64,000 bases of DNA from assembly GCF_000381965.1 (NCBI RefSeq), contig NZ_KB908463.1, positions 1-64,000 of the forward strand, read 5' to 3'. Both the position numbers and the translations under genes were made by a program. This DNA is from Oceanimonas smirnovii ATCC BAA-899. Lineage in GTDB: Bacteria; Pseudomonadota; Gammaproteobacteria; Enterobacterales; Aeromonadaceae. Under the pieces are notes generated by a model. The model ran no database searches, was not told the origin of the DNA, and saw only the letters and a program-made list of their open reading frames with translations. This document shows positions 1-64,000 of this stretch, piece by piece (positions within the stretch are counted from its first letter, which is position 1; each line of letters starts with the position of its first letter).

Positions 1-4
1 TTAA

Positions 5-122
5 TGCCTGGCGGCCATAGCGTTGTGGAACCACCTGATTCCATGCCGAACTCAGCAGTGAAACGCAACCGCGCCGATGATAGTGTGGCAGCTGCCATGT
101 GAAAGTAGGTCACTGCCAGGCA
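5..122 (+). rRNA. rrf: 5S ribosomal RNA
   Basis: The ends TGCCTGGCGG and CTGCCAGGCA pair to form the terminal helix of 5S rRNA, and the interior has the usual gammaproteobacterial loop sequences (CCGAACTCAG, GAAAGTAGGTCA). The length of about 118 nt fits. It is followed directly by tRNA-Asp, so this is the distal end of an rRNA operon entering from upstream of the window. Confidence 0.95.
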
Positions 123-155
123 CCCAATTTAGTACTCTGACTATACAGCTTTTGC

Positions 156-232
156 GGAGCGGTAGTTCAGTTGGTTAGAATACCGGCCTGTCACGCCGGG
201 GGTCGCGGGTTCGAGTCCCGTCCGCTCCGCCA
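156..232 (+). tRNA. tRNA-Asp (anticodon GTC)
   Basis: A 77-nt cloverleaf starts with GGAGCGG and ends CCGCTCCGCCA, with CCA encoded. The anticodon loop holds GTC, and the T-loop TTCGAGT is intact. It lies 33 nt after 5S rRNA, a common distal position in rRNA operons. Confidence 0.97.
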
Positions 233-240
233 TCATACAA

Positions 241-270
241 AAGCCCTGACCTTACGGTCAGGGCTTTTTT
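241..270 (+). terminator. Rho-independent terminator of the rRNA/tRNA-Asp operon
   Basis: AAGCCCTGAC and GTCAGGGCTT form a perfect stem around a short loop, followed by a run of T. It lies 8 nt after the tRNA. Confidence 0.9.
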
Positions 271-362
271 CATTTCCGGCTGCGCCGGACTTGCTGGATG
301 AGGTCGGTGCTGCGCACCTTCGCCTTCAAACGCGGTGCGTTTGCCACTCCGCCATTTTAAAG

Positions 363-390
363 AAGCCCTGAGTTAACGCTCAGGGCTTTT
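363..390 (+). terminator. Second terminator-like hairpin after the rRNA operon
   Basis: AAGCCCTGAG and CTCAGGGCTTTT form a second stem very like the first, 93 nt downstream. It gives a tandem stop to rRNA transcription. The 254-nt spacer between tRNA-Asp and the next gene otherwise holds nothing I recognise. Confidence 0.75.
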
Positions 391-485
391 ATTTCTGGCC
401 AAAGCTGCATTTTTTCTTTTTCCCTTGTTATAAGCTGCCTATACTCGTTCAATTCGTAGTAAATATTACTTAGGGATGAGTAAAT

Positions 486-1739
486 ATGATTAAAACCATC
501 AGACACAAGAAGTCTGAGCTCTGTAGCCTGGCCGTATTACTTGCTTTGTTTTCTTCTGGTGCTTCGGCATCCCAGTCCTGTGTAGCAGAACCTTCAGTTG
601 TTAATTCTGCGCCTTCCACATTTGCAATGAATCAGTCGCAGCTGCCGGAAACGATGACCAAAGAAGTAGAGAGTGCGGTTCGTCGTACTCTGGATTATGT
701 ATCCGCACCTGGCGTTATTGTCGGCATACAAACGCCTGAGGGAATATGGAAGAAAGCGTGGGGAGTGGCTGATCCTGCAACAGGTGAAGCAATGAAAGCA
801 GGCATGCATACTCGCATTGGCTCTGTGACCAAAACCTTTACCGGCACTTTGCTGATGCAGCTGGCTGACGCTGGCAAATTATCGCTGGATGACACCATAG
901 ACACTTATGTGGCCGGTGTGCCTAATGGTAATAAGATTACGCTTCGCCACCTCGCCAATATGACCAGTGGTGTATCCAGCTATACCCGTGCAGAGGCGTT
1001 TCTTGATATTTTCTTTGAAGATCCTTCCCAGATCTATACTCCCGAGCAATTACTGAATTTTGCATTGCCGGCATCACCGGAGTTCGAGCCCGGCGCATCC
1101 TTTGATTATTCCAATACCAATACAGTGCTGCTGGGCATGGTGATTGAACAAGTAACAGGAAAACCTATTGAACAGAGTTTATCAGCCATGATCCTGGAGC
1201 CTCTTGGGCTCACGAATACTGTCTGGCCTGGTAATGCTGCTGATATGCCTGACCCTTTTGCACAGGGTTTTACACTGCAAGGAAATGCGGCCACACCTGA
1301 GCAGCCTTCTAATGCCACTCACTGGAATCCTTCCTGGGGCTGGACTGCCGGAGAGATGATTTCCACCATGGATGATCTGCTGATTTATGGCAGAGCGCTG
1401 GGTACTGGTAAAGGGTTACTTTCGCCAGCTGCTCAGCAAACGCGTTTAACATCATTTCCTGATCCCATGGGGTACGGGATAGGAATGGGCTGCGCTGCTG
1501 GCTGGGTCGGGCATACCGGTGAGTTGCCCGGATATAACACTACGCTGTTCTATCATGTTGCCAGCGATACCACTGTGGTGGTTCAGGCTAACAGCGATAT
1601 ACGCTCCGGAGACTGCTCTGATGAAGAAGTATTACCAAATAATCCTACCGGAATAAGCTGCGCTTCACCGGCATCGCGGGTATTTGAGGCAGTGTCTGTG
1701 GCACTGGGTCATCCTTTTTCCATGACAGCACCAGAGTAA
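486..1739 (+). CDS. Secreted serine hydrolase, class C beta-lactamase/DD-peptidase fold
   Basis: A 417-aa protein of the beta-lactamase-like serine hydrolase family (Pfam Beta-lactamase). Residues 1-28 look like a signal peptide (charged N-terminus, hydrophobic core, cleavage near ASAS). The three expected active-site motifs are present: SxxK as SVTK near residue 113, YxN as YSN near 208, and the third box as HTG near 341 (GHTGELPGYN). Family members act as DD-carboxypeptidases, esterases or beta-lactamases in the periplasm; the sequence does not decide between them. The ATG follows a GGGATGAG ribosome site. The stop is 6 nt before the next gene, so the two are probably co-transcribed. The pair looks AT-richer than the core genes, between tRNA-Asp and pyrI, which suggests acquired DNA. 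Confidence 0.85.
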   Translation: MIKTIRHKKSELCSLAVLLALFSSGASASQSCVAEPSVVNSAPSTFAMNQSQLPETMTKEVESAVRRTLDYVSAPGVIVGIQTPEGIWKKAWGVADPATGEAMKAGMHTRIGSVTKTFTGTLLMQLADAGKLSLDDTIDTYVAGVPNGNKITLRHLANMTSGVSSYTRAEAFLDIFFEDPSQIYTPEQLLNFALPASPEFEPGASFDYSNTNTVLLGMVIEQVTGKPIEQSLSAMILEPLGLTNTVWPGNAADMPDPFAQGFTLQGNAATPEQPSNATHWNPSWGWTAGEMISTMDDLLIYGRALGTGKGLLSPAAQQTRLTSFPDPMGYGIGMGCAAGWVGHTGELPGYNTTLFYHVASDTTVVVQANSDIRSGDCSDEEVLPNNPTGISCASPASRVFEAVSVALGHPFSMTAPE

Positions 1740-1745
1740 CGCCAC

Positions 1746-3422
1746 TTGAATAAAATACAGCCATATCATTACCCGTATCTGTCAGCCTGTTTTACTGCGT
1801 TGACCATGCTGTCCCTGAGCACGTCTTCTCCGGTATTGGCTCAAGTCAGCGAGGCAGAGCAGGCTGTCGTAGAGCAAACCATTATTCTTCAGCGCCTTAC
1901 CCCACCACAAAAGCGCGGCATGATTGATATTGACATCATGGATCAGCAAGATGAGCTGTCGGAGCAGGAAGCAGAAAAAGTCACGCTGGTACTTAATTCT
2001 GTTACTGTGGACGGTGCATTTACGCTTGAGCCGGAACAGCTCAGGGCCAGCTGGCAGTCTTTACTGGGAAAAGAAATAACTCTGGCCGATCTGTATCAGG
2101 TGGCCCGGGATATTGATGCAGCCTATCTGGCAGCAGGCTATTTCTCCATGACAGTAGTACCGGTACAGGATCTTGAGTCCGGTCATGTTCATTTTCAGGT
2201 TTATGAAGGCTATGTAGAGCGGGTAGAAATTACCAGTGATATTCCTGGCATGGAGCGGAGGCTGGCTCCCTATATTGATCGTCTGATGGCCATGCAGCCC
2301 ATTCGAGTTAAAGAGGCGGAGCGAGTACTGCTGTTAATGAGTGATCTGGCCGGTGTTAATATTGAAGGAACCTTCATCAAACCCGATACGCCCCGGGCCG
2401 GAGGCCTGCTTAAACTGAATATCGGATTTAACCCGCGCTCAGTGATGGTTGCGCTGGATAATTTTGGCAGCGACGAGGTCGGGCCCTATGAGCTGGCCGC
2501 CAGTGCCGGGTTTAACGATGTCTTTGGCTATTTTGAGAGCAGTAACCTGCTGGCTCTGACGATTCCTGATGCACCGGAGCAAATGTCTATTTTTCAGCTC
2601 TCTCAGAATATGCCTCTCGGTTATAACGGGTTGTTTACCGGTTACAACCTGTCCTACATTGAACAGCAACCCGGCGGATCTCTGGCGTTGCAGCATATAG
2701 AGGTTGAGTCAGTGGTCGTGAGTGCGGAGCTGTCTTATCCTTTTGTGCGTACTTTGCAGCAAAGCCTGTTTGGTCGTGCTGAAGTGACATTTCAGCATGA
2801 TGATGTCGATATCATGAGTACAGCGGTTGCGCGCACTCGTATACGCCGTGCCGAACTGATGCTGGATTATGACAGCGCCCTGAGCAGTGGCGACCTGTCT
2901 GCCATGGCCGGAGTGGGAGCCGGGCATATTTCCGATATGGATCTGGGTGAGCAGCCCGGTAACTATCATTACTGGCGGGCGGCGCTCAATTACTTGTATC
3001 CGGTAAATAATAATATCAATATGCAGCTGCGGACCGTCGGGCAGCATTCTCCAATGATGCTGCCGGCGTCTTCACAGTTTTCGGTGGGCGGGTTTTCATT
3101 CGGACGCGCCTTTGAAAGCGGAGCTATCAGCGGAGACAGTGGCATGGCTGCAGCTGCCGAACTGATGTATGAGGTGACAACAGATTTGTCTTTACTGCCA
3201 TCGGTCGTGGTGACGCCTTTTATTGATTATGGCGTCACTCGTGAGCATCAACCGGGGGCGAGGGCTGAATATCAGGAATTGGGCTCTTACGGCATCAGTC
3301 TGGGCGGGACCCTTGCTGATCGCGTTTTGTTTGAGGTGAGTGCCGGTCTTCCCTGGCACAAGCCTGCCGACACAGACGAATCTGGCGGGCAGCTACTGTT
3401 CAGGCTGAGCAGTGTGTTTTAA
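1746..3422 (+). CDS. TpsB/ShlB-FhaC family outer-membrane transporter (orphan two-partner secretion translocator)
   Basis: A 558-aa protein. Residues 1-33 resemble a signal peptide ending at VLAQ. A POTRA domain lies at about 80-165 (LNSVTVDG...AAGYF...VYEGYVERVEI), followed by a long beta-rich region ending in an aromatic residue (SSVF), as in outer-membrane barrels. The segment SVGGFSFGRAFESGAISGD matches the conserved loop-6 region of the Omp85/TpsB superfamily, but the usual VRGY/F reads FGRAF. TpsB proteins export large TpsA exoproteins across the outer membrane. No TpsA gene is adjacent; the only neighbour is the serine hydrolase just upstream. The start used is TTG at 1746. The next in-frame ATG is 20 codons later and would remove the charged part of the signal peptide. 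Confidence 0.82.
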   Translation: MNKIQPYHYPYLSACFTALTMLSLSTSSPVLAQVSEAEQAVVEQTIILQRLTPPQKRGMIDIDIMDQQDELSEQEAEKVTLVLNSVTVDGAFTLEPEQLRASWQSLLGKEITLADLYQVARDIDAAYLAAGYFSMTVVPVQDLESGHVHFQVYEGYVERVEITSDIPGMERRLAPYIDRLMAMQPIRVKEAERVLLLMSDLAGVNIEGTFIKPDTPRAGGLLKLNIGFNPRSVMVALDNFGSDEVGPYELAASAGFNDVFGYFESSNLLALTIPDAPEQMSIFQLSQNMPLGYNGLFTGYNLSYIEQQPGGSLALQHIEVESVVVSAELSYPFVRTLQQSLFGRAEVTFQHDDVDIMSTAVARTRIRRAELMLDYDSALSSGDLSAMAGVGAGHISDMDLGEQPGNYHYWRAALNYLYPVNNNINMQLRTVGQHSPMMLPASSQFSVGGFSFGRAFESGAISGDSGMAAAAELMYEVTTDLSLLPSVVVTPFIDYGVTREHQPGARAEYQELGSYGISLGGTLADRVLFEVSAGLPWHKPADTDESGGQLLFRLSSVF

Positions 3423-3425
3423 CTT

Positions 3426-3448
3426 ATGCGGGCAGAGCCTGCCCGCAT
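3426..3448. terminator. Hairpin between the convergent TpsB gene and pyrI
   Basis: ATGCGGGCAG and CTGCCCGCAT form a perfect 10-bp stem with a 3-nt loop between two convergent genes. There is no strong T-run on either side, so termination efficiency is uncertain. Confidence 0.5.
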
Positions 3449-3452
3449 CGGT

Positions 3453-3908
3453 TTATACTGCCATAAAGTCCTGATGAAACGACTTCTCGCAGTAGCAGCA
3501 GCGAAAATGCACCTGGCCGCTGACGGCCCTTACGCGGAACTGGCTGCTGACCGGCTCTCTGCGGCTGATACAGTTACCGTTTGGGCAGGCAAATACGCCT
3601 TTGATCTTTTCCGGCAGATGTAACTGCAGTTTTTCAACTACTTCAAAGTCTTCAATCAGATTCACGGTCGCATCGGGTGCAAACAGCGCCAGCTGGTTGG
3701 CCTGTGCCGGTGACAGCCGCACGTTTTCTACTTTGATAATATCTTTGGCACCCAGTGCCTTGGACGGCAGATTAAGACCCACGGTAATACGCTCGCGGTT
3801 CTCTGCCAGACCAAACAGCTGCAAAATACGAATACCCTGACCGGCAGGAATATGGTCGATCACGGTGCCATTGTGAATGGCCTCGACTTGTAATTGGGTT
3901 TTATTCAC
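3453..3908 (-). CDS. pyrI: Aspartate carbamoyltransferase regulatory chain
   Basis: A 151-aa protein, close to the usual 153. It has the N-terminal allosteric nucleotide-binding domain and a C-terminal zinc domain with four cysteines (CPNGNC near 109-114 and CYC near 138-141) that join regulatory to catalytic chains. It mediates CTP inhibition and ATP activation of PyrB, the committed step of pyrimidine synthesis. It lies 9 nt downstream of pyrB on the same strand, the standard pyrBI arrangement. Confidence 0.97.
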
Positions 3909-3917
3909 GGCTGCTCC

Positions 3918-4841
3918 TTACAGGGTTTCATTCAATACCAGGGCCAGCAGGGCCTGGCGAGCATAGACGCCGTTCTCGGCCTGCTCAAAATAGTAGGCAT
4001 AAGGGGTGTCATCAACCTCTACCGTAATTTCATCAATGCGCGGCAGCGGGTGCAGTACCTTGAGGCTGTCTTTGGCATTTTCCAGTACTTGCGGTGTCAG
4101 TACATAGCGGGATGCCACATGCATATATTCGGTTTCGTCAAAGCGCTCTTTCTGTACCCGGGTCATATACAGAATATCGAGTTCGTCCATGATTTCTTCC
4201 ATGCTGTCACGAAACTCAAAGTTAATGCCTTTTTCCTTGAGCTCATCACACAGATATTCCGGCATGGCCAGCGCCTGAGGGGCGATAAAGTAGAATTTGC
4301 AGCCAAACAGGCTCAGTGCCTGCGTCAGTGAGTGCACGGTGCGGCCGTATTTAAGATCACCAACAAAGGCCACGGTCAGGCCCTGCAGTGTGCCCTGAGT
4401 TTCATAGATGGTAAACAGATCCAGCAAGGTCTGAGTGGGATGCTGGTTGGAGCCGTCTCCGGCATTGATCACCGGCACTGATGAAAACTCCGCCGCCAGC
4501 CTTGCCGCGCCTTCCTGAGGATGGCGCATGACAAAGGCGTCGCTGTAAGAGCTGATAATGCGCACCGAGTCGGACAGAGTTTCGCCCTTTTTAGCCAATG
4601 AGGTGCTGCCGCTGTCGGAAAAGCCGATGACGGAACCGCCCAAACGATGCACGGCCGTTTCAAATGACAGCCGGGTGCGGGTGGAGGCTTCAAAAAAGCA
4701 GCTGGCAACCACTTTTTGTTTTAACAGCTCGGGTTGGGGCTGACTTTTAAGCTTCACGGCCGTGTCGATAACCAGTTCCAGCTCGGAGCGGGTAAAGTCA
4801 GATATGGATATGACATGCTTTTGATATAAAGGGTTTGCCAT
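3918..4841 (-). CDS. pyrB: Aspartate carbamoyltransferase catalytic chain
   Basis: A 307-aa protein that condenses carbamoyl phosphate with aspartate. Visible motifs are the carbamoyl-phosphate loop [13 protein letters not shown], the flexible loop with [18 protein letters not shown], and the late HPLPR loop. The frame stays open upstream to 5048, but homology starts at MANPLYQKH, so the ATG at 4841 is used. That ATG overlaps the stop of a leader peptide, and an attenuator hairpin lies just upstream, inside that leader. Confidence 0.97.
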
Positions 4842-4981
4842 CAGCTGTGCTCTTGAAGTGAAATGCGGGCCATAAAAAAGCCCCTGAATGGGGCCATCAC
4901 AGAAACAGGATCGCAAACGCCAAAGCCGGTGCCGGCACAGGGCACCACTACCAATGAGTGGCAGCAGCAAGAGTAAGTCAT
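4841..4981 (-). CDS. pyrL: pyrBI operon leader peptide (PyrL-like, 46 aa)
   Basis: A short ORF not normally called by gene finders. It begins with ATG at 4981, preceded by GGAG at a 6-nt spacing, and encodes [10 protein letters not shown]...[18 protein letters not shown]. Its coding sequence runs through the attenuator terminator, with Phe-Phe encoded by the T-run, and its TGA overlaps the pyrB ATG (TGATG). In enterobacterial pyrBI, UTP-sensitive pausing lets ribosomes on the leader disrupt the terminator when UTP is low. The same layout is seen here; the role is inferred from it. Confidence 0.72.
4874..4895 (-). terminator. pyrBI attenuator terminator
   Basis: On the minus strand GCCCC and GGGGC pair around ATTCA and are followed by TTTTTT. 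The hairpin sits inside the leader peptide gene, 33 nt before the pyrB start, which is the position of the enterobacterial pyrBI attenuator. Confidence 0.85.
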
Positions 4982-5013
4982 GGGCAACTCCATGGGTTTG
5001 CGAATCGACCGGA

Positions 5014-5042
5014 ATTATAGATAAATGCGTCGCCAAAGCAAA
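5014..5042 (-). promoter_or_regulatory. Probable pyrBI promoter
   Basis: A perfect -10 TATAAT lies on the minus strand at 5019-5014. A weak -35 (TTTGCT) sits about 17 nt upstream. Transcription would start near 5007, giving a short 5' end before the leader peptide ATG at 4981. Confidence 0.55.
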
Positions 5043-5110
5043 ATTCACACAGCAGGACAGTGCCGGCGGTGAAAGAGTGAGCGAACAGGCTTGGGGTAAG
5101 CAAAAAGCCC

Positions 5111-5138
5111 TTTACCTTTGAATTCAGCTCTATATAAT
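5111..5138 (+). promoter_or_regulatory. Probable tRNA-Trp promoter
   Basis: TTTACC (5111-5116) and TATAAT (5133-5138) are separated by 16 nt and lie just before the tRNA-Trp 5' end at 5153. Confidence 0.55.
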
Positions 5139-5152
5139 TCGCTTCGTGTTGC

Positions 5153-5229
5153 AGGGGCATAGTTCCAATTGGTAGAACAGCGGTCTCCAAAACCGACGGT
5201 TGGGGGTTCGAATCCCTCTGCCCCTGCCA
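5153..5229 (+). tRNA. tRNA-Trp (anticodon CCA)
   Basis: The acceptor stem AGGGGCA/TGCCCCT is followed by GCCA, with CCA encoded. The anticodon loop CTCCAAA carries CCA, and GGTTCGAAT forms the T-loop. It is one nucleotide longer in the D-loop (TTCCAATTGG) than the E. coli tRNA. Confidence 0.95.
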
Positions 5230-5238
5230 GCTTCACCG

Positions 5239-5268
5239 AAAAGGCCAGCCTCAGTGCTGGCCTTTTTC
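5239..5268 (+). terminator. Terminator after tRNA-Trp
   Basis: AAAAGGCCAGC and GCTGGCCTTTTT form a strong stem with a short loop and a T-run, 10 nt after the tRNA. holD starts 15 nt further on. Confidence 0.88.
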
Positions 5269-5282
5269 GTTATGGAGTATTG

Positions 5283-5654
5283 ATGAAATCACTACAGACC
5301 CGACTCTGGCAGTTTATGGCATTACCGGTATGGCAGTGCGCTCATGCCGAACGGCTGCCTTATGCTCCTGAACCCGCCCCTGTCGTTGCTGACGTTCGTC
5401 TTGTGATCGGACAAGGCCATCAGCTGCCGGCAACGCTGCTTAATGATCTGCTGATTGCGCTTGAAGGTGTACAGCCCGATATTCAGGAGGAAACGGCCTG
5501 GCTTGCCGCAGGCTGTCCTGATGCGCGTATTGTGCTGGGGTTTAACCTTACCGAGCCGGCCGGGCAGCTAAACTGGCAAGGTTCACTGCCGTTGTCTGCT
5601 TTACAAAAACGTGAACTCTGGAGCTGTTTATGCAGCCTGAATACCGGGCACTGA
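5283..5654 (+). CDS. holD: DNA polymerase III psi subunit
   Basis: A 123-aa protein. The weakly conserved HolD fold is indicated by an N-terminal MKSLQTRLWQFMALPVWQ helix, the VRLVIG strand followed by a leucine-rich LLNDLLIALEG segment, and the C-terminal LQKRELWSCL helix. HolD bridges the clamp loader to SSB through the chi subunit. The gene is followed by rimI with a 25-nt overlap, the same order as in E. coli, which is the strongest support. The frame extends upstream through the tRNA; ATG 5283 is chosen because it lies after the tRNA terminator. Confidence 0.85.
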   Translation: MKSLQTRLWQFMALPVWQCAHAERLPYAPEPAPVVADVRLVIGQGHQLPATLLNDLLIALEGVQPDIQEETAWLAAGCPDARIVLGFNLTEPAGQLNWQGSLPLSALQKRELWSCLCSLNTGH

Positions 5655-6073
5655 CACCGGCAGATCTTGATGCCATGGTGGCGGTAGAGCTGGCTGCCCA
5701 TCAGCATCCCTGGAGCCGCTCTTTACTGGCTGGTGCCTTTGACGCACGTTATTTCACCGGCTCCTTCTGGTATCAGCAACAGCTGCTAGGTTACTTTATT
5801 GCCGACAGGGTACTTGATGAAACCACCCTGATGAACATTTGTATCTCTCCTGAGTGGCAGGGTAAAGGGTTGGGCCGGTTACTGTTGCAGCACTATCTGG
5901 CTGACGCCCGGAAACTGGGTCTGTACTATTACTGGCTGGAAGTGAGAGCGTCCAACCAGGCCGCGATTGGGCTTTATCAGTCCTGTGGTTACCGGGAAAC
6001 CGGCCGGCGTCGTGGTTACTATCCGGCAGGCAGCGGCACCGAAGATGCCGTCATGATGCAAAAACACGGTTAG
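5630..6073 (+). CDS. rimI: Ribosomal protein bS18 N-alpha-acetyltransferase
   Basis: A 147-aa GNAT-family enzyme that acetylates the N-terminal alanine of ribosomal protein S18. The acetyl-CoA binding motif QGKGLGRLLL is at about residues 77-86. The downstream LEVRASNQAAIGLYQSCGY segment is typical of RimI. Its start lies inside the 3' end of holD, which implies translational coupling. Confidence 0.95.
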   Translation: MQPEYRALTPADLDAMVAVELAAHQHPWSRSLLAGAFDARYFTGSFWYQQQLLGYFIADRVLDETTLMNICISPEWQGKGLGRLLLQHYLADARKLGLYYYWLEVRASNQAAIGLYQSCGYRETGRRRGYYPAGSGTEDAVMMQKHG

Positions 6074-6113
6074 TTTCTATACTGAAAAGCACACACTCTC
6101 GCAGGGACGCATT

Positions 6114-7133
6114 ATGAGAGGCTTGCTTGCCATTGTGCTGGTGCTTGCAGGAATAGCACCTGCTCATGCCACTATCTATCAATACCGCGATGCCGCCGGT
6201 GTAGTGCATTACACCGACAACCGGCTCAAAGCCACTATCAGCCAGCGCTGGCATCAGGATGCCATTAACAAAGACGGTATTCTGGTGCGGGTGGTTAAAC
6301 AAAACGATGGCCACCACTTCTATGCCCTTAACCGCCTTGCCAGCCAGGCCCGTTTTAATATCAGATTTGTAAAGCGGCAGAATGTCAGCATACCCAAAGC
6401 CATGGAGCAACCGCTGATCCTGCCCGCCCGCCAGGAAACCTTTATCGGCAGGCTGACGCCAGATAGCAGCGGCAGCTGGAGTTATGATTACGGTTTTGCT
6501 TACAGCAGCCATTATGAAAAGAATAAGGTCAACCAGGGGCACAAGGTACAGAAAATAGCCGGCAGTACTATTGTCAGCCCCCGGGTTAATGCCTGGAAGC
6601 AGCATTATAATCAACCCCGGCAAGGTGTACTTAATCTCTCCGGCGCTGTGAATATCAGCCCGCCGGTGGCCGGTGCCTTTCGTATTTCGCAAGGCTTTAA
6701 CGGTGACTTCAGTCATAACAAGCGCTCCAACCGTTATGCCCTTGATATTGCATTGCCCGTTGGCACGCCTTTGCTGGCTACTGCCGATGGGGTGGTGGTC
6801 GCCGCGGTGGACCATCATGTTGGCGGTGGTCTTGAGGCCAGATACCGGGGCAAGTCCAATCATCTGCGCTTGCGTCATCCTGACGGTACCATGACGCTTT
6901 ATGCTCATCTGAATACCGGCTCACTGAAAGTGAAAAAAGGCGATCGGGTAAGATCCGGGCAGGTGGTGGCGGCCTCCGGGCATACCGGTTACAGCTCAGG
7001 CCCGCATTTGCACCTGGCGGTGCAGGTAAATAACAAGGGGCGAATGGAGTCCATCCCCTTTACTCTGAATGGCCGCCTGCCTGATGCTGGCAATACGCTG
7101 TTGGCCCGAGGCAGTGAAGGTAGTAACGAATGA
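6114..7133 (+). CDS. Secreted M23-family peptidase with N-terminal DUF4124 domain
   Basis: A 339-aa protein. Residues 1-19 form a signal peptide (MRGLLAIVLVLAGIAPAHA). A DUF4124 domain follows (IYQYRDAAGVVHYTDNR, about 20-40). The C-terminal third is a LytM/M23 domain with the metal-binding pattern HNKRSNRYALDIALP, then YAHLN and a final HLHLAVQV. M23 enzymes cut peptidoglycan peptide bridges; both metal-binding motifs are present, so it should be active. It has a good GGGA ribosome site and stands alone on its strand. Confidence 0.88.
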   Translation: MRGLLAIVLVLAGIAPAHATIYQYRDAAGVVHYTDNRLKATISQRWHQDAINKDGILVRVVKQNDGHHFYALNRLASQARFNIRFVKRQNVSIPKAMEQPLILPARQETFIGRLTPDSSGSWSYDYGFAYSSHYEKNKVNQGHKVQKIAGSTIVSPRVNAWKQHYNQPRQGVLNLSGAVNISPPVAGAFRISQGFNGDFSHNKRSNRYALDIALPVGTPLLATADGVVVAAVDHHVGGGLEARYRGKSNHLRLRHPDGTMTLYAHLNTGSLKVKKGDRVRSGQVVAASGHTGYSSGPHLHLAVQVNNKGRMESIPFTLNGRLPDAGNTLLARGSEGSNE

Positions 7134-7257
7134 AATTATTTCATTTGGTAAATGCACCATCAAGCGAGTGAACAAACCGTTTTGTCTTTGTATGATGGGG
7201 TTAACTGCTGCTGAATCTGCCTGACCTGGTGGTTGTTGTTGTTTGAGCGGTTATCAG

Positions 7258-7280
7258 GCAACTGCCGGCAGTTGCTTTAT
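7258..7280 (+). terminator. Palindromic hairpin with T-rich tail after the M23 gene
   Basis: A perfect 18-nt palindrome (GCAACTGC, CG, GCAGTTGC) is followed by TTTATGCTTTTT. It could end M23-gene transcription about 120 nt downstream, or lie in the leader of the transporter gene. Confidence 0.4.
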
Positions 7281-7291
7281 GCTTTTTGCTA

Positions 7292-7325
7292 TGGTTTTTT
7301 AATCGACTTCTTATATAAAAAACCA
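7292..7325 (+). promoter_or_regulatory. Inverted repeat just upstream of the NRAMP-like gene
   Basis: TGGTTTTTTA (7292-7301) and TAAAAAACCA (7316-7325) form perfect 10-bp arms with a 14-nt loop. The repeat ends just before the AGGA ribosome site of the transporter. It could be an operator or an mRNA hairpin affecting translation. Confidence 0.4.
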
Positions 7326-7346
7326 CAAAAAAGCAGGAACAGCAGT

Positions 7347-8642
7347 ATGTCACAGATCGCCGAAGCAGCGCAGCGCGAGCCTCGCAGTATCAGTCACTAT
7401 ATGAGGGTATTGGGTCCGGGGATCCTGGGCGCTGCCGCCGCCATTGGCGGCTCTCATCTGGTGGCGTCCACCCAGGCCGGTGCCATTTATGGCTGGCAGC
7501 TGGTGGGGCTTATTCTGCTGGTTAATCTGCTCAAATATCCCTTCTTTCAGATTGGTGCCCGCTACACCATGGCCGCCAATGAAAGCCTGATTCAGGGCTA
7601 TGATCGTATCGGCCGTGGTTATCTGCGTTTATTTACGCTGCTGAACCTGTTTTCTTCCGTGGTCAGCACGGCGGGTGTGGCCATGCTCTGTGGCAGCATT
7701 CTGGGGTTATTCATCGGCGACAGCCTGAGCGTGACTCAGCTCAGCATGATAGTGCTCGCAGGCTCACTGGCGTTCTTGATCACCGGTCACTACCGAACTC
7801 TGGACAGTGTGACCAAATGGATTATTGTGGGCCTGGCCATTGCCACCGTCACCGCCGTGTTTATTGCGCTTAACCGGGGGGGCGTGGCTACACCGGACTT
7901 TGTGGCACCCAGCCCCTGGAATCTGGCCTCGGTAGGCTTTCTGGTGGCCCTGATGGGCTGGATGCCGGCTCCTATTGAGCTGTCTTCCTGGAACAGTGTC
8001 TGGCTTCGGCAAAAGCAAAAGGATCTGGGGGGAACGCTGGAGTATAAAGACGCTCTGGTCGATTTTAACGTTGGTTACGTTACCTCCACGCTGCTGGCAC
8101 TGGCCTTTGTAGCGCTGGGCACCCTGGTACTGCACGGCAGCGGTGAAACATTGGCTACGTCAGGCATTGCTTTTGCTCATCAGCTGGTGAACGTGTACGC
8201 CAGTGTGATGGGGGAGTGGAGCCGCTGGCTGATCGCCATAGTGGCGTTTCTGTGCATGTTTTCTACCACAGTAACCGTGCTCGACGGCTACAGCCGGGCG
8301 CTGAGTGAATGCTTCGTACAGTTTGGTCAGCTACAGGGCAGCGGCCCTACCGGCAACGGTGCCCGTTTCACCTATCCGCTGATGATAGCCATGGGCGTGG
8401 TGGCCGCCTTGATCATCATGTTTTTTAAAGGGGCGCTGCTGGCCATGCTGGAGTTTGCCATGATCTCCGCCTTTATCAGCGCCCTGGTGTTTGCCTGGCT
8501 GAACCTTCGACTGATGCGTTTGCCACAGGTGCCTGAACGCTACCGGCTGGGCAAGGGCATGGTGGCTCTGAGCCGGGTTGGCATTCTGTTCTTTGCCGGT
8601 TTTAATCTGCTGTTTGGTTATTGGTATTTGTTTGTGAAATAA
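7347..8642 (+). CDS. NRAMP-family transporter, non-canonical metal site
   Basis: A 431-aa membrane protein of the NRAMP (SLC11) family with about 11 hydrophobic segments. The ATG at 7347 has an AGGA site; the upstream frame extension is not supported. The canonical TM1 DPGN motif reads GPGILGAAAAIGGSH, so its Asp and Asn are missing. The TM6 metal-binding Met-Pro-His motif reads WMPAPIELSSW, keeping Met-Pro but lacking His. Canonical NRAMPs are proton-coupled Mn/Fe importers, and these changes argue against an ordinary MntH role. It belongs with the divergent NRAMP-related clades; the substrate is unknown. Confidence 0.82.
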   Translation: MSQIAEAAQREPRSISHYMRVLGPGILGAAAAIGGSHLVASTQAGAIYGWQLVGLILLVNLLKYPFFQIGARYTMAANESLIQGYDRIGRGYLRLFTLLNLFSSVVSTAGVAMLCGSILGLFIGDSLSVTQLSMIVLAGSLAFLITGHYRTLDSVTKWIIVGLAIATVTAVFIALNRGGVATPDFVAPSPWNLASVGFLVALMGWMPAPIELSSWNSVWLRQKQKDLGGTLEYKDALVDFNVGYVTSTLLALAFVALGTLVLHGSGETLATSGIAFAHQLVNVYASVMGEWSRWLIAIVAFLCMFSTTVTVLDGYSRALSECFVQFGQLQGSGPTGNGARFTYPLMIAMGVVAALIIMFFKGALLAMLEFAMISAFISALVFAWLNLRLMRLPQVPERYRLGKGMVALSRVGILFFAGFNLLFGYWYLFVK

Positions 8643-8647
8643 GGCTT

Positions 8648-8675
8648 GCCGGCCCTGTGGTTCCGCAGGGCCGGC
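8648..8675 (+). terminator. Strong GC hairpin after the NRAMP-like gene
   Basis: GCCGGCCCTG and CAGGGCCGGC form a perfect 10-bp stem 6 nt after the stop codon. The T-run is poor, so it may be an mRNA-stabilising 3' hairpin as well as a terminator. Confidence 0.55.
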
Positions 8676-9086
8676 TGCGTTATACCGCTATTCCCGCCTT
8701 ATGTGATCCTGCTCGCTAAATGACCACTTGGCCGGCACTGGATAAGTGTTACCTTACTCATTGAAAGTCAGAGCCTATCGAGGCTCGCGGAAAGATCAAT
8801 TTATCTTTTTTGACCGTAACCAGTATATTGGCTTTCACGCTGTATTTTTCCTACGCACTACCTTCACTTAAAATTAATTGTATGTGTTTTAGGGTGTTTT
8901 TGTATCCAATATCGCCTAAAAATACAAAAAAAATTACTAGGTATGCGTTGGTAAAGTAAATGCGTTGTAAAAAAACGTCATTTTACTGGTGTGACACAGG
9001 CAAGGCTGCCGGAAGTTGAAGGAACAGCTTGCTGAAAACCGGGCGTGTTTGCCCGGGGTAATATCAACAAGGATCAGGGAATTATT
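8676..9086 (+). other. Non-coding region upstream of pntA
   Basis: About 410 nt without a convincing gene. The second half is AT-rich and carries a perfect inverted repeat, TTTTTGTAT (8897-8905) with ATACAAAAA (8922-8930). The pntAB promoter probably lies here, but I cannot assign a confident -35/-10 pair. The ribosome site AGGGA is at 9076-9080. Confidence 0.5.
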
Positions 9087-10616
9087 ATGTTAATCGGAAT
9101 TCCAAGGGAAACGCTCAGCGGAGAGACACGGGTGGCCGCCACCCCCAAGTCCGTTGAGCAGCTGCGCAAACTGGGCTTTGAGGTCAGCGTCGAGCAGGGC
9201 GCGGGCAGCAAGGCCAGCTTTGAAGACGCTGGCTATCAGGCCGCCGGCGCGCAACTGGTAAATGCCGACGACGTCTGGCAGGCCACCATTATTTACAAGG
9301 TGAACGCGCCCACTGCCGACGAAATTGAGCGGCTGCAGGCAGGTACTACTCTGGTCAGCTTTATCTGGCCGGCGCAGAACCCTGAGCTGGTCGAGCAGCT
9401 CAAGAACAAAGGCGTGACCGTACTTGCCATGGACATGGTGCCGCGTATTTCCCGCGCCCAGTCGCTGGATGCGCTGTCGTCCATGGCCAACATTGCCGGC
9501 TACCGTGCCGTGGTGGAAGCCGCCCACGAGTTTGGCCGCTTCTTTACCGGTCAGATCACCGCCGCCGGCAAGGTGCCGCCGGCCAAGGTGCTGGTGATCG
9601 GTGCCGGTGTTGCCGGCCTGGCTGCCATTGGTGCTGCCGGCTCTTTGGGTGCCATAGTGCGCGCCTTTGATACCCGCCCCGAGGTAAAAGAGCAGATCAA
9701 CTCCATGGGGGCCGAGTTCCTGGAGCTGGACTACGAGGAAGACAGCGATTCTTCCGACGGTTATGCCAAGGAGATGAGTCAGGCCTTTATCGACGCCGAA
9801 ATGGCCCTGTTTATGGAGCAGGCCAAAGAGGTGGATATTATCATTACCACAGCGCTAATCCCTGGTAAGCCGGCCCCCAAACTGATTACTGCCGACATGG
9901 TGGCTGCCATGGCTCCGGGCTCTGTCATTGTGGATCTGGCCGCCCAGAACGGCGGTAACTGTGAGCTGACCAAGCCGGGCGAGCTGTTTGTGTCCGACAA
10001 TGGCGTCAAGATCATCGGCTATACCGATCTCAACGGTCGCCTGCCGACCCAGTCCTCCACCCTGTACGCCACCAACCTGGTTAACCTGGCCAAGTTGCTG
10101 TGCAAGGAAAAGGACGGCAATATCCATGTCGACTTCGACGACGTGGTGCTGCGCAATATGACGGTAGTAAAAGACGGTGAAGTCACTTTCCCGCCGCCGG
10201 CCATCAGCGTGTCGGCGGCCCCCAAGGCTAAAGCGGCTGCTCAGCCTCAGGCCGAGCCTGAAGCCAAAAAGCCAAGCAGGCTCAAATATTACCTGGGCGG
10301 TGCCGGCATTGTGTTGTTTGCCTGGCTGGCGGCGGTGGCACCGGCTGAGTTTCTGTCTCACATTACCGTGTTCGTGCTGGCCTGTATCGTGGGCTACTAC
10401 GTGATCTGGAACGTGTCCCATTCCCTGCACACGCCGCTGATGTCGGTGACCAATGCTATTTCCGGCATTATTGTGGTGGGGGCCCTGTCTCAGGTGGGGT
10501 CGGAGAGTGGTTTTGTCAGCTTTATCGCCTTTGTGGCGGTGCTGATCGCCTCCATCAACGTGTTTGGCGGTTTTACCGTGACACATCGCATGCTGAAGAT
10601 GTTTAGGAAGGGCTGA
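9087..10616 (+). CDS. pntA: NAD(P) transhydrogenase alpha subunit
   Basis: A 509-aa protein, the expected length. Residues 1-370 are the NAD(H)-binding domain I, starting [17 protein letters not shown], with the Rossmann motif [20 protein letters not shown]. After an Ala/Pro/Lys linker come transmembrane helices of domain II at about 400-500. With PntB it uses the proton-motive force to reduce NADP+ with NADH at the inner membrane. ATG 9087 has an AGGGA ribosome site and gives the standard N-terminus. pntB follows after 4 nt. Confidence 0.98.
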
Positions 10617-10620
10617 TTAA

Positions 10621-11997
10621 ATGTCACAAGGATTAGTAACTGCATCTTATATCGTGGCCGCCGTGCTCTTTATCATGAGCCTGGCCGGTCTGTCCAGGCA
10701 GGAGTCGGCCAAGGCCGGTAACTGGTATGGCGTGGCGGGCATGACCATTGCCCTGCTGGCCACCATTTTTAACCCCGAGGTCACCGGCCTGGGCTGGATT
10801 ATCGTGGCTATGGCCATTGGGGCCGCTATCGGCATTCGCTTTGCGCTCAAGGTGGAAATGACCGAAATGCCGGAGCTGATTGCTATTCTGCACAGCTTTG
10901 TGGGGCTGGCTGCGGTCTTTGTGGGCTACAACACCTATATCGATCACGGTGACCTGTCCGGTGCCATGCTGAACATTCACAATACCGAAGTCTTCCTTGG
11001 TGTGTTTATCGGTGCGGTCACCTTTACCGGCTCCATCGTCGCTTTTGGCAAGCTGCGCGGCCTGGTGTCCTCCAAGCCGCTGACCCTGCCGCACCGTCAC
11101 AAACTCAACCTGCTGGCGGTAGTGGTGTCGGCCATGCTGCTGATCTGGTTTGTGCAGGTGGAAGGCTCTACCTTCGCTCTGCTGGTGATGACACTGATCG
11201 CCCTGGCCTTTGGCTGGCATCTGGTGGCCAGCATCGGCGGTGCCGACATGCCGGTGGTGATCTCCATGCTCAACTCCTACTCGGGCTGGGCGGCGGCGGC
11301 GGCGGGCTTTATGCTGTCCAACGATCTGCTGATTGTGACCGGTGCCCTGGTGGGCTCTTCGGGTGCCATTCTGTCCTACATCATGTGCCGGGCCATGAAC
11401 CGCTCCTTCATTTCGGTGATCGCCGGTGGCTTTGGCTCCGACGGCACAGTGTCTTCCGGTGAGGAAGAAGAGGGCGAATACACCGAAGTGAACGCCGAAG
11501 ATGTGGCCGACATGCTGAAAAACTCCAGCTCGGTAATCATCACCCCGGGATACGGTATGGCGGTGGCCCAGGCCCAGTATCCGGTGGCGGAGCTGGTATC
11601 CAGGCTGCGCGCGGCGGGCGTCAAGGTGCGCTTTGGTATTCACCCGGTGGCGGGTCGTCTTCCCGGCCATATGAACGTGCTGCTGGCGGAAGCCAAGGTG
11701 CCCTACGATGTGGTGCTGGAAATGGACGAGATCAACGACGATTTCGACGATACCGATACCGTGCTGGTGATTGGTGCCAATGACACCGTCAACCCCTCGG
11801 CGGCGGAAGACCCGGCCAGCCCCATCGCCGGCATGCCGGTGCTGGAAGTGTGGAAAGCCCAGCAGGTGGTGGTGTTCAAGCGCTCCATGAATACCGGCTA
11901 TGCCGGGGTGCAGAACCCGCTGTTCTTCCGGGAAAACAGCGTTATGCTGTTTGGCGACGCCAAAGACAGCGTGGACAATATTCTGCGCGCGCTGTAA
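10621..11997 (+). CDS. pntB: NAD(P) transhydrogenase beta subunit
   Basis: A 458-aa protein. The N-terminal half is the membrane domain II with many helices. The C-terminal half is the NADP(H)-binding domain III ([18 protein letters not shown], then [20 protein letters not shown] and [14 protein letters not shown]). It forms the proton-pumping transhydrogenase with PntA. It starts 4 nt after pntA and ends before a terminator. Confidence 0.98.
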
Positions 11998-12015
11998 GCG
12001 CCGGACACGATTCGA

Positions 12016-12042
12016 GGGACGCTGCGGCGTCCCTTTTGTTTT
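12016..12042 (+). terminator. pntAB terminator
   Basis: GGGACGC and GCGTCCC form a stem followed by TTTTGTTTT, 19 nt after the pntB stop. Confidence 0.88.
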
Positions 12043-12054
12043 GCATGTACAGAT

Positions 12055-12083
12055 AAAAAAGAGAGCCGAAGCTCTCTTTTTTA
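12055..12083 (-). terminator. Terminator downstream of hiuH (bidirectional)
   Basis: AAAAAAGAGAGC and GCTCTCTTTTTT form a symmetric stem with T-runs on both strands. It would end hiuH transcription from the right and back up the pntAB terminator. Confidence 0.82.
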
Positions 12084-12116
12084 TTCAGGACCTGGTGTTC
12101 ACTACAGCTGCACAGA

Positions 12117-12524
12117 TTAGTTGCCGCGGTAGGTAGAAAAGCCGTAAGGGCTCAGCAGCAGCGGCACATGGTAATGCTCTACCTGGCCATCGGCACTGAA
12201 AATTACCGGGATTTCGGGGAAGAAGGTGGCTGTGTCGTGCTTTTCAAACCACTCACCGGTTTCAAACGTCACTTTATAGGTGCCTTTTTCAAGCTCCTTG
12301 CCTTCCGGGTACAGGGCGGTAATACGACCCTGTTCGTTGGTGATGGCACTGTTAAGCTGTACCCAGTTGTCTCCCTGCTTCTGCTCCAGTACTACCTTCA
12401 CATCGGGGGAAGGCAGACCATTTTCCAGGTTGAGTACATGAACGCTCAGCGGGTTGCCGGCAGCGAAGGTCAGGGTGGATACACCGGCCATCATGGCGCC
12501 GGCCAGAACATGTTTAAAATTCAT
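12117..12524 (-). CDS. hiuH: Periplasmic 5-hydroxyisourate hydrolase (transthyretin-like)
   Basis: A 135-aa protein. Residues 1-22 are a signal peptide ending TFAA. The mature part has the family motifs: the N-terminal LSVHVLNLENGLP strand, and the C-terminal HYHVPLLLSPYGFSTYRG, which carries the catalytic His and the closing YRGx tetrapeptide. It hydrolyses 5-hydroxyisourate, the first product of urate oxidation. It is divergent from an HprRS-type two-component system, as hiuH is in E. coli, and a candidate HprR box lies between them. The partner enzyme PuuD is encoded at 21475-22737. Confidence 0.93.
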   Translation of the reverse strand: MNFKHVLAGAMMAGVSTLTFAAGNPLSVHVLNLENGLPSPDVKVVLEQKQGDNWVQLNSAITNEQGRITALYPEGKELEKGTYKVTFETGEWFEKHDTATFFPEIPVIFSADGQVEHYHVPLLLSPYGFSTYRGN

Positions 12525-12635
12525 GGCGATTCTCCGTGGTTAAGATTGGGTATAGCGTCACTGCTTGTATGTTCGCCGTGTCTGGCGAGATGGGCTCATC
12601 ATGCCTGAGCTCGTCTTGCAAACCGCTTACTGCTT

Positions 12636-12653
12636 CATTACAAAACTGTCATT
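12636..12653. promoter_or_regulatory. Candidate HprR box between hiuH and hprR
   Basis: CATTACAAAACTGTCATT closely matches the inverted-repeat box described, as I recall it, for E. coli HprR at the hiuH promoter (CATTACAAAATTGTAATG). It lies 112 nt upstream of hiuH and 66 nt upstream of hprR, suited to control of both. Confidence 0.65.
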
Positions 12654-12718
12654 CGGCCGGCAACACACGGTTCTAATGGTAGACTGGCTTTATTAAATGG
12701 CACTGAGCGAGGCTGCAT

Positions 12719-13390
12719 ATGCGCATTCTGGTAGTAGAAGACGAAGCCAAAATTGCCGATTACCTTAAAAAGGGGTTTACCGAGTCCGGTTATCAGGTCG
12801 AGATAGCCAAAGACGGGCTGGAGGGGCGCTATCTGCTGGAAGAAAGCGTCTTTGATCTGGTGATCTTGGACATTATGCTGCCGGGGCTGAATGGCTGGCA
12901 GTTGTTACAGTTTATTCGCAGCGAAAGCGATACGCCCGTTATTTGCCTGAGTGCCCGGGATGCGGTGGAAGATAAGGTTCGTGGCCTGGAGCAGGGGGCC
13001 GATGACTATCTGGCCAAGCCGTTTTCGTTCGCCGAGCTGCTGGCCCGGGCACGCAAGTTGTTGCGCCGGGGCAAGCCGGCCGAGCCGGTGTTTTATCAGC
13101 TGGCGGATCTGCAGCTGGATCCGCTGGCGCGCCGGGTCAGCCGCAGCGGGCAGCGCATTGATCTTACCAATAAGGAATTTACTTTGTTACAGCTGCTGCT
13201 GTCTCATCAGGGCGAGGTACTGTCGCGTACTTATATTGCGTCACAGGTATGGCATATGAATTTTGACAGTGACACCAATGTGGTAGACGTTGCCATTCGC
13301 CGGTTGCGGGCCAAAATTGACGACGGCTTTGAGCCCAGGGTCATTCATACTGTGCGTGGCATGGGCTATGTCTGCGAGCTGAGAGAATGA
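12719..13390 (+). CDS. hprR: OmpR-family response regulator, HprR/CusR type
   Basis: A 223-aa protein. The receiver domain at 1-115 has the acidic pocket E7-D8, phospho-acceptor D51 (VILDIMLPG) and the conserved Lys (LAKPFSF). A winged-helix DNA-binding domain follows at 125-222 ([13 protein letters not shown]...[13 protein letters not shown]...GMGYV). It belongs to the heavy-metal/oxidative-stress subgroup that includes CusR and HprR. The divergent hiuH favours HprR. The start is 194 nt from hiuH, and its stop overlaps the sensor start. Confidence 0.85.
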
Positions 13391-14790
13391 AACAGATCCT
13401 GTCTTCGTTAAGTTTCAGGCTGGCACTGATGTTTGCGCTGGTCAGTGCCGTGCTGCTGGGCAGTATTGGTTTTTATCTCTATTTTTCACTGGAGCGTGAA
13501 CTGGCCTGGCGGGATGATCAGAGCCTGCTCGGGCGTCTGGAACACATGCAGGCGCTGTTGACAAGCAGTGACAGTATCAAGGATTTACGCGACCGGCCTA
13601 CGCTTTATGCCAATATGCTGGGCAATGAAGACAGCCTGTTATGGGTGCTGGATCAGGATGGTGAAGTACTGATCTCGGTGAATCCGGCCGGACTATCGGT
13701 ACCTGTTGGCCTTTCCGCCGGGCAAACCCGTCTGGGTTATAACGAGGAAGGTAATGCCCGCCTTGCGTGGCATTACCTTAAACAAGGCAACCTTAATCTG
13801 ATGTTGGTGGCGGGCAAGCTGCTGGCGCCAAGAGAGCAGATGCTGGCCGCCTACCGCCTGCGTTTGTTACTGGCGCTGGCAGGAGGGGCGCTGATAGCAC
13901 TTTTATTGGGTTGGCTGGTCAGCCGGCGTGGCTTGATGCCGGTACGACGGCTGGCTAAGCAGGCAGGAGCCATTGATGTTCGCGAGCTGCACCGGCGTCT
14001 GAATACACGGCAATTACCTGAAGAGCTGCGTGAACTTGGCCATAGCCTCAACCATATGCTGGCTCGCCTGGAAGAGGGGTTTGGCAGGCTGTCGCGTTTT
14101 TCGGAAGATCTGGCTCATGAGGTCCGCACTCCGCTCAGTAATCTGATGGGGCATACCGAACATGTTTTACGCCGGAACCGCAGTACGGAAGAGTATGAAA
14201 GTTTGCTGGCGTCTCACCTGGAAGAGTATCAACGGCTGAGCCGTATGATTAACAGTATGCTTTTTCTGGCTCGCACCGAGCAGCCTCAGGCAGTGATTCA
14301 AGCTGAAGCGGTCACCCTGTCTATGCTGGTTGAACAGTTGTGTGAATATTTTGAAGGCATGGCAGAAGAGGCTGATACCAGCCTGGTTAACCAGGCCCAC
14401 GGTGAAGTGTGGGCTGATCAGGAGCTGCTGCGCCGGGCGCTGGCCAATTTGCTGGCCAATGCCTTGCGTTATGGTGAGCCGGGACAGCCTATAGTGATTG
14501 GCAGTGAACACACTAGCAACAGCACTGTGATCAGCGTACACAATCACGGGCCGGCCATTGCCGCTGAGCACCTGCCCCGGCTGTTCGACCGCTTTTATCG
14601 CTGTGATCCTTCCCGCACTCAGGGAGGGGATACGGGTGGCCTCGGGCTGGCCATTGTCGACTCCATCATGCAGCTGCATGGCGGTAACGTCAGCGTGTGC
14701 AGCGATAACAGGGGCACAGTGTTTATGTTGCATTTTCCCATCAACGTTGCCATCGAGCCAGGCCGTGCTGATCCAGATAAGCGATGGTAA
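13387..14790 (+). CDS. hprS: Sensor histidine kinase, HprS/CusS type
   Basis: A 467-aa inner-membrane kinase. TM1 is at 11-33, a periplasmic sensor at 34-157, TM2 at 158-178, then HAMP, the H-box at 237-250 with phospho-acceptor H244 ([14 protein letters not shown]), and the ATPase domain ([24 protein letters not shown]). It would phosphorylate the partner regulator, whose stop it overlaps by ATGA. No cysteine occurs before the kinase core, whereas redox sensing by E. coli HprS has been attributed partly to a membrane cysteine; periplasmic-side methionines (54, 77, 139, 152) are present. Its last 50 nt overlap the convergent serine hydrolase gene. Confidence 0.85.
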
Positions 14791-16291
14791 AGCCGGTCGC
14801 CTTGCCATTTTCCACAGTGAAATGCACCGAGCTGCGCGAACCTGCAGGCGCATTTTCATTATTGGGTTCAATGGCAAAGGTGTTACCACTCCAGTGAGTA
14901 AGGGGCAGCGGCACTCTGGCCGGCCCCAATGTCAGCAATAGTGCCCCTTGTTGCTGAGTGATAACGGCGGGGCCAAAATATGTGCTTTTATATTCACCGG
15001 TATAAGATTCATTTGCCTGTGCCGGCGTGGGAGATGCCGGGGCTTGCTGGCCTGCCAGATCTCCCACCGGCTGATACAGGGTTTTCATGGGCTCACGGTA
15101 GGCAGCATACCAGTCACGTTGCGGGCTGCCATAGCGTACTGTATCGGTAAAATCGGCAATCAGGCTTTCAGGCACGCCCACAGGGCCGCCGTTGGTGAGC
15201 ACGACCATACCTATGTCTGCGGCCGGCCAGAGCTGAAACGCCGTGCTGGCACCCAGCAAAAATGCTCCCGAGTGGCCCAGGCGCAGATCGCCGGCTTCAT
15301 CAAACCCCACATTAAACCCATAACCATAAAAAGAGGGTGGTTTCAGCAGACTGGGCAGCGGTTTATGCAGAGTTTGCGGGCTCATGGCCGGCAGCAGGGC
15401 CGCTTGTGTCAGTAAAGCTGATTCACCTTTGCCGGTGTTGAGCAGTAATTTCAGCCACAGCGCCAGATCAGTAACCGATGAGGACACACCACCGGCAGGG
15501 GACTGAGCATCTGGAGTTCGCTGATAGAGCGGCTGAAACTGCTCACTTTCAAATGCATGCAGGCTGGCCCGGTTATCATGCGCCAGATAATCCTGATAGC
15601 GCGCACTGGTGCGCGTCATGCCCAGCGGCTGAAACAGGCTGGCTTCAGCCAGTTGCTCCCAGCTGGTGTTTGCGGCTGCAGCAACGGCTTCTGCAGCAGT
15701 GGTAGTGCTGAAATTGGCATAAGCATGAGACAGGCGAAAAGCGGTCAGGGGCTGTTGCTGCAGCCTGGCTATAATCTGCGCTCTGGAAAAGCCGATATCT
15801 TCCAGCTCGTCGCCGGCGGCAGCGGGCAGGCCAGAGCGGTGCGCCATCAAGTCCCCTATGGTGGCCTGCCTGGTTACATAGGCTGAGGCCAGTGCAAAAT
15901 CGGGTAAATAGTCTGACACCGGATCATGCCAGCCGAGCTTGCCCTGAGTGATCTGGGTCGCGGCAATGGTAGCACTGATGGGTTTGGACAAAGACGCCAG
16001 CTGAAACACGGTATGTTCGTCCACCGCCCCGGGTTCGCCTTTCTTTCTGATACCAAACCCTTTGGCGAACAGGGTTTTATTATTATGCACCACGGCCACG
16101 GCAATGCCCGGTACGCCACTGCGCCGCTGAGTGCTGGCAATGTAGCCGGGCAGTTTTTCCAGCGCGGCCAATACGGCATCCTCTGAAACGTTTTGTTGGG
16201 CTTGTGCCAACACCGGCGTTGTGCTGACACCCAGAGCCAGTACAGTGACCAGCATGCTGGCTCTGGCAGAAAACAGTGATATGACGCCCAT
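14741..16291 (-). CDS. Secreted serine hydrolase (beta-lactamase family) with C-terminal DUF3471-like domain
   Basis: A 516-aa protein. Residues 1-32 form a signal peptide ending VLAQAQ. The catalytic domain has SxxK (SLSK near 100), YxN (YAN near 190) and HSG near 340 (GHSGAFLLG). The final 100 residues form a lipocalin-like DUF3471-type domain (YTGEYKSTYFG...). Such proteins are periplasmic esterases or DD-peptidase homologues; the substrate is not evident. Its 3' end overlaps the end of hprS by 50 nt on the opposite strand. It is distinct from the serine hydrolase at 486-1739, which lacks the extra domain. Confidence 0.85.
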   Translation of the reverse strand: MGVISLFSARASMLVTVLALGVSTTPVLAQAQQNVSEDAVLAALEKLPGYIASTQRRSGVPGIAVAVVHNNKTLFAKGFGIRKKGEPGAVDEHTVFQLASLSKPISATIAATQITQGKLGWHDPVSDYLPDFALASAYVTRQATIGDLMAHRSGLPAAAGDELEDIGFSRAQIIARLQQQPLTAFRLSHAYANFSTTTAAEAVAAAANTSWEQLAEASLFQPLGMTRTSARYQDYLAHDNRASLHAFESEQFQPLYQRTPDAQSPAGGVSSSVTDLALWLKLLLNTGKGESALLTQAALLPAMSPQTLHKPLPSLLKPPSFYGYGFNVGFDEAGDLRLGHSGAFLLGASTAFQLWPAADIGMVVLTNGGPVGVPESLIADFTDTVRYGSPQRDWYAAYREPMKTLYQPVGDLAGQQAPASPTPAQANESYTGEYKSTYFGPAVITQQQGALLLTLGPARVPLPLTHWSGNTFAIEPNNENAPAGSRSSVHFTVENGKATGFTIAYLDQHGLARWQR

Positions 16292-16450
16292 AAAGAAAGT
16301 CCGTTAAAAATGAATGAGTTCAAGATTATGCACAGCCGGCCAGATACGCCAGTCAATCAGAGCATGGATATAGGCCGGGGCTGGCCTTGCTGATTGCCAA
16401 TTCATTAATAAACCCTTATTTTACAAAGGATTAAATAAAGGAGCAGAATA

Positions 16451-17131
16451 ATGACAAGCAAAAGCGGGCTAGTGTCGCTGACACTGCCGGTGATGATGGG
16501 ATATTTGCCGCTGGGAGCCGTGTTTGGCGTGCTTTGGGTGGATGCCGGGCTGACCTGGTACTGGGCACCGCTGATGAGTGTGCTGGTGTATGCCGGTGCC
16601 ATGCAGTATCTGGCGGTGGGCTTGCTGGCTGCCGGCATTGGCTGGGTTGATCTGGCAGTAGCAGCGCTGCTGGTCAATTTCCGTCACTTGTTCTATGGCC
16701 TGTCGCTTTATCATTTGCTGCCCAAAGGCGTGATTGGCCGGCAGTACTTTATTTTTGGCATTACCGACGAAACCTATTCTCTGCTCAGTGCCTCGGGCAG
16801 AGTAAAAGATCCTGAAACCGCACTTTGGGTGGTATTGCTCAATCAAAGCTACTGGGTGCTGGGTACCCTGATTGGCATGGTGCTGGCAAAGGGATTACCG
16901 CCGGGCCTGCAGGGGCTGGATTTTGCTCTGCCAGCACTGTTTACCGTGCTGGCAGTAGAGCAGATCCGCGCCAGAAAAGACTGGGGAGCAGTAGCGCTGG
17001 GCGTGGTGGCTGCGGCTGTCTCTGCCATTTGGATGAGTGAGTACTTCCTGCTGGCTGCCTCCCTTATGCTGGTGCTGGTATTGCTGGCCTGGCCCGAGCA
17101 CAAGAAAAAGGAGAAGCCGGCGCATGTCTGA
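16451..17131 (+). CDS. azlC: AzlC-family branched-chain amino acid exporter, large subunit
   Basis: A 226-aa membrane protein. The opening MTSKSGLVSLTLPVMMGYLPLGAVFGVL and the segment VAALLVNFRHLFYGLSL are typical of AzlC/YgaZ. With AzlD it forms a two-part exporter of branched-chain or related amino acids in the inner membrane. A GGAG ribosome site lies just before the ATG. The gene overlaps azlD by 8 nt. Confidence 0.92.
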   Translation: MTSKSGLVSLTLPVMMGYLPLGAVFGVLWVDAGLTWYWAPLMSVLVYAGAMQYLAVGLLAAGIGWVDLAVAALLVNFRHLFYGLSLYHLLPKGVIGRQYFIFGITDETYSLLSASGRVKDPETALWVVLLNQSYWVLGTLIGMVLAKGLPPGLQGLDFALPALFTVLAVEQIRARKDWGAVALGVVAAAVSAIWMSEYFLLAASLMLVLVLLAWPEHKKKEKPAHV

Positions 17132-17453
17132 TGTGGATTATCTGTGGGCCGCGCTGATCATGGGGGGCGTTACCTTTACTCTGCGCGCATTTCCCTTTGT
17201 AGCCAGAGGCGTTATTGCTCATCATCATCGTATTCAGGTCCTGGGCCGGCGGCTTCCGGTGGCCATGATGGTATTACTGACCCTGTATGCGGTAGGAGTG
17301 CATCACTGGAGTTCTCCTGCCGATGGCCGGGATCAGTTAATTGCCGTTGTGGTCGTGGCGGTGCTGCAATTATGGCGGCGGCAGGCGCTGACCAGCATTC
17401 TGGCGGGTACTCTGGTCTATATGACACTGGTTAATGGCTGGATTGGACTCTGA
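17124..17453 (+). CDS. azlD: AzlD-family branched-chain amino acid exporter, small subunit
   Basis: A 109-aa protein with about four hydrophobic helices and the AzlD N-terminal pattern TFTLRAFPFVARGV. The start ATG 17124 lies within the end of azlC (8-nt overlap) behind a GGAG site, indicating translational coupling. A longer in-frame extension back to 17037 is rejected because it lies inside azlC. Confidence 0.92.
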   Translation: MSDVDYLWAALIMGGVTFTLRAFPFVARGVIAHHHRIQVLGRRLPVAMMVLLTLYAVGVHHWSSPADGRDQLIAVVVVAVLQLWRRQALTSILAGTLVYMTLVNGWIGL

Positions 17454-17507
17454 ACCGGGCTGCTTTCGGCTATAATGCCGGTCTTTCTTGTTTAAAAGGA
17501 ACCGAAC

Positions 17508-18380
17508 ATGAGTATTTCTGTACCCGTACGTCTGATGGGGCTGGCTGCCCTGTGTCTGAGTGGTCTGAGTCAGGCTGAGACCTTTGTGTTTACTGCCATT
17601 CCGGATCAGGATGAGCGCCGTCTGACCGAGCGTTTTGGCAAAATTGCCGACTATCTTTCCGAGCAGCTGAACGTAGACGTGAAATATGTTCCGGTAAAAA
17701 GTTATCCGGCCGCGGTCAGCGCTTTTCGTAACGATCAGGTTCAGCTGGCCTGGTTTGGCGGCCTGACCGGCGTGCAGGCCCGGGAACTGGTGCCCGGCAG
17801 TGAAGCGATTGCACAAGGTGCGGAAGACACTGCTTTTGTCAGCTATCTGATTGCTCATGAAAGCACGGGCCTGGCTGCAAGTGAGCAGTTACCTGCTGAA
17901 CTGGCCGGCAAGCGCTTTACCTTTGGCGACAAGGGCTCTACCTCCGGCCGCCTGATGCCCGAGTTCTTTTTGCGTGAGCACTTTGAGCAGGCTCCGGAAA
18001 CCTTGTTCTCCCGGGTGGGCTTCTCCGGTGATCACAACCGCACCATCAGTCTGGTACAGTCCGGTGCCTATGAAGTGGGTGCCGTGAACTACGCAGTATG
18101 GGATGCCGAGCTGGAAAAGGGCAATATTGATGAAAGTAAGGTTAAAGTGATCTGGACCAGCCCGGAGTATCCCGATTATCAGTGGAGTATTCGTGGTGAT
18201 GTAAATGCCCGCTTTGGTGACGGCTTTAAAGAAAAAGTGAAGCAGGCACTGCTGGAGATGAAAGATCCCGAGCTGCTGGCTGCCTTTCCCCGCTCCGGTT
18301 TTGTGAATGCGACCAACGACGATTACGCGCCCATTCGTGATACTGCCGTGGCCATTGGCATTATGGATCCTGAACAATAA
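17508..18380 (+). CDS. PhnD-like ABC substrate-binding protein, putative selenate type
   Basis: A 290-aa periplasmic binding protein with a signal peptide ending SQAE near residue 24. The segments TAIPDQDERRLTERFGKIADYLSEQL and QLAWFGGLTGVQARELVPGSEAIAQG match the PhnD-like subfamily annotated as putative selenate-binding (as I recall, TIGR04553). The substrate has not been proved for this group; selenate, phosphite or phosphonate are possible. The gene has a good AGGA site and a TATAAT at 17471-17476, and its stop overlaps the ATPase start (TAATG). Confidence 0.78.
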   Translation: MSISVPVRLMGLAALCLSGLSQAETFVFTAIPDQDERRLTERFGKIADYLSEQLNVDVKYVPVKSYPAAVSAFRNDQVQLAWFGGLTGVQARELVPGSEAIAQGAEDTAFVSYLIAHESTGLAASEQLPAELAGKRFTFGDKGSTSGRLMPEFFLREHFEQAPETLFSRVGFSGDHNRTISLVQSGAYEVGAVNYAVWDAELEKGNIDESKVKVIWTSPEYPDYQWSIRGDVNARFGDGFKEKVKQALLEMKDPELLAAFPRSGFVNATNDDYAPIRDTAVAIGIMDPEQ

Positions 18381-19051
18381 TGAGCGAGCCTGCCAGCCTG
18401 TTTCAGTTCCATGATGCCAGCCTTGGCTATGCCGGGCAGCCGGTATTGGAAGCGCTGAATCTGAATGTAAGGCAGGGAGACAAAATCGCCCTGCTGGGTG
18501 AGTCGGGCACCGGTAAAAGCACGCTACTGCGCCGGCTGCGTGAACTGCGGCCGGATGAAGTTGCCTGGTGTCCGCAGCAGCCCGGCCTGGTGCCTGTGCT
18601 GAGTACCTTTCACAACATTTATATGGGGCGACTGGCAGGCAATCCGTTCTGGTATAACCTGGCCAATCTGGTGAAGCCATTGGCCGGGCCCAAAAAAGAA
18701 ATTACCGGGCTGGCCAGCCGGCTGGGTCTTTCCGGTCAGCTATGGCAACCGGCAGGAGCGTTATCCGGTGGTCAGCAAAGCCGGGTCAGTCTGGGCCGGG
18801 CCCTGTATCAGCAAAAGCCGGTGTTCATTGGTGATGAGCCGGTGTCGGCGCTGGATGAGCGTCAGGCTGCCGACCTGCTCACATTGGTGTGCGAACGCCA
18901 CCAGACGGTGGTACTGGCGCTGCACAACGTGGAGCAGGCACTTACTCACTGCACTCGCATTGTGGGACTGCGCCGGGGAAGGCTGGTGCTGGATGCGCCC
19001 AGCCGTGATCTGACGCCTGCCCAATTACGGGCTTTATATACTTCCTCATGA
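18380..19051 (+). CDS. PhnC-like ABC transporter ATPase
   Basis: A 223-aa ATPase. Walker A is GESGTGKST near 39-47, the signature is LSGGQQSRVSLGRAL near 132-147, Walker B is VFIGDEP, and the switch His is in LALHNVEQAL. It powers the importer formed with the flanking binding protein and permease. It overlaps both neighbours by 1-4 nt, so the three genes form one tightly coupled unit. Confidence 0.9.
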   Translation: MSEPASLFQFHDASLGYAGQPVLEALNLNVRQGDKIALLGESGTGKSTLLRRLRELRPDEVAWCPQQPGLVPVLSTFHNIYMGRLAGNPFWYNLANLVKPLAGPKKEITGLASRLGLSGQLWQPAGALSGGQQSRVSLGRALYQQKPVFIGDEPVSALDERQAADLLTLVCERHQTVVLALHNVEQALTHCTRIVGLRRGRLVLDAPSRDLTPAQLRALYTSS

Positions 19052-20517
19052 CAACTTCTGCTTCAATGGGGCGAACCAGCCTGTTGTTTGTGGCGCTGGC
19101 GCTGCTGTGTCTGCCCTGGGCGGATTTTTCCATTACTGCTGTCGATCCCTGGTTTGAGCTGAGCCGTCTTGGTGCCGGCTTATTGCTACCTGCCTGGCCA
19201 GATACAGAAGTACTGCTGGCCGCATTGGCCAATACGCTTTCCTTTGCTCTGCAGGGGGTGGCGCTGGGGGCTGTGTTGGGGCTGGGCCTCGCCTGCGGCT
19301 ATCGATCGGCGGGGGTGCGTCGGCTGGCAGCAGGACTGCGGGCAGTGCACGAGCTGTTCTGGGCTTTGCTGTTTATGCAACTGCTGGGGCTGTCGGCGCT
19401 GGCGGGTGTACTGGCCATCGCACTGCCCTACGCGGGCACCTTTGCCAAGATTTACGGTGAGCTGTTTGAAGAAGCAGATCCGGCCCCCGAGCAGGCACTG
19501 GCGGCGGGCTTTGGCCGCTTGACCCGGCTTGTCTATCTGCAATTACCGCTGTGCTGGCGGCAGATGGCGACTTACACCGGATACCGGCTGGAGTGTGGTA
19601 TTCGCAGCTCCGCGGTGCTGGGTTTCATTGGTCTGCCCACCCTGGGCTACCATCTTGAATCTTTGTTGCGGCAGGGATATTACGATGAAGCCGCCGCTTT
19701 TTTTTATGCGCTGGTGCTGATTATCGCTACCCTGCGCTGGTGGTTGCGAAGCCGGCTGGTGCCGCTTTATCTGCTGGCTGCCATTATCTGGCTGCCGCCG
19801 GTGGCCAGCCTGAACTGGTCGCTGATGGCCCGTTTTTTTACCGAAGACATTATTCCGGCTCCGCTGAGGGCAGGGGACTGGGCCGGGCTCTGGCCCTGGT
19901 GGGCGCAGTTATGGCAGCAGCAGGCAGGGCCCGGACTTGCCAACACCCTGGTGCTGGCACTGGTGTCACTGGTACTGACCGGTATGCTGGCACTGGTATG
20001 GTTTCCGGCCATTTCCCGGCGTTTTGGCAATGCCGTCAGCCGGCACGCCAGTCATGGCTGGCTGGTGCTGATGCGCTCACTGCCAGAGTATTTACTGGCC
20101 TTTGTAGGCATGTTGCTGCTGGGGCCGGGCATGCTGCCGGCCATGCTGGCGCTGGGGCTGCATAACGGGGCCATAATCGCTCACCTGCTCGGGCATCATC
20201 TCAACACCCTGAGCCTGCGGGAAGATGCACCGGGCGGTCTCAATCTGTATTTTTTTGAGGTGCTGCCCCGGCTGTATCGTGCCTTTATGGCCTACAGTCT
20301 GTACCGTTTTGAGAACCTGATCCGCGAAACGGCGATTCTGGGCATGCTGGGTATTCCCACGCTGGGCTTTTTTATTGATTCGGCCTTCAGTGAATTTCGT
20401 TTTGACCGGGCCATGGCGCTGCTGCTGGTGTGCGCCGGACTGAACATACTGGTCGATGTGGCAGCCCGCCGGCTGCGGCAGCGGCTGCACCTGGGCAACC
20501 GCGCCGAGGTGCTTTAA
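19048..20517 (+). CDS. PhnE-like ABC permease with two fused permease domains
   Basis: A 489-aa inner-membrane protein about twice the normal length for a PhnE permease. Two permease units are visible in one chain. Each has an EAA-type loop: AAGFGRLTRLVYLQLPLCWRQ (about 151-171) and LYFFEVLPRLYRAFMAYSLYR (about 395-415). Each loop is followed by a similar helix, GIRSSAVLGFIGLPTLGYHLE and LIRETAILGMLGIPTLGFFID. The protein would replace the homodimeric membrane core of a PhnCDE-type importer. It starts by ATGA overlap with the ATPase and is convergent with the SDR gene, overlapping it by 4 nt. Confidence 0.85.
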   Translation: MTTSASMGRTSLLFVALALLCLPWADFSITAVDPWFELSRLGAGLLLPAWPDTEVLLAALANTLSFALQGVALGAVLGLGLACGYRSAGVRRLAAGLRAVHELFWALLFMQLLGLSALAGVLAIALPYAGTFAKIYGELFEEADPAPEQALAAGFGRLTRLVYLQLPLCWRQMATYTGYRLECGIRSSAVLGFIGLPTLGYHLESLLRQGYYDEAAAFFYALVLIIATLRWWLRSRLVPLYLLAAIIWLPPVASLNWSLMARFFTEDIIPAPLRAGDWAGLWPWWAQLWQQQAGPGLANTLVLALVSLVLTGMLALVWFPAISRRFGNAVSRHASHGWLVLMRSLPEYLLAFVGMLLLGPGMLPAMLALGLHNGAIIAHLLGHHLNTLSLREDAPGGLNLYFFEVLPRLYRAFMAYSLYRFENLIRETAILGMLGIPTLGFFIDSAFSEFRFDRAMALLLVCAGLNILVDVAARRLRQRLHLGNRAEVL

Positions 20518-21266
20518 AGCACCAGGCCCCCATCAATTTTCAGTACCTGCCCGGTGATGTAGCGGGCCCGTTCACTGGCCAGGAACAACACGCCCTGGGC
20601 AATGTCGGCAGGCTCACCCAGGTGGCCAAGGGGAATGCGGGCAGTCAGTTTATCCAGCACCTTTTGCGGCACCGCCTGGGTCATTTCAGTATTGATAAAG
20701 CCGGGGGCGATGCAGTTGGCTCTTATGTTTGCGCCGCCCCGGGCCAGTTCTTTTGCCCAGCCTTTGGTCATGGCAATAATACCGCCCTTACTGGCAGCGT
20801 AGTTGCTCTGGCCGATATTACCGTCGGTGCCCACGATGGAAGAAATGCTGATAATACTGCCGCTTTGATGCTGCTGCATCAGTGGCAGCATGGCCTGAGT
20901 CGTTAAAAATACTCCCTTCAGATTGACCTCCAGCACGCTGTTCCAGTCGGCTTCAGTCATGCTGTCGAGCAGAGCATCCCGGGTAATGCCCGCGTTGTTT
21001 ACCAGCACATCTAGGCGGCGCTGCTCGCTGTAAATGCGTTCATTAAGTTGTGCCAGCGCAGTTTTGTCACATACATTCAGCGTAACAGCAGTAACATTGT
21101 CATACTCTCTCAGCCAGTTTTCTGCCGGTGCCATATCGATATCACAGGCGTAGACCCGGTTTGCGCCGGCCTGAGCCAGGGTTTCACTGATACAGCGGCC
21201 CAGCCCGCGGGCAGCGCCGGTGACCACACATACATTGCCTTGCATATCCTGAGTCATACTGTTCAT
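20514..21266 (-). CDS. Short-chain dehydrogenase/reductase, FabG/acetoacetyl-CoA reductase-like
   Basis: A 250-aa SDR. The cofactor motif is VVTGAARGLGRCIS, NNAG follows near residue 90, and the catalytic Ser-Tyr-Lys set is ISSIVG...YAASKGG. The C-terminus IDGGLVL is typical of FabG/PhaB-like reductases using NADP(H). The specific substrate is not decided by sequence, and there is no fatty-acid or PHA gene next to it. ATG 21266 has an AAGGA site; the longer frame is not supported. Convergent with the ABC permease. Confidence 0.88.
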   Translation of the reverse strand: MNSMTQDMQGNVCVVTGAARGLGRCISETLAQAGANRVYACDIDMAPAENWLREYDNVTAVTLNVCDKTALAQLNERIYSEQRRLDVLVNNAGITRDALLDSMTEADWNSVLEVNLKGVFLTTQAMLPLMQQHQSGSIISISSIVGTDGNIGQSNYAASKGGIIAMTKGWAKELARGGANIRANCIAPGFINTEMTQAVPQKVLDKLTARIPLGHLGEPADIAQGVLFLASERARYITGQVLKIDGGLVL

Positions 21267-21424
21267 CACGGATTCCTTATTAAGGTGGTGCCATTTAAGG
21301 CTGAAGCAAAGCAATGATAGTATAATTTTTGCGTTGCAGTATATTTTTTGGCCTTATATAAAAAGGCTGTTTTATTTCTCGTTGTGCAGCGCAATGTTAA
21401 GCGTGACTGAAAAATAACAGGCAC

Positions 21425-21451
21425 AAAAAAGCCCGCACAAGGCGGGCTTTA
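21425..21451 (-). terminator. puuD terminator
   Basis: On the minus strand AAAGCCCGCC and GGCGGGCTTT-type arms (GCCCGC/GCGGGC) are followed by TTTTTT, 24 nt after the puuD stop. Confidence 0.88.
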
Positions 21452-21474
21452 TAACGACGGAGGTAGTGTAATGC

Positions 21475-22737
21475 TTACTGACCGTTCCAGGCGGCGACCA
21501 GAGCACGCTCTTCATCGGTCATGCCGGTAATGTTACCCAGCGGCATATATTTGTTAGCCACAACCTGCTTCACAGTACCGGCCTGCAGCAGCAGATGCTC
21601 TTCGGTATCCAGCATGACGCCGGCAGGAGCTGCAGCAAAACCGGGTTGGCTAGGATTAGCTGCATGGCATTGTACGCAGCGGCTTTCCATTACCTGCAGT
21701 ACCTGAGCAGTAGTCACTGCGGCTGCGGCAGGGGCGGCTGCCTCTTCGCCGGCAGCGGCAGTCTCAGACTGAGTCGCAGCCGGAGCAACTGCAGCAGGAG
21801 CCGGGGTGGATTTGGGCGCGCCAATCCAGATAGCAACCAGCAGCAGTGCAACACCGGCAATGGGGTAACCCGGACGAATGTGACCGGCGTGCATCAGCAC
21901 GAAGTATTGACGGATCAGAGCACCTGCAAAGATGAACAGGGTCATGATCACCCAGGACAGTTCATGGCTGTAGGTGAAGGAGTAATGGTTACTCAGCATC
22001 AGCAGCACAACAGGCAGGGTGAAGTAGGTGTTGTGCACGGAACGCTGTTTGCCACGCTTGCCGTCAATCGGGTTTGGCGTTTCACCGGCTTTCATGGCAG
22101 CAACCATGCGGCGCTGGCCAGGAATAATCCAGAAAAATACGTTGGCAGACATGGCGGTAGCCATCACCGCACCGGTCAGCAGGAAGGCAGCACGGCCGGA
22201 GAAGATATGAGTGCTCAGATAAGCCACCACCACCATCATGACAGCAACCGCCACGGACAGAATGCCGTCGCGCTCCATGTTGGGACTGATACGCTTACAC
22301 AGCTCGTTATACACGATCCAGCCCAGCAGCAGGAATGCCAGCGCGGCAATGTTAGCCTGCCAGCCAGTCATGTTGGCGGCCCACTCCCAGGGAGAATTGC
22401 GGTTAACCAGGTAGAAGCTGGGCTTGGTCAGATACAGCAGGGTGAACAGACCAAAACCTGACAGCCAGGTGGTGTAAGACTTCCAGAACGACCAGTGCAG
22501 GTCTTCGGGCAGCTGCTCGGGGCTGGTTGCATATTTCTGGTTGTGGTAGAAACCACCGCCGTGCACGGCCCACATTTCACCGAACACGCCTTTTTTCTTG
22601 CATTCTTCAGACTTGGGCGGACGCAGGCCGTTGTCGAGCATTACGAAATAAATGGATTCCCCTACCCAGGCAATGGCGGCAATCACGTGCAGCCAGCGGA
22701 GCAGCAGGTTACCAAAATCCAGCAGATACGCTTCCAT
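21475..22737 (-). CDS. puuD: Membrane urate oxidase (urate hydroxylase) with fused cytochrome c
   Basis: A 420-aa protein. The first 300 residues are a multi-helix membrane domain of the DUF989 family (LRWLHVIAAIAWVGESIYF, WAVHGGGFYHNQKY). An Ala/Pro-rich linker follows at about 315-345. A C-terminal cytochrome c domain has one haem site CVQCHA near 355 and a distal Met in NKYMPLGN. PuuD oxidises urate to 5-hydroxyisourate and passes electrons to the cytochrome chain. The product is the substrate of the exported HiuH encoded at 12117-12524. The gene is monocistronic, with a perfect palindrome upstream that may be an operator. Confidence 0.93.
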   Translation of the reverse strand: MEAYLLDFGNLLLRWLHVIAAIAWVGESIYFVMLDNGLRPPKSEECKKKGVFGEMWAVHGGGFYHNQKYATSPEQLPEDLHWSFWKSYTTWLSGFGLFTLLYLTKPSFYLVNRNSPWEWAANMTGWQANIAALAFLLLGWIVYNELCKRISPNMERDGILSVAVAVMMVVVAYLSTHIFSGRAAFLLTGAVMATAMSANVFFWIIPGQRRMVAAMKAGETPNPIDGKRGKQRSVHNTYFTLPVVLLMLSNHYSFTYSHELSWVIMTLFIFAGALIRQYFVLMHAGHIRPGYPIAGVALLLVAIWIGAPKSTPAPAAVAPAATQSETAAAGEEAAAPAAAAVTTAQVLQVMESRCVQCHAANPSQPGFAAAPAGVMLDTEEHLLLQAGTVKQVVANKYMPLGNITGMTDEERALVAAWNGQ

Positions 22738-23173
22738 GATGGTCTTACCTTCTCTGTTTCATTTGTATTGTTTGAGACCCTAGCGCATCGAAACAGATGC
22801 CCTGCCACTGGCGGGAGCTGAGACCACATGCGCTGCCTTGTGATTATCAAACTGTATACAGTTCAAAAATTAAACTGTTGACAATTTGTGTGGTGATTTT
22901 TTTCAAAAACATGAACTTTGTCAACATTCATTAACAGTTATTTTTCTTGCATTTGCAACCATTTGGTTGGGTTTAGTGCAGGTTGATATGAAAAAGTAAC
23001 AGCTAATCAATGGTTTAAAGTTTTACCCTGAGGGAGATCACCAATTTGACCCACGAGTGAACTTTAAACGGCCGACATCATAGCGCATCTGCTTGTCGCT
23101 GCAACTATGCCGGCACGTCAGATTGAGACCGGAATCAGGCCATTATGTTTACATATGAATTCTCGGGCGGTAT
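22738..23173 (-). other. Non-coding region upstream of puuD
   Basis: About 436 AT-rich nt between tapT and puuD, both on the minus strand. It carries the 14-bp palindrome at 22850-22863 and a small GCAACC/GGTTGG inverted repeat near 22957. I see no gene; it presumably holds the puuD promoter and regulator sites. Confidence 0.5.
22850..22863. promoter_or_regulatory. Perfect palindrome upstream of puuD, candidate operator
   Basis: AACTGTATACAGTT is a perfect 14-bp palindrome 113 nt upstream of the puuD ATG. Such symmetry fits a dimeric repressor (for example GntR or LacI class). No regulator gene is adjacent, so its protein is unknown. Confidence 0.5.
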
Positions 23174-23734
23174 TCAATCGGTCTGGTAGCTCCTGAACTG
23201 AGCGACTCTGCAGGCGAGTAAATGGTGCAGGTGAGCAGGTTCAAAATCCGGGGCAAGCGCATTGAGCACATGGGCTACGCTTTCCAGCGTAGACAAGTTT
23301 TGCCCGCCGGGCCCTTTGCGCATGAGATAACGGCCGGCAGGGGCCCGGCTGAAACTGAGCTGTGGCAGCGTATTCAGCCAGGGATTAAGGTAACGCAGCA
23401 AGCGGGTTTTGCGCCAGGTGCCATCGAGCACGATCAGACCGCCAATATCGGTTCTGATGCCGGGCTGTGAATCCACATCGGCGGCATTTTCTCCCGGATA
23501 CAGCAGCCACCAGCGCCCTTGTGCCGGTGCCGGGAGCGGCGGCATGCGCTCTGCGACTATCCGTTGCAGGCCGGGCAGGGCCAGCTGCAGTAATGGCACT
23601 GTGCTTTTGGCGTGTCTGGCTTCCTGCGGATGTTGCAACACTACCACCGGCAAGGGGCAGGCCTGAGCGTTCACCTCGGCACACAGACAGGTGCGTTCCG
23701 GCAGAGCACAGCGGGGGCAGACAAGGCGGGACAT
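23174..23734 (-). CDS. tapT: tRNA-uridine aminocarboxypropyltransferase (DTW-domain protein)
   Basis: A 186-aa protein with the N-terminal cysteine cluster CPRCALPERTCLC and the DTW-family motif LDGTWRKTRLLRYLNPWL near 125-145. In E. coli the homologue (YfiP/TapT) makes acp3U at position 47 of tRNA from S-adenosylmethionine. The length is somewhat short but all motifs are there. Confidence 0.88.
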   Translation of the reverse strand: MSRLVCPRCALPERTCLCAEVNAQACPLPVVVLQHPQEARHAKSTVPLLQLALPGLQRIVAERMPPLPAPAQGRWWLLYPGENAADVDSQPGIRTDIGGLIVLDGTWRKTRLLRYLNPWLNTLPQLSFSRAPAGRYLMRKGPGGQNLSTLESVAHVLNALAPDFEPAHLHHLLACRVAQFRSYQTD

Positions 23735-23929
23735 ATACCATCCTGACTGAGAAAAGGCCGATCATAACGGTGCAGAACCAGGGAAGAAAGTGCGAGGCGG
23801 CATCAGATGCATTGTGAAGCGTCGCCGAATAGGCGAAAATACTCACAGTTCAAATAACCCCAGCGGATTTCATGTTTTAAGGCGCTTTCGCCGCCGGCTC
23901 CGGTCCGTGTCAACCCAGAAGATTACACC

Positions 23930-25519
23930 ATGTCAAACAGCACCATAGCGCAGGAAATTGCCAAGCGCCGTACCTTTGCCATTATTTCTCACCCTGATGC
24001 CGGTAAAACCACTATCACCGAAAAAGTGCTGCTGCACGGTCAGGCCATTCAGAGTGCCGGCACCGTCAAGGGCCGGGGGTCTGGCCAGCATGCCAAATCT
24101 GACTGGATGGAAATGGAAAAGGAGCGGGGCATCTCTGTGACCACGTCGGTGATGCAGTTTCCCTATAACGGCTGCCTGGTCAATCTGCTTGACACGCCGG
24201 GGCACGAAGACTTTTCGGAAGACACCTACCGCACCCTGACGGCAGTAGATTCCTGTCTGATGGTGATCGATGCTGCCAAGGGGGTGGAAGACAGAACCCG
24301 CAAGCTGATGGAGGTGACCCGGTTGCGGGATACCCCCATCATTACGTTCATGAACAAGCTTGACCGGGACATTCGTGATCCCATGGAGCTGCTCGACGAA
24401 GTAGAAACCGAGCTGAATATCATGTGCGCGCCGGTCACCTGGCCCATTGGCAGCGGCAAGCTGTTCAAAGGGGTGTATCACCTGCACCGGGATGAGACCA
24501 TTTTATATCAGTCCGGTCAGGGACATACTATTCAGGATGTACGCATTATCAAGGGACTGTCCAACCCTGAACTGGACGAAGCCGTGGGCGACGGCCTGGC
24601 AGAACAGCTGCGGGAAGAGCTGGAGCTGGTGATGGGGGCTTCCAACGAGTTTGATCAGGAGCTGTTCCTGTCCGGTGAGCTGTGTCCGGTATTTTTTGGT
24701 ACTGCGTTGGGCAACTTTGGTGTGGATCATATGCTGCAGGGCCTGACTCAATGGGCACCGGCCCCTCAGCCTCGCCAGACCCACGAGCGTGAAGTGACGG
24801 CTGACGACGACAAGTTCTCTGGTTTTGTGTTCAAAATACAGGCCAATATGGATCCTCGTCACCGGGACCGCATTGCCTTCATGCGCATTGTGTCAGGTAA
24901 ATATACCCAGGGCATGAAAATGAAACACGTGCGCATTGGCAAGACAGTGAGCATTTCCGATGCAGTCACCTTTATGGCCGGTGATCGTGAACGGGCGGAA
25001 GAGGCGTATGCCGGCGATATTATCGGACTGCACAACCACGGCACTATTCAGATTGGTGATACCTTTACGCAGGGTGAAGACCTCAAGTTTTCCGGCATTC
25101 CCAACTTTGCCCCTGAGCTGTTCCGCCGTATTCGTCTGCGCGACCCGCTCAAGCAAAAACAGCTTCTCAAAGGACTGGTGCAGTTGTCGGAAGAAGGTGC
25201 TGTACAGGTATTCCGGCCACTGGATAACAACGATCTGATTGTGGGTGCCGTGGGGGTGCTGCAGTTTGATGTTGTCGTGGCCCGCCTGAAGGCAGAATAT
25301 AATGTTGATGCTCTGTACGAGTCTGTCAACGTGTCCACCGCCCGCTGGGTGTATGGCAGTGATGCTAAAAAACTGGACGAATTTCAGCGTAAGGTATCTG
25401 CAAACCTGGCCTTGGACGGCGGCGACAACCTCACCTATATCGCCCCCACCATGGTGAATCTGAACCTGACCCAGGAACGTTATCCTGATATTCAGTTCAG
25501 CAAAACCCGGGAGCACTAA
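23930..25519 (+). CDS. prfC: Peptide chain release factor 3
   Basis: A 529-aa translational GTPase, identical in length to E. coli RF3. G-motifs are HPDAGKTT (P-loop), [14 protein letters not shown] (G3) and NKLDRD (G4). It recycles RF1/RF2 from the ribosome after peptide release. The ATG is at 23930; the gene is followed by a terminator. Confidence 0.98.
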
Positions 25520-25530
25520 GGCATATAAAG

Positions 25531-25560
25531 TCCTGCAGCCGCCTGACGGCTGCAGGATTT
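25531..25560 (+). terminator. prfC terminator
   Basis: TCCTGCAGCCG and CGGCTGCAGGA form a perfect 11-bp stem, followed by TTTC, 12 nt after the prfC stop. Confidence 0.75.
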
Positions 25561-25695
25561 CATCAGGCGTCGCTTTAGCCGGCGCAACCCCTCCGGTCAT
25601 TTTTTCCTTAAAGGTGTTACACACCTTCTGCCAACTAAAGTGGCAGCTACAATACAGCTACCTTGAAGAAGTCTGCAGATATCGTGTTTTAACGT

Positions 25696-26460
25696 ATGAA
25701 ACTCACCGACACTCACTGTCATTTCGACTTTAACGCCTTTGCCGATAACAGGGCCGGCCACTGGCAGCGGGCGCAGGCTGCGGGTGTGCACCGGCTGCTG
25801 ATCCCGGGCGTGGAAGAAGCCCAGTGGCCCGGACTGCCCCGCTTGTGCCGGCAGTTGCCCGGCACCCGCTATGCGCTGGGCTTGCACCCCTGGTGGCTGA
25901 AAACGGCGTCTGATCAGTGGCAGCAGAAGCTGATAACGGCGCTAAATAGCGCCGGTAACGATTGTGTGGCCATTGGCGAAACCGGGCTGGATATGGCCTG
26001 CAAGGTGCCCATGGAGAAGCAGGAATACGCCTTTGTATTCCAGCTCCGGCTGGCCTGCGAGCGCGGCCTGCCGGTCGTCATGCACAGCCACAAAACCCAC
26101 GACGTGCTGCTGAAGTGGCTGCGTCGTTACCCGCCGGTGGGCGGTGTGGTACACGGCTTTGCCGGCTCGCTGCAACAGGCACAAAACTTCTGGAAGCTGG
26201 GTATTCATATCGGCGTGGGTGGCACCATTACCTATGAGCGGGCGCAAAAGACCCGTAATACCATGGCTGCCATGCCAGCGGAGTCTCTGGTGCTGGAAAC
26301 CGACGCTCCCGATATGCCGTTGTGCGGCTTTCAGGGCCAGCCCAATCATCCGGAAAGGCTGCCGCTGGTGCTGCAGGCACTGGCGGATATTCGCCAGCAA
26401 CCGCTCCCGGAGCTGGCTCTGATATTGGAGCAAAATGCAGCGCGATTGCTGCAGTGGTAA
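25696..26460 (+). CDS. yjjV: TatD-family metal-dependent hydrolase, YjjV type
   Basis: A 254-aa TIM-barrel hydrolase. Metal ligands are visible as DTHCHFDF (residues 4-11), GETGLD, VMHSHKTH, VVHGFAGS and LETDAP. TatD-family proteins act as DNases or related phosphoesterases. The order prfC-yjjV followed by deo genes mirrors the E. coli region. Confidence 0.9.
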   Translation: MKLTDTHCHFDFNAFADNRAGHWQRAQAAGVHRLLIPGVEEAQWPGLPRLCRQLPGTRYALGLHPWWLKTASDQWQQKLITALNSAGNDCVAIGETGLDMACKVPMEKQEYAFVFQLRLACERGLPVVMHSHKTHDVLLKWLRRYPPVGGVVHGFAGSLQQAQNFWKLGIHIGVGGTITYERAQKTRNTMAAMPAESLVLETDAPDMPLCGFQGQPNHPERLPLVLQALADIRQQPLPELALILEQNAARLLQW

Positions 26461-26484
26461 CGAGGCCTTGCTCATAAAACCATC

Positions 26485-26497
26485 ATTTCATTGAAAT
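26485..26497. promoter_or_regulatory. Inverted repeat upstream of nupC, possible operator
   Basis: ATTTCA-T-TGAAAT is a symmetric 13-nt site 68 nt before the nupC ATG. It could bind a deo regulator, but it does not match a DeoR or CytR box I can name. Confidence 0.3.
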
Positions 26498-26564
26498 AAA
26501 GCTCGAAAATAGCCAGCTTTTCTCTACCCTGTGAGAGTCGGTCCTCAGTTTAAGGAAGAAGACG

Positions 26565-27848
26565 ATGACCCTGATCATGAGTGTGGTGGGCATGGCGGTG
26601 CTGGTGCTGATTGCCCTGCTGTTTTCAACTAACCGCAGCGCAGTCCGGCTTCGTACCGTAGCCGGCGCCTTTGCCATTCAGGCGGGGCTGGGAGCGCTTG
26701 TTCTGTATGTGCCTGCCGGCCGGGAAATGCTGACGTCATTATCCGATGGGGTGGCCCAGATTATTGCCTATGCCAATGACGGCATGAGCTTTTTATTTGG
26801 CGGCCTGGTGGGGGACGCTGCCTTTGAAAGCGGCCTGGGCTTTATCTTTGCGGTACGGGTGCTGCCGGTCATTATCTTCTTTTCGTCACTGATTGCCGTG
26901 CTTTATTACGTGGGCATCATGCAATGGATTATTCGGCTGCTGGGGGGCGCGCTGCAAAAGGCGCTGGGCACCTCGCGTACCGAATCGCTGTCGGCCACCG
27001 CCAATATCTTTGTGGGGCAGACCGAAGCCCCCCTGGTGGTTCGCCCCTATATTGCCCGCATGACCGAATCGGAGTTGTTCGCGGTCATGTGCGGTGGTCT
27101 GGCGTCGGTAGCCGGCTCCGTACTGGCGGGTTATGCCTCTTTGGGGGTGCCGCTGGAATACCTGATTGCTGCTTCCTTTATGGCCGCGCCCGGTGGTCTG
27201 CTGTTTGCCAAGTTGTTGCTGCCGGAAACCGAAAAACCGGTCGCACAGGAGCACAGTGCCGCCGACGCCGCCACTGCAGACGATGAGCGTCCTGCCAATG
27301 TGATTGATGCCGCCGCCTCGGGGGCCAGCGCCGGCATGAAGCTGGCGATGAACGTGGGGGCCATGCTGCTGGCCTTTATTGGCCTGATTGCTCTGATCAA
27401 CGGCATGCTGGGCGGCATTGGCGGCTGGTTTGGCATGGAAAATCTCAGTCTGGAGTGGTTACTGGGCTGGCTGTTCTCGCCGCTGGCGTTTTTGCTGGGA
27501 GTGCCCTGGGAGGAAGCCCGGCTGGCGGGCTCCTTTATTGGCCAGAAACTGGTGCTGAACGAGTTTGTGGCTTATGTGAATTTTGCCCCGTATCTGTCGG
27601 ACGATCTGCTGCTGGAAAGTACCGGACAGGCCATGAGCGAACATACGCGCGCCATTATTTCCTTTGCTCTTTGTGGCTTTGCCAACCTGGCCTCGGTCGC
27701 CATTCTGCTTGGCGGCCTGGGTGGTATGGCCCCCGGCCGGCGGCACGATATTGCCCGTCTGGGGCTGAAGGCAGTGCTGGCAGGTACCCTGTCCAACCTG
27801 ATGTCTGCCACCCTGGCCGGTTTTTTTCTGGCACTGGGTGCGCTTTAA
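26565..27848 (+). CDS. nupC: Concentrative nucleoside transporter, NupC/NupX type
   Basis: A 427-aa membrane protein of the CNT family with about 10 helices. The nucleoside-binding signature GQTEAP occurs near residue 152, and NEFVAY near 330. It takes up nucleosides with protons or sodium. It is the first gene of the nupC-deoC-deoB-deoD run (24-nt gap to deoC) and has an AAGGAAG ribosome site. Confidence 0.92.
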
Positions 27849-27872
27849 CACATCGTTACAGGAGATAACCCC

Positions 27873-28646
27873 ATGAGCAAGACAGACTCCGCCACCCGCA
27901 TCCTGAGCCTGATGGATCTGACCAGTCTTAATGACGACGATACCGATGCGAATATCATTGCACTGTGTCACAGTGCGGTAACCACTGCCGGCAGCCCGGC
28001 GGCACTGTGTGTGTATGCGCGGTTTGTGCCTTTGGCCAAAACTACACTGCAAGAGCTGGGAGTGGCGAATCATATCCGCGTGGCCACCGTGACCAACTTT
28101 CCTGCGGGTGATAGTGATATTGCCGCTGCTGTGCAGCAAACCCGGACAGCCATCGCAAACGGGGCTGATGAGGTGGATCTGGTGTTTCCCTGGCAGGCGC
28201 TGATGGCCGGAGACGAGCACATTGGCCTGGCCATGGTCAAAGCCTGCAAGGCCGTCTGTGGTGACCGGTTGCTCAAAGTGATTATTGAAAGCGGAGCGCT
28301 GGCCACGCCGGTCCTTATTCAGCGGGCCAGTGAGCTGGCCATTGACGGCGGGGCCGACTTTATTAAAACCTCCACCGGCAAGGTGGCAGTGAACGCCACT
28401 CCTGAAGCGGCAGAAGTGATGCTTAACGTGATTCGCGACAAGGGCGGTCATATCGGCTTCAAGGCTGCTGGCGGAGTGCGCACGCTGGAGCAGGCAGAGG
28501 CTTATCTGGCGCTGGCCGCACGGATAATGGGACCGGGCTGGGCCACACCGGCGCGGTTCCGCTTTGGTGCTTCCGGCCTGTTGCGTGACCTGCTTAAGGT
28601 GTTGCAGCTACCTGAGCAGCACGCCAATAAAACGGCCGGATATTGA
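27873..28646 (+). CDS. deoC: Deoxyribose-phosphate aldolase
   Basis: A 257-aa class I aldolase that splits 2-deoxyribose 5-phosphate into glyceraldehyde 3-phosphate and acetaldehyde. The Schiff-base lysine is in DFIKTSTGK near residue 167, with LKVIIESG before it and [10 protein letters not shown] after it. The ribosome site AGGAGAT is strong. Next is deoB, with no deoA between. Confidence 0.97.
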
Positions 28647-28684
28647 TCTGATTGATGCCGCTGGTAAAGGCGGAAGGAGACCCG

Positions 28685-29902
28685 ATGAAACGCGCTATTG
28701 TGCTGGTACTGGACTCTTTTGGTATTGGTGCCGCTCCCGATGCCGCCAAGTTTGGCGACGCCGGCGCCGATACCCTGGGGCATATTGCTGCCGCCTGTGC
28801 CGAAGGCCGGGCCAATGATGGCCGCAGCGGCCTGCTTCACTTGCCCAATCTGGCCCGGCTGGGGCTGTTTCATGCCCATGCCGGCAGCACGGGAGCAGTG
28901 GCTAAAGGGGTGCAGCTGCCCGCCGAAGTGACCGGCAGTTACGGCTATGCCGCCGAGCTGTCGTCGGGCAAGGACACGCCATCGGGCCACTGGGAAATTG
29001 CCGGTGTGCCCGTGCTGTTTGACTGGGGCTACTTTACCGACACCGACAACAGCTTTCCCGCATCCTTGGTGAATGGTCTGGTCAGTCAGGCTGATTTACC
29101 GGGCATTCTCGGCAATTGCCATGCCTCCGGCACCACCATTCTGGAACAGCTGGGCGAGGAGCATGTGCGCACCGGCAAACCCATCTGCTACACCTCGGCC
29201 GATTCGGTATTTCAGATTGCCTGCCACGAGCAGTACTTTGGCCTGGATCGGCTCTATGCCCTGTGCGAGATTGCCCGGAAATTACTGATGCCGTACAACA
29301 TCGGCCGGGTTATTGCCCGGCCCTTTGTGGGCGAGAGTGCCGTCGATTTTGTGCGCACCGGTAACCGCCGGGATTACAGTATTGAGCCGCCGGCTTCCAC
29401 AGTGCTGCAGAAGCTGACCGACGAGCTCAACGGCGAGGTGGTGTCCATCGGCAAAATCGCCGACATTTACGCGCACTGCGGCATCACCCGCAAGATCAAG
29501 GCCAGCGGCCATGATGCCTTGTTTGACGCCACTCTGAGTGAGCTGAGCCGGGCCGGCCACAATACCCTGATAATGACCAACTTTGTGGAGTTTGACTCAA
29601 GCTTCGGCCACAGACGAAACGTGGCGGGATATGCGGCTGCGCTGGAAGCCTTTGATCGTCGTCTGCCCGAGCTTATCGGCCAGCTTGCGCCTGATGATCT
29701 GCTGATCCTGACCGCGGATCATGGCTGTGATCCCACCTGGCCCGGCACCGAGCATACACGGGAATATATTCCCGTGCTGGCCACCGGTGCCGGTCTTGAG
29801 CCGGGTTCGCTGGGCCAGCGGGATACCTTTGCCGATATCGGGCAGACACTGGCAAATTACTTTGGAACCAGCCCCATGAATTACGGGCGTTCCTTTCTCT
29901 GA
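28685..29902 (+). CDS. deoB: Phosphopentomutase
   Basis: A 405-aa enzyme that interconverts (deoxy)ribose 1- and 5-phosphate. It shows the metal-dependent phosphoesterase fold with [12 protein letters not shown] at the start, the catalytic-threonine region [10 protein letters not shown], and the metal ligands [19 protein letters not shown] near the end. The ATG at 28685 follows GGAGACCCG; an in-frame extension to 28652 is not supported. deoD follows after 28 nt. Confidence 0.97.
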
Positions 29903-29930
29903 ATTTTTTATTCGTTAACGGGAAGAGACA

Positions 29931-30644
29931 ATGGCGACTCCTCATATCAAGGCTGAGCGTGGCGATTTTGCCGATACTGTGCTGATGCCCGGCGATCCGC
30001 TGCGGGCCAAATACATTGCCGATACCTTTCTTGCCAATGTGCGCCAGGTGAATGGAGTGCGCAATATGCTGGGCTTTACCGGCAGCTACAAGGGCAGAAG
30101 CGTATCCGTGATGGGTCATGGCATGGGCATTCCTTCCGTGTCCATTTATGCCAAGGAACTAATCACCGAGTTTGATGTAAAAAAACTGATTCGGGTAGGT
30201 TCCTGCGGTGCAGTACGGGACGACATCAGGCTGATGGATCTAGTGATTGGCCTGGGAGCCAGTACCGAATCAAAAGTGAACCGCACTCGCTTTATGGATC
30301 ATGATCTGGCGGCCATAGCCGACTTTGCGCTGACTCAGAATGCAGTGATGGCGGCTAATAACCTTAGGGTGCCGGTCAAGGTGGGTAACCTGTTTTCGGC
30401 AGATCTTTTCTATACCCCGCAGAGCGAGCTGTTTGAGCTGCTCAGGCGTTACGGCATAGTGGGTGTCGAAATGGAAGCGGCGGGTCTTTATGGTGTGGCG
30501 GCGGAATACGGTGCTCAGGCGCTGACCATCTGTACCGTGTCGGATCATATTCTGCGGGGCGAACAACTCAGCGCTGACCAACGCCAGACCGGTTTTGATC
30601 AAATGATGGAAGTCGCGCTGGAGTCGGTGTTACTGGAAGTCTGA
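29931..30644 (+). CDS. deoD: Purine nucleoside phosphorylase, DeoD type
   Basis: A 237-aa hexameric-type phosphorylase. It starts [15 protein letters not shown], with the phosphate and ribose motifs [28 protein letters not shown] and EMEAAGLYG, and the C-terminal catalytic Asp in TVSDHI. It cleaves purine (deoxy)nucleosides to base and (deoxy)ribose 1-phosphate. Last gene of the deo run; its end overlaps ytjB by 15 nt. Confidence 0.97.
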
Positions 30645-31160
30645 TGGCCGGCGCAGGCGGAGCAGGGTAAAGACCAGCAGAGCGCCCAGCGCGCTGGTCA
30701 GGGGCAGCAGCCAGCTCAGGTGCTGATATATACGCCGCCAGATGGATACCTGCTCATCATTCAGTGCAGCACTGGCCATATTGAGTTGCAGAAAGCCGGC
30801 AATGCGCTCCTGCTGGTAAATAGCACGCACATAATCCCGGCTGTTGTTGCTTTTATTGGGGGTGACGGCGGCCAGCAGACGTCCGCCACCGTCGTACAGA
30901 CGTGCCCCCAGCACAAAAGGCGACTGGCTGAGCTCGGTGACCAGCTGCTGCTGGGCATCGCTGTCTTCGGCGGTCAGTGCCCGCAGTGCCTGAAATTCGG
31001 CAAAGTCGGCCAGGGCCGACGCCGAGTTTTGATACGGCAGCCGCTGCCAGCGCTGGCCCAGCTGGTTCAGTGCCAGCCACTGCTGTAGTGCCAGCAGTAG
31101 CAGCAGCAAGGCTGCCAGCGGCCCGAGCCAGCGTTTGTAATCTGATGGAAGCTTTCTCAT
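30630..31160 (-). CDS. ytjB: YtjB/Smp-family membrane protein
   Basis: A 176-aa protein with one N-terminal membrane anchor (about 14-30), a periplasmic region with the pattern [11 protein letters not shown], and a second helix near 150-168. The family (Smp/YtjB) is of unknown function. It is divergent from serB with a 66-nt gap, as in E. coli. The ATG at 31160 (MRKLPSDYK) is preferred over a TTG three codons upstream. Confidence 0.85.
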
Positions 31161-31226
31161 GACCGCCAATATTGTCTCTTGCCTGCTTAAAAAGCAATAC
31201 GCTACCCTGAGCGCCGGTTTGTCGTC

Positions 31227-32225
31227 ATGAAAGGAAGAAAAGTGGCACTGTTTCTAAATGAGTTGCACGAGCGTGTGGTGCAATGGCAGGGCGTGCTGGC
31301 CCAGCAAACATATCTTTGGCAGCAGGGCAAATGGATAGCAGGGCAGTTGCCGGCTACCGGTGGCTGGCTGGTTTTGCTGGCGGAACAGCTGAACAAGCAG
31401 GCATTTGTCAGCAGCCTGCAGGTGCTGGATGAAGCCGGTGTAAACGCTGAGCTGTGCAAGGTAGAGACGGTGGCAGCTCGTGAGCTCGCCGTGCTGCGGT
31501 TGTCGTCCTGGTCTCCTGCGCTCAAGGCCGCGCTGCAGCAGCAGGCAACCGACTGGGATGTAGCCTGTGTACCTGAGCTGCCGTCAAGTAACCAGCCCGG
31601 TCTGGTGCTGATGGATATGGACTCCACCGCCATTCAGATTGAATGTATAGATGAAATTGCCGCGCTGGCAGGGGTGGGTGAAGAAGTAGCCGCTGTGACC
31701 CGAGCTGCGATGGAAGGGGCACTGCCGTTTTCTGAAAGCCTGCGCCGGCGGGTGGCGGCACTGGCCGGTGCCGATGCCAGTATTATTGATGCTGTCATTG
31801 ACCGCATGCCGCTGATGCCGGGACTGACCGAGCTGGTGACCGGTCTTAAGGCCATGGGCTGGAAAGTGGCGATTGCTTCTGGTGGCTTTGTGCCCTTTGC
31901 CCGCCATCTGCAGCACCAGCTGGGGCTGGATGCCGTGTTTGCCAATACCCTGGAAATTGTCGACGGCAAGCTGACCGGCAGAGTGCTGGGCGACATAGTG
32001 GATGCCGAGGCCAAGGCTCGTATTCTGGAAACGCTGGCTCAGCAGCACGGCATGGCGCTCAGCCAGACAGTGGCCATTGGCGATGGTGCCAATGATCTGC
32101 ACATGCTGGCTAAAGCCGGTCTGGGCGTGGCCCTGCATGCCAAGCCGCTGGTACAGGAGCAGGCACCTGTATGCCTGAACCAGCTCAGTCTTGAGGGGGT
32201 GCTGGGGCTGCTGCGGGCCCGTTAA
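31227..32225 (+). CDS. serB: Phosphoserine phosphatase
   Basis: A 332-aa HAD-family enzyme that makes serine from phosphoserine. The catalytic motif is LVLMDMDSTAIQIECIDEIA (nucleophile in DMDST), followed by ASGGF and AIGDGANDLHML. The N-terminal 100 residues are the regulatory domain. A GTG at 31242 with AAGGAAG just before it is a credible alternative start, five codons downstream of the ATG given. The 3' end overlaps the convergent PilZ gene by 41 nt. Confidence 0.95.
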   Translation: MKGRKVALFLNELHERVVQWQGVLAQQTYLWQQGKWIAGQLPATGGWLVLLAEQLNKQAFVSSLQVLDEAGVNAELCKVETVAARELAVLRLSSWSPALKAALQQQATDWDVACVPELPSSNQPGLVLMDMDSTAIQIECIDEIAALAGVGEEVAAVTRAAMEGALPFSESLRRRVAALAGADASIIDAVIDRMPLMPGLTELVTGLKAMGWKVAIASGGFVPFARHLQHQLGLDAVFANTLEIVDGKLTGRVLGDIVDAEAKARILETLAQQHGMALSQTVAIGDGANDLHMLAKAGLGVALHAKPLVQEQAPVCLNQLSLEGVLGLLRAR

Positions 32226-34464
32226 GCTGTACTCTTGCCCGTGCCAGATCGGTAATGTTGAAGATCTGGCACTGTAACGCCAGCTCCGCCAGATTTTGTT
32301 CCAGCAGTTGGGTTTTATAGAGTGATACCTCAGCCAGCTGATTCCATTCCGGTACATTTAACGTCAGCTGACGTAATTGCAACCGGTTCACTGCAGCAAG
32401 ACACACAGTGACTCTGTCCTGGCCTGCCATCAGTTGCTGCTGCTGCTCTGCGGCCGGGTTAACCTGCAAGAGTGAAGTCTGATCTGCTTTTTCTGTTATC
32501 CATAACTCGGTTACCAGATGGCTTTTGCCATCTGGCCGTTGCAATGCACTTGCCATGGATTGCAGCAGCTGACGAGTAATCAGCAATCCCAGCTGCGCCA
32601 GCCTTTTATCGTCGGTGAGCATGGTCATCAGCCGCTGCCGCACCGGACTTGCCAGGCTGCCCTGTACGTAAAACCCACCATCGTTGCGGCCAAGTAAAAA
32701 GGCCGGTCCGGACAGCTGCTGCAATGCCTGCCGGATCAGCCATCTCATCCAGGCGGGTTGCTGGCTTCCTTCGGCTCTTGCCCGCAGCTTGTCCTGGTTC
32801 TGGTTCAGCAGTGCACTGAAAAAACGGCTGCCACCGTGGCCTTTAGCCCCTTGAATAGCATGCAGATGCATCACCTTACCGCCCTGGCTGATATTGACTA
32901 CCCGGTAGGGTAACTTTTTCAGGTTCCAGTCCGGGCTGAGTTTGTTCAGCTCCGGCAGGCTGATGTGAACAGTGGCCGGCAAGGTCAGCTCAACCGGCTG
33001 CGGCAGCATCAGTTTCATGCCTGCGACGGAAATATCTTCACTGGCACCGTGTAATGGCTTGTCGTCCAGCAGTAATTCTACCGGCGTTTCAAAACGAAAC
33101 CGGGTTTCCTTGCGGGCTGGTGACTGACGCAATAACACGGGGGTTATTTGTTTTGCCGGTGATGTCAGCAGCCAGGGCAGCAGCAAACGGCCATTTGCCG
33201 GAAGCAGTGTCCGGGGCTCCGGTGCCGGCAAGGGTGTTAACCATAATTGCCATTTGAGTGGTGAAAGCCGCTCCTTGCCCAGCAGATCCAGGTTTTCGGT
33301 GATCTGATCAGTAAACAGTACGGGCCGAATGCTCAGATGATAAAGCTGCAGGGTACCTGCACGTTGGCCTTCGCAGATAAACTGTTGTAGCAACTGCTTT
33401 TGCAACAACTGACTTTGCTCGGCAGCAAAATGATAGCTGTCCTTTTTACCCTTCAGTTTAAAACCATACAGGAACACAGGCTCATGCTGGCGCGCTGCCA
33501 TGGCAAGAATTCGTTCGGGAGGCAGCAAGACCGGCAACAAATCACCTGCCTGCTCGTGACGCCAGTATTCCAGCAGCTTTTTACCGAAGCGGTTGCACAG
33601 TATTTCCTGTAATTCGCCCTGCTCATCAAAAAATAATGACTGCCCCAGCCCGGACTCCAGCAGCGTCTGCCCCCAGCACTGTGCCAGCGCTGTACTATAC
33701 AGATCTTCGGCATTCTGTCCGTAACGTGCCCGGTTTTGTTCGATAAACAATGACAGCGCCTCTTGCCAGGCGGAGTCCGGCTCTATGCGCTGCAGCGCAG
33801 CCCGTTCCTGGCGCTGCGTTTTTTCCTGTTCTTTGGCTGAGACAGGCAGCTGTGTCAGCTGAAAGCACTTTGGCTCAGCCAGACAGGCAAATTCCGGCAG
33901 CTCGGCAAGCGCAGGAAAAGATACGGATACTTTTTGGGGCAGGATCAATCCGGGGGGCACCGTCAGCATGATGCCACTGACTGAAATATCCAGGGTATTG
34001 ACCTGAATATGGCCATCTTCAAGATGCAGCTCAGCCGGAGTAACAAACTGCACCCTTGGCTCTTTGCGCCGGGTGCCGAAACCGGGCTGATGCCAGGGAG
34101 TAGCATTAAACAACGCCGGTTGTTTGCGCATGGCAGCCAGATCAGCCAACAAGGTTTCGTAGAGGCCCCGGGTATAATCACCGTTATATTGCCCCAGCAG
34201 CTGCATAAAACGCTGCTCCAGTTTGGGGGGAAGCATATGGTTAAGGCCACGATGAAATACCTGGCGGCATTGTTCCGGAAACAGCTGCTGTAAATCCAGC
34301 ACACGCAGACAGGGCGCTTTCAGCCGGTTGATTTCAGCGGCCAGCTGGTAGCGGGTTTGAGCATCAGCATCGGGTAATAAGCCTGCCAGCAGGGTCTCTG
34401 TGTCCTGCTGATAACTTAGCGGGATAAGACGGTTTAGCAAGGCTTTATAAGGGCTGAAGTCCAT
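32185..34464 (-). CDS. Large cytoplasmic protein with two PilZ domains
   Basis: A 759-aa protein with two c-di-GMP-binding motifs. The first PilZ domain starts at R132 (RRKEPR) with DISVSG near 159-164. The second has RKETR at 451-455 with DISVAG near 477-482. The rest is alpha-helical, Gln/Leu-rich, and has no catalytic domain I recognise. Both PilZ motifs keep the RxxxR and D/NxSxxG residues, so two-site c-di-GMP binding is expected. Downstream action is unknown. It lies between serB and radA, convergent with serB and divergent from radA, with 71 nt to the radA start. Confidence 0.85.
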   Translation of the reverse strand: MDFSPYKALLNRLIPLSYQQDTETLLAGLLPDADAQTRYQLAAEINRLKAPCLRVLDLQQLFPEQCRQVFHRGLNHMLPPKLEQRFMQLLGQYNGDYTRGLYETLLADLAAMRKQPALFNATPWHQPGFGTRRKEPRVQFVTPAELHLEDGHIQVNTLDISVSGIMLTVPPGLILPQKVSVSFPALAELPEFACLAEPKCFQLTQLPVSAKEQEKTQRQERAALQRIEPDSAWQEALSLFIEQNRARYGQNAEDLYSTALAQCWGQTLLESGLGQSLFFDEQGELQEILCNRFGKKLLEYWRHEQAGDLLPVLLPPERILAMAARQHEPVFLYGFKLKGKKDSYHFAAEQSQLLQKQLLQQFICEGQRAGTLQLYHLSIRPVLFTDQITENLDLLGKERLSPLKWQLWLTPLPAPEPRTLLPANGRLLLPWLLTSPAKQITPVLLRQSPARKETRFRFETPVELLLDDKPLHGASEDISVAGMKLMLPQPVELTLPATVHISLPELNKLSPDWNLKKLPYRVVNISQGGKVMHLHAIQGAKGHGGSRFFSALLNQNQDKLRARAEGSQQPAWMRWLIRQALQQLSGPAFLLGRNDGGFYVQGSLASPVRQRLMTMLTDDKRLAQLGLLITRQLLQSMASALQRPDGKSHLVTELWITEKADQTSLLQVNPAAEQQQQLMAGQDRVTVCLAAVNRLQLRQLTLNVPEWNQLAEVSLYKTQLLEQNLAELALQCQIFNITDLARARVQLNGPAAAPAPPQD

Positions 34465-34535
34465 ATCAGTACAGGCTTGAGTGAGCGAAAAACTTAAGCC
34501 AGTATAACAGCTTGTTAATTAATGAGTGAGGCAGC

Positions 34536-35906
34536 ATGGCCAAGTCTAAAACCGCTTTCGTCTGTGGCGAGTGTGGTGCCGAATTTCCCCGCTGGCAGGG
34601 ACAGTGCTCTGAATGTAAAGAGTGGAATACCGTCAGCGAAATCCGGCTGGCCCCGGCCACATCTTCTGCAAGCCGCAATTCCCGTTTTTCCGGTTATGCC
34701 GGCGTGCAGGAAAGCAAGGTGCAGACCCTGAACGAAATTGCCATGACCGAAATTCCCCGCATTGACAGCGGTTTTCGCGAGCTGGACCGGGTGCTGGGCG
34801 GCGGTCTGGTGCCGGGCTCTGCCATTCTGATTGGTGGCAACCCGGGGGCGGGCAAAAGTACCTTGCTGCTGCAGGTAATGTGTGGCCTGGCCGGACGTAT
34901 GAAAACGCTTTATGTTACCGGCGAGGAGTCATTGCAGCAGGTAGCCATGCGAGCTCAGCGGCTTAATCTGCCCCGGGATCAGCTGCGCATGCTGTCGGAA
35001 ACCAGTGTGGAGCAAATTTGCCATGTGGCCCGGGAAGAAAAGCCGGCGGTCATGGTGATCGACTCGATTCAGGTGATGCATGTGGCGGATGTGCAGTCGG
35101 CACCGGGCTCGGTCAGTCAGGTGCGGGAAGCGGCCGCTCAGCTGACCCGTTTTGCCAAGCAGCAGGGGGTGGTGATCCTGATGGTGGGGCATGTGACCAA
35201 AGACGGCACTCTCGCCGGCCCCAAGGTGCTGGAACATTGCATTGACTGCTCGGTACTGCTCGATGGTGCTGCCGACAGCCGCTTTCGTACCCTGCGCAGC
35301 CACAAAAACCGCTTTGGCGCGGTCAACGAGCTGGGGGTGTTCGCCATGACCGAAACCGGCATGAAAGAAGTGAGCAATCCTTCTGCCATTTTCCTCAGCC
35401 GGGGCGAGGAAAACGTTAATGGCTCTGTGGTGATGGTGATCTGGGAAGGTACCCGTCCCCTGCTGGTAGAGCTGCAGGCGCTGGTGGACTATTCCCAGCT
35501 GGCCAATCCGCGCCGGGTAACCGTGGGCCTGGAGCATAACCGGCTGGCCCTGTTGCTGGCGGTGCTGCACCGTCATGGCGGTATGCAGATGGCGGATCAG
35601 GATGTGTTTGTTAATGTGGTGGGTGGCGTGCGGGTAGAAGACACCAGTGCAGATCTGGCATTGTTGCTGGCGCTGGTATCAAGCTTTCGTGACAAGGCGT
35701 TACCTAAAGAGCTGGTAGTGTTTGGCGAAGTAGGGCTGTCAGGAGAAATTCGTCCTGTGCCATCGGGGCAGGAGCGGCTGATGGAAGCTGCCAAGCACGG
35801 CTTTACCCGCGCCATTGTACCTTGGGCCAACCGGCCCAAACAGGCTCCGGAAGGTATGGAAGTGATCGCCGTTAAAAAACTGGAAGAGGCGCTGGAAGCA
35901 CTGTAA
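34536..35906 (+). CDS. radA: DNA repair protein RadA
   Basis: A 456-aa branch-migration ATPase. The N-terminal zinc finger is CGECG...CSEC (residues 10-28), Walker A is GGNPGAGKST near 102-111, the RadA motif KNRFG is near 258, and a Lon-like C-terminal domain follows (VGLSGEIRPV). It promotes strand exchange in recombination repair with RecA. Confidence 0.97.
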   Translation: MAKSKTAFVCGECGAEFPRWQGQCSECKEWNTVSEIRLAPATSSASRNSRFSGYAGVQESKVQTLNEIAMTEIPRIDSGFRELDRVLGGGLVPGSAILIGGNPGAGKSTLLLQVMCGLAGRMKTLYVTGEESLQQVAMRAQRLNLPRDQLRMLSETSVEQICHVAREEKPAVMVIDSIQVMHVADVQSAPGSVSQVREAAAQLTRFAKQQGVVILMVGHVTKDGTLAGPKVLEHCIDCSVLLDGAADSRFRTLRSHKNRFGAVNELGVFAMTETGMKEVSNPSAIFLSRGEENVNGSVVMVIWEGTRPLLVELQALVDYSQLANPRRVTVGLEHNRLALLLAVLHRHGGMQMADQDVFVNVVGGVRVEDTSADLALLLALVSSFRDKALPKELVVFGEVGLSGEIRPVPSGQERLMEAAKHGFTRAIVPWANRPKQAPEGMEVIAVKKLEEALEAL

Positions 35907-35920
35907 TTGCCGGGGCTGCG

Positions 35921-35939
35921 CGCCGGCGTCAGGCCGGCG
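35921..35939. terminator. Hairpin between radA and the small PilZ gene
   Basis: CGCCGGC and GCCGGCG form a perfect 7-bp stem between convergent genes. There is no clear T-run, so the call is tentative. Confidence 0.4.
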
Positions 35940-35943
35940 TGCC

Positions 35944-36309
35944 TTATTGGTCTTCTGCCAGCAACTGTTCAAACTGGCGGTGCAGTAACTGCTCGTTGCC
36001 CAGATTGAGCTCTACCAGCCGGCGCAAGCGAGTGGCACTGTCCAGATCCAGTTGTTTACATTCCAGTCCCAGCAGATGATTTTCATGATGACGCTGGTAT
36101 CCGTGCATGGTGATCTGGCTGCCATCATCGAGCATAAGCTGCAGGATCAGTTCACCGCCGTCGTTGATTTGCCATGGCGTGTTCAGCGTCAGCAGGGCAC
36201 CGTGCAGGGAAATGTCCTTTACCTGTGCTGTAAAGGGATGGCCGTCGGCGTCGATCAGCAGGGCACTGGCGTTAAACTCAATGCGGCTGAAGGCTCTGCG
36301 TTCACTCAT
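35944..36309 (-). CDS. Single-domain PilZ protein
   Basis: A 121-aa protein made of one PilZ domain, with RRAFSR at residues 4-9, DISLHG near 33-38, and a C-terminal helix. It should bind c-di-GMP; the target is unknown. The ATG at 36309 has an AAGGAG site; an in-frame extension upstream lies inside rsd. It is 10 nt downstream of rsd on the same strand and could be co-expressed with it. Confidence 0.88.
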   Translation of the reverse strand: MSERRAFSRIEFNASALLIDADGHPFTAQVKDISLHGALLTLNTPWQINDGGELILQLMLDDGSQITMHGYQRHHENHLLGLECKQLDLDSATRLRRLVELNLGNEQLLHRQFEQLLAEDQ

Positions 36310-36319
36310 AACGGCTCCT

Positions 36320-36802
36320 TCAGGCCGGTTCACCGGAAGCGGGTTCGCTGGTATCCAGGTGATCGGCAAGACGAATGGCCGTAACAAGGCGATCTTCCAG
36401 AGAGAAACGCTCTTCCAGTACCTCACCAAGCCGGTTTAAATCCTGATCAAGCTCCATCATGACCTCGTCATCGGCCTCGTGGTACTTGTCATGAAAGTTG
36501 AGTGCTTCATCTGTATTACGTTTAATACGCGGATAAATGCGCTCTGCCAGCACACGGGCGTTACCCGTTGAAGCTTCATAGGCGGCAAGCACGTGGTCAT
36601 AGACTTCAAAATGACCGGCAGACACATAATCTACCAGCTGACCACAGAACTCATGCAGCTCTTCATTGGCGGGCAGTGTTTTCTTGTTGGTAGACAGGCG
36701 AATATATTCAACGAGTAATTGCTGACGTGCATTCAGAAAGGTGTCCAGTGCCTTGTGTATTCCGCCAAGCCTGGCTTTGGTTTGTTCCAGTTTCCCGAGC
36801 AT
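36320..36802 (-). CDS. rsd: Regulator of sigma D (Rsd/AlgQ family)
   Basis: A 160-aa all-helical protein with the family segments LVEYIRLS and ELHEFCGQLVDYVSAGHFEVYD. Rsd binds sigma-70 and favours alternative sigma factors in stationary phase. It lies next to hemE, divergent, as in E. coli. A small PilZ gene follows on the same strand. Confidence 0.92.
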   Translation of the reverse strand: MLGKLEQTKARLGGIHKALDTFLNARQQLLVEYIRLSTNKKTLPANEELHEFCGQLVDYVSAGHFEVYDHVLAAYEASTGNARVLAERIYPRIKRNTDEALNFHDKYHEADDEVMMELDQDLNRLGEVLEERFSLEDRLVTAIRLADHLDTSEPASGEPA

Positions 36803-36981
36803 GGTTCCCTCCGTGGGCTGCCTGATGGGCTCAGCTTCTATAACTAATGAAAAGTGATGCCGGGGTCAATAGCCAGTGGTGAATTTGTAACCGGAGCGGG
36901 AGCCAGAGCCGGCTTTTTCGCGTTCCTGTGCTGTAATGGTACAATGCGGCCAAATTTTGTCACCCGATGCGGAAACACGGA

Positions 36982-38049
36982 ATGAAACCACTCAAGAATG
37001 ATACTTATCTGCGTGCGCTGATGCGTCAGCCGACCGATTACACTCCGGTATGGATGATGCGTCAGGCCGGTCGTTATCTGCCCGAATACAAGGCAACCCG
37101 GGCCGAAGCCGGCGATTTTATGTCTTTGTGCCGTAATGCCGAGCTGGCCTGTGAAGTGACTTTGCAGCCGCTGCGTCGTTTTCCGCTGGATGCGGCCATT
37201 CTGTTTTCCGACATTCTGACCATTCCCGATGCCATGGGGCTGGGCCTGTACTTTGAAACCGGTGAAGGTCCGCGTTTTGAGCGTCCGGTTACCTGTGCTG
37301 CTGACGTCAAGCGCATCGGTATTCCCGATCCGGAAGGCGAGCTGGGCTATGTGATGAACGCAGTGCGCACCATTCGCCGCGAGCTGCAGGGTGAAGTGCC
37401 GCTTATCGGTTTTTCCGGCAGCCCCTGGACCCTGGCCACCTACATGGTGGAAGGCGGCAGCTCCAAGGCCTTTACCAAAATCAAGAAGATGATGTATGCC
37501 GATCCGCAGACGTTGCACCTGCTGCTCGACAAGCTGGCTGACAGCGTCATCAGCTACCTCAATGCTCAGGTGGCGGCAGGGGCCCAGTCACTGATGATCT
37601 TTGACACCTGGGGTGGCGTGCTCACGCCGCGGGACTACAACGACTTCTCGCTGCAGTATATGGCCAAAATAGTCGATGGTCTGACCCGTGAAACCGATGG
37701 CCGCCGGGTGCCGGTGACACTGTTCACCAAAAATGGTGGTCAGTGGCTGGAAGCCATTGCCGCCACCGGCTGTGACGCCGTGGGTCTGGACTGGACCATT
37801 AATATTGCCGATGCCAAACGCCGGGTGGGCGATAAGGTGGCGCTGCAGGGCAATATGGATCCGTCCATGCTGTATGCTTCCCCTGAGCGCATCGAGCAGG
37901 AAGTGGCCACCATTCTGGACGGCTTTGGCCATGGCCCCGGCCATGTGTTTAATCTGGGCCACGGCATTCATCTGGATGTGCCACCGGAGCACGCCGGTGC
38001 CTTTATTGAGTCTGTCCATCGTCTGTCTCGCCCTTATCACGCCGGGTAA
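36982..38049 (+). CDS. hemE: Uroporphyrinogen decarboxylase
   Basis: A 355-aa enzyme of haem synthesis that removes four carboxyl groups from uroporphyrinogen III. It starts [36 protein letters not shown], with [13 protein letters not shown] and [15 protein letters not shown] following. The ATG at 36982 aligns with the family; the frame also has an ATG 15 nt upstream. A bidirectional terminator follows. Confidence 0.97.
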
Positions 38050-38065
38050 GCCAGGGCACAGATAT

Positions 38066-38094
38066 AAAAAAAGCGCCGAAAGGCGCTTTTTTTA
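38066..38094. terminator. Bidirectional terminator between hemE and the MepM-like gene
   Basis: AAAAAAAGCGCC and GGCGCTTTTTTT form a symmetric stem with runs of T on both strands between two convergent genes. Confidence 0.92.
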
Positions 38095-38104
38095 TGCTGG
38101 TATA

Positions 38105-39448
38105 TTAACTGGCACCAAGCTGTTGCTTGAACTGTTTGACCCGGGTCAGGAAGGCTTGTTTTTCCTTACCGGTCAGGCCTTCGGCCATGGGCAGTTTAAC
38201 CTGCATGGGGTCGACGGCTCTGTTGTTGACCAGAAACTCGTAATGCAGGTGCGGACCGGTAGAGCGACCGGTGTTGCCCGACAGTGCAATGCGTTCACCG
38301 CGGCGTACCTTGTCACCGGGTTTAACCAGGAATTTGCTCAGGTGCAGAAAACGGGTGGTATATTTACGGCCGTGACGGATCACCAGATAGTTGCCTGCCA
38401 GCCGGTGGCGAACGGCTTTAACCACAACACCGTCACTGGGTGCCAGCACCGGTGTGCCGGTAGGAACGGCAAAGTCAGTGCCCTTGTGCGGCCGAACCCG
38501 ACCGGTAACAGGATGCTTGCGATGCAGGTTAAAATTGGAGCTGATGCGGGAGCTGTGCTTAAGCGGTATACGTAAAAAACCACGCTCCATGCTGTTGCCT
38601 TCGGCATCATAGAAATTGCCGTCTTCATGGCGGAACACCTGATAAGTGCGACCGCCATTAACAATTTCAACAGCCTGAAGTTCAGATTTGCCGGTGCTCT
38701 CGCCTTCTACAAATTCACGCTTGACCACCACTCTGAAGGTATCGCCCTGGCGCAGGTCACGGGCAAAATTCAGCTGCCACTGAAACAGGTTGGCCACTTT
38801 CTGGATTTGACCGGCAGACAGGCCGGCACTGCGGGCACTGAGATAAAAGCTGCCATTGATGGTGCCCTTGAGGCTGCGGCTTTCCCAGTGGCTTTCCTCG
38901 GTTTTCAGCCGGCTTTCATAGCCATCGCCACTACGGCTGAAAATGCGGGTATGTATAATATCCCGCTGCAGTTTGAACTCCTGCAGCAGGTTGTCCTGGT
39001 CAATCAGCAGATACAGGGTCTGGCCCGGACGCAGACCGTCGAGTGCTCTGTTTTCATCGGCATCCAGCAGCTTGTACATAGTGGCCAGAGGCAGACCAAG
39101 ACCGTTAAAAATGGTGCTCAGAGTATCACCGTTCTGCACAACATATTCCTGCCATTCGGGTTCCTGGGCAGCAATTTCATCCAGCGCATCCACCGGCTCA
39201 ACCGCGCCGATATCATCATTGGGTAGTGCATAAAACTCGGTACTGTCAACCCGCTCTTGCTGAGGAACATGCAAAGCAGCCGGAATACTGATCCGTACCG
39301 GCTTGTTCATCAGCTCGCCGGGTGTAGGTATCAGAGCGGCAGTAGAAAGGGTCAGACCACTAAGCAGAACAATGCCATACAGGTGACGCTTGGGCAGGGG
39401 AGAGGGCATGTCCTGCAGTCTGCTTTGTATCGGGCGGAAAAACTTCAT
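38105..39448 (-). CDS. mepM: Murein DD-endopeptidase, MepM-like
   Basis: A 447-aa envelope protein. An N-terminal OapA-like region with one membrane anchor lies near 25-42, and a LysM-like segment at about 100-145 (YVVQNGDTLSTIFNGLGLP). A C-terminal M23 domain at about 320-420 has the metal ligands in HKGTDFAVP and HLHYEF. Such enzymes cut peptide cross-links to allow cell-wall growth. It is next to znuA, as mepM is in E. coli. Length matches E. coli MepM (440). Confidence 0.92.
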   Translation of the reverse strand: MKFFRPIQSRLQDMPSPLPKRHLYGIVLLSGLTLSTAALIPTPGELMNKPVRISIPAALHVPQQERVDSTEFYALPNDDIGAVEPVDALDEIAAQEPEWQEYVVQNGDTLSTIFNGLGLPLATMYKLLDADENRALDGLRPGQTLYLLIDQDNLLQEFKLQRDIIHTRIFSRSGDGYESRLKTEESHWESRSLKGTINGSFYLSARSAGLSAGQIQKVANLFQWQLNFARDLRQGDTFRVVVKREFVEGESTGKSELQAVEIVNGGRTYQVFRHEDGNFYDAEGNSMERGFLRIPLKHSSRISSNFNLHRKHPVTGRVRPHKGTDFAVPTGTPVLAPSDGVVVKAVRHRLAGNYLVIRHGRKYTTRFLHLSKFLVKPGDKVRRGERIALSGNTGRSTGPHLHYEFLVNNRAVDPMQVKLPMAEGLTGKEKQAFLTRVKQFKQQLGAS

Positions 39449-39540
39449 CCGGGTTACCTGTGCCTGTGAAAACTACACGATGCAAGCGTGTTGTTATGAC
39501 TTTCTAATACAAAAAGCGATAAAAACACCATTTTTAATTA

Positions 39541-39567
39541 CAAAATGGCCCGTTACATGACGGGCCA
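39541..39567 (-). terminator. znuA terminator
   Basis: TGGCCCGT and ACGGGCCA form an 8-bp stem on the minus strand followed by TTTTG, 64 nt after the znuA stop. Confidence 0.65.
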
Positions 39568-39630
39568 CCAAGGTTAGTGCATCACTTGATATGAAAGTTC
39601 GGCATTATACAAAAAATAGTGTCCGAGTGT

Positions 39631-40572
39631 TTATCTTTCATTCAATAAACAAGCGGCCATATCGTCCGCGAGCTTTAACATAAAGTGGAAATAGCCGTCT
39701 GAATCTGGCTTAACCGCCGTGGCCAGAGGATCCAGTTCAGCCACCCTGGCCTGGGTTCCTCGTACGACTGCATTGACTACCGCTGGCCGGAACTGAGGCT
39801 CGGCAAACACGCACTCGGCGTTCGCCTGCTTCAACGCCTCATGAATGCTGGCCACGGTTTTGGCACCGGGAGCCCGCTCCGGGCTAATGGTAAAATGCCC
39901 GAGAGAAGGAATGTGGTAGTGCTGTTCCCAATAGCCATAGGCATCATGGAATACAAAGTATCCTTTGTCTCTGGCCGGTGCCAGGCGTGCCGACACCTGT
40001 TCGTCAGCCGCCGCCAACTTTGCCTCAAAGCGCATCAGGTTTTGTTGATATCGATCAAGGTTGGTGTGATCCAGCTCACCCAGGCGAGTTGTGAGCATTC
40101 GAGCAATCTGCAGCGCATTGTGCGGATCCAGCCAGATATGAGGATCCCGGTCGCCATGATGATGATCATGGTGATCTTCCTGCTGAGTGATCACGATTTT
40201 CCCGTTATCATGGTGCTTGTCTTCATCATGATGATGCTCGTCATGAGGTTCATGTTCATCATGGTGATCATGAGGTGACAATCTGTTCATTAATGCCAGG
40301 CTGCCCGAATGATCTTTCAGCAAAGGCTCAAGAAACTGTTCCAGCTCCGGGCCCACCCAAATGACCAGATCAGCGTCATTGATACGGTGCAGATCAGAAG
40401 GCTTAAGGGCATAGTCGTGCGGTGAAGTACCCGGCTTTAACAGCAGGGCGGCAGGCTCGCCGCCGTCGGTAATGGCATTGGCAATCAATTGCAGGGGTTT
40501 GACCGTGGTCAGCACGTTCACGGCATTGGCCTGGCCGGCAAAGAACAGACCGAGAAAAAACAGGGCTCTCAT
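39631..40572 (-). CDS. znuA: Zinc ABC transporter substrate-binding protein
   Basis: A 313-aa periplasmic protein with a signal peptide ending GQANA near 17. The metal-binding fold is visible as SPHDYALKPSD (His 52) and DPHIWLDP (near 145). A His/Asp/Glu-rich loop at about 101-139 is characteristic of ZnuA and helps gather zinc. Divergent from znuCB, with a Zur box between them. Confidence 0.96.
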   Translation of the reverse strand: MRALFFLGLFFAGQANAVNVLTTVKPLQLIANAITDGGEPAALLLKPGTSPHDYALKPSDLHRINDADLVIWVGPELEQFLEPLLKDHSGSLALMNRLSPHDHHDEHEPHDEHHHDEDKHHDNGKIVITQQEDHHDHHHGDRDPHIWLDPHNALQIARMLTTRLGELDHTNLDRYQQNLMRFEAKLAAADEQVSARLAPARDKGYFVFHDAYGYWEQHYHIPSLGHFTISPERAPGAKTVASIHEALKQANAECVFAEPQFRPAVVNAVVRGTQARVAELDPLATAVKPDSDGYFHFMLKLADDMAACLLNER

Positions 40573-40613
40573 GGCGGGTACACTCTGGATGATGAATGGA
40601 GTTTATCTGAATC

Positions 40614-40637
40614 GAAATGTTATAATATTACAAATGC
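40614..40637. promoter_or_regulatory. Zur box between znuA and znuC
   Basis: The 24-nt site begins GAAATGTTATAATATTAC and is a near-match to the palindromic Zur operator of E. coli znu (GAAATGTTATAATATAACATTTC type). It lies in the 86-nt divergent gap and should repress both genes when zinc is sufficient. Confidence 0.85.
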
Positions 40638-40658
40638 TGAAGTAAAGGCGTATCGCCA

Positions 40659-41396
40659 ATGACCAAACTGGTAGAGCTGACCAACGTCGGCCTGGAGGCT
40701 GACGGTAACGTCATTCTCGATAGTATTTCTCTTAGTCTGCACAGGGGCGAGATCCTGACCGTGGTCGGCCCCAACGGTGCAGGTAAAAGTTCATTGATCA
40801 AACTGGTGCTGGACTTGCGCAAGGCAACTCAGGGCCGGCTGTGGCGCAAGTCCGGTCTGCGGGTAGGGTATGTGCCGCAGAAACTGCATCTTGATCCTGT
40901 GCTGCCGCTCACGGTGGCGCGTTTTCTGAGTTTGTCCTGCGGCCGCCGGCTGACAGTGGCACAGGCGCTGGCCCGGGTAGGTGCTGAGCGGCTGGCCGAG
41001 CGGGCCATGCAGGCACTGTCCGGCGGCGAAATGCAGCGTATTCTGCTGGCCCGGGCGCTGATGATGGCACCCGAGTTGCTGATCCTCGATGAACCCGCTC
41101 AGGGGGTGGATGTGCACGGCCAGACCGAGCTGTATGCGCTGATCCAGCAGCTGGCCGGTGAGCTGCAATGCGGTGTCCTGATGGTGTCTCATGATCTGCA
41201 TCTGGTGATGGCCAGTACCCACAGAGTGATTTGTCTCAACCGTCATGTCTGCTGCCACGGCGAGCCCGAACAGGTAGCCCGTCATCCTGAATTTGCCCGT
41301 TTGTTCGGCCGGCCTGAGCTGGCACAGCTGGCGGTGTATACCCATCATCACGACTGTGACGACGAACACCACGGAGATGTGCGCCATGTGGGATAG
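40659..41396 (+). CDS. znuC: Zinc ABC transporter ATPase
   Basis: A 245-aa ATPase. Walker A is GPNGAGKSS near 38-46, the signature is [15 protein letters not shown], Walker B is LLILDEP, and the switch His is in MVSHDLH. The C-terminus is His-rich ([17 protein letters not shown]). It energises zinc import with ZnuB. The stop overlaps the znuB start by 11 nt. Confidence 0.96.
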
Positions 41397-42174
41397 TTTT
41401 TTGCTTTACGCCTTGCTGGCGGGCCTGGGTATCGCCTTGCTGGCCGGGCCATTAGGCAGTTTTGTGGTGTGGCGGCGCATGGCCTACTTCGGCGATACCC
41501 TGGCTCACTCCTCCCTGCTGGGTGTGGCCATGGGCCTGCTGCTGCAGATTAACCTGACTCTGGCGGTGCTGGTAGCCTGTGTGCTGCTGGGTCTGTTGCT
41601 GGCCGGACTGCAGCGTAGCAGCCGGCTGGGCACGGATACTCTGCTCGGCATTCTGGCCCACACTTCCTTGTCTCTGGGGCTGGTGGCTCTGGCCTTTATG
41701 GATAATATCCGGGTCGATCTGATGGCCTATCTGTTCGGGGACCTGCTGGCCATTCAGACCTCCGATCTGCTCTGGATTTATGGCGGTGGTGCCCTGTTGC
41801 TGCTGGTGCTGCGCAAGTTCTGGAGCCCGCTGTTGTCCATTACTGTCAGCGAAGAGCTGGCCCGGGTGGAAGGTCTCAAGGTAGAGCGGCTTAAACTGCT
41901 GCTGCTGCTGATGATAAGCGTCTTGATTGCGGTGGCGATGAAGTTTGTGGGGGCGCTGATTATTACTTCACTGCTGATTATTCCTGCCGCCACCGCCCGG
42001 CGCTTCAGCCGCACGCCTGAACAAATGGCCGCGCTGGCCTCGGGTATCGGCGTGCTGGCGGTGCTCGGCGGCCTGCAGTTGTCGGTAAGCTACGACACCC
42101 CCACAGGCCCGTCCGTGGTGGTGGCCGCCGCCACCCTGTTTCTGCTGTCTCAGATTGTACCCAAACGCGGCTGA
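41386..42174 (+). CDS. znuB: Zinc ABC transporter permease
   Basis: A 262-aa inner-membrane protein of the ABC-3 family with about eight helices. The segment [22 protein letters not shown] near the start and [20 protein letters not shown] near the end are characteristic. The start ATG 41386 is inside the end of znuC; an earlier in-frame extension lies within znuC and is rejected. Confidence 0.96.
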
Positions 42175-42209
42175 TGAAAAACTCATCCCAACCTGCTTTT
42201 CTGGACGAC

Positions 42210-42809
42210 TTACAGCTGACCGCTTCCAGCTTCAGGCTTGGTGTCAAGAACCTCATGCACCCGCGCTCTTAGAGCGGGTAGCTCTTCCTGCTCGAACCAA
42301 GGGTTTTGCGTCAGCCAGCGGCGGTTACGCGGGGAAGGGTGGGGCAGGGGCAGGCGGTCCGGAGCGAATTCGCGCCAGTGACGCACTGTGTCGGTAAGGG
42401 TGGCATAGCGCTTGCCCAGATAATAACGCTGAGCATACAAACCAATAAACAGCGTCAGCTGCACATTGGGCAGGGCGGCCAGAATGCGTTTGTGCCAGGC
42501 GGGTGCGCATTCGGGCCGGGGCGGCAGATCGCCGCTGTTGCCCCGGCCCGGATAACAAAACCCCATGGGCATAATGGCAATCTGCTCAGGATCGTAAAAC
42601 TGCTCGCGGCTTACCTGCAGCCAGCGGCGCAGAGTATCGCCGCTGGGGTCGTTCCAGGGAATGCCGGTTTGATGCACTTTTGTGCCCGGGGCCTGGCCGA
42701 TGATCAGAATACGCGCTCCCGTGCCCAGCTGCACCACAGGGCGCGGCCCCAGAGGCAGATGAGCTTCACACAGCCGGCAGGCGCGTATCTCGGCAAGCAG
42801 CGTTTGCAT
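42210..42809 (-). CDS. Uracil-DNA glycosylase-family protein
   Basis: A 199-aa protein of the UDG superfamily. The binding motif is IGQAPGTKVHQTGIPWNDPSG near 40-60. CRLC (11-14) and a later pair of cysteines about 15 residues apart (FCYPG...RPEC) could hold a [4Fe-4S] cluster as in family 4 UDGs; this is inference. It may remove uracil from DNA or be a catalytically divergent homologue. The ATG overlaps the stop of the upstream dehydrogenase (TGATG), so the two are translationally coupled. Confidence 0.85.
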   Translation of the reverse strand: MQTLLAEIRACRLCEAHLPLGPRPVVQLGTGARILIIGQAPGTKVHQTGIPWNDPSGDTLRRWLQVSREQFYDPEQIAIMPMGFCYPGRGNSGDLPPRPECAPAWHKRILAALPNVQLTLFIGLYAQRYYLGKRYATLTDTVRHWREFAPDRLPLPHPSPRNRRWLTQNPWFEQEELPALRARVHEVLDTKPEAGSGQL

Positions 42810-43753
42810 CAATAACCCAGATCGAAGTTCACCACGCCTTCCATGGTTTTGCCTTCAATAAACTTCAGATAGTTGCGGCTGAACCGGGTCACGATTTGAT
42901 CCGGAAAGCTGTAGCCCGAGTTATGGGGTGTGATCACTACATTGGGCATGTCCCACAGCGGGCTGTCTTGCGGCAGTGGTTCGGTGGCAAACACATCCAG
43001 CACGGCGGCACCAATACGGCCGGTGCGCAGGGCATGCAGCAGGGCGGTTTCGTCCACCGCATCCCCCCGGCCCACGTTACAGAAAATCACCCCAGGCTTG
43101 ATGTGATTCAGCCGGTCTTCATCAAACAGCTTGCGGGTCTGGGGAGTAGACGGCAGCACGCTGACCACCACATCGGCCTGGGGCAGCACCTTGTTCAGCG
43201 CTGGCGGCTGAAAGGTACGGTCAAAGTTGGGCGCTTCGCGGCCGGTGCGGCTCATGCCCAGCACCTTCATGCCAAAATGACGGGCGGTACCGGCCACATG
43301 CTGGCCAATGCTGCCGGTGCCCAGGATCAGCATGGTTTTTCCCGCCAGGCTCTGGTATGCGATAGGCTGCCAGTTATGATGACGTTGCTGCTCCCGGTAA
43401 TGACGCAGATGGCGGGTTAGCGACAGCAGATGAGCAAAGATATATTCACTCACCAGCGGGCCAAAAATACCACGCACGTTGGTCAGCTGATAGTCCTGGC
43501 GAAGGCCCGGGCCCAGCAACACATCCACGCCGGCATAAGTAGACTGCACCCATTTGACCTGTCTGGCTTCCTTCAGCCAGGGCTTAATGCGGGCAGGCTC
43601 GCCCAGCAGAATGTCAGCCCGTTCCAGACCGGCACGAATTTCGTTTTCATTGCCGGGCATCAGCACCGTCAGACCCGGCAGATAGGCCTTACTCAGCAAA
43701 TCCTGATAGTGATGATTGTCCTGGCTGAGCAGCAGCAGGGTATGATTGGCCAT
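42809..43753 (-). CDS. D-2-hydroxyacid dehydrogenase
   Basis: A 314-aa NAD(P)-dependent dehydrogenase. The cofactor motif is LILGTGSIGQHVAG near 138-152. Catalytic Arg is in CNVGRGDAVDE, Glu in ATEPLP and His in VITPHNSGY. The closest group is the glyoxylate/hydroxypyruvate reductase-like (GhrA-like) enzymes, but the substrate is not fixed. ATG 43753 has a GGAG site; the long frame to 44053 is not supported. Coupled to the UDG-family gene. Confidence 0.88.
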   Translation of the reverse strand: MANHTLLLLSQDNHHYQDLLSKAYLPGLTVLMPGNENEIRAGLERADILLGEPARIKPWLKEARQVKWVQSTYAGVDVLLGPGLRQDYQLTNVRGIFGPLVSEYIFAHLLSLTRHLRHYREQQRHHNWQPIAYQSLAGKTMLILGTGSIGQHVAGTARHFGMKVLGMSRTGREAPNFDRTFQPPALNKVLPQADVVVSVLPSTPQTRKLFDEDRLNHIKPGVIFCNVGRGDAVDETALLHALRTGRIGAAVLDVFATEPLPQDSPLWDMPNVVITPHNSGYSFPDQIVTRFSRNYLKFIEGKTMEGVVNFDLGY

Positions 43754-43903
43754 ACCTTTCTCCTTGAAATGGGGTGTTCGCCGGTTTTTATGAGACAATG
43801 ACACAGGCAAAATCTTATACCAGTGTTTGCGCCGTAAATTGTGAGCCTGAAGGCAAACGGTTTTTAAGTAAACGGCAGCAAACCCAACTACAAGGAATTT
43901 CGC

Positions 43904-44482
43904 GTGTTCGGCGATAAATTTTATAAAAAGCTCAACAAACTGACGCCCTGGCAGCAAACCGTGTTTGCGCTGGCGCTGGCTGAGCGCATGTATCCTAATT
44001 ACCGGCTGTTTGCCGAGACCGCTGGTTTTGGCGACGGTAACCGTTTTCGTCACTGTCTGGATGTACTCTGGACCTATCTGACAGTCAAGGGCTCCCGGGT
44101 GGATTTATCTGCTGAGCTGGAAGCATTTGAGAATATTATTCCGGATCCGAACAAATTTGAATCCTATGGTGCCTGGCCGGCACTGGATGCCTGTGTGGCG
44201 CTGGGAACGGCCTACAACTCGGTGATTTGCCGCATCGGCGAAGAAGCGGTGGAAGCAAGTAACGCGTCTCTGGGCACGGTCGCCGGTTTTGCCGAGCTGA
44301 TGGCGGAGCGGGAGCTGGAAGAGCATGAACTCTACGAGCATGAGCTGATGGAAGCCGAGATGGAATTTCAGGTAGAGTTGCTTGAGCGGGTGGCTCAGCC
44401 TAGGGATGCCGATACCATTCTGGCAGTGCGGGACTTTGCCGCACAGGGCGGTGTGTCCAATATTGGTATCGGTCTGGAGTAA
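43904..44482 (+). CDS. yjaG: YjaG-family protein (DUF416)
   Basis: A 192-aa protein of the DUF416 family, marked by WQQTVFALALAERMYPNY, FRHCLDVLW, and acidic ELEEHELYEHELMEAE near 140-160. The function is unknown. In E. coli it lies near hemE; here it is about 6 kb downstream of hemE. The start is GTG 43904 with AAGGAA before it. Confidence 0.9.
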   Translation: MFGDKFYKKLNKLTPWQQTVFALALAERMYPNYRLFAETAGFGDGNRFRHCLDVLWTYLTVKGSRVDLSAELEAFENIIPDPNKFESYGAWPALDACVALGTAYNSVICRIGEEAVEASNASLGTVAGFAELMAERELEEHELYEHELMEAEMEFQVELLERVAQPRDADTILAVRDFAAQGGVSNIGIGLE

Positions 44483-44499
44483 ATAAGGTGGCTGCGCGG

Positions 44500-44973
44500 T
44501 TATTCGCGCAGCAGGCTGCCCACCTGCAGCATGGGGGCCACGTCCAGATCGTGGGCGTTCATCATGGAAGAGATACGCTGCAGCGACGACAACAGCAGGT
44601 TTTGCTCCCACTCATCCAGCGACTGAAAGCGCTGTATAAAGCTTTCCTGCAGCGGCCGCGGTGCGGTTTTCAGCTTTTCCACGCCGTCTTCGGTGAGCAC
44701 AGCGTGCACCTTGCGTTTATCGGTCTGGCTGCGCTCACGGCGAACCAGATTTTTCTGCTCCAGCCGGTCAATAATGGTAGTGGCGGTGGCCTGACTCATA
44801 TTGGTGGCCTGGGCCAGTTTACGCATGGTGATATCACCATGTTCGCTGATGGACTGCATCAGCAGCAACTGAGGGCCGGTAAGACCGGACGCCTTGCTGA
44901 GCTGGCGTGAATGCAGATCGATGGCGCGAATGATCTGGCGCAGGGCCACCAGTACCTCTTCATGTTTTTCCAC
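44500..44973 (-). CDS. MarR-family transcriptional regulator
   Basis: A 157-aa winged-helix protein. The helix-turn-helix is MRKLAQATNMSQATATTIIDRLEQKNLVRRERSQTDKRKVHAVLT. The ligand and target are unknown. The start GTG 44973 is preferred because AACAGG lies six nucleotides before it; the open frame continues to 45036. It faces hutC across a 162-nt gap. Confidence 0.85.
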   Translation of the reverse strand: MEKHEEVLVALRQIIRAIDLHSRQLSKASGLTGPQLLLMQSISEHGDITMRKLAQATNMSQATATTIIDRLEQKNLVRRERSQTDKRKVHAVLTEDGVEKLKTAPRPLQESFIQRFQSLDEWEQNLLLSSLQRISSMMNAHDLDVAPMLQVGSLLRE

Positions 44974-45096
44974 AATCAACCTGTTATCTCTGGAATTAAA
45001 GGCGGGCTTGCCGAAATTGCGCGCACCATAGCGCAAAACCGGTAAAGTGAAAAGATCCGCCTTGTGGATTACAGATCTCTGACGTGACTCATGATT

Positions 45097-45112
45097 AATT
45101 GTATGTACAATT
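45097..45112. promoter_or_regulatory. HutC-type operator upstream of hutC
   Basis: AATTGTATGTACAATT is a perfect 7-bp inverted repeat with a 2-nt centre and contains the TGTAT/TACA pattern of HutC boxes. It lies 23 nt before the hutC GTG, so self-repression is likely. Confidence 0.7.
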
Positions 45113-45135
45113 GAGTTTCACCAGCAGGAGGCCAT

Positions 45136-45843
45136 GTGACCCCTTCCATTCCCCTTTATCAACAGATCAAGCAGCATATTCTGGCCCGTATCGAGTCGGG
45201 GGAATACCGGCTTCATCAGCAAATTCCCCCCGAGCAGGAGCTGGCTGAGCAGTTCAGGGTCAGCCGAATGACTGCTCACAAGGCCATTCGCGACCTGGTG
45301 CAGGAAGGCTATCTGATGCGCCGGGCCGGGCTTGGCACCTTTGTCACCGAGCCCAAGGCGGAGTCCCCCCTGGCCGACATCAATAACATCGCCGATGAGG
45401 TGCGAAGCCGGGGCCATGAATACGCCAACAACGTGCTGGTGCTCGACAGCCGGCGCGCCGATGAGGAAGTGGCCTTGCAGATGGGCATGCGACTCAATTC
45501 AAAGGTGTTTCACTCTGTGCTGGTGCACCTGGAAAACGGCGTGCCCATTCAGGTGGAAGAGCGTTTCGTTAATCCGCAGCTGGCGCCGGGGTATCTGCAG
45601 TGTGACTTCAGCAGTCAGACTCCCAACGCCTATTTGATGGCGCAGTGTCCGTTATCGGACATGGAGCATATTGTCGAGGCCCGGCTGGCGCCAGCCAACA
45701 TCAGTGACTGGCTGCAGATTTCATCACAGCAGCCCTGCCTGCTGGTGACCCGTCGCACCTGGTCACTGAACCAGCTGGTGAGCTTCGCCCGTCTCTGGCA
45801 TCCGGGCAACCGCTACAAACTGAGATCAACGATGAAGTTATAA
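45136..45843 (+). CDS. hutC: Histidine utilisation repressor (GntR/HutC family)
   Basis: A 235-aa repressor. An N-terminal GntR winged helix is at 8-72 (EQELAEQFRVSRMTAHKAIRDLVQEGYLMRRAGLGTFV). A UTRA ligand domain follows at about 90-230 (WLQISSQQPCLLVTRRTW). It should release DNA on binding urocanate and control the hut genes. The start is GTG 45136 with a strong AGGAGG site. Matching boxes occur upstream of itself and hutI. Confidence 0.93.
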   Translation: MTPSIPLYQQIKQHILARIESGEYRLHQQIPPEQELAEQFRVSRMTAHKAIRDLVQEGYLMRRAGLGTFVTEPKAESPLADINNIADEVRSRGHEYANNVLVLDSRRADEEVALQMGMRLNSKVFHSVLVHLENGVPIQVEERFVNPQLAPGYLQCDFSSQTPNAYLMAQCPLSDMEHIVEARLAPANISDWLQISSQQPCLLVTRRTWSLNQLVSFARLWHPGNRYKLRSTMKL

Positions 45844-45864
45844 GTGCCGTGCTCGCTCGTCGGC

Positions 45865-45961
45865 CAAAGGGCACTGCTTCTCCGGCACGCCGTGAATACC
45901 TCCCTGTAGGCTCCGTCGCGCCATCCCTGGCACGAAGGGCACGGCGAAACAGTACCCTTTG
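45865..45961 (+). repeat. 97-bp intergenic element, copy A
   Basis: The element is bounded by CAAAGGG (45865-45871) and CCCTTTG (45955-45961). The arms continue inward with mismatches (ACTG/CAGT, TTC/GAA). Inside are hairpins around CCTCCCTGTAGG and GCCATCCCTGGC. Copy C at 53421-53517 has the same length, ends and order in the same orientation. It occupies part of the gene-free stretch 45844-46184 between hutC and yaeQ. Confidence 0.75.
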
Positions 45962-46025
45962 TCCTCCCCAGGCACGCTGAGCTGACTAATAGCTTCTGTT
46001 CAGGCCGCGCCGATGTTTCTCGAAG

Positions 46026-46132
46026 CAGCAGTGGGGATTGCCGGAGCCGACCGTCAAATGTCATGGATGACATTTGCCGAGCGTCCCATGGATGGGCTCG
46101 AAGCGTGTCGGCGTAGCGCAACCGCACTGCTG
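46026..46132 (-). repeat. Related intergenic element, copy B (reverse orientation)
   Basis: The outer arms are CAGCAGTG (46026-46033) and CACTGCTG (46125-46132), with GCCGAC/GTCGGC further in. At 46055-46076 there is a perfect hairpin (10-bp arms CAAATGTCAT/ATGACATTTG). A second hairpin, CCCAT/ATGGG, follows at 46085-46096. The core 46049-46110 matches the reverse complement of copy C with few changes. Confidence 0.75.
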
Positions 46133-46184
46133 ATTCGCGTGACGAATGTTCCAAAAGACAGACTTCCAGCTCTCCGAAGGAGTT

Positions 46185-46721
46185 TCACCGCCAGCGGGTC
46201 AGTTGCAGATCCAGGCTGTGGCTGCCGTCGGTAAGCTGAATTTCCTCTTCCTGCAGGGTGGCGAACAGGTCCATGCTGCGCTGGCACAGCTCCCCCAGTT
46301 GCGCCGGCTGGGGCTCGGCCAGATGAAAAATCTCCAGTCTGGGCAATTGGCTCAGCTCCACCTTGTGCTTGTTCCACCATTCCTCGGCGCTGCGGCCGCC
46401 ATAGCTGTACACCACCACTTGCTCGGCCCGGGACAGGGCCTGCTTGATGCGCTTGACGCTGGGCTCACCCAGCTCCACCCACAGCACAATGCGGCCGTCG
46501 GGGGCCTTTTGCCATAGCTCCGGCTCGTCGTCGGTGCTCAGCCCCTTGGTAAAGGACAAGTCTGCATCGGCATGGCGCATAAAGGCCAGCAGCCGCACCA
46601 TCAGGCGAATGTCGGTTTCGGAAGGATGCTGGGCCACGGTCAGGCTGTGAGCCTCGTAATAGTGGCGGGTCAGATCACTGATATTGATGCGCACCTTGCG
46701 CAGGGTGGCGGAAAGGGCCAT
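46185..46721 (-). CDS. yaeQ: YaeQ-family protein
   Basis: A 178-aa protein. The family is recognised from the start MALSATLRKVRINISDLTRHYYEAHSLTVAQHPSETD, then LSFTKGLSTDDEPELW and VLWVELGEPSVKRIKQA. YaeQ has a PD-(D/E)XK nuclease-like fold but unknown function. It lies inside the hut region, divergent from hutI, although E. coli yaeQ has no link to histidine use. ATG 46721 has a GGAAT site; the longer frame to 46796 is not supported. Confidence 0.92.
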   Translation of the reverse strand: MALSATLRKVRINISDLTRHYYEAHSLTVAQHPSETDIRLMVRLLAFMRHADADLSFTKGLSTDDEPELWQKAPDGRIVLWVELGEPSVKRIKQALSRAEQVVVYSYGGRSAEEWWNKHKVELSQLPRLEIFHLAEPQPAQLGELCQRSMDLFATLQEEEIQLTDGSHSLDLQLTRWR

Positions 46722-46824
46722 GAAGGGATTCCGTATAAAAGCGGACATAGTAGCGGCAAGCGGCGCACCGGGCCAGTCTGCGCCGTACTCGACCACGGAT
46801 TTTTCGGCATGTTATTCAGTCTTA

Positions 46825-46836
46825 TGTATATACAAA
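46825..46836. promoter_or_regulatory. HutC-type operator, distal to hutI
   Basis: TGTATATACAAA contains the perfect palindrome TGTATATACA. It lies 104 nt upstream of yaeQ and 139 nt upstream of hutI, so it could affect either gene. Confidence 0.68.
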
Positions 46837-46871
46837 CACCATGTTCGCCTTTCTCATATGTAAAATAATTG

Positions 46872-46887
46872 TGTGATCCGGATCCTT
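46872..46887. promoter_or_regulatory. Possible weak CRP site upstream of hutI
   Basis: TGTGATCCGGATCCTT matches 11 of 16 positions of the core CRP consensus TGTGATCTAGATCACA, with one good half. It lies between the two HutC boxes. hut genes are CRP-activated in some enterics. Confidence 0.35.
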
Positions 46888-46941
46888 TATTCCTACTTTG
46901 TCTGATTTTTTGGTTGCCAAGACGGGCATTGTTCTTTTAAA

Positions 46942-46953
46942 TGTATATACAAA
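46942..46953. promoter_or_regulatory. HutC-type operator at hutI
   Basis: TGTATATACAAA, identical to the site at 46825-46836, lies 22 nt before the hutI ATG. It probably overlaps the promoter or transcription start of hutIUH. Confidence 0.75.
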
Positions 46954-46974
46954 TAGCGCAGCAAGGAGCCTGTT

Positions 46975-48180
46975 ATGTCAGTACCGGATCGTCTCTGGAT
47001 CAACGTCACCCTGTTCGACGGCCTCAATACCGCCGCCGAGCCCATGGCAGTGGCGGTGAAAAACGGCCTGATCGAGCGGGTGTGCCCCATGAGCAAGCTG
47101 TCGGCCAGTGAGCGTGAGGCCGGTGAGGTGTTCGACGCTGAGTGCAGGCTGCTGACGCCCGGGCTGGTGGACTGCCATACCCATCTGGTGTTTGGCGGCA
47201 GCCGCGCCGGCGAATTCGAAGCCCGGCTCGAAGGCCAAAGCTATGAAGCCATCGCCCGCGCCGGCGGCGGCATCCTCAGCACGGTGCGCGCCACCCGCGC
47301 GGCCAGCGAGGACGAACTGTTTGCCGCCGCCCTGCCACGCCTGGAGGCACTGATGAGTGAGGGCGTGACCACGGTGGAGATAAAGTCCGGTTACGGCCTG
47401 ACCGTGGAGGACGAACTGAAAATGCTGCGGGTGGCCCGCCGACTTGGGTGTGAGCGGCCGGTACGGGTGGTCACCACTTTGCTGGGGGCCCATGCTTTGC
47501 CGCCGGAATATAAAGACGATGCCGACGGCTATATCGAGCTGGTGTGCCACCGAATGATACCGGCGGCCGCCGCCGAAGGCCTGGCGGATGCGGTAGACGT
47601 GTTCTGCGAGGGTATCGGTTTTTCCGTGGCTCAGTGCCAGCGGGTCTATGCCGCTGCCAAGGCCCATGGTCTGGCTATCAAGGGCCATACCGAGCAGCTT
47701 TCCAATCTCGGCGGCAGCGCCGCCGCGGCTCACGCCGGGGCGCTGTCGGTGGATCATATCGAATATCTGGACGAAGCCGGCGTGAAGGCGCTGGCCGAGG
47801 CCGGCACCGTCGCCACCCTGCTGCCCGGCGCCTTTTACATGCTGCGCGAAACCAAAGTGCCGCCCATTGAACTGCTGCGCCGTTACGGCGTGCCCATGGC
47901 CCTGGCCACCGACGCCAACCCCGGCACCTCACCGATTTTCAGCCTGCGGCTGATGCTGAACATGGCCTGCACCCTGTTCCGGCTGACGCCGCTGGAAGCC
48001 CTGAGCGGCGTGACTGCTCACGGCGCTCGAGCACTGGGGTTGCATGAACAAACCGGGCGTATTGCCCCCGGCCTGCAGGCAGACCTGTGCCTGTGGAACA
48101 CCAGTAACCCGGCGGAGCTGGCCTACAGCGTGGGGCTGCCTACTCTGGCCCGGCGCGTATTTGCCGGCAACAGCCACTGA
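46975..48180 (+). CDS. hutI: Imidazolonepropionase
   Basis: A 401-aa amidohydrolase, third step of histidine degradation. Metal ligands are HTHLVF near 68-72, HTEQ near 240 ([11 protein letters not shown]) and TDANPGTS near 315. It opens imidazolone-5-propionate to N-formimino-glutamate. The ATG is preceded by AGGAG. It is the first gene of hutI-hutU-hutH. Confidence 0.97.
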
Positions 48181-48225
48181 ATTGAAACAACCGTACTCAT
48201 TACGACACTGAAGAGGGAATTTTCC

Positions 48226-49923
48226 ATGACTCAGCACACCCCGTCACAGCAAGATCTGCGTCACGATGCCAGCCGCGTCATCAAGGTGCCTACCGGCGTC
48301 AACAAAATCTGCAGAAGCTGGCTCACCGAAGCCGCCTACCGCATGCTGCACAATAACCTGCATCCGGACGTGGCCGAGCGCCCCGAAGATCTGGTGGTGT
48401 ACGGCGGCATCGGCCGCGCCGCCCGCAACTGGCCCTGTTTTGATCGCATTGCCGAGGTGCTGATCCGTCTGGAAGACGACGAAACCCTGCTGATCCAGTC
48501 CGGCAAGCCGGTGGGCGTGTTCAGGACTCACGCCGATGCGCCGCGGGTACTGCTGGCCAACTCCAACCTGGTGCCCCACTGGGCCAACTGGGAGCACTTC
48601 AACGAGCTCGATAAAAAGGGCCTGATGATGTACGGCCAGATGACCGCCGGATCCTGGATCTACATCGGCTCACAAGGCATTGTGCAGGGCACCTACGAGA
48701 CCTTTGTAGCCATGGCCAGGCAGCACTTCAACGGCGACGCCAAGGGCCGCTGGATCCTCACCGGCGGTCTGGGCGGCATGGGCGGTGCCCAGCCCCTGGC
48801 GGCCACCATGGCCGGCTTCAGCTGTATTGCGGTGGAATGTGACGAAACCCGCATCGACTTCCGTCTGCGTACCCGTTACGTCGATAAAAAGGCCTATAGC
48901 CTGGATGAAGCTCTGGGCATCATCGATGAAGCCAAGAGCAAGGGCGAGGCAGTGTCCGTGGGCCTGCTCGGCAACTGTGCCGACATCTTCCCGGAAATCG
49001 TGGCGCGCGGCATCGTACCCGACGTGACCACCGATCAGACCAGTGCCCACGATCCCCTGAACGGCTATCTGCCCAAGGGCTGGACCATGGACTACGCCGC
49101 CGAGATGCGCCGCAAGGACGAAGCCGCCGTGGTGGACGCCGCCAAGGAGTCCATGGCCATTCAGGTGCGCGCCATGCTGGCGCTGCAGGAGCGGGGCTCG
49201 GCCACTACCGACTACGGCAACAACATTCGCCAGATGGCCAAGGAAAAGGGAGTGGACAACGCCTTTGACTTCCCCGGCTTCGTGCCGGCCTATATTCGCC
49301 CGCTGTTCTGCCAGGGCATAGGCCCGTTCCGTTGGGTGGCGCTGTCCGGGGATCCGGAAGATATTTACAAGACCGACGCCAAGGTGAAGGAGCTGATCCC
49401 GAATGATCCGCACCTGCACAACTGGCTCGACATGGCCCGGGAGCGCATCAGCTTTCAGGGGCTGCCGGCGCGGATCTGCTGGGTGGGCCTCAAGGATCGC
49501 GCCCGTCTCGGCCTGGCCTTTAACGAAATGGTCAAAAACGGCGAGCTCAAGGCGCCCATAGTAATAGGCCGGGATCACCTGGACTCCGGCTCGGTGGCCA
49601 GCCCCAACCGGGAAACCGAAGCCATGAAGGACGGCTCCGATGCTGTCTCCGACTGGCCGCTGCTGAACGCCCTGCTGAACACCGCCGGCGGCGCCACCTG
49701 GGTATCTCTGCACCACGGTGGTGGCGTGGGCATGGGCTTCAGCCAGCACTCGGGCGTGGTGATCGTCGCCGACGGCACCGACGCCGCCGCCGCCCGCCTG
49801 GGCCGCGTGCTGCGCAACGACCCGGGCACCGGCGTGATGCGCCATGCCGATGCCGGCTATGATATTGCCATCGACTGTGCCCGCGAGCAGGGCCTGGACC
49901 TGCCCATGGTTAATAAGGACTGA
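48226..49923 (+). CDS. hutU: Urocanate hydratase
   Basis: A 565-aa NAD+-dependent enzyme, second step of histidine degradation, adding water to urocanate to give imidazolone propionate. Visible segments are [21 protein letters not shown] (NAD+ binding), [25 protein letters not shown] and the [14 protein letters not shown] region. hutH follows after 5 nt. Confidence 0.98.
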
Positions 49924-49928
49924 GCACA

Positions 49929-51461
49929 ATGAACACACTGACCATCAACCCCGGAAAAATGACCCTGGCCGAGATGCGCCAGGCCTATCAGCAGCCGGTT
50001 ACGCTGAGCCTGGACACCAGCACCCATAAGGCCATTCAGGCCTCGGTGGATTGCGTGAATCGCATGGTGGCGGAAGACCGCACCGTGTACGGCATCAACA
50101 CCGGTTTTGGTCTGCTGGCCAACACCCGCATCAAGCCCGAGGATCTGGAAACTCTGCAGCGCTCCCTGGTACTGTCCCACGCCACCGGCCTGGGTGAACT
50201 GGTGAGCGATGAGCTGGTGCGCCTTATCATGGTGCTCAAGATCAACGGTCTGGCCCGGGGCTTTTCCGGTATTCGCCTGGAAGTGCTGGAGGCACTGATG
50301 GCGCTGGTCAACCACGAGGTCTACCCCTGCATTCCCGGCAAGGGCTCCGTGGGTGCTTCAGGGGATCTGGCGCCGCTGGCGCACATGAGCTGTGTGCTGC
50401 TGGGCGAGGGTCATGCCCGCTATAAGGGGGAGATCATCAGTGCCGGCCAGGCATTGGAGATCGCCGGACTCAAGCCCATGGGACTGGCACCGAAGGAAGG
50501 CCTGGCGCTGCTGAATGGCACCCAGGTGTCCACCGCCTTTGCCCTGCGCGGCCTGTTTGAGGCGGAAGACCTGTTCGCCGGGGCCATTGCCGTGGGCGGC
50601 CTGACGGTGGAAGCCACCCTGAGCTCACGCCGTCCGTTTGACCCGCGCATTCACGAAGTGCGTGGCCAGCAGGGGCAGATCGATGCCGCCGCCGCCTACC
50701 GCCATGTGCTGGGCGAGGCGAGCGAGATTAGCCGCTCTCACGTGAATTGTGCCAAGGTGCAGGATCCGTATTCCCTGCGCTGTCAGCCCCAGGTGATGGG
50801 CGCCTGCCTGACCCAGCTGCGTCAGGCCGCCGAGGTATTGTTAATTGAAGGCAACGCCGTGTCCGACAACCCGCTGGTATTTGCCGACGACAACGACGTG
50901 ATTTCCGGCGGCAACTTCCACGCCGAGCCGGTGGCCATGGCCGCCGACAATCTGGCTCTGGCCATTGCCGAAATCGGATCCTTAAGCGAGCGCCGGGTAT
51001 CGTTGATGATGGACACCCATATGTCGGGCCTGCCGCCTTTTCTGGTGGAAAACGGCGGGGTCAACTCCGGCTTTATGATTGCTCAGGTGTCGGCAGCAGC
51101 TTTGGCCTCCGACAACAAGGCGCTGGCGCACCCGCACTCGGTGGACTCACTGCCCACTTCCGCCAACCAGGAAGACCATGTCTCCATGGCCCCCAACGGC
51201 GGTCGCCGGCTGTGGGACATGGCGGAAAACACCCGGGGCGTGCTGGCCATTGAATGGCTGGCGGCCTGTCAGGGGCTGGACTTCCGCGGCGGCATGAAGA
51301 CCACCGATGCTTTGGAGCAGGCGCGCCGGACCCTACGCGAAACAGTGAGCTATTACGACAAGGACCGCTTCTTTGCGCCGGATATCGAGCAGGCCAACGC
51401 CCTGCTCAAGGCCAACGTGCTCAGCCATCTGGTACCGGCGGGGCTGCTGCCGAGCCACTGA
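49929..51461 (+). CDS. hutH: Histidine ammonia-lyase
   Basis: A 510-aa lyase, first step of histidine degradation, releasing ammonia to give urocanate. The MIO prosthetic group forms from ASG in [15 protein letters not shown] near 143. YGINTGFG is near 53, and [14 protein letters not shown] is near 410. Last gene of hutIUH; followed by a strong terminator. No formiminoglutamate hydrolase gene (hutG or hutF) is present in the cluster. Confidence 0.98.
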
Positions 51462-51496
51462 GCCGGACAGTTCGGGACGCACTGTTGCACCGTCAT

Positions 51497-51525
51497 GGGG
51501 CTGCCTCGGCAGCCCCTGTTTTTTT
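51497..51525 (+). terminator. hutIUH terminator
   Basis: GGGGCTGC and GCAGCCCC form an 8-bp stem with CTCG loop, followed by TGTTTTTTT. Confidence 0.9.
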
Positions 51526-51580
51526 GTCCAGTAGTCCCATGCTAGACTCGCCTCTTTCTTAGCGCCGGGAAAGGTGGTCG

Positions 51581-52258
51581 ATGGCGAATTTCAGAACTCA
51601 TATTCAGGTGGCAAGCACCGCCAGCGGTTTGCTGGCCGCCGGTATGGTGTGGGCAGAGGAAGTGACCTTAACTCAGGCTTGTCTGTTGTGGCTGGCGGGC
51701 AGTCTGGGCGGTATTTTGCCGGATATGGATTCGGACTCATCCCGCTCTTTGAATATCGTATTCCGGCTGTTTGGTGCCCTGGCAGCGACGCTGGCGTTAT
51801 TGTTTGGCCAGCAGCATTTGTCGCTGGTTGATACCCTGCTGCTGGGGGCGGTGGGTTATGGCCTGGTACGCTATCCGCTGTGCTGGGTTTTTGCGCATTT
51901 CACCGTGCACAGGGCCAGCCTGCATTCGTTGCTGGCCAATGCGGTATTTGGTCTGATGACAGTGGTGGTAGCCGATCGTTTGTTTAGTCAGCCATCAGAT
52001 ATGGCCTGGTTTACCGGCCTGTTTGTGTTTCTTGGTGCCTGCATTCACCTGCTGCTGGACGAGCTGTACAGTATCGATCTGGAAGGGCGACGCATTAAAA
52101 AATCCTTTGGTACTGCCTTCAAGCTGATTGAGTGGCCGGCACCGCTGCCCAACCTGCTGTTGCTGGCACTGCTGGCGGGCGCAATCTGGCTGGCACCGGC
52201 TCAGCCGGACCTGGGCGGCCTGCTGGTGCGGCTATTGCCGGTTTCTCACATCTGGTAG
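51581..52258 (+). CDS. DUF457 (YdjM-like) membrane protein
   Basis: A 225-aa membrane protein with about five helices. The motifs [10 protein letters not shown] near 44-53, HRASLHSL near 107 and HLLLDELY near 152 match the DUF457/metal-dependent hydrolase family of inner-membrane proteins (YdjM-like). No reaction is established. It lies between the hut terminator and purC, with a 41-nt gap to purC. Confidence 0.85.
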
Positions 52259-52299
52259 AATGGCGGCGCTTAATACCCCCCATATACAGGACAACAGTG

Positions 52300-53403
52300 A
52301 TGAGCCTCGCAGACAAGGTTTTGGCCGTTAATAATGATCTTCCCATTCGAACCCACCAGCCGGTACACAGCGGTAAGGTGCGCTCCGTTTACTGGCTGAC
52401 GGAAGAAGACAGCCGCCGGCTGATCCAGGAAAAAGGCTATAAAGTCGCCCCCGATGCGCCGCTGGCGATCATGGTGATCAGCGACCGCATCTCCGCTTTT
52501 GATTGCATCTGGCACGGCGAAGAAGGTCTTAACGGCGTACCGGGCAAGGGCGCGGCGCTGAATGCCATCTCCAATCACTGGTTTCGTCTGTTCAAGGAGC
52601 AGGGCCTGGCCGACAGCCATATTCTCGACATTCCCCATCCCTTTGTGTGGATAGTGCAAAAGGCCACCCCGGTCAAAATTGAAGCTATCTGCCGTCAGTA
52701 CATCACCGGATCCATGTGGCGCAGTTATGAAAAAGGTGAGCGGGAGTTTTGCGGTATTCGTCTGCCCGAAGGGCTGAAAAAGGATCAAAAGCTGCCTGAG
52801 CTGCTGATGACGCCATCCACCAAGGGCATTCTCAAGGGTATTCCCGGCGTGCCGGAAGCGGACGACGTCAACATCACCCGCCAGAACATTGAAGACAACT
52901 TCGCCGCCTTTAATTTCAAAAGCCGGGACGACATCGCCACTTATGAGCGGCTGCTGAAAGAAGGCTTTGAGGTGATAAGCCAAGAGCTGGCGAAAATCGA
53001 TCAGGTGTTTGTGGATACCAAGTTTGAGTTTGGCTATGTCACCGACGATCAGGGCAACGAAAAGCTGATCTACATGGACGAGGTGGGCACGCCCGATTCA
53101 TCCCGCATCTGGGATGGACCGGCCTACCGGGAAGGTCGAATTGTGGAAAATTCAAAAGAGGACTTTCGCCAGCTGCTGCTTAAGCATTTTCCCGATCCGG
53201 ACATTCTGCTCAACAAGGAGCGCATGCCCGAGCGGGAAGCCCTGGCCGAGAACAATGCCCTGCCGGTAGAAGTGCTGATGAACATTTCCCGCACCTATGT
53301 GGGCATTGCCGAGAAAATCACCGGCCAGAAGCTGGAGCTCTCCGACAATCCCAAGGCCGATATTATCGCCATTCTGCGCGATCAATACGGCCTGGTGGAT
53401 TAA
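52300..53403 (+). CDS. purC: SAICAR synthetase, long form
   Basis: A 367-aa purine-synthesis enzyme joining aspartate to CAIR. The length is that of the Vibrio/Shewanella-type PurC, not the 237-aa E. coli form. Motifs include [44 protein letters not shown] and [16 protein letters not shown] 52300 fits the family start; the frame also stays open back to 52132 inside the preceding gene, which is rejected. Confidence 0.96.
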
Positions 53404-53420
53404 GCCCGGCGTCAGTCGGA

Positions 53421-53517
53421 CAAAGGGACGGTTTCACGACACGCTTCAAGCCCCTCCCTGGGGCGCTCGGCAAATGCCATCCATGGCATTTGATCGGTCG
53501 TGAAACCGCTCCCTTTA
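53421..53517 (+). repeat. 97-bp intergenic element, copy C
   Basis: The ends are CAAAGGGACGGTTTCACGAC and GTCGTGAAACCGCTCCCTTT, an imperfect terminal inverted repeat with a single unpaired C. Inside are a GCCCC/GGGGC hairpin and a perfect hairpin at 53471-53492 (arms CAAATGCCAT/ATGGCATTTG). It shares length, ends and order with copy A at 45865-45961. Confidence 0.8.
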
Positions 53518-53544
53518 CCCTCCTTGCGAGCATTGGCTTGGTAG

Positions 53545-53571
53545 GTTGGGATGAGCGAAGCGAATCCCAAC
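53545..53571. repeat. REP-like hairpin after copy C
   Basis: GTTGGGAT (53545-53552) and ATCCCAAC (53564-53571) form 8-bp arms around GAGCGAAGCGA. Sequences of this kind (GGTTGGGATGAGCGAAGCG...) recur as dispersed repeats in many gammaproteobacteria. It lies between copy C and the monooxygenase gene. Confidence 0.6.
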
Positions 53572-53610
53572 ATTTCTTGCCGTAATGCTGCTGCTTCCTC
53601 TTCTGCTCAC

Positions 53611-53961
53611 TCAAAAGCGCGGTGCGTCAAAGTCTTCCGGTTCGTCGGTGTAGATACACACATTGTGCTCGGCCACCAGCCCGTCGGGGCTGACGCAGTG
53701 GGCTTCAAAAAACGCCTGAATACCGCTGCGCTGGCAGTGGGCCTCAAAACTGGCCATATCGGCCCAAATCTCGTTAAACACCAATGGAAAGCTGTGGCCA
53801 CCGGCAAAGGGGCTGTCAACATGACGGGTGACCCGATACTGAATACAGCCGTCTTCACGCAGGGTATCGCTTTCAAGCGCCTGTAACACACGAAACAGCT
53901 CCTGCTCCTTGCCCGGTTTGGGTTTGAATGCGGCAATGCAATAAACTCGGCTCGACATCAT
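53611..53961 (-). CDS. Small antibiotic-biosynthesis-monooxygenase-like protein
   Basis: A 116-aa protein with one ABM/dimeric ferredoxin-like fold (VYCIAAFKPKPGKEQELFRVLQAL, then YRVTRHV and FNEIWADMASFEAHCQRSGI). Homologues include quinol monooxygenases such as YgiN; the function here is unknown. ATG ATG starts follow AAGGAAAA, so the first or second codon may initiate. Confidence 0.85.
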   Translation of the reverse strand: MMSSRVYCIAAFKPKPGKEQELFRVLQALESDTLREDGCIQYRVTRHVDSPFAGGHSFPLVFNEIWADMASFEAHCQRSGIQAFFEAHCVSPDGLVAEHNVCIYTDEPEDFDAPRF

Positions 53962-53986
53962 TTTTCCTTAAGGTTGATATAACCAA

Positions 53987-54015
53987 CAAAAACGCCACCC
54001 TGACGGTGGCGTTAA
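53987..54015 (-). terminator. crp terminator
   Basis: On the minus strand AACGCCACC and GGTGGCGTT form a 9-bp stem followed by TTTTTG, 20 nt after the crp stop. Confidence 0.85.
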
Positions 54016-54034
54016 TACAAACGGCATAAGTAGA

Positions 54035-54673
54035 TCAGCGGGTACCGAACACCACTATGGTTTTGCCGTGGGCGGTGATCAGATTCTGCTCTTCCAGCAT
54101 CTTCAGAATACGGCCCACGGTTTCCCGGGAGCAGCCCACAATCTGGCCAATTTCCTGACGGGTGATCTTGATCTGCATACCGTCGGGATGGGTCATGGCG
54201 TCGGGCTGACGGGCCAGGCTCAGCAGGGTTTCTGCAATGCGGCCGGTTACGTCCAGGAACGCCAGATCGCCCACCTTCTGGCTGGTGGTCTGCAGCCGGC
54301 TGGCCATCTGAGCCGACAGCCGCATCAGAATTTCCGGATTCACCTGGATTAACTGACGAAATTTCTTGTAGGAGATCTCGGCCACTTCGCAGGGAGATTT
54401 GGCGCGGACCCAGGCGGTGCGTACCGGGTTGTCTGTGTCTTCAAACAGACCCAGTTCACCGATAAAGTCACCCTGGTTCAGGTAAGAGAGGATCATTTCC
54501 TTGCCGTCTTCATCCTTGATCAGCACGGCTACTGAACCCTTAACGATGTAGTAGAGGGTTTCTGCCTTTTCGCCCGCATGGATCAGCGAGCTTTTGGCCG
54601 GATACTTGTGAATATGGCAATGTGACAAAAACCATTCCAGGGTCGGGTCACTTTGGGGCTTGCCGATAACCAT
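54035..54673 (-). CDS. crp: cAMP receptor protein
   Basis: A 212-aa global regulator nearly identical in motif layout to E. coli CRP (210 aa). The cAMP pocket is IGELGLFED and [16 protein letters not shown]; Thr replaces the usual Ser beside the phosphate-binding Arg. The hinge [22 protein letters not shown] and the [25 protein letters not shown] are conserved. It activates catabolic genes when cAMP is high and may act on hut and deo genes in this window. Divergent from yhfA, as in E. coli. Confidence 0.98.
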
Positions 54674-54837
54674 GAATATACCTCTTGAGACGGGCTGGGC
54701 TACAAAGGCTCAGCCTTATACCTAATTGCGTGGGTGAGCGGCTAGCATAAAAGGCTTGGAGACCTTCATCAAGAGCCGCGCCGGTTTTCTACTACTAAAG
54801 CAATAGGCTATTATGCCTGTTTTTATAAGGAGATGTT

Positions 54838-55242
54838 ATGAAAGCAAAAGTCAGCTGGTTGCGGGACATGTGCTTTGAAGGCGAATCCGAGTCAGGACAT
54901 AAAATCATTCTGGACGGCACCAACCCGGGCGAAGGGGCCAGCCCCATGGAACATGTGCTGCTGGGTGCCGGCGGCTGCAGTGCCATTGATGTTGTATCTA
55001 TTCTGGAAAAAGGACGCCAGGTTATTACCGGGTGTGACGCCGAGCTCAGTGCCGAACGGGCGGAAAATCCCCCCCGAGTATTTACCCGCATTCATCTGCA
55101 TTTTGTGGTAACCGGTCATGAGCTGTCAGAAAAACAGGTGGCGCGGGCAGTCGAACTGTCGATGGAAAAATACTGTTCCGTGATCAAAATGCTGGAAAAG
55201 GCGGTTGAGATTTCTTCTTCCTTTGAAATTAAAGCAGCCTGA
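54838..55242 (+). CDS. yhfA: OsmC-family protein, YhfA type
   Basis: A 134-aa OsmC/Ohr-fold protein. It has EHVLLGAGGCSAIDV with the first conserved cysteine near 44 and YCSVIKML near 106 with the second. These cysteines give thiol-peroxidase-type activity in relatives. It faces crp, as in E. coli. The ribosome site is AAGGAG. Confidence 0.93.
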   Translation: MKAKVSWLRDMCFEGESESGHKIILDGTNPGEGASPMEHVLLGAGGCSAIDVVSILEKGRQVITGCDAELSAERAENPPRVFTRIHLHFVVTGHELSEKQVARAVELSMEKYCSVIKMLEKAVEISSSFEIKAA

Positions 55243-55278
55243 GGCTCAGGCTGTATTGAGTATGGAACAGAGTGCTGA

Positions 55279-55292
55279 CTGATCTGGGTCAA
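55279..55292. promoter_or_regulatory. Possible FNR-type site upstream of the cytochrome c peroxidase
   Basis: CTGATCTGGGTCAA matches 8 of the 10 defined positions of TTGAT-N4-ATCAA. It lies 95 nt upstream of the gene ATG. Cytochrome c peroxidases are FNR/ANR-activated in several bacteria. Confidence 0.5.
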
Positions 55293-55386
55293 ATTGAGTC
55301 TTTCTGTTTTTGATTATGCTGGGCGAAACCAGAACCATAACAACAGTCTCGTGGCTGTCATTCGCCCATCATCAGAAGGAAGCAAC

Positions 55387-56385
55387 ATGAAAATGACACT
55401 GACCAGTCTGGCCGTCGGTCTGCTGTTGGCAGGCCCGGCGGTTTATGCTCAGGGACCACGCAATGAGCCGGTGCAGCCAATACCGGCTGCTGAGGTAAGC
55501 GATGCAGCCATGGCGGAACTGGGAAAAAAGCTGTTCTTTGATCCTCGCCTGTCCCGTTCGGGTTTTATTTCCTGCAACTCCTGCCATAACCTGTCGATGG
55601 GAGGAACCGATAATCTTAAAACGTCCATTGGCCATAACTGGCAACAAGGGCCGATCAACTCACCTACGGTACTGAACTCCAGTCTCAACCTGGCTCAGTT
55701 CTGGGACGGTCGTGCCGCGGATCTCAAGGAACAGGCAGGCGGGCCCATCGCTAATCCGGGTGAAATGGCGTTTACTCATGAGCTGGCCATCGGAGTGCTG
55801 CAGTCCATTCCCGGTTATGTTTCCGAATTTGAGACGGTGTTTGGTCAGTCCGAGCTGGATATCGATATGGTCACCGACGCCATTGCCGCTTTTGAGGAAA
55901 CCCTGGTGACTCCTGACTCGCCGTTTGATCAGTGGCTGAAGGGAGATGATAACGCCCTGAGCGCTCAAGCCCTGGCCGGTTATCAGTTGTTCAAGCAAAG
56001 TGGCTGTGTGGCCTGTCATAACGGCCCCAATCTGGGCGGCACGTCTTTTCAGAAAATGGGGGTGGTGGAGCCCTATCAGTCCGACTCTGATGCCATTGGC
56101 CGTGCTGCCGTTACCGGTAAGGATGCTGATCGTTTTACCTTTAAGGTGCCGACCTTGCGTAATGTGGAGCTGACCTATCCCTATTTTCATGACGGCGAGG
56201 CAGCGACACTGGAAGAGGCGGTAGATATTATGGGGCGGTTACAGCTGGGCCGGGTTTACTCGAATCAGGAAGTCAGCCAGATAGTGGCGTTTCTGAAATC
56301 ATTGACCGGTGAGCAGCCCCGTTTCGAGCTGCCGATATTACCGCCGTCTACTAACCAAACGCCTGCACCCGAGCCCTTTGGCTAA
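55387..56385 (+). CDS. Dihaem cytochrome c peroxidase (MacA/CcpA family)
   Basis: A 332-aa periplasmic protein with signal peptide (cleavage after VYAQ near 20). Two haem sites are CNSCH near 60 and CVACH near 207, spaced as in bacterial dihaem peroxidases. It reduces hydrogen peroxide with electrons from cytochromes. It sits between yhfA and prkB, which are neighbours in E. coli, so it looks inserted into the conserved cluster. AGAAGGA ribosome site. Confidence 0.92.
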   Translation: MKMTLTSLAVGLLLAGPAVYAQGPRNEPVQPIPAAEVSDAAMAELGKKLFFDPRLSRSGFISCNSCHNLSMGGTDNLKTSIGHNWQQGPINSPTVLNSSLNLAQFWDGRAADLKEQAGGPIANPGEMAFTHELAIGVLQSIPGYVSEFETVFGQSELDIDMVTDAIAAFEETLVTPDSPFDQWLKGDDNALSAQALAGYQLFKQSGCVACHNGPNLGGTSFQKMGVVEPYQSDSDAIGRAAVTGKDADRFTFKVPTLRNVELTYPYFHDGEAATLEEAVDIMGRLQLGRVYSNQEVSQIVAFLKSLTGEQPRFELPILPPSTNQTPAPEPFG

Positions 56386-56434
56386 CAGCTGACATGCTTC
56401 TTTTCAGGCCCGGCCATGCCGGGCCTGTTTGTAT

Positions 56435-57304
56435 TCAGCGGATTTTTCCGGTTTCCAGCAACTGCTCCAGCATGGGACGCAAAATCAGCTCCATGGCAAA
56501 GCCCATTTTACCGCCGGGCACCACTATGGTGTTGCGCCGGGACATAAAAGCGCCGTCGATCATGGCCAGCAAGTAGGGAAAGTCGACGTTTTTGATACCA
56601 CGAAAACGAATCACCACCATGCTTTCATCCAGGCTGGGGATTACTTTAGCGCTGAACGGATTGGACGTATCTACCGTGGGTACTCGCTGAAAATTGATAT
56701 GAGTACGGGAAAACTGCGGCGTAATAAAGTTGATGTAGTCTTCCATGGAGCGGACGATGGAGTCGGTGACTGCTTCCCGGGAGTGGCCGCGCTCAGCGGT
56801 GTCACGGATTAGCTTTTGAATCCACTCCAGGTTAACAATGGGTACCATGCCCACCAGCAGGTCGACATGTTGGGCCACGTTGTGCTCGCCGGTGACCACA
56901 CCGCCGTGCAGGCCTTCATAAAACAGCAGGTTAGTATCGTCGGGCAGCTGTTGCCAGGGAGTAAAGGTACCCGGCATCTGGTTAAAGGGCACGGCTTCAT
57001 CAAAAGTATGCAGGTAGCGTCGGAACTGACCGGTGCCGGTATCGCCATATTCCTTGAAAAACTGCTCCAGCAGCTCAAAGTCGTTGGCCTCGGGGCCAAA
57101 ATAGCTGATATGCCGGCCCTGCTCTCTGGCCCGGCGAATGGCAACATCCATTTCCGGCCGGGTATAGCGGTGAAAGCTGTCACCTTCAAGCATGGCGGCT
57201 TTCACACCCAGCTGGGCAAACATGGACTGAAACACTTCAGTAGAGGTCGATGTGCCGGCACCCGAAGAGCCGGTCACCGCTATAATGGGGTGCTTGGCAG
57301 ACAT
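56435..57304 (-). CDS. prkB: Phosphoribulokinase-family protein PrkB
   Basis: A 289-aa P-loop kinase. It has GSSGAGTST near 12-20, EGDSFHRY near 40 and FYEGLHGG near 125. It resembles phosphoribulokinase, but no Calvin-cycle gene is here; the E. coli homologue has no known physiological role. Its place between the crp/yhfA pair and yheU-yheT is as in E. coli. Confidence 0.93.
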   Translation of the reverse strand: MSAKHPIIAVTGSSGAGTSTSTEVFQSMFAQLGVKAAMLEGDSFHRYTRPEMDVAIRRAREQGRHISYFGPEANDFELLEQFFKEYGDTGTGQFRRYLHTFDEAVPFNQMPGTFTPWQQLPDDTNLLFYEGLHGGVVTGEHNVAQHVDLLVGMVPIVNLEWIQKLIRDTAERGHSREAVTDSIVRSMEDYINFITPQFSRTHINFQRVPTVDTSNPFSAKVIPSLDESMVVIRFRGIKNVDFPYLLAMIDGAFMSRRNTIVVPGGKMGFAMELILRPMLEQLLETGKIR

Positions 57305-57362
57305 GACAAACCCTTAAATTGATGAAACCGACAGTGTTTATACGCAGTGCTCAGGGCCAAGG

Positions 57363-57590
57363 TCAAGGTTTGTGAGCGAAACGCTGTGCCGGCACTATGT
57401 TCACGGTTTCATGCAACTCACTATAAACAATGACCGCATCACCCCGCTCAAGTTGTTGTTTTACTTCTAATACTTTTTGTCCGAGCGAGATATCCTGCTC
57501 GCCATACTCTGTGCCTTCCTGCAGTACAAAGTGTTCAATCAAATTCTTGAGCGTGTCGTCGGACAAATCGCGATGGGAGATAATCATCAA
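57363..57590 (-). CDS. yheU: YheU-family protein (UPF0270)
   Basis: A 75-aa protein of the UPF0270 family ([29 protein letters not shown]). Function unknown. Its ATG overlaps the yheT stop by 4 nt, so the two genes are coupled. Confidence 0.93.
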
Positions 57591-58567
57591 TCGTGATCCT
57601 GAGTGAAAAGTAAGTGTTGCTGCAGCCAGCCGGGTATCCGGTGCTCCAGCCAGTAACGTGGCCGCCAGGGAGCGCCGTGCATAAAGCCCACATGGCCACC
57701 ATGACGGCTGAGCTCATAGGTAATGGCCGGAGGCAGGGCGTCTGCTTCCGGTATTACTGCATCTGTCATAAAGGGATCGTCGGCGGCATGCAGCACCAGC
57801 GTAGGCGTGATGATATCAGCCAGCCGTGGCAGACCGGAGCAGCGCCGGTAATAGTCATCCGCATCGTTAAAACCATGAATGGGGGCGGTCAGGCGGTTAT
57901 CAAACTCCCGCAGGCTGGCAATGGCGTTAATGTCGGTGTCAATACCGGCATGGCGATGACGGGCCAGTTTTCGCTGCCAGTTAAGCTTCATACGATCGAG
58001 CAGATAGCGCTGATATACTCGGGAGAATCCGCGGTTAATGCGATCGGCACAGGCCGCCAGCTGCAGAGGGGCCGATACCACCACCGCTGCACACAGCGGA
58101 TTCCGGTGATATTTAGCCAGATAATTTACCAGCATATTGCCCCCCAGAGAATAACCGATAGCCGCCATGACTCTGCCCGGAAAGCGCTGGCGCAGTGTGC
58201 TGAGCACAAAGGCTGCGTCTTCTGTTTCACCGGAGTGATAGGCTCGCAACAGCCGGTTGGGCTCGCCACTACAACCGCGAAAATGCATTAATACCGGCTG
58301 CCAGCCCTGATGGTGTAAGGCTGCCATCATGCCCTGTACATAATGAGACTGCACATCGCCTTCCAGGCCATGAAACAGCACTATCAGAGGGCGGGCTTCA
58401 TCTTGCAGCGGCATGGCCCAGGCCAGATCTATAAAGTCACCGTCGGGTAAGTCAAGCCGCTCGTTTTGGTAGTGCTGGCGCTGACGGTGCAGATAACGGG
58501 CAAGAATGGTTTGCAGATGAGCATTACGCGCCCACCAGGATGGCTGAAACCGGCTTGGATGGATCAT
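57587..58567 (-). CDS. yheT: Alpha/beta hydrolase YheT
   Basis: A 326-aa alpha/beta hydrolase. It starts [21 protein letters not shown]; the oxyanion region is [16 protein letters not shown], the nucleophile serine is in [10 protein letters not shown] near 145, and the late His is in [12 protein letters not shown]. Substrate unknown. ATG 58567 fits the family start, though its ribosome site is weak; the frame is open to 58651. Confidence 0.92.
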
Positions 58568-58669
58568 GGCAATGAGCTCAGAGGGAACAATGCACCTAAA
58601 ATACTGGGCGCAGACGCTAAAATCGAGTAAAACAACGCTCTCACCGAACACATTACTGGTAACCCTGTC

Positions 58670-59257
58670 ATGGATATCTCTCTGCTGGGGCCGGTGGCAG
58701 GTTTTGCGCTTGCTGCCTGTGGTACACCCGGCCCCAATAATATGTTACTGGCCAGCTCCGGCACTCATAATGGTTACCGGTCGTCACTCAAACTGTTGCT
58801 GGGTATCATGCTGGGGCTGCAGCTGCTGCTGCTGTTCACCGCGCTTGGGCTGGGCCGGTTGTTTGAGCTGTGGCCGGCGCTGCAATGGGGCCTTAAAATT
58901 GCCGGCAGTGGTTACTTGTTGTGGCTGGCCTGGCGCATTGCCGTGGCCCCGCCACCGAACAGTCATGAATCCGGTATGCGCTGGTATCAGGGTGCCCTTT
59001 TTCAGTTTCTGAACCCCAAATCCTGGTTAATGGCCATTTCTGCCATCAGCGGGTTTACCCTGGCAGGTGAACAATACTGGCCTTCGGCCTGGACGGTGCT
59101 GGGAGTGTTTTTAATGTGCGGCATCGTCACTGGTCACTTATGGACCTTGATAGGAATGCGGGTACGGCGCTGGCTGCACACTGATGTTCACTGGCGGCGG
59201 TTTAATAGTGTTATGGGAGCGCTGACGGCGGCCTGTGTGGTGATGATCTGGTACTGA
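58670..59257 (+). CDS. LysE-family amino acid exporter
   Basis: A 195-aa membrane protein with about six helices. The N-terminal TPGPNNMLLASSG and the central FQFLNPKSWLMAISAI are the LysE/RhtB signatures. It exports an amino acid or related metabolite. Its start is divergent from yheT. Confidence 0.9.
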   Translation: MDISLLGPVAGFALAACGTPGPNNMLLASSGTHNGYRSSLKLLLGIMLGLQLLLLFTALGLGRLFELWPALQWGLKIAGSGYLLWLAWRIAVAPPPNSHESGMRWYQGALFQFLNPKSWLMAISAISGFTLAGEQYWPSAWTVLGVFLMCGIVTGHLWTLIGMRVRRWLHTDVHWRRFNSVMGALTAACVVMIWY

Positions 59258-59335
59258 ATTTGCCCTTAACCGTTATCCTTTGAGCGCAAAGGGTGTAAAA
59301 TCTGGCCGGTTTTTTGTCTTCGATTCTGGGCTTTC

Positions 59336-60439
59336 ATGGTTTCTGACACAGATTTATTTAAAGATATTCGTCCTTATAATGATGACGAGGTGGCTGGCGC
59401 TATTGCCCGGCTGATTGCAGACGACGAGTTTATCGGTGCCATTGCCCGCTATCGCTATGGTGGTTTGTCCCGCATAGGCGGTGGCTTGGTCAAGGGACTG
59501 ATTCGCCTTTACCTGACCTGGCGCTGGCGTCGGGTCACCAGTGTGCATCAGGTGCAGCTGGAGGTAGCCCGTTTTATGGAAAAAATGATAGCGGGCACCA
59601 CTCAGGGCGTCAGCTATTCCGGGCTGGAGCATCTGGACCCGAATACCGGCTATCTGTTTATCTCCAATCACAGAGATATCGCCATGGATCCGGCCTTTGT
59701 CAACTGGGGCCTGTATACCCATCAGCTGAATACGGTGCGCATTGCCATTGGCGATAACCTGCTGCGCAAGCCCTGCGCCACCGAACTGATGAAGCTCAAC
59801 AAGAGCTTTATCGTCAAGCGCTCCGCCAAGGGGCCGCGGGAGATGATGAAGGCGTTCAGCGAGCTCTCTGCCTACCTGCGTCATTCTCTTGATGAACAGC
59901 ACTCTATCTGGATTGCTCAGAAGGAAGGGCGGGCCAAGGACGGTAATGACAAAACGGATCCGGCCATTCTTAAAATGTTCTATATGGAAGGGAAAAAGCA
60001 GAAAATTCCCTTTAACGACTACATTAGCAGCCTGAACCTGGTACCTGTCTCCATATCGTATGAATATGACCCCGGTGATGTAGCCAAAGCCCGGGAGCTG
60101 CACGCCAAGGAAACGGCCGGTGCTTATGAAAAAAGCGAATTCGAAGATATTCAAAGCATAGTGCAGGGCATTACCGGCCATAAAGGTCGGGTTCATGTGG
60201 CTTTTGGCAAGCCGCTGAACACAGACGCAGATAATGCTGATGAGCTGGCCCGCGAGATAGATCAGGAAATACACGCCAACTACCATTTGTTTCCCAGCAA
60301 TTTACTGGCAGCCGGCCAGACAGTGGGAGTAAATGACGCCGAGCGACGAGCCTTTGACGCACACATGAGCCAGGTACCTGCCGAGCTGCGCGAGCGGGTG
60401 CTGGCCATGTATGCCAGGCCGGTACTGAACAAGGGCTGA
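59336..60439 (+). CDS. 1-acyl-sn-glycerol-3-phosphate acyltransferase-like protein
   Basis: A 367-aa protein of the PlsC-type acyltransferase superfamily. The catalytic block reads SNHRDIAMDPAFV near 100-112. The His to Asp spacing to the second Asp is one residue longer than the classical HX4D, with an Asp also two residues after the His; relatives of this subfamily share NHRDI. A segment FIVKRSAKGPREMMKAF follows. It probably acylates a phospholipid precursor at the inner membrane, but the exact substrate is unknown. Confidence 0.82.
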   Translation: MVSDTDLFKDIRPYNDDEVAGAIARLIADDEFIGAIARYRYGGLSRIGGGLVKGLIRLYLTWRWRRVTSVHQVQLEVARFMEKMIAGTTQGVSYSGLEHLDPNTGYLFISNHRDIAMDPAFVNWGLYTHQLNTVRIAIGDNLLRKPCATELMKLNKSFIVKRSAKGPREMMKAFSELSAYLRHSLDEQHSIWIAQKEGRAKDGNDKTDPAILKMFYMEGKKQKIPFNDYISSLNLVPVSISYEYDPGDVAKARELHAKETAGAYEKSEFEDIQSIVQGITGHKGRVHVAFGKPLNTDADNADELAREIDQEIHANYHLFPSNLLAAGQTVGVNDAERRAFDAHMSQVPAELRERVLAMYARPVLNKG

Positions 60440-60497
60440 CGCGCTGAACCCCCGGCTTGTTACTGCCAACCGGCTGAGCGGGCTGCGGGTATTTGCC

Positions 60498-61343
60498 GTG
60501 GCTGCCCGCCATGGTAGTTATTCCGCTGCTGCTGACGAGCTCTGTGTGACTCAGGCGGCAGTCAGTCAGCAGATCCGCAATCTTGAATCTTCCCTTGGTT
60601 GCCGGCTGTTTGTGCGTAAGGGGGCTGGCATGGTGCTTACTTATGAAGGCCGCACTTTACTCCCTTTTGCCGAGCAAGGGCTGGCAACGCTTGAACAAGG
60701 TCTGAATCAATTGCTGTCACCTGCTGCCGGCCCGCTGCAGCTTAGTGTGTTGCCTTCTTTCGCGGCGCGCTGGCTGATGCCAAGATTATGGCGCTTTACC
60801 GAACTTCACCCTCATCTTGAGCTGCGGCTGCAGCCCAGTCAGCAACTGGCCGACTTTGCCGCTGGCGAAGCGGATCTGGCCATTCGCTATGGCGAAGGTA
60901 ATTATACTGGCCTGCACAGTGACTGGCTGATGAGTGATACTGCCTTTCCGGTGTGCGCGCCGGCGCTGGCGGCACAGCTACAGCGGGTAGAAGACCTGAT
61001 CAGGCTGCCGCTGGTGGCGGGCCCGGAATACGCCGGAGTAAGCTGGGCCAACTGGCTGGCCCTGAGCGGTAATGAGCACATATTGCCCCACTGCCGCCAG
61101 CTTACTGTGGGTGATGGTAATCTGGGGCTGGAGATGGTGCTGGCAGGGCAGGGCGTGGCGCTCAGCCGCTCTGTGCTGGTGGCCGACTTGCTGCGCGAGG
61201 GCAGGCTGTGCCGTCCCTTTTCCACCGAGCTGACACCCCAACACCGCTACTATCTGGTGTGGCGTCCCGACTCTTCACGCCTGAACGACATTGCTCTGGT
61301 GCGGGACTGGCTGAAGCAGGAAGCGCTTCAAGATCGGGAATAG
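60498..61343 (+). CDS. LysR-family transcriptional regulator, GcvA-like (start uncertain)
   Basis: A 281-aa protein as given. The helix-turn-helix is YSAAADELCVTQAAVSQQIRNLESSLGCRLFVR; an effector domain follows at about 75-275. The GTG start at 60498 removes the first helix of the family (upstream codons read LSGLRVFAVAARHGS), and no ATG, GTG or TTG lies in frame between the stop ahead of 60429 and 60498. A CTG at 60444 with AAGGG before it would give a complete N-terminus. The target is unknown. Confidence 0.82.
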   Translation: MAARHGSYSAAADELCVTQAAVSQQIRNLESSLGCRLFVRKGAGMVLTYEGRTLLPFAEQGLATLEQGLNQLLSPAAGPLQLSVLPSFAARWLMPRLWRFTELHPHLELRLQPSQQLADFAAGEADLAIRYGEGNYTGLHSDWLMSDTAFPVCAPALAAQLQRVEDLIRLPLVAGPEYAGVSWANWLALSGNEHILPHCRQLTVGDGNLGLEMVLAGQGVALSRSVLVADLLREGRLCRPFSTELTPQHRYYLVWRPDSSRLNDIALVRDWLKQEALQDRE

Positions 61344-61387
61344 GGATTGGGGAGCAGGGAGTGGAACAGACGCCTCGGGCAAGCGAG

Positions 61388-61425
61388 GCAGTAGCAGGGA
61401 TTGCCGGAGCCGGCCCTGCTACTGC
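61388..61425 (+). repeat. Intergenic hairpin related to copy B
   Basis: GCAGTAGCAGGG (61388-61399) and CCCTGCTACTGC (61414-61425) form perfect 12-bp arms. The arm and loop together contain GGGATTGCCGGAGCCG, which is also at 46034-46049 in copy B. It appears to be a partial or diverged member of the same family, between the LysR gene and rlmJ. Confidence 0.6.
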
Positions 61426-61463
61426 ATCGCGTTACAGAAAGGGAGAAAAAACGGCAGGCGTCG

Positions 61464-62306
61464 TCAGCCCTTCAGCCATTCCAGGGTAAAGCCGGCCTGC
61501 TCGTCCTGAGCCAGGGTCTGGCTTAAGGAGGGCAGCAGTTCGGCAAGCTTTTCATCCAGCTTCCAGGGCGGGTTCAGTACTATCATGCCGGAGCCATGCA
61601 TGCCAAAGTCGTCGGCCTGGCCCTGCACACTCAGCTCGGCGCACAGCACTTGCTCAAAGCCGAGCTGTGCCAGTGCCTGTTTCAACCCTTCACTGCGATC
61701 CACGGCCCTGGCCAGCAGCGGATACCAGACCGCGTAAATGCCGATGGGCCAGCGCTTGCGGGCCTTTTGCAGGGTGCCGGCTACCCGCTGATAATCTTCC
61801 TTCAGCTCATAGGGCGGATCAATCAATACCAGACCGCGCTTGGGCGTGGGCGGCAACAGGCCGACCAGCCCTTCAAAGCCGTCTCTGTGATGAATGGCCA
61901 CGCCGTCGCCGCTCAGATTCTGGCGCAGCAGCTCTACTTCGTTGTGATGCAGCTCCATCAGGTTGAGCCTGTCCTGGGGGCGCTGAAAGTGCGCCGCCAG
62001 CAGGGGTGAGCCGGGATAATGCTCCAGCGCATCGCCGGCATTGATGGCGCGAATGGCATTGAAATAGCCGGAAAGTTGCGGCCATTTCTCCTGTTCGTTC
62101 CAGAGCCTGGCAATGCCGCCCTGATACTCGGCCTTTTTCTGAGTCCATTCGTGGCTCAGGGTATAGCCGCCGGCACCGGAGTGAGTGTCGATATAGCTGT
62201 AGCCCTTGTCCTTGGCGCACAGCGATTCAAGAATAAAAGCCTGCACCGCGTGTTTGAGTACATCGGCATGATTGCCGGCGTGAAAGGCATGACGATAACT
62301 AAGCAT
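61464..62306 (-). CDS. rlmJ: 23S rRNA (adenine-2030-N6)-methyltransferase
   Basis: A 280-aa methyltransferase. It starts MLSYRHAFHAGNHADVLKHAV; DTHSGAGGY is near 40 and the amino-methylation motif is DPPYE near 163 (VLIDPPYELKEDYQRV). It uses S-adenosylmethionine to methylate A2030 of 23S rRNA. Confidence 0.96.
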   Translation of the reverse strand: MLSYRHAFHAGNHADVLKHAVQAFILESLCAKDKGYSYIDTHSGAGGYTLSHEWTQKKAEYQGGIARLWNEQEKWPQLSGYFNAIRAINAGDALEHYPGSPLLAAHFQRPQDRLNLMELHHNEVELLRQNLSGDGVAIHHRDGFEGLVGLLPPTPKRGLVLIDPPYELKEDYQRVAGTLQKARKRWPIGIYAVWYPLLARAVDRSEGLKQALAQLGFEQVLCAELSVQGQADDFGMHGSGMIVLNPPWKLDEKLAELLPSLSQTLAQDEQAGFTLEWLKG

Positions 62307-62317
62307 AAAAGTCTCTC

Positions 62318-62734
62318 TTAACCGGCAAGTTTAAGCTGCCACAGGTGAGCATTATCCACCTGTAACGTATTGAGGTAAGCAAGCAGGGCACCGCTGCCCG
62401 GCACGGCTGTCAGCACAGTGAGCAGCTCTTCCTGCTGCCAGCGCTCCAGCTCCAGCTCGTGCTGCAACAGCTGAGCATAGTCGTCGGCACCGAGTTCAGG
62501 CTTCAGCCGCCGGCGCAGACTCCGCCAGTGGGCAAACATGCCCCGCCGGCTTTCAAGCAGCGGCATAAAAGGCGCAAGTTCTGTGGTCTGCCCTTGCTCT
62601 TCCAGCAGCAGTAATAACAGCAGCAGATTTACATTGGCACCATAATCATCCTGCAGCTCCAGACAGGCGGCAGCTACACCGGGGCGGCTGTAATGCTGTT
62701 CACTGAATTTCCACAGCTCATCGGCGTTAATCAT
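62318..62734 (-). CDS. TIGR02444-family protein
   Basis: A 138-aa helical protein. The family is recognised from WKFSEQHYSRPGVAAACLELQDDYGANVNLLLLLL. Function unknown; homologues lie next to yheS, as here. ATG 62734 overlaps the yheS stop (ATGA), so the genes are coupled. Confidence 0.87.
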   Translation of the reverse strand: MINADELWKFSEQHYSRPGVAAACLELQDDYGANVNLLLLLLLLEEQGQTTELAPFMPLLESRRGMFAHWRSLRRRLKPELGADDYAQLLQHELELERWQQEELLTVLTAVPGSGALLAYLNTLQVDNAHLWQLKLAG

Positions 62735-64000
62735 GGCTGCTCCAGATCTTCCAGCTGCTCCTGCAGCGTCAGCCACTCTATTTCTGCCTCGGCCAGCTGT
62801 TGTTGCAGCGGGCTCTGATCTTTCAGCAGCTGCTGCAACCGGGCCTTGTGCTCGGCAGCGTAAATATCGGGGTCGGCCAGCTGCTGCTCTATAGCCGCCA
62901 GTTGCAGCTGGCAGCGCTCCATGTCTTTTTCCAGTTTGGTAATGGCCTTGCGCAGGGGCTGAGTCTGATGACGCAGCTCAGCCTGACGCCGCTTTTCAGC
63001 TTTGCGGGCCTGGGCCGAGTTGTCACCGGCGGTGCTGCTCTGAGCCGGTTGCTCGGCTTTATCCTGCTCGGTAAGCCACTGGTAATAATCATCAAGGTCG
63101 CCGTCAAACGGCTCAACCTTGCCGGCATCCACCAGATAGAATTCGTCGGTAGTGGCGCGCAGCAGGTGGCGGTCGTGAGACACGATGACCATGGCCCCTT
63201 CAAAGGCCTGCAGCGCCAGGGTGAGGGCCTCGCGCATGTCCAGATCCAGGTGGTTGGTGGGTTCATCGAGCAGCAGCAGATTAGGCTTCTGATAGACGAT
63301 CAGCGCCAGCACCAGCCGGGCCTTTTCACCGCCGGAAAAGGGACCTACCGGCTCTTTGACCTTGTCGCCATGAAAGTCAAAGCCGCCCAGGTAGTCGCGC
63401 AGGCTCTGCTCGGTGGCGTTGGGATCGAGCCGTGCCAGGTGAGTCAGTGCCGACTCCTGCGGATGCAGACTTTCCAGCTGATGCTGGGCAAAGTAGCCCA
63501 GCGCCACGCCTTTGCTGGCTTCCAGCTTGCCGTGCAGGGGCGTCAGCTCACCCGCCAGCAACTTGATAAAAGTGGATTTGCCGGCACCGTTGCGCCCCAG
63601 CAGACCGATGCGCGAACCGGGTACCAGGTTGAGCTTGATATTGGACAGAATTTCCTTGTTGCCATAACCGGCCGCCAGTTTTTCCATGGCAATCAGCGGC
63701 ACCGGCAGGCTGGCCGGCGGGCGAAAACTAAAGCTGAACGGGGAGTCGATATGAGCAGGCAGAATGCGCTCCATCTTTTCCATGGCCTTGAGCCGGCTCT
63801 GGGCCTGTTTGGCCTTGCTGGCCTTGTAGCGAAAGCGGTCCACGTAGCTTTGCATATGGCTGAGCGCTTTCTGCTGCTTTTCAAACATCGATTGTTGTAA
63901 TGCCAGCTGTTCGGCTCGCATGCGCTCAAAATCGGAGTAATTGCCGGTATATTCGTTCAGCTGGCTGTTTTCGATATGAATAATGCGGTTGACCACGGCA
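62731..64000 (-). CDS. yheS: ABC-F family ATPase YheS, 3' part
   Basis: The C-terminal 423 or so residues of a roughly 640-aa ABC-F protein; the 5' end lies beyond the window. The second ABC domain has Walker A LLGRNGAGKST, signature FSGGEKARLVLALIV, and Walker B LLLLDEPTNHLDL. A coiled-coil C-terminal extension follows at the end (KLEKDMERCQLQLAAIEQQL). The inter-domain linker NEYTGNYSDFE is present. ABC-F proteins act on the ribosome, not as transporters. Order relative to yheT and prkB recalls E. coli, with several genes inserted. Confidence 0.95.
   Translation of the reverse strand, partial: AVVNRIIHIENSQLNEYTGNYSDFERMRAEQLALQQSMFEKQQKALSHMQSYVDRFRYKASKAKQAQSRLKAMEKMERILPAHIDSPFSFSFRPPASLPVPLIAMEKLAAGYGNKEILSNIKLNLVPGSRIGLLGRNGAGKSTFIKLLAGELTPLHGKLEASKGVALGYFAQHQLESLHPQESALTHLARLDPNATEQSLRDYLGGFDFHGDKVKEPVGPFSGGEKARLVLALIVYQKPNLLLLDEPTNHLDLDMREALTLALQAFEGAMVIVSHDRHLLRATTDEFYLVDAGKVEPFDGDLDDYYQWLTEQDKAEQPAQSSTAGDNSAQARKAEKRRQAELRHQTQPLRKAITKLEKDMERCQLQLAAIEQQLADPDIYAAEHKARLQQLLKDQSPLQQQLAEAEIEWLTLQEQLEDLEQP

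Follow-up and report, generated by a model that had tools for sequence, protein, structure and literature searches.

A PhnDCE-like ABC importer with a fused permease in Oceanimonas smirnovii ATCC BAA-899 that probably serves selenium uptake

The window, i.e., the whole stretch of 64,000 nucleotides that was analyzed, represents the start of contig NZ_KB908463.1 (C10) in the 3.28-Mb genome of Oceanimonas smirnovii ATCC BAA-899 (G000), which is assembled in 26 contigs. A preliminary description, made from the sequence alone, had recognized a three-gene PhnDCE-like importer in it, and this was borne out by three overlapping plus-strand open reading frames (ORFs) for a binding protein, an ATPase, and a permease with two units (Table 1). 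The ORFs of the binding protein and the ATPase share 1 base, those of the ATPase and the permease share 4 bases, and this head-to-tail overlap gives them the appearance of a single translationally coupled operon. The ATPase has a Walker A motif at residue 40, the LSGGQ signature at 128, Walker B at 148, and the H-loop at 181. An azlC-azlD pair is located upstream of the importer genes, and a gene for a fabG/phaB-like reductase follows downstream in convergent orientation.

Table 1. Genes, domains, and predicted ligand-contact residues of the importer locus (positions refer to the window)
Feature	Position	Strand	Remark
Periplasmic substrate-binding protein, 290 aa	17508..18380	+	TIGR04553, 385.2 bits (cut-off 250)
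Probable Sec signal peptide, residues 1-23	17508..17576	+	Judged by eye from the sequence
Tyr66 (PhnD1 Tyr44, ligand H-bond)	17703..17705	+	Invariant in alignment A4 and in 58/58 family rows; role according to PMC10284923
Ser144-Thr145-Ser146 (PhnD1 STS oxyanion loop, Ser124-Thr125-Ser126)	17937..17945	+	58/58 family rows at each position
His176 (PhnD1 His156)	18033..18035	+	58/58 family rows
Asp223-Tyr224 (PhnD1 Asp203, H-bond acceptor; Tyr204, capping)	18174..18179	+	Asp in 51 and Asn in 7 rows; Tyr in 57 of 58
ABC ATPase (PhnC-like), 223 aa	18380..19051	+	Best NCBIfam model PhnC, 138.1 bits, below the cut-off of 266.1
Permease, 489 aa	19048..20517	+	Two homologous halves in a single chain
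Permease N half (PhnE1-like), residues 1-250	19048..19797	+	Split PhnE1 genes favor the N-half over the C-half profile
Permease C half (PhnE2-like), residues 251-489	19798..20517	+	Split PhnE2 genes favor the C-half profile

The earlier statement that no selenium gene is located nearby is right for the window, since the only matches over cut-off for selD and selU in this genome form an adjacent pair on contig C2 (G000:C2:161822-162739 and 162882-163856), i.e., distant from the importer genes. With respect to phosphonate genes, a search confined to the C-P lyase among the phosphonatases revealed no match for PhnJ in the whole genome. SenB was likewise not detected over cut-off in the genome, and selenoneine as a use of selenium in this strain was set aside for that reason.

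The permease had been described as a tandem fusion with paired motifs, i.e., GLPTLGYHLE (residues 195 to 204, positions 19630 to 19659) and GIPTLGFFID (residues 435 to 444, positions 20350 to 20379), and the two units stood up to scrutiny. The NCBIfam PhnE model TIGR01097 matches the protein in two stretches, with 196.3 bits and thus below its cut-off of 216.7, and profiles of the N and C halves made from 82 fused permeases could be aligned with each other over 223 columns (probability 99.9, E 9.6e-35, 24% identity), far beyond chance. What did not hold is the impression that the fusion is peculiar to this locus. In a sample of 120 collected loci (80 from a scan of named genomes and 40 fetched), 117 had a binding protein of at least 200 bits (L157 and L314, one and the same gene, were both counted), and a single permease chain of 485 to 620 aa, seen in cyanobacteria as well as in gamma- and other Pseudomonadota, was the commonest form with 81/117 loci. 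Two permease genes were found at nine loci, at two of which only one gene of the pair passed the filters; the contig ended inside the permease at two further loci, and neither form passed the filters at the remaining 25. At the split loci the first gene always scored higher with the N-half profile (226 to 244 bits versus 138 to 148 with the C-half profile; 8/8) and the second one with the C-half profile (177 to 186 versus 152 to 174 bits; 8/8). Since the halves match two separate genes elsewhere, the fused chain is best seen as a joining of old and distinct permease types, and a recent tandem duplication was ruled out on the same ground. On the basis of these profile comparisons, the 489-aa protein is predicted to unite the two subunits of a PhnE1-PhnE2 heterodimer in a single chain, as opposed to a homodimer unit present twice. 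Its AlphaFold model (pLDDT 80.8, pTM 0.80) gave no Foldseek match at E ≤0.001, with weak similarity to single MetI-type permeases as the best result (about 209 columns, E 1.3e-3), and a Pfam search of the permease returned no family.

The binding protein had been assigned to a subgroup proposed for selenate, and the score far above the TIGR04553 cut-off confirmed this assignment, while the PhnD equivalog reached just 138.6 bits (cut-off 261.1). TIGR04553 is an NCBIfam hypothetical equivalog called "putative selenate ABC transporter substrate-binding protein," a name that represents a prediction. The closest PDB matches both by sequence and by fold (AlphaFold model, pLDDT 89.3) are PhnD1 of Synechococcus MITS9220 (7S6G) and of Prochlorococcus MIT9301 (5LQ8 and 5LQ5), and the protein is 38 to 44% identical to PhnD1 of these two genera. 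Fragments of PhnD1 are themselves members of the family according to their scores (328 bits for 7S6G and 293 bits for 5LQ5), and all PhnD1 ligand-contact residues are identical in the window protein. Among 13 outgroup rows, the position of Asp203 was never occupied by Asp, and that of Tyr204 was occupied by Tyr in four. A quick 71-row tree, in which the outgroup branches are long, placed the window protein together with PhnD1 in one 45-row clade that excluded PtxB (SH-aLRT 99); a second proteobacterial clade of 13 rows joined via a fork with a very long outgroup row, so this tree does not establish that the family as a whole is monophyletic.

The locus resembles three described systems to different degrees. 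PhnDCE of the picocyanobacteria (PhnD1: 5LQ5, 5LQ8, 7S6G) shares with it the family membership, the direct ligand contacts, the gene order, and the fused permease, as well as hosts with selenium genes, but has been described as a phosphite-binding and probably phosphate-importing system. The PtxABC phosphite importer (PtxB: 5O2J, 5LV1, 5JVB) shares the fold and some of the pocket, but PtxB of P. stutzeri remains below the TIGR04553 cut-off with 163 bits and has Gln at the acceptor position, which is Asp or Asn in the TIGR04553 family. PhnCDE of Escherichia coli belongs to the same superfamily and has the same gene set; however, the window proteins are below the PhnD, PhnC, and PhnE equivalog cut-offs (261.1, 266.1, and 216.7 bits), and the pocket of E. 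coli PhnD is larger and fits 2-aminoethylphosphonate (PMC10284923). A function as phosphonate importer was set aside, because these cut-offs were not reached and a link to C-P lyase was lacking (1/21 carriers).

Ligand data exist for the crystallized members. For the CHARACTERISED relatives (PhnD1), Table 1 of PMC10284923 lists Kd values, its own and cited ones, of 0.05 to 4.3 µM for phosphite, and the same source gives 7 to 182 µM for phosphate, likewise from own and cited measurements. High-affinity binding of an ordinary phosphonate had been named in advance as the result that would speak against the preliminary description; the characterized members bind methylphosphonate weakly, with Kd values of 17 to 109 µM and no detectable binding for CC9311 (PMC10284923). 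Two observations count against a selenium ligand: four PhnD1 proteins were stabilized only by cocktails containing phosphorus sources in a published screen, and recombinant Synechococcus PhnD1 copurified with phosphate. Phosphate was also seen in a PhnD1 crystal, in whose pocket a tyrosine closes off the fourth position (PMC10284923). As reported in the same source, neither phosphite nor methylphosphonate supports growth of Synechococcus strains WH8102 and MITS9220, the authors consider the phosphite affinity fortuitous, each of the 97 Prochlorococcus and Synechococcus genomes in Cyanorak has the gene, and phosphorus starvation did not induce it significantly in the studies cited there. The in vivo function of PhnD1 is called unknown in PMC5700983, and the string "selen" is absent from the main texts of PMC10284923 and PMC5700983.

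The co-occurrence with selD and selU, which had been recommended as a check, revealed a near-perfect nesting of the carriers, i.e., genomes with TIGR04553 over cut-off, in the genomes with selU. Among 61 relatives of the strain, 26 are carriers, all with selU and 25 of them with selD, in comparison to 12 with selU and 15 with selD among the other 35; the single carrier without selD (G049) has a genome that is 85% complete. The 21 carriers among 249 Pseudomonadota have selU in 20 cases and selD in 20 cases (non-carriers: selU 35/228, selD 45/228), and in the cyanobacterial class, comprising 194 genomes, selU is present in 81/81 carriers versus 28/113 non-carriers. These counts draw on two phyla and, within the Pseudomonadota, on eight families; they carry no correction for common ancestry, and the Fisher tests assume an independence of the genomes that does not exist. 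None of the 12 Pseudomonadota with selD but without selU has the importer. In 40 cyanobacterial carriers out of the 80-locus sample, which includes Synechococcus WH7803, selU exceeded the cut-off in 37 and selD in 38; one further selU gene in this set is cut by a contig end, and a genome of the set that has neither gene (G340, labeled Propionibacteriales) may represent a misbinned contig. The C-P lyase gene phnJ served as a control and was found in 34/249 Pseudomonadota genomes, i.e., in 1/21 carriers and 33/228 non-carriers. The one pseudomonadotal carrier without selD and selU (G199) encodes a binding protein with Asn and Thr at the positions of the Asp/Asn and the capping Tyr of the others.

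Physical linkage is a kind of evidence separate from these counts. In 7 of the 20 other pseudomonadotal carriers, selD, selU, or senB is found at a distance of no more than 10 kb from the binding protein gene, compared with about 0.2 expected from a rough Poisson estimate that assumes a 4.5-Mb genome and two targets and leaves senB aside. In these seven genomes the neighbor within 10 kb is selD (G126, G229, G194, G111, G257, G262, and G077), and the importer is divergent from selD-selU in G111 and G262. Linkage over the same distance was found in 2 of the 25 other relatives (selD in G050, selU in G056) and, in a sample that was screened for selU, in 2 of the 81 cyanobacterial carriers (G423 and G481), where the surrounding stretches contain both selD and selU; in the sample of 80 cyanobacterial loci, the examined stretch includes selD and/or selU at 5. 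The senB gene (TIGR04348) exceeds its cut-off in eight of the 249 Pseudomonadota, five of which are carriers, and in all five it is located at most 8 kb from the binding protein gene (5/21 pseudomonadotal carriers), with selD also within 10 kb. The gene order is senA (opposite strand), senB, selD, egtD, binding protein, ATPase, PhnE1, and PhnE2 in G050, and senA, selD, binding protein, ATPase, PhnE1, PhnE2, and egtD, with senB on the opposite strand, in G257. EgtD is above its cut-off in both genomes, SenB is above in G257 and below in G050, and SenA is below in both. Judged by this gene content, the importer is part of a putative selenoneine-type cluster in two genomes; genes of the sen, sel, and egt types make selenoneine from selenophosphate (PMC9814287; PMC10903977).

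The nesting in selU genomes, the linkage to selD, selU, and senB, and the missing connection to C-P lyase are best explained by a selenium importer, and these genomic data strongly indicate that the TIGR04553 family is linked to selenium. The three neighboring genes therefore probably form an importer that brings selenium into the cell. Their products likely constitute an ABC importer of type I whose substrate is a selenium oxyanion, with selenite as a better candidate than selenate. The substrate, which the preliminary description had left open, has thus gained strong genomic support with respect to the element, and selenate appears less likely than selenite. Phosphite and selenite both have three oxygens and a small fourth position, which is taken by a hydrogen or a lone pair, respectively. 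Selenate is tetrahedral and resembles phosphate and sulfate, the latter being far more abundant. Selenite is favored because the measured members, i.e., PhnD1, prefer phosphite to phosphate, and this chemical reasoning by analogy makes it the more likely ligand.

In the following scheme we infer the nature of the ligand, the way in which transport is directed and energized (by analogy with the family), the reduction, and the supply of SelD with selenium. The periplasmic anion would be caught by the binding protein via the oxyanion loop of the PhnD superfamily (Tyr66, Ser144-Thr145-Ser146, His176, and Asp223), and the capping Tyr224 would leave scant space for a fourth substituent. The fused PhnE1-PhnE2 permease, presumably sitting on an ATPase homodimer, would pass the anion into the cytoplasm, where it would be reduced to selenide. 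SelD would turn selenide into selenophosphate, which in O. smirnovii would feed the tRNA selenouridine synthase SelU.

A selenate importer, in accordance with the NCBIfam name, has a limited chance of being correct. On genomic grounds it does not differ from a selenite importer, since gene content does not discriminate between the two anions, but a tetrahedral ligand of the phosphate type fits poorly with a binding protein that prefers phosphite, which lacks a fourth oxygen, over phosphate and whose fourth position is closed by tyrosine (PMC10284923). An importer of phosphite, or of phosphite and methylphosphonate, as described for the closest crystallized relatives, is improbable: the submicromolar to low micromolar phosphite affinity of PhnD1 and the identical pocket contacts speak for it, but the two Synechococcus strains without growth on these compounds and the authors' own assessment of the affinity as fortuitous speak against it (PMC10284923), as does a family distribution that does not track C-P lyase and coincides with selD, selU, and senB instead. 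Shah et al. (2023) proposed a constitutive medium-affinity phosphate importer for picocyanobacterial PhnDCE, which is compatible with the phosphate in the PhnD1 crystal and the measurable phosphate binding; we regard this as quite improbable for the family, since it leaves the presence of selU in every cyanobacterial carrier and the sel/sen linkage unexplained and the binding of phosphate by PhnD1 is weaker than that of phosphite by roughly tenfold or more (PMC10284923). The uptake of a small organic selenium compound, or of a different trace oxyanion whose importer is only a companion of selenium genes, might be suspected from the two selenoneine-type clusters, but is highly improbable in view of the small closed pocket with its conserved oxyanion contacts and of the lack of a linked organoselenium gene in most carriers (senB over cut-off in 5/21 Pseudomonadota).

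With regard to the selenite reading, the broader proposal that the entire TIGR04553 family, including PhnDCE of Prochlorococcus and Synechococcus, consists of dedicated high-affinity selenite importers has, in our estimation, an even chance of being right. If it is true, the phosphite affinity of PhnD1 is a case of mimicry, in which the hydrogen of phosphite stands where selenite has its lone pair, and the tyrosine cap acts against phosphate and sulfate. It would also offer a way out of a stated paradox, namely the retention by picocyanobacteria of a phosphite-binding importer that is of no use to them for phosphite. The same importer is present in abundant photosynthetic organisms of the ocean, in which research has treated it as a transporter of phosphorus. 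Reviews up to 2026 state that prokaryotes are not known to have a specific high-affinity system for selenium transport; the family would be such a system, and it is a widespread candidate whose binding protein (PhnD1) has already been crystallized and assayed, albeit against phosphorus ligands. The idea of a selenium function is itself not new, as the NCBIfam name documents an earlier suspicion, and one published passage labels a protein of Pseudomonas putida "phosphonate/selenate." In the open-access literature we found neither a measurement of selenium binding or transport for any family member, nor ligand data under the TIGR04553 name, nor a statement that PhnD1 belongs to this family or that PhnDCE has a role in selenium metabolism.

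A further point against the selenium reading is that many genomes with selU lack the importer (28/109 in cyanobacteria and 35/55 in Pseudomonadota), and it is therefore not required for selenium use; such a requirement was ruled out. The genus of the strain itself provides examples, with selD and selU but no importer in G011, G012, and G017, whereas all three are absent from G020, and the binding protein of G013 is broken.

The TIGR04553 family also has a member in the Pseudomonadota genome G199, from which both selD and selU are absent. Its pocket pair is Asn-Thr, in contrast to the usual Asp-Tyr (Asp223-Tyr224 in the window's binding protein), and the substrate of this protein may have changed. 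A cyanobacterial-type importer locus (L197) was found in a metagenome-assembled genome labelled Propionibacteriales, in which neither selU nor selD scored over the cut-off; the contig is possibly misbinned.

In G013, from the same genus as the window, the binding-protein gene is split by a TGA and spread over two frames, and the fused permease at this locus is of normal length. The break represents either a recent pseudogene or an error in the draft sequence.

A small esterase-like gene (cluster 12) recurs at the picocyanobacterial importer loci L157, L161, L177, L213, L216, and L314 (the loci L157 and L314 are one and the same). It is possibly the tesA that PMC10284923 reports beside phnDCE.

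The RNA genes with which the window begins probably mark the end of an rRNA operon.

Locations of the individual features
Feature	Location	Loci	Remark
TIGR04553 member	G199:C1:32001-32792	L110	
Binding-protein gene, disrupted	G013:C36:10193-10977	L027, L304	same genus as window
5S rRNA	window 7-121		very start of window
tRNA-Asp	window 156-232		after 5S rRNA

Follow-up and report, generated by a model that had tools for sequence, protein, structure and literature searches.

A dispersed YPAL/RU-2-type repeat of Oceanimonas smirnovii whose predicted RNA carries two CsrA-type hairpin loops

Repeat elements in the window

The window, which is the whole stretch of 64,000 nucleotides of Oceanimonas smirnovii DNA analysed here, carries two repeat elements, of classes A and B, in the gap between two convergent genes, which encode a GntR/UTRA regulator and YaeQ. 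A third element, of class C, lies at 53 kb, where its neighbours are a SAICAR-synthetase-like gene on one side and an ABM-domain gene on the other. The elements were scored with a covariance model, R1, and with a YPAL-type model, R2, which was built from many genera and applied to the window. The features are as follows.

46021-46136, + strand: class A element, an outer stem enclosing two GGA hairpins (R1, 137.7 bits)
46022-46051, + strand: 5′ arm of the outer stem, GAAGCAGCAGTGGGGATTGCCGGAGCCGAC, partner of 46107-46136
46107-46136, + strand: 3′ arm of the outer stem, assigned from covariation on 24 class A copies
46055-46076, + strand: hairpin 1, CAAATGTC-ATGGAT-GACATTTG, with a CsrA-type ANGGAN loop at 46063-46068
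46085-46096, + strand: hairpin 2, CCC-ATGGAT-GGG, loop at 46088-46093
45862-45967, - strand: YPAL-like element of class B, facing the class A copy head to head (R2, 75.9 bits, E 5e-20)
53414-53525, - strand: class C element, the common two-hairpin core with a distinct outer stem, AAAGGGA...TCACGAC (R1, 78.7 bits)
53471-53492, - strand: class C hairpin 1, the hairpin of 46055-46076 except for C-G in place of one T-A pair
53450-53464, - strand: class C hairpin 2, GCCCC-AGGGA-GGGGC
61384-61428, + strand: remnant with an internal deletion, both GGA hairpins gone and the outer-stem arms fused (R1, 23.2 bits, and sequence)

The class A copy is also matched by R2 (E 4e-8). Its outer stem is imperfect and 30 nt long, and 25 nt separate its two GGAs. 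Folded as RNA, it has a minimum free energy of -59 kcal/mol (z -5.2) and the 53-kb copy has a z of -5.7, none of 200 shuffles being equally stable in either case. A sequence-only reading of the window had described the hairpins at 46055-46076 and 53471-53492, including the change of T-A to C-G in both arms, and second hairpins that differ between the copies (46085-46096 and 53450-53464) and stay paired; all of this is as it had noted. However, the unit is larger than it had supposed, since the outer stem belongs to it, and the 2-nt loop drawn there gives way to a hexaloop, A-N-GGA-N, on an invariant C-G closing pair. On this invariant loop, the more specific signal, that reading made no remark.

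Its proposal that selection acts on a single-stranded fold is borne out by covariation both within the genome and across genera. When 24 class A copies are aligned, pairing holds in 99.1% of the 885 pair cells (94.7% in shuffles), double-sided compensatory change occurs in 11 of 37 pairs, and the cells with such change number 42 against 9.1 in shuffles. The alignment has a covariation score of 0.195, a value that none of 500 shuffles reaches (0.107 for shuffled alignments), and slid controls give 0.002-0.056; arm changes are thus more correlated than in shuffles, and the larger alignment that had been called for leaves the proposal standing. Double-sided changes affect 7 of 23 pairs of the outer stem and two of the three pairs of hairpin 2, whereas the GGA and closing C-G of hairpin 1 are invariant in 24/24 copies despite changing stem pairs. 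The outer stem also contains a symmetric internal loop, G-N-A/G-N-A, in which G and A are kept and N is variable.

A DNA search of the 3.3 Mb genome of O. smirnovii gave 40 close copies of class A (44 matches overall) and 18 good copies of class B, and the covariance model gave 84 matches of all kinds, including class C, which has its core in common with class A and differs in its outer stem. The pattern CATGGATG occurs 182 times in the genome, against 25 for the backwards pattern. Most class B copies have a class A copy as a divergent (head-to-head) neighbour at a distance of about 60 nt. In such pairs (e.g., 45862-46136) the spacer of about 60 nt is itself alike between copies, and so the pair may move as a single unit of 275 bp. 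L007 carries two TPP riboswitches (1274-1370 and 2815-2921) on opposite strands, no more than 1.5 kb apart; a class A element lies about 130 nt from one of the two.

Relation to YPAL/RU-2 and spread in Gammaproteobacteria

Genome contigs were scanned for the family with hairpin 2 of class B as the query, its six loop letters being left free. At least 118 stretches in many gammaproteobacterial genera were found, the matches listed including Yersinia, Pantoea, Shewanella, Rheinheimera, Marinobacter, Halopseudomonas, Stenotrophomonas, Lysobacter, Methylomonas, Nitrococcus, Oceanimonas and others. Among the contigs with listed matches, only one, from an Oceanimonas (L195), has the class B outer stem of the O. 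smirnovii genome. The freed loop of hairpin 2 has A in 123/123 and GGA in 122/123 of the matches listed, with its second and sixth letters free. Hairpin 1 was located without reference to a motif; among the matches listed, 98 of its 104 loops contain GGA, on 77 different stems, and the distance between the two GGAs is 22-24 nt in 95 of 98. The outer arms of the same matches have no common sequence across genera (median identity 29%), and each arm nevertheless fits its own partner, the duplex energy being -50.6 kcal/mol with the own partner and -25.7 kcal/mol with swapped arms. In 41 sequences across genera, the closing C-G of hairpin 1 is fixed in 40, the remaining six pairs of that stem vary, and every pair but this loop-closing one covaries freely; these figures are biased because a sequence had to have GGA in a clean hairpin 1 to enter the subset, the unbiased figures being the tallies of 123 and 104 loops.

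The sequence of RU-2/YPAL of Yersinia in PMC2759123 holds the same core as the present elements. Judged by shared core sequence and fold, the window element is a copy of a YPAL/RU-2-type family, and we regard its structure and family membership as near certain. Both have the core GCGCCANGGATGGCGC...GAGCCTACATGGATGTATTTACGGCGT and an outer palindrome, are about 100-170 nt long, and occur between genes in many copies; some YPAL/RU-2 copies have flanking duplications, and a few of the copies considered here have direct repeats that may correspond to them. YPAL/RU-2, however, has been described in Yersinia and Erwinia only, as a miniature insertion sequence, whereas the elements considered here extend over many gammaproteobacterial genera, have three types of outer stem and include classes, A and C, with a diverged core.

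The element is unmatched in Rfam at the gathering threshold, and a permissive search gave a weak match to Ysr224 only, antisense to the element. Ysr224 (RF02770) overlaps YPAL on the opposite strand, and is listed in a review as a temperature-responsive sRNA of Yersinia (PMC9029176). On contig L275 (G253:C1, 3288-4652), six tandem units of 227 bp each contain one YPAL-type element on the same strand together with a CGGCTGAAGCCGCTCCTACA palindrome, so that twelve GGA hairpins follow one another.

Strand polarity, genomic placement and mobility

Does the fold act as RNA or as single-stranded DNA? Of 117 elements, 95 are more stable as RNA on the GGA strand than on the complementary one (p 5e-13). 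So are all 24 class A copies, whereas in neighbouring control stretches the two strands do not differ in folding (99/219). Within pairs that are mostly Watson-Crick, G-U occurs 22 times and A-C three times. The polarity of the fold and the excess of G-U therefore indicate that one strand is under selection, and point to RNA rather than duplex or cruciform DNA as the selected form, single-stranded DNA being less likely.

Gene context was examined for 27 copies in 864 kb of stretches of the O. smirnovii genome using simple gene calls. All 27 are intergenic, and 26 have a gene 3′ end on one side or both; convergent gaps hold 10 of the 27 (background, 54/387) and divergent gaps only one (background, 101/387). 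This placement is what speaks for a cis-acting 3′ structure of the adjoining mRNAs, such as a terminator, stabiliser or processing site, and a structured 3′ RNA end had also been put forward in the sequence-only reading. However, although the fold is strand-polar, in tandem gaps the ratio of sense to antisense copies is 8:8 in the O. smirnovii genome and 19:25 in other genera, i.e., there is no orientation bias. Nor do orthologous sites keep the element: the GntR-YaeQ gene pair is kept in 16 congeners, 14 of which, including one 96% identical at yaeQ, have no element in the gap, and the other two have other family members there in an arrangement of their own. As the element comes and goes and has no sense bias, the fold is kept by something other than cis regulation of one mRNA, and we consider a cis-acting 3′ role improbable. 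At the site orthologous to 45843-46185 in congeners (L252-L255 and L261), a different repeat, which is G-rich (GGGGATTAGGGACTGGGGA... and its complement), occupies the convergent gap.

Many intergenic copies together with empty sites in relatives are also what characterises YPAL/RU-2, for which target duplications and empty sites have been published (PMC2229807). It can be asked whether the family is a miniature transposon acting at the DNA level, whose mobility enzyme reads a single-stranded DNA fold and whose likeness to CsrA sites is coincidental. The lack of orientation bias and the intergenic turnover of copies agree with this, as do direct repeats of 17-19 bp that flank 3 of about 115 copies, all in other genomes (five 120-nt matches, which are slicing artefacts, were left out of the flank comparison). 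The only match on viral contigs, a YPAL copy on the prophage-like contig L274 (6140-6360), lies between two copies of an 18-bp direct repeat, AGGCCACCTGTGTGGCCT, each of them a terminator-like hairpin. On the other hand, retention of G-U and not of A-C is an RNA signature, and copies have no replication-strand bias, either in the O. smirnovii genome (12 with, 15 against) or in one complete congener. A search for a recurrent neighbour gene as a candidate mobiliser gave none, the largest cluster being six genes from five loci. The match to every constant and variable letter of the CsrA site, and to its spacing, would have to be coincidence. A purely DNA-level transposon thus seems to us an unlikely account, though a less unlikely one than cis regulation.

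A particular form of DNA mobility, the REP/BIME element moved by a RAYT transposase, had been suggested in the earlier reading. REP/BIME elements, too, are dispersed palindromes by gene 3′ ends with head-to-head pairing, and RAYTs are present in 12 of 23 congeners; element number, however, is independent of them, averaging about 42 in congeners with a RAYT and about 40 in those without. In the O. smirnovii genome, the search that had been proposed for a RAYT-type transposase yielded a single Y1 transposase, an IS200/IS605 TnpA beside TnpB, which fails the RAYT cut-off (25.7 vs 80 bits) and passes that of IS200 (142.9 vs 55 bits), so that the genome has no RAYT. REP is, moreover, a palindrome of 20-40 nt with a GTAG tag (PMC3733652), in contrast to the present element, which exceeds 100 nt and has two hairpins with invariant GGA loops on an outer stem. 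The REP/RAYT reading is largely refuted, and mobilisation by a RAYT has very little probability.

CsrA-type loops

The high-affinity site of CsrA/RsmE is an ANGGAX hexaloop placed directly on a stem, although AGGGA and AAGGA pentaloops are also bound tightly (PMC4005645); the CsrA motif has been given as CANGGANG (PMC4353343). A CsrA dimer can span two sites if they are separated by 10-63 nt, and does so best above 18 nt (PMC7652899). In the elements, the ANGGAN loop likewise sits directly on a stem and is closed by C-G, the fixed and free letters coincide exactly with those of the published site, and the spacing is in range. The O. smirnovii genome encodes one CsrA, closely similar to that of E. 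coli. In a sample of 249 genomes of the phylum, csrA is present in all 17 element-bearing genomes, the element occurring in 17 of 158 genomes with csrA and in none of 91 without it (p 4e-4; within the class, p 0.014), an association weakened because the genomes share ancestry.

From these sequence comparisons, we favour, with some reserve, the view that the element is a non-autonomous mobile repeat of the YPAL/RU-2 type whose predicted RNA presents two CsrA/RsmA sites. Binding of CsrA by the element RNA is likely. The GGA strand, once transcribed, would form the outer stem and the two hairpins, each hairpin offering a C-G-closed ANGGAN site, and one CsrA dimer could clamp both loops of a single element RNA. 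Copies transcribed in the right sense may then act as small CsrA-binding RNAs, serving as decoys or as protected RNA ends. As there is no orientation bias with respect to genes or replication, any transcription of about half of the copies would yield the TCC strand. Because the loops are intact even in copies antisense to genes, binding of CsrA or folding may matter to the life cycle of the element itself. Against the favoured view stand the long stems of the elements, since CsrA hairpins obtained by SELEX mostly have four or fewer pairs (PMC7652899), and the Rfam model overlapping YPAL, which describes the opposite strand.

A bolder version, which we offer as speculation and hold to be rather doubtful, is that a gammaproteobacterial mobile RNA family spreads via an RNA for which CsrA binding is essential, with every copy supplying a further CsrA decoy, and that dispersed repeats and tandem arrays, the latter seen in one genome, constitute a CsrA sponge besides CsrB/RsmZ. 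Until now, YPAL-type repeats have counted as nondescript insertion sequences of Yersinia. Should they be a class-wide RNA family made to accommodate a CsrA dimer, repeat mobility in bacteria would be tied to a global regulator, and each genome would contain tens of unannotated CsrA sites, confounding models of the CsrA regulon and of sponges; one could then also test concretely why the loop letters of a dispersed palindrome stay the same while all else varies.

The CsrA link is absent from the YPAL/RU-2 literature examined, and an earlier report was not found in the searchable literature, which did not include the original YPAL paper. The argument itself has a precedent: TwoAYGGAY RNA (RF01731), which has two hairpins with AYGGAY loops and a poorly conserved external stem, has been proposed on the same grounds as a CsrA-binding RNA (PMC4333381). 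Unlike the present element, it is not described as a dispersed repeat in that report, and its model gave no match in the O. smirnovii genome even at E 10. CsrB, RsmY and RsmZ also bind CsrA dimers by GGA hairpin loops, but each of these is a gene of its own, with a terminator and numerous sites, whereas the element is a dispersed two-site repeat, and it was unmatched to these sRNAs in the Rfam search. A weak RsmY match in L095 was rejected as due to chance, being the end of an rpmG-like coding gene with its terminator. One genome of the same class, G182, contains nine CsrA-family genes and many of these elements.
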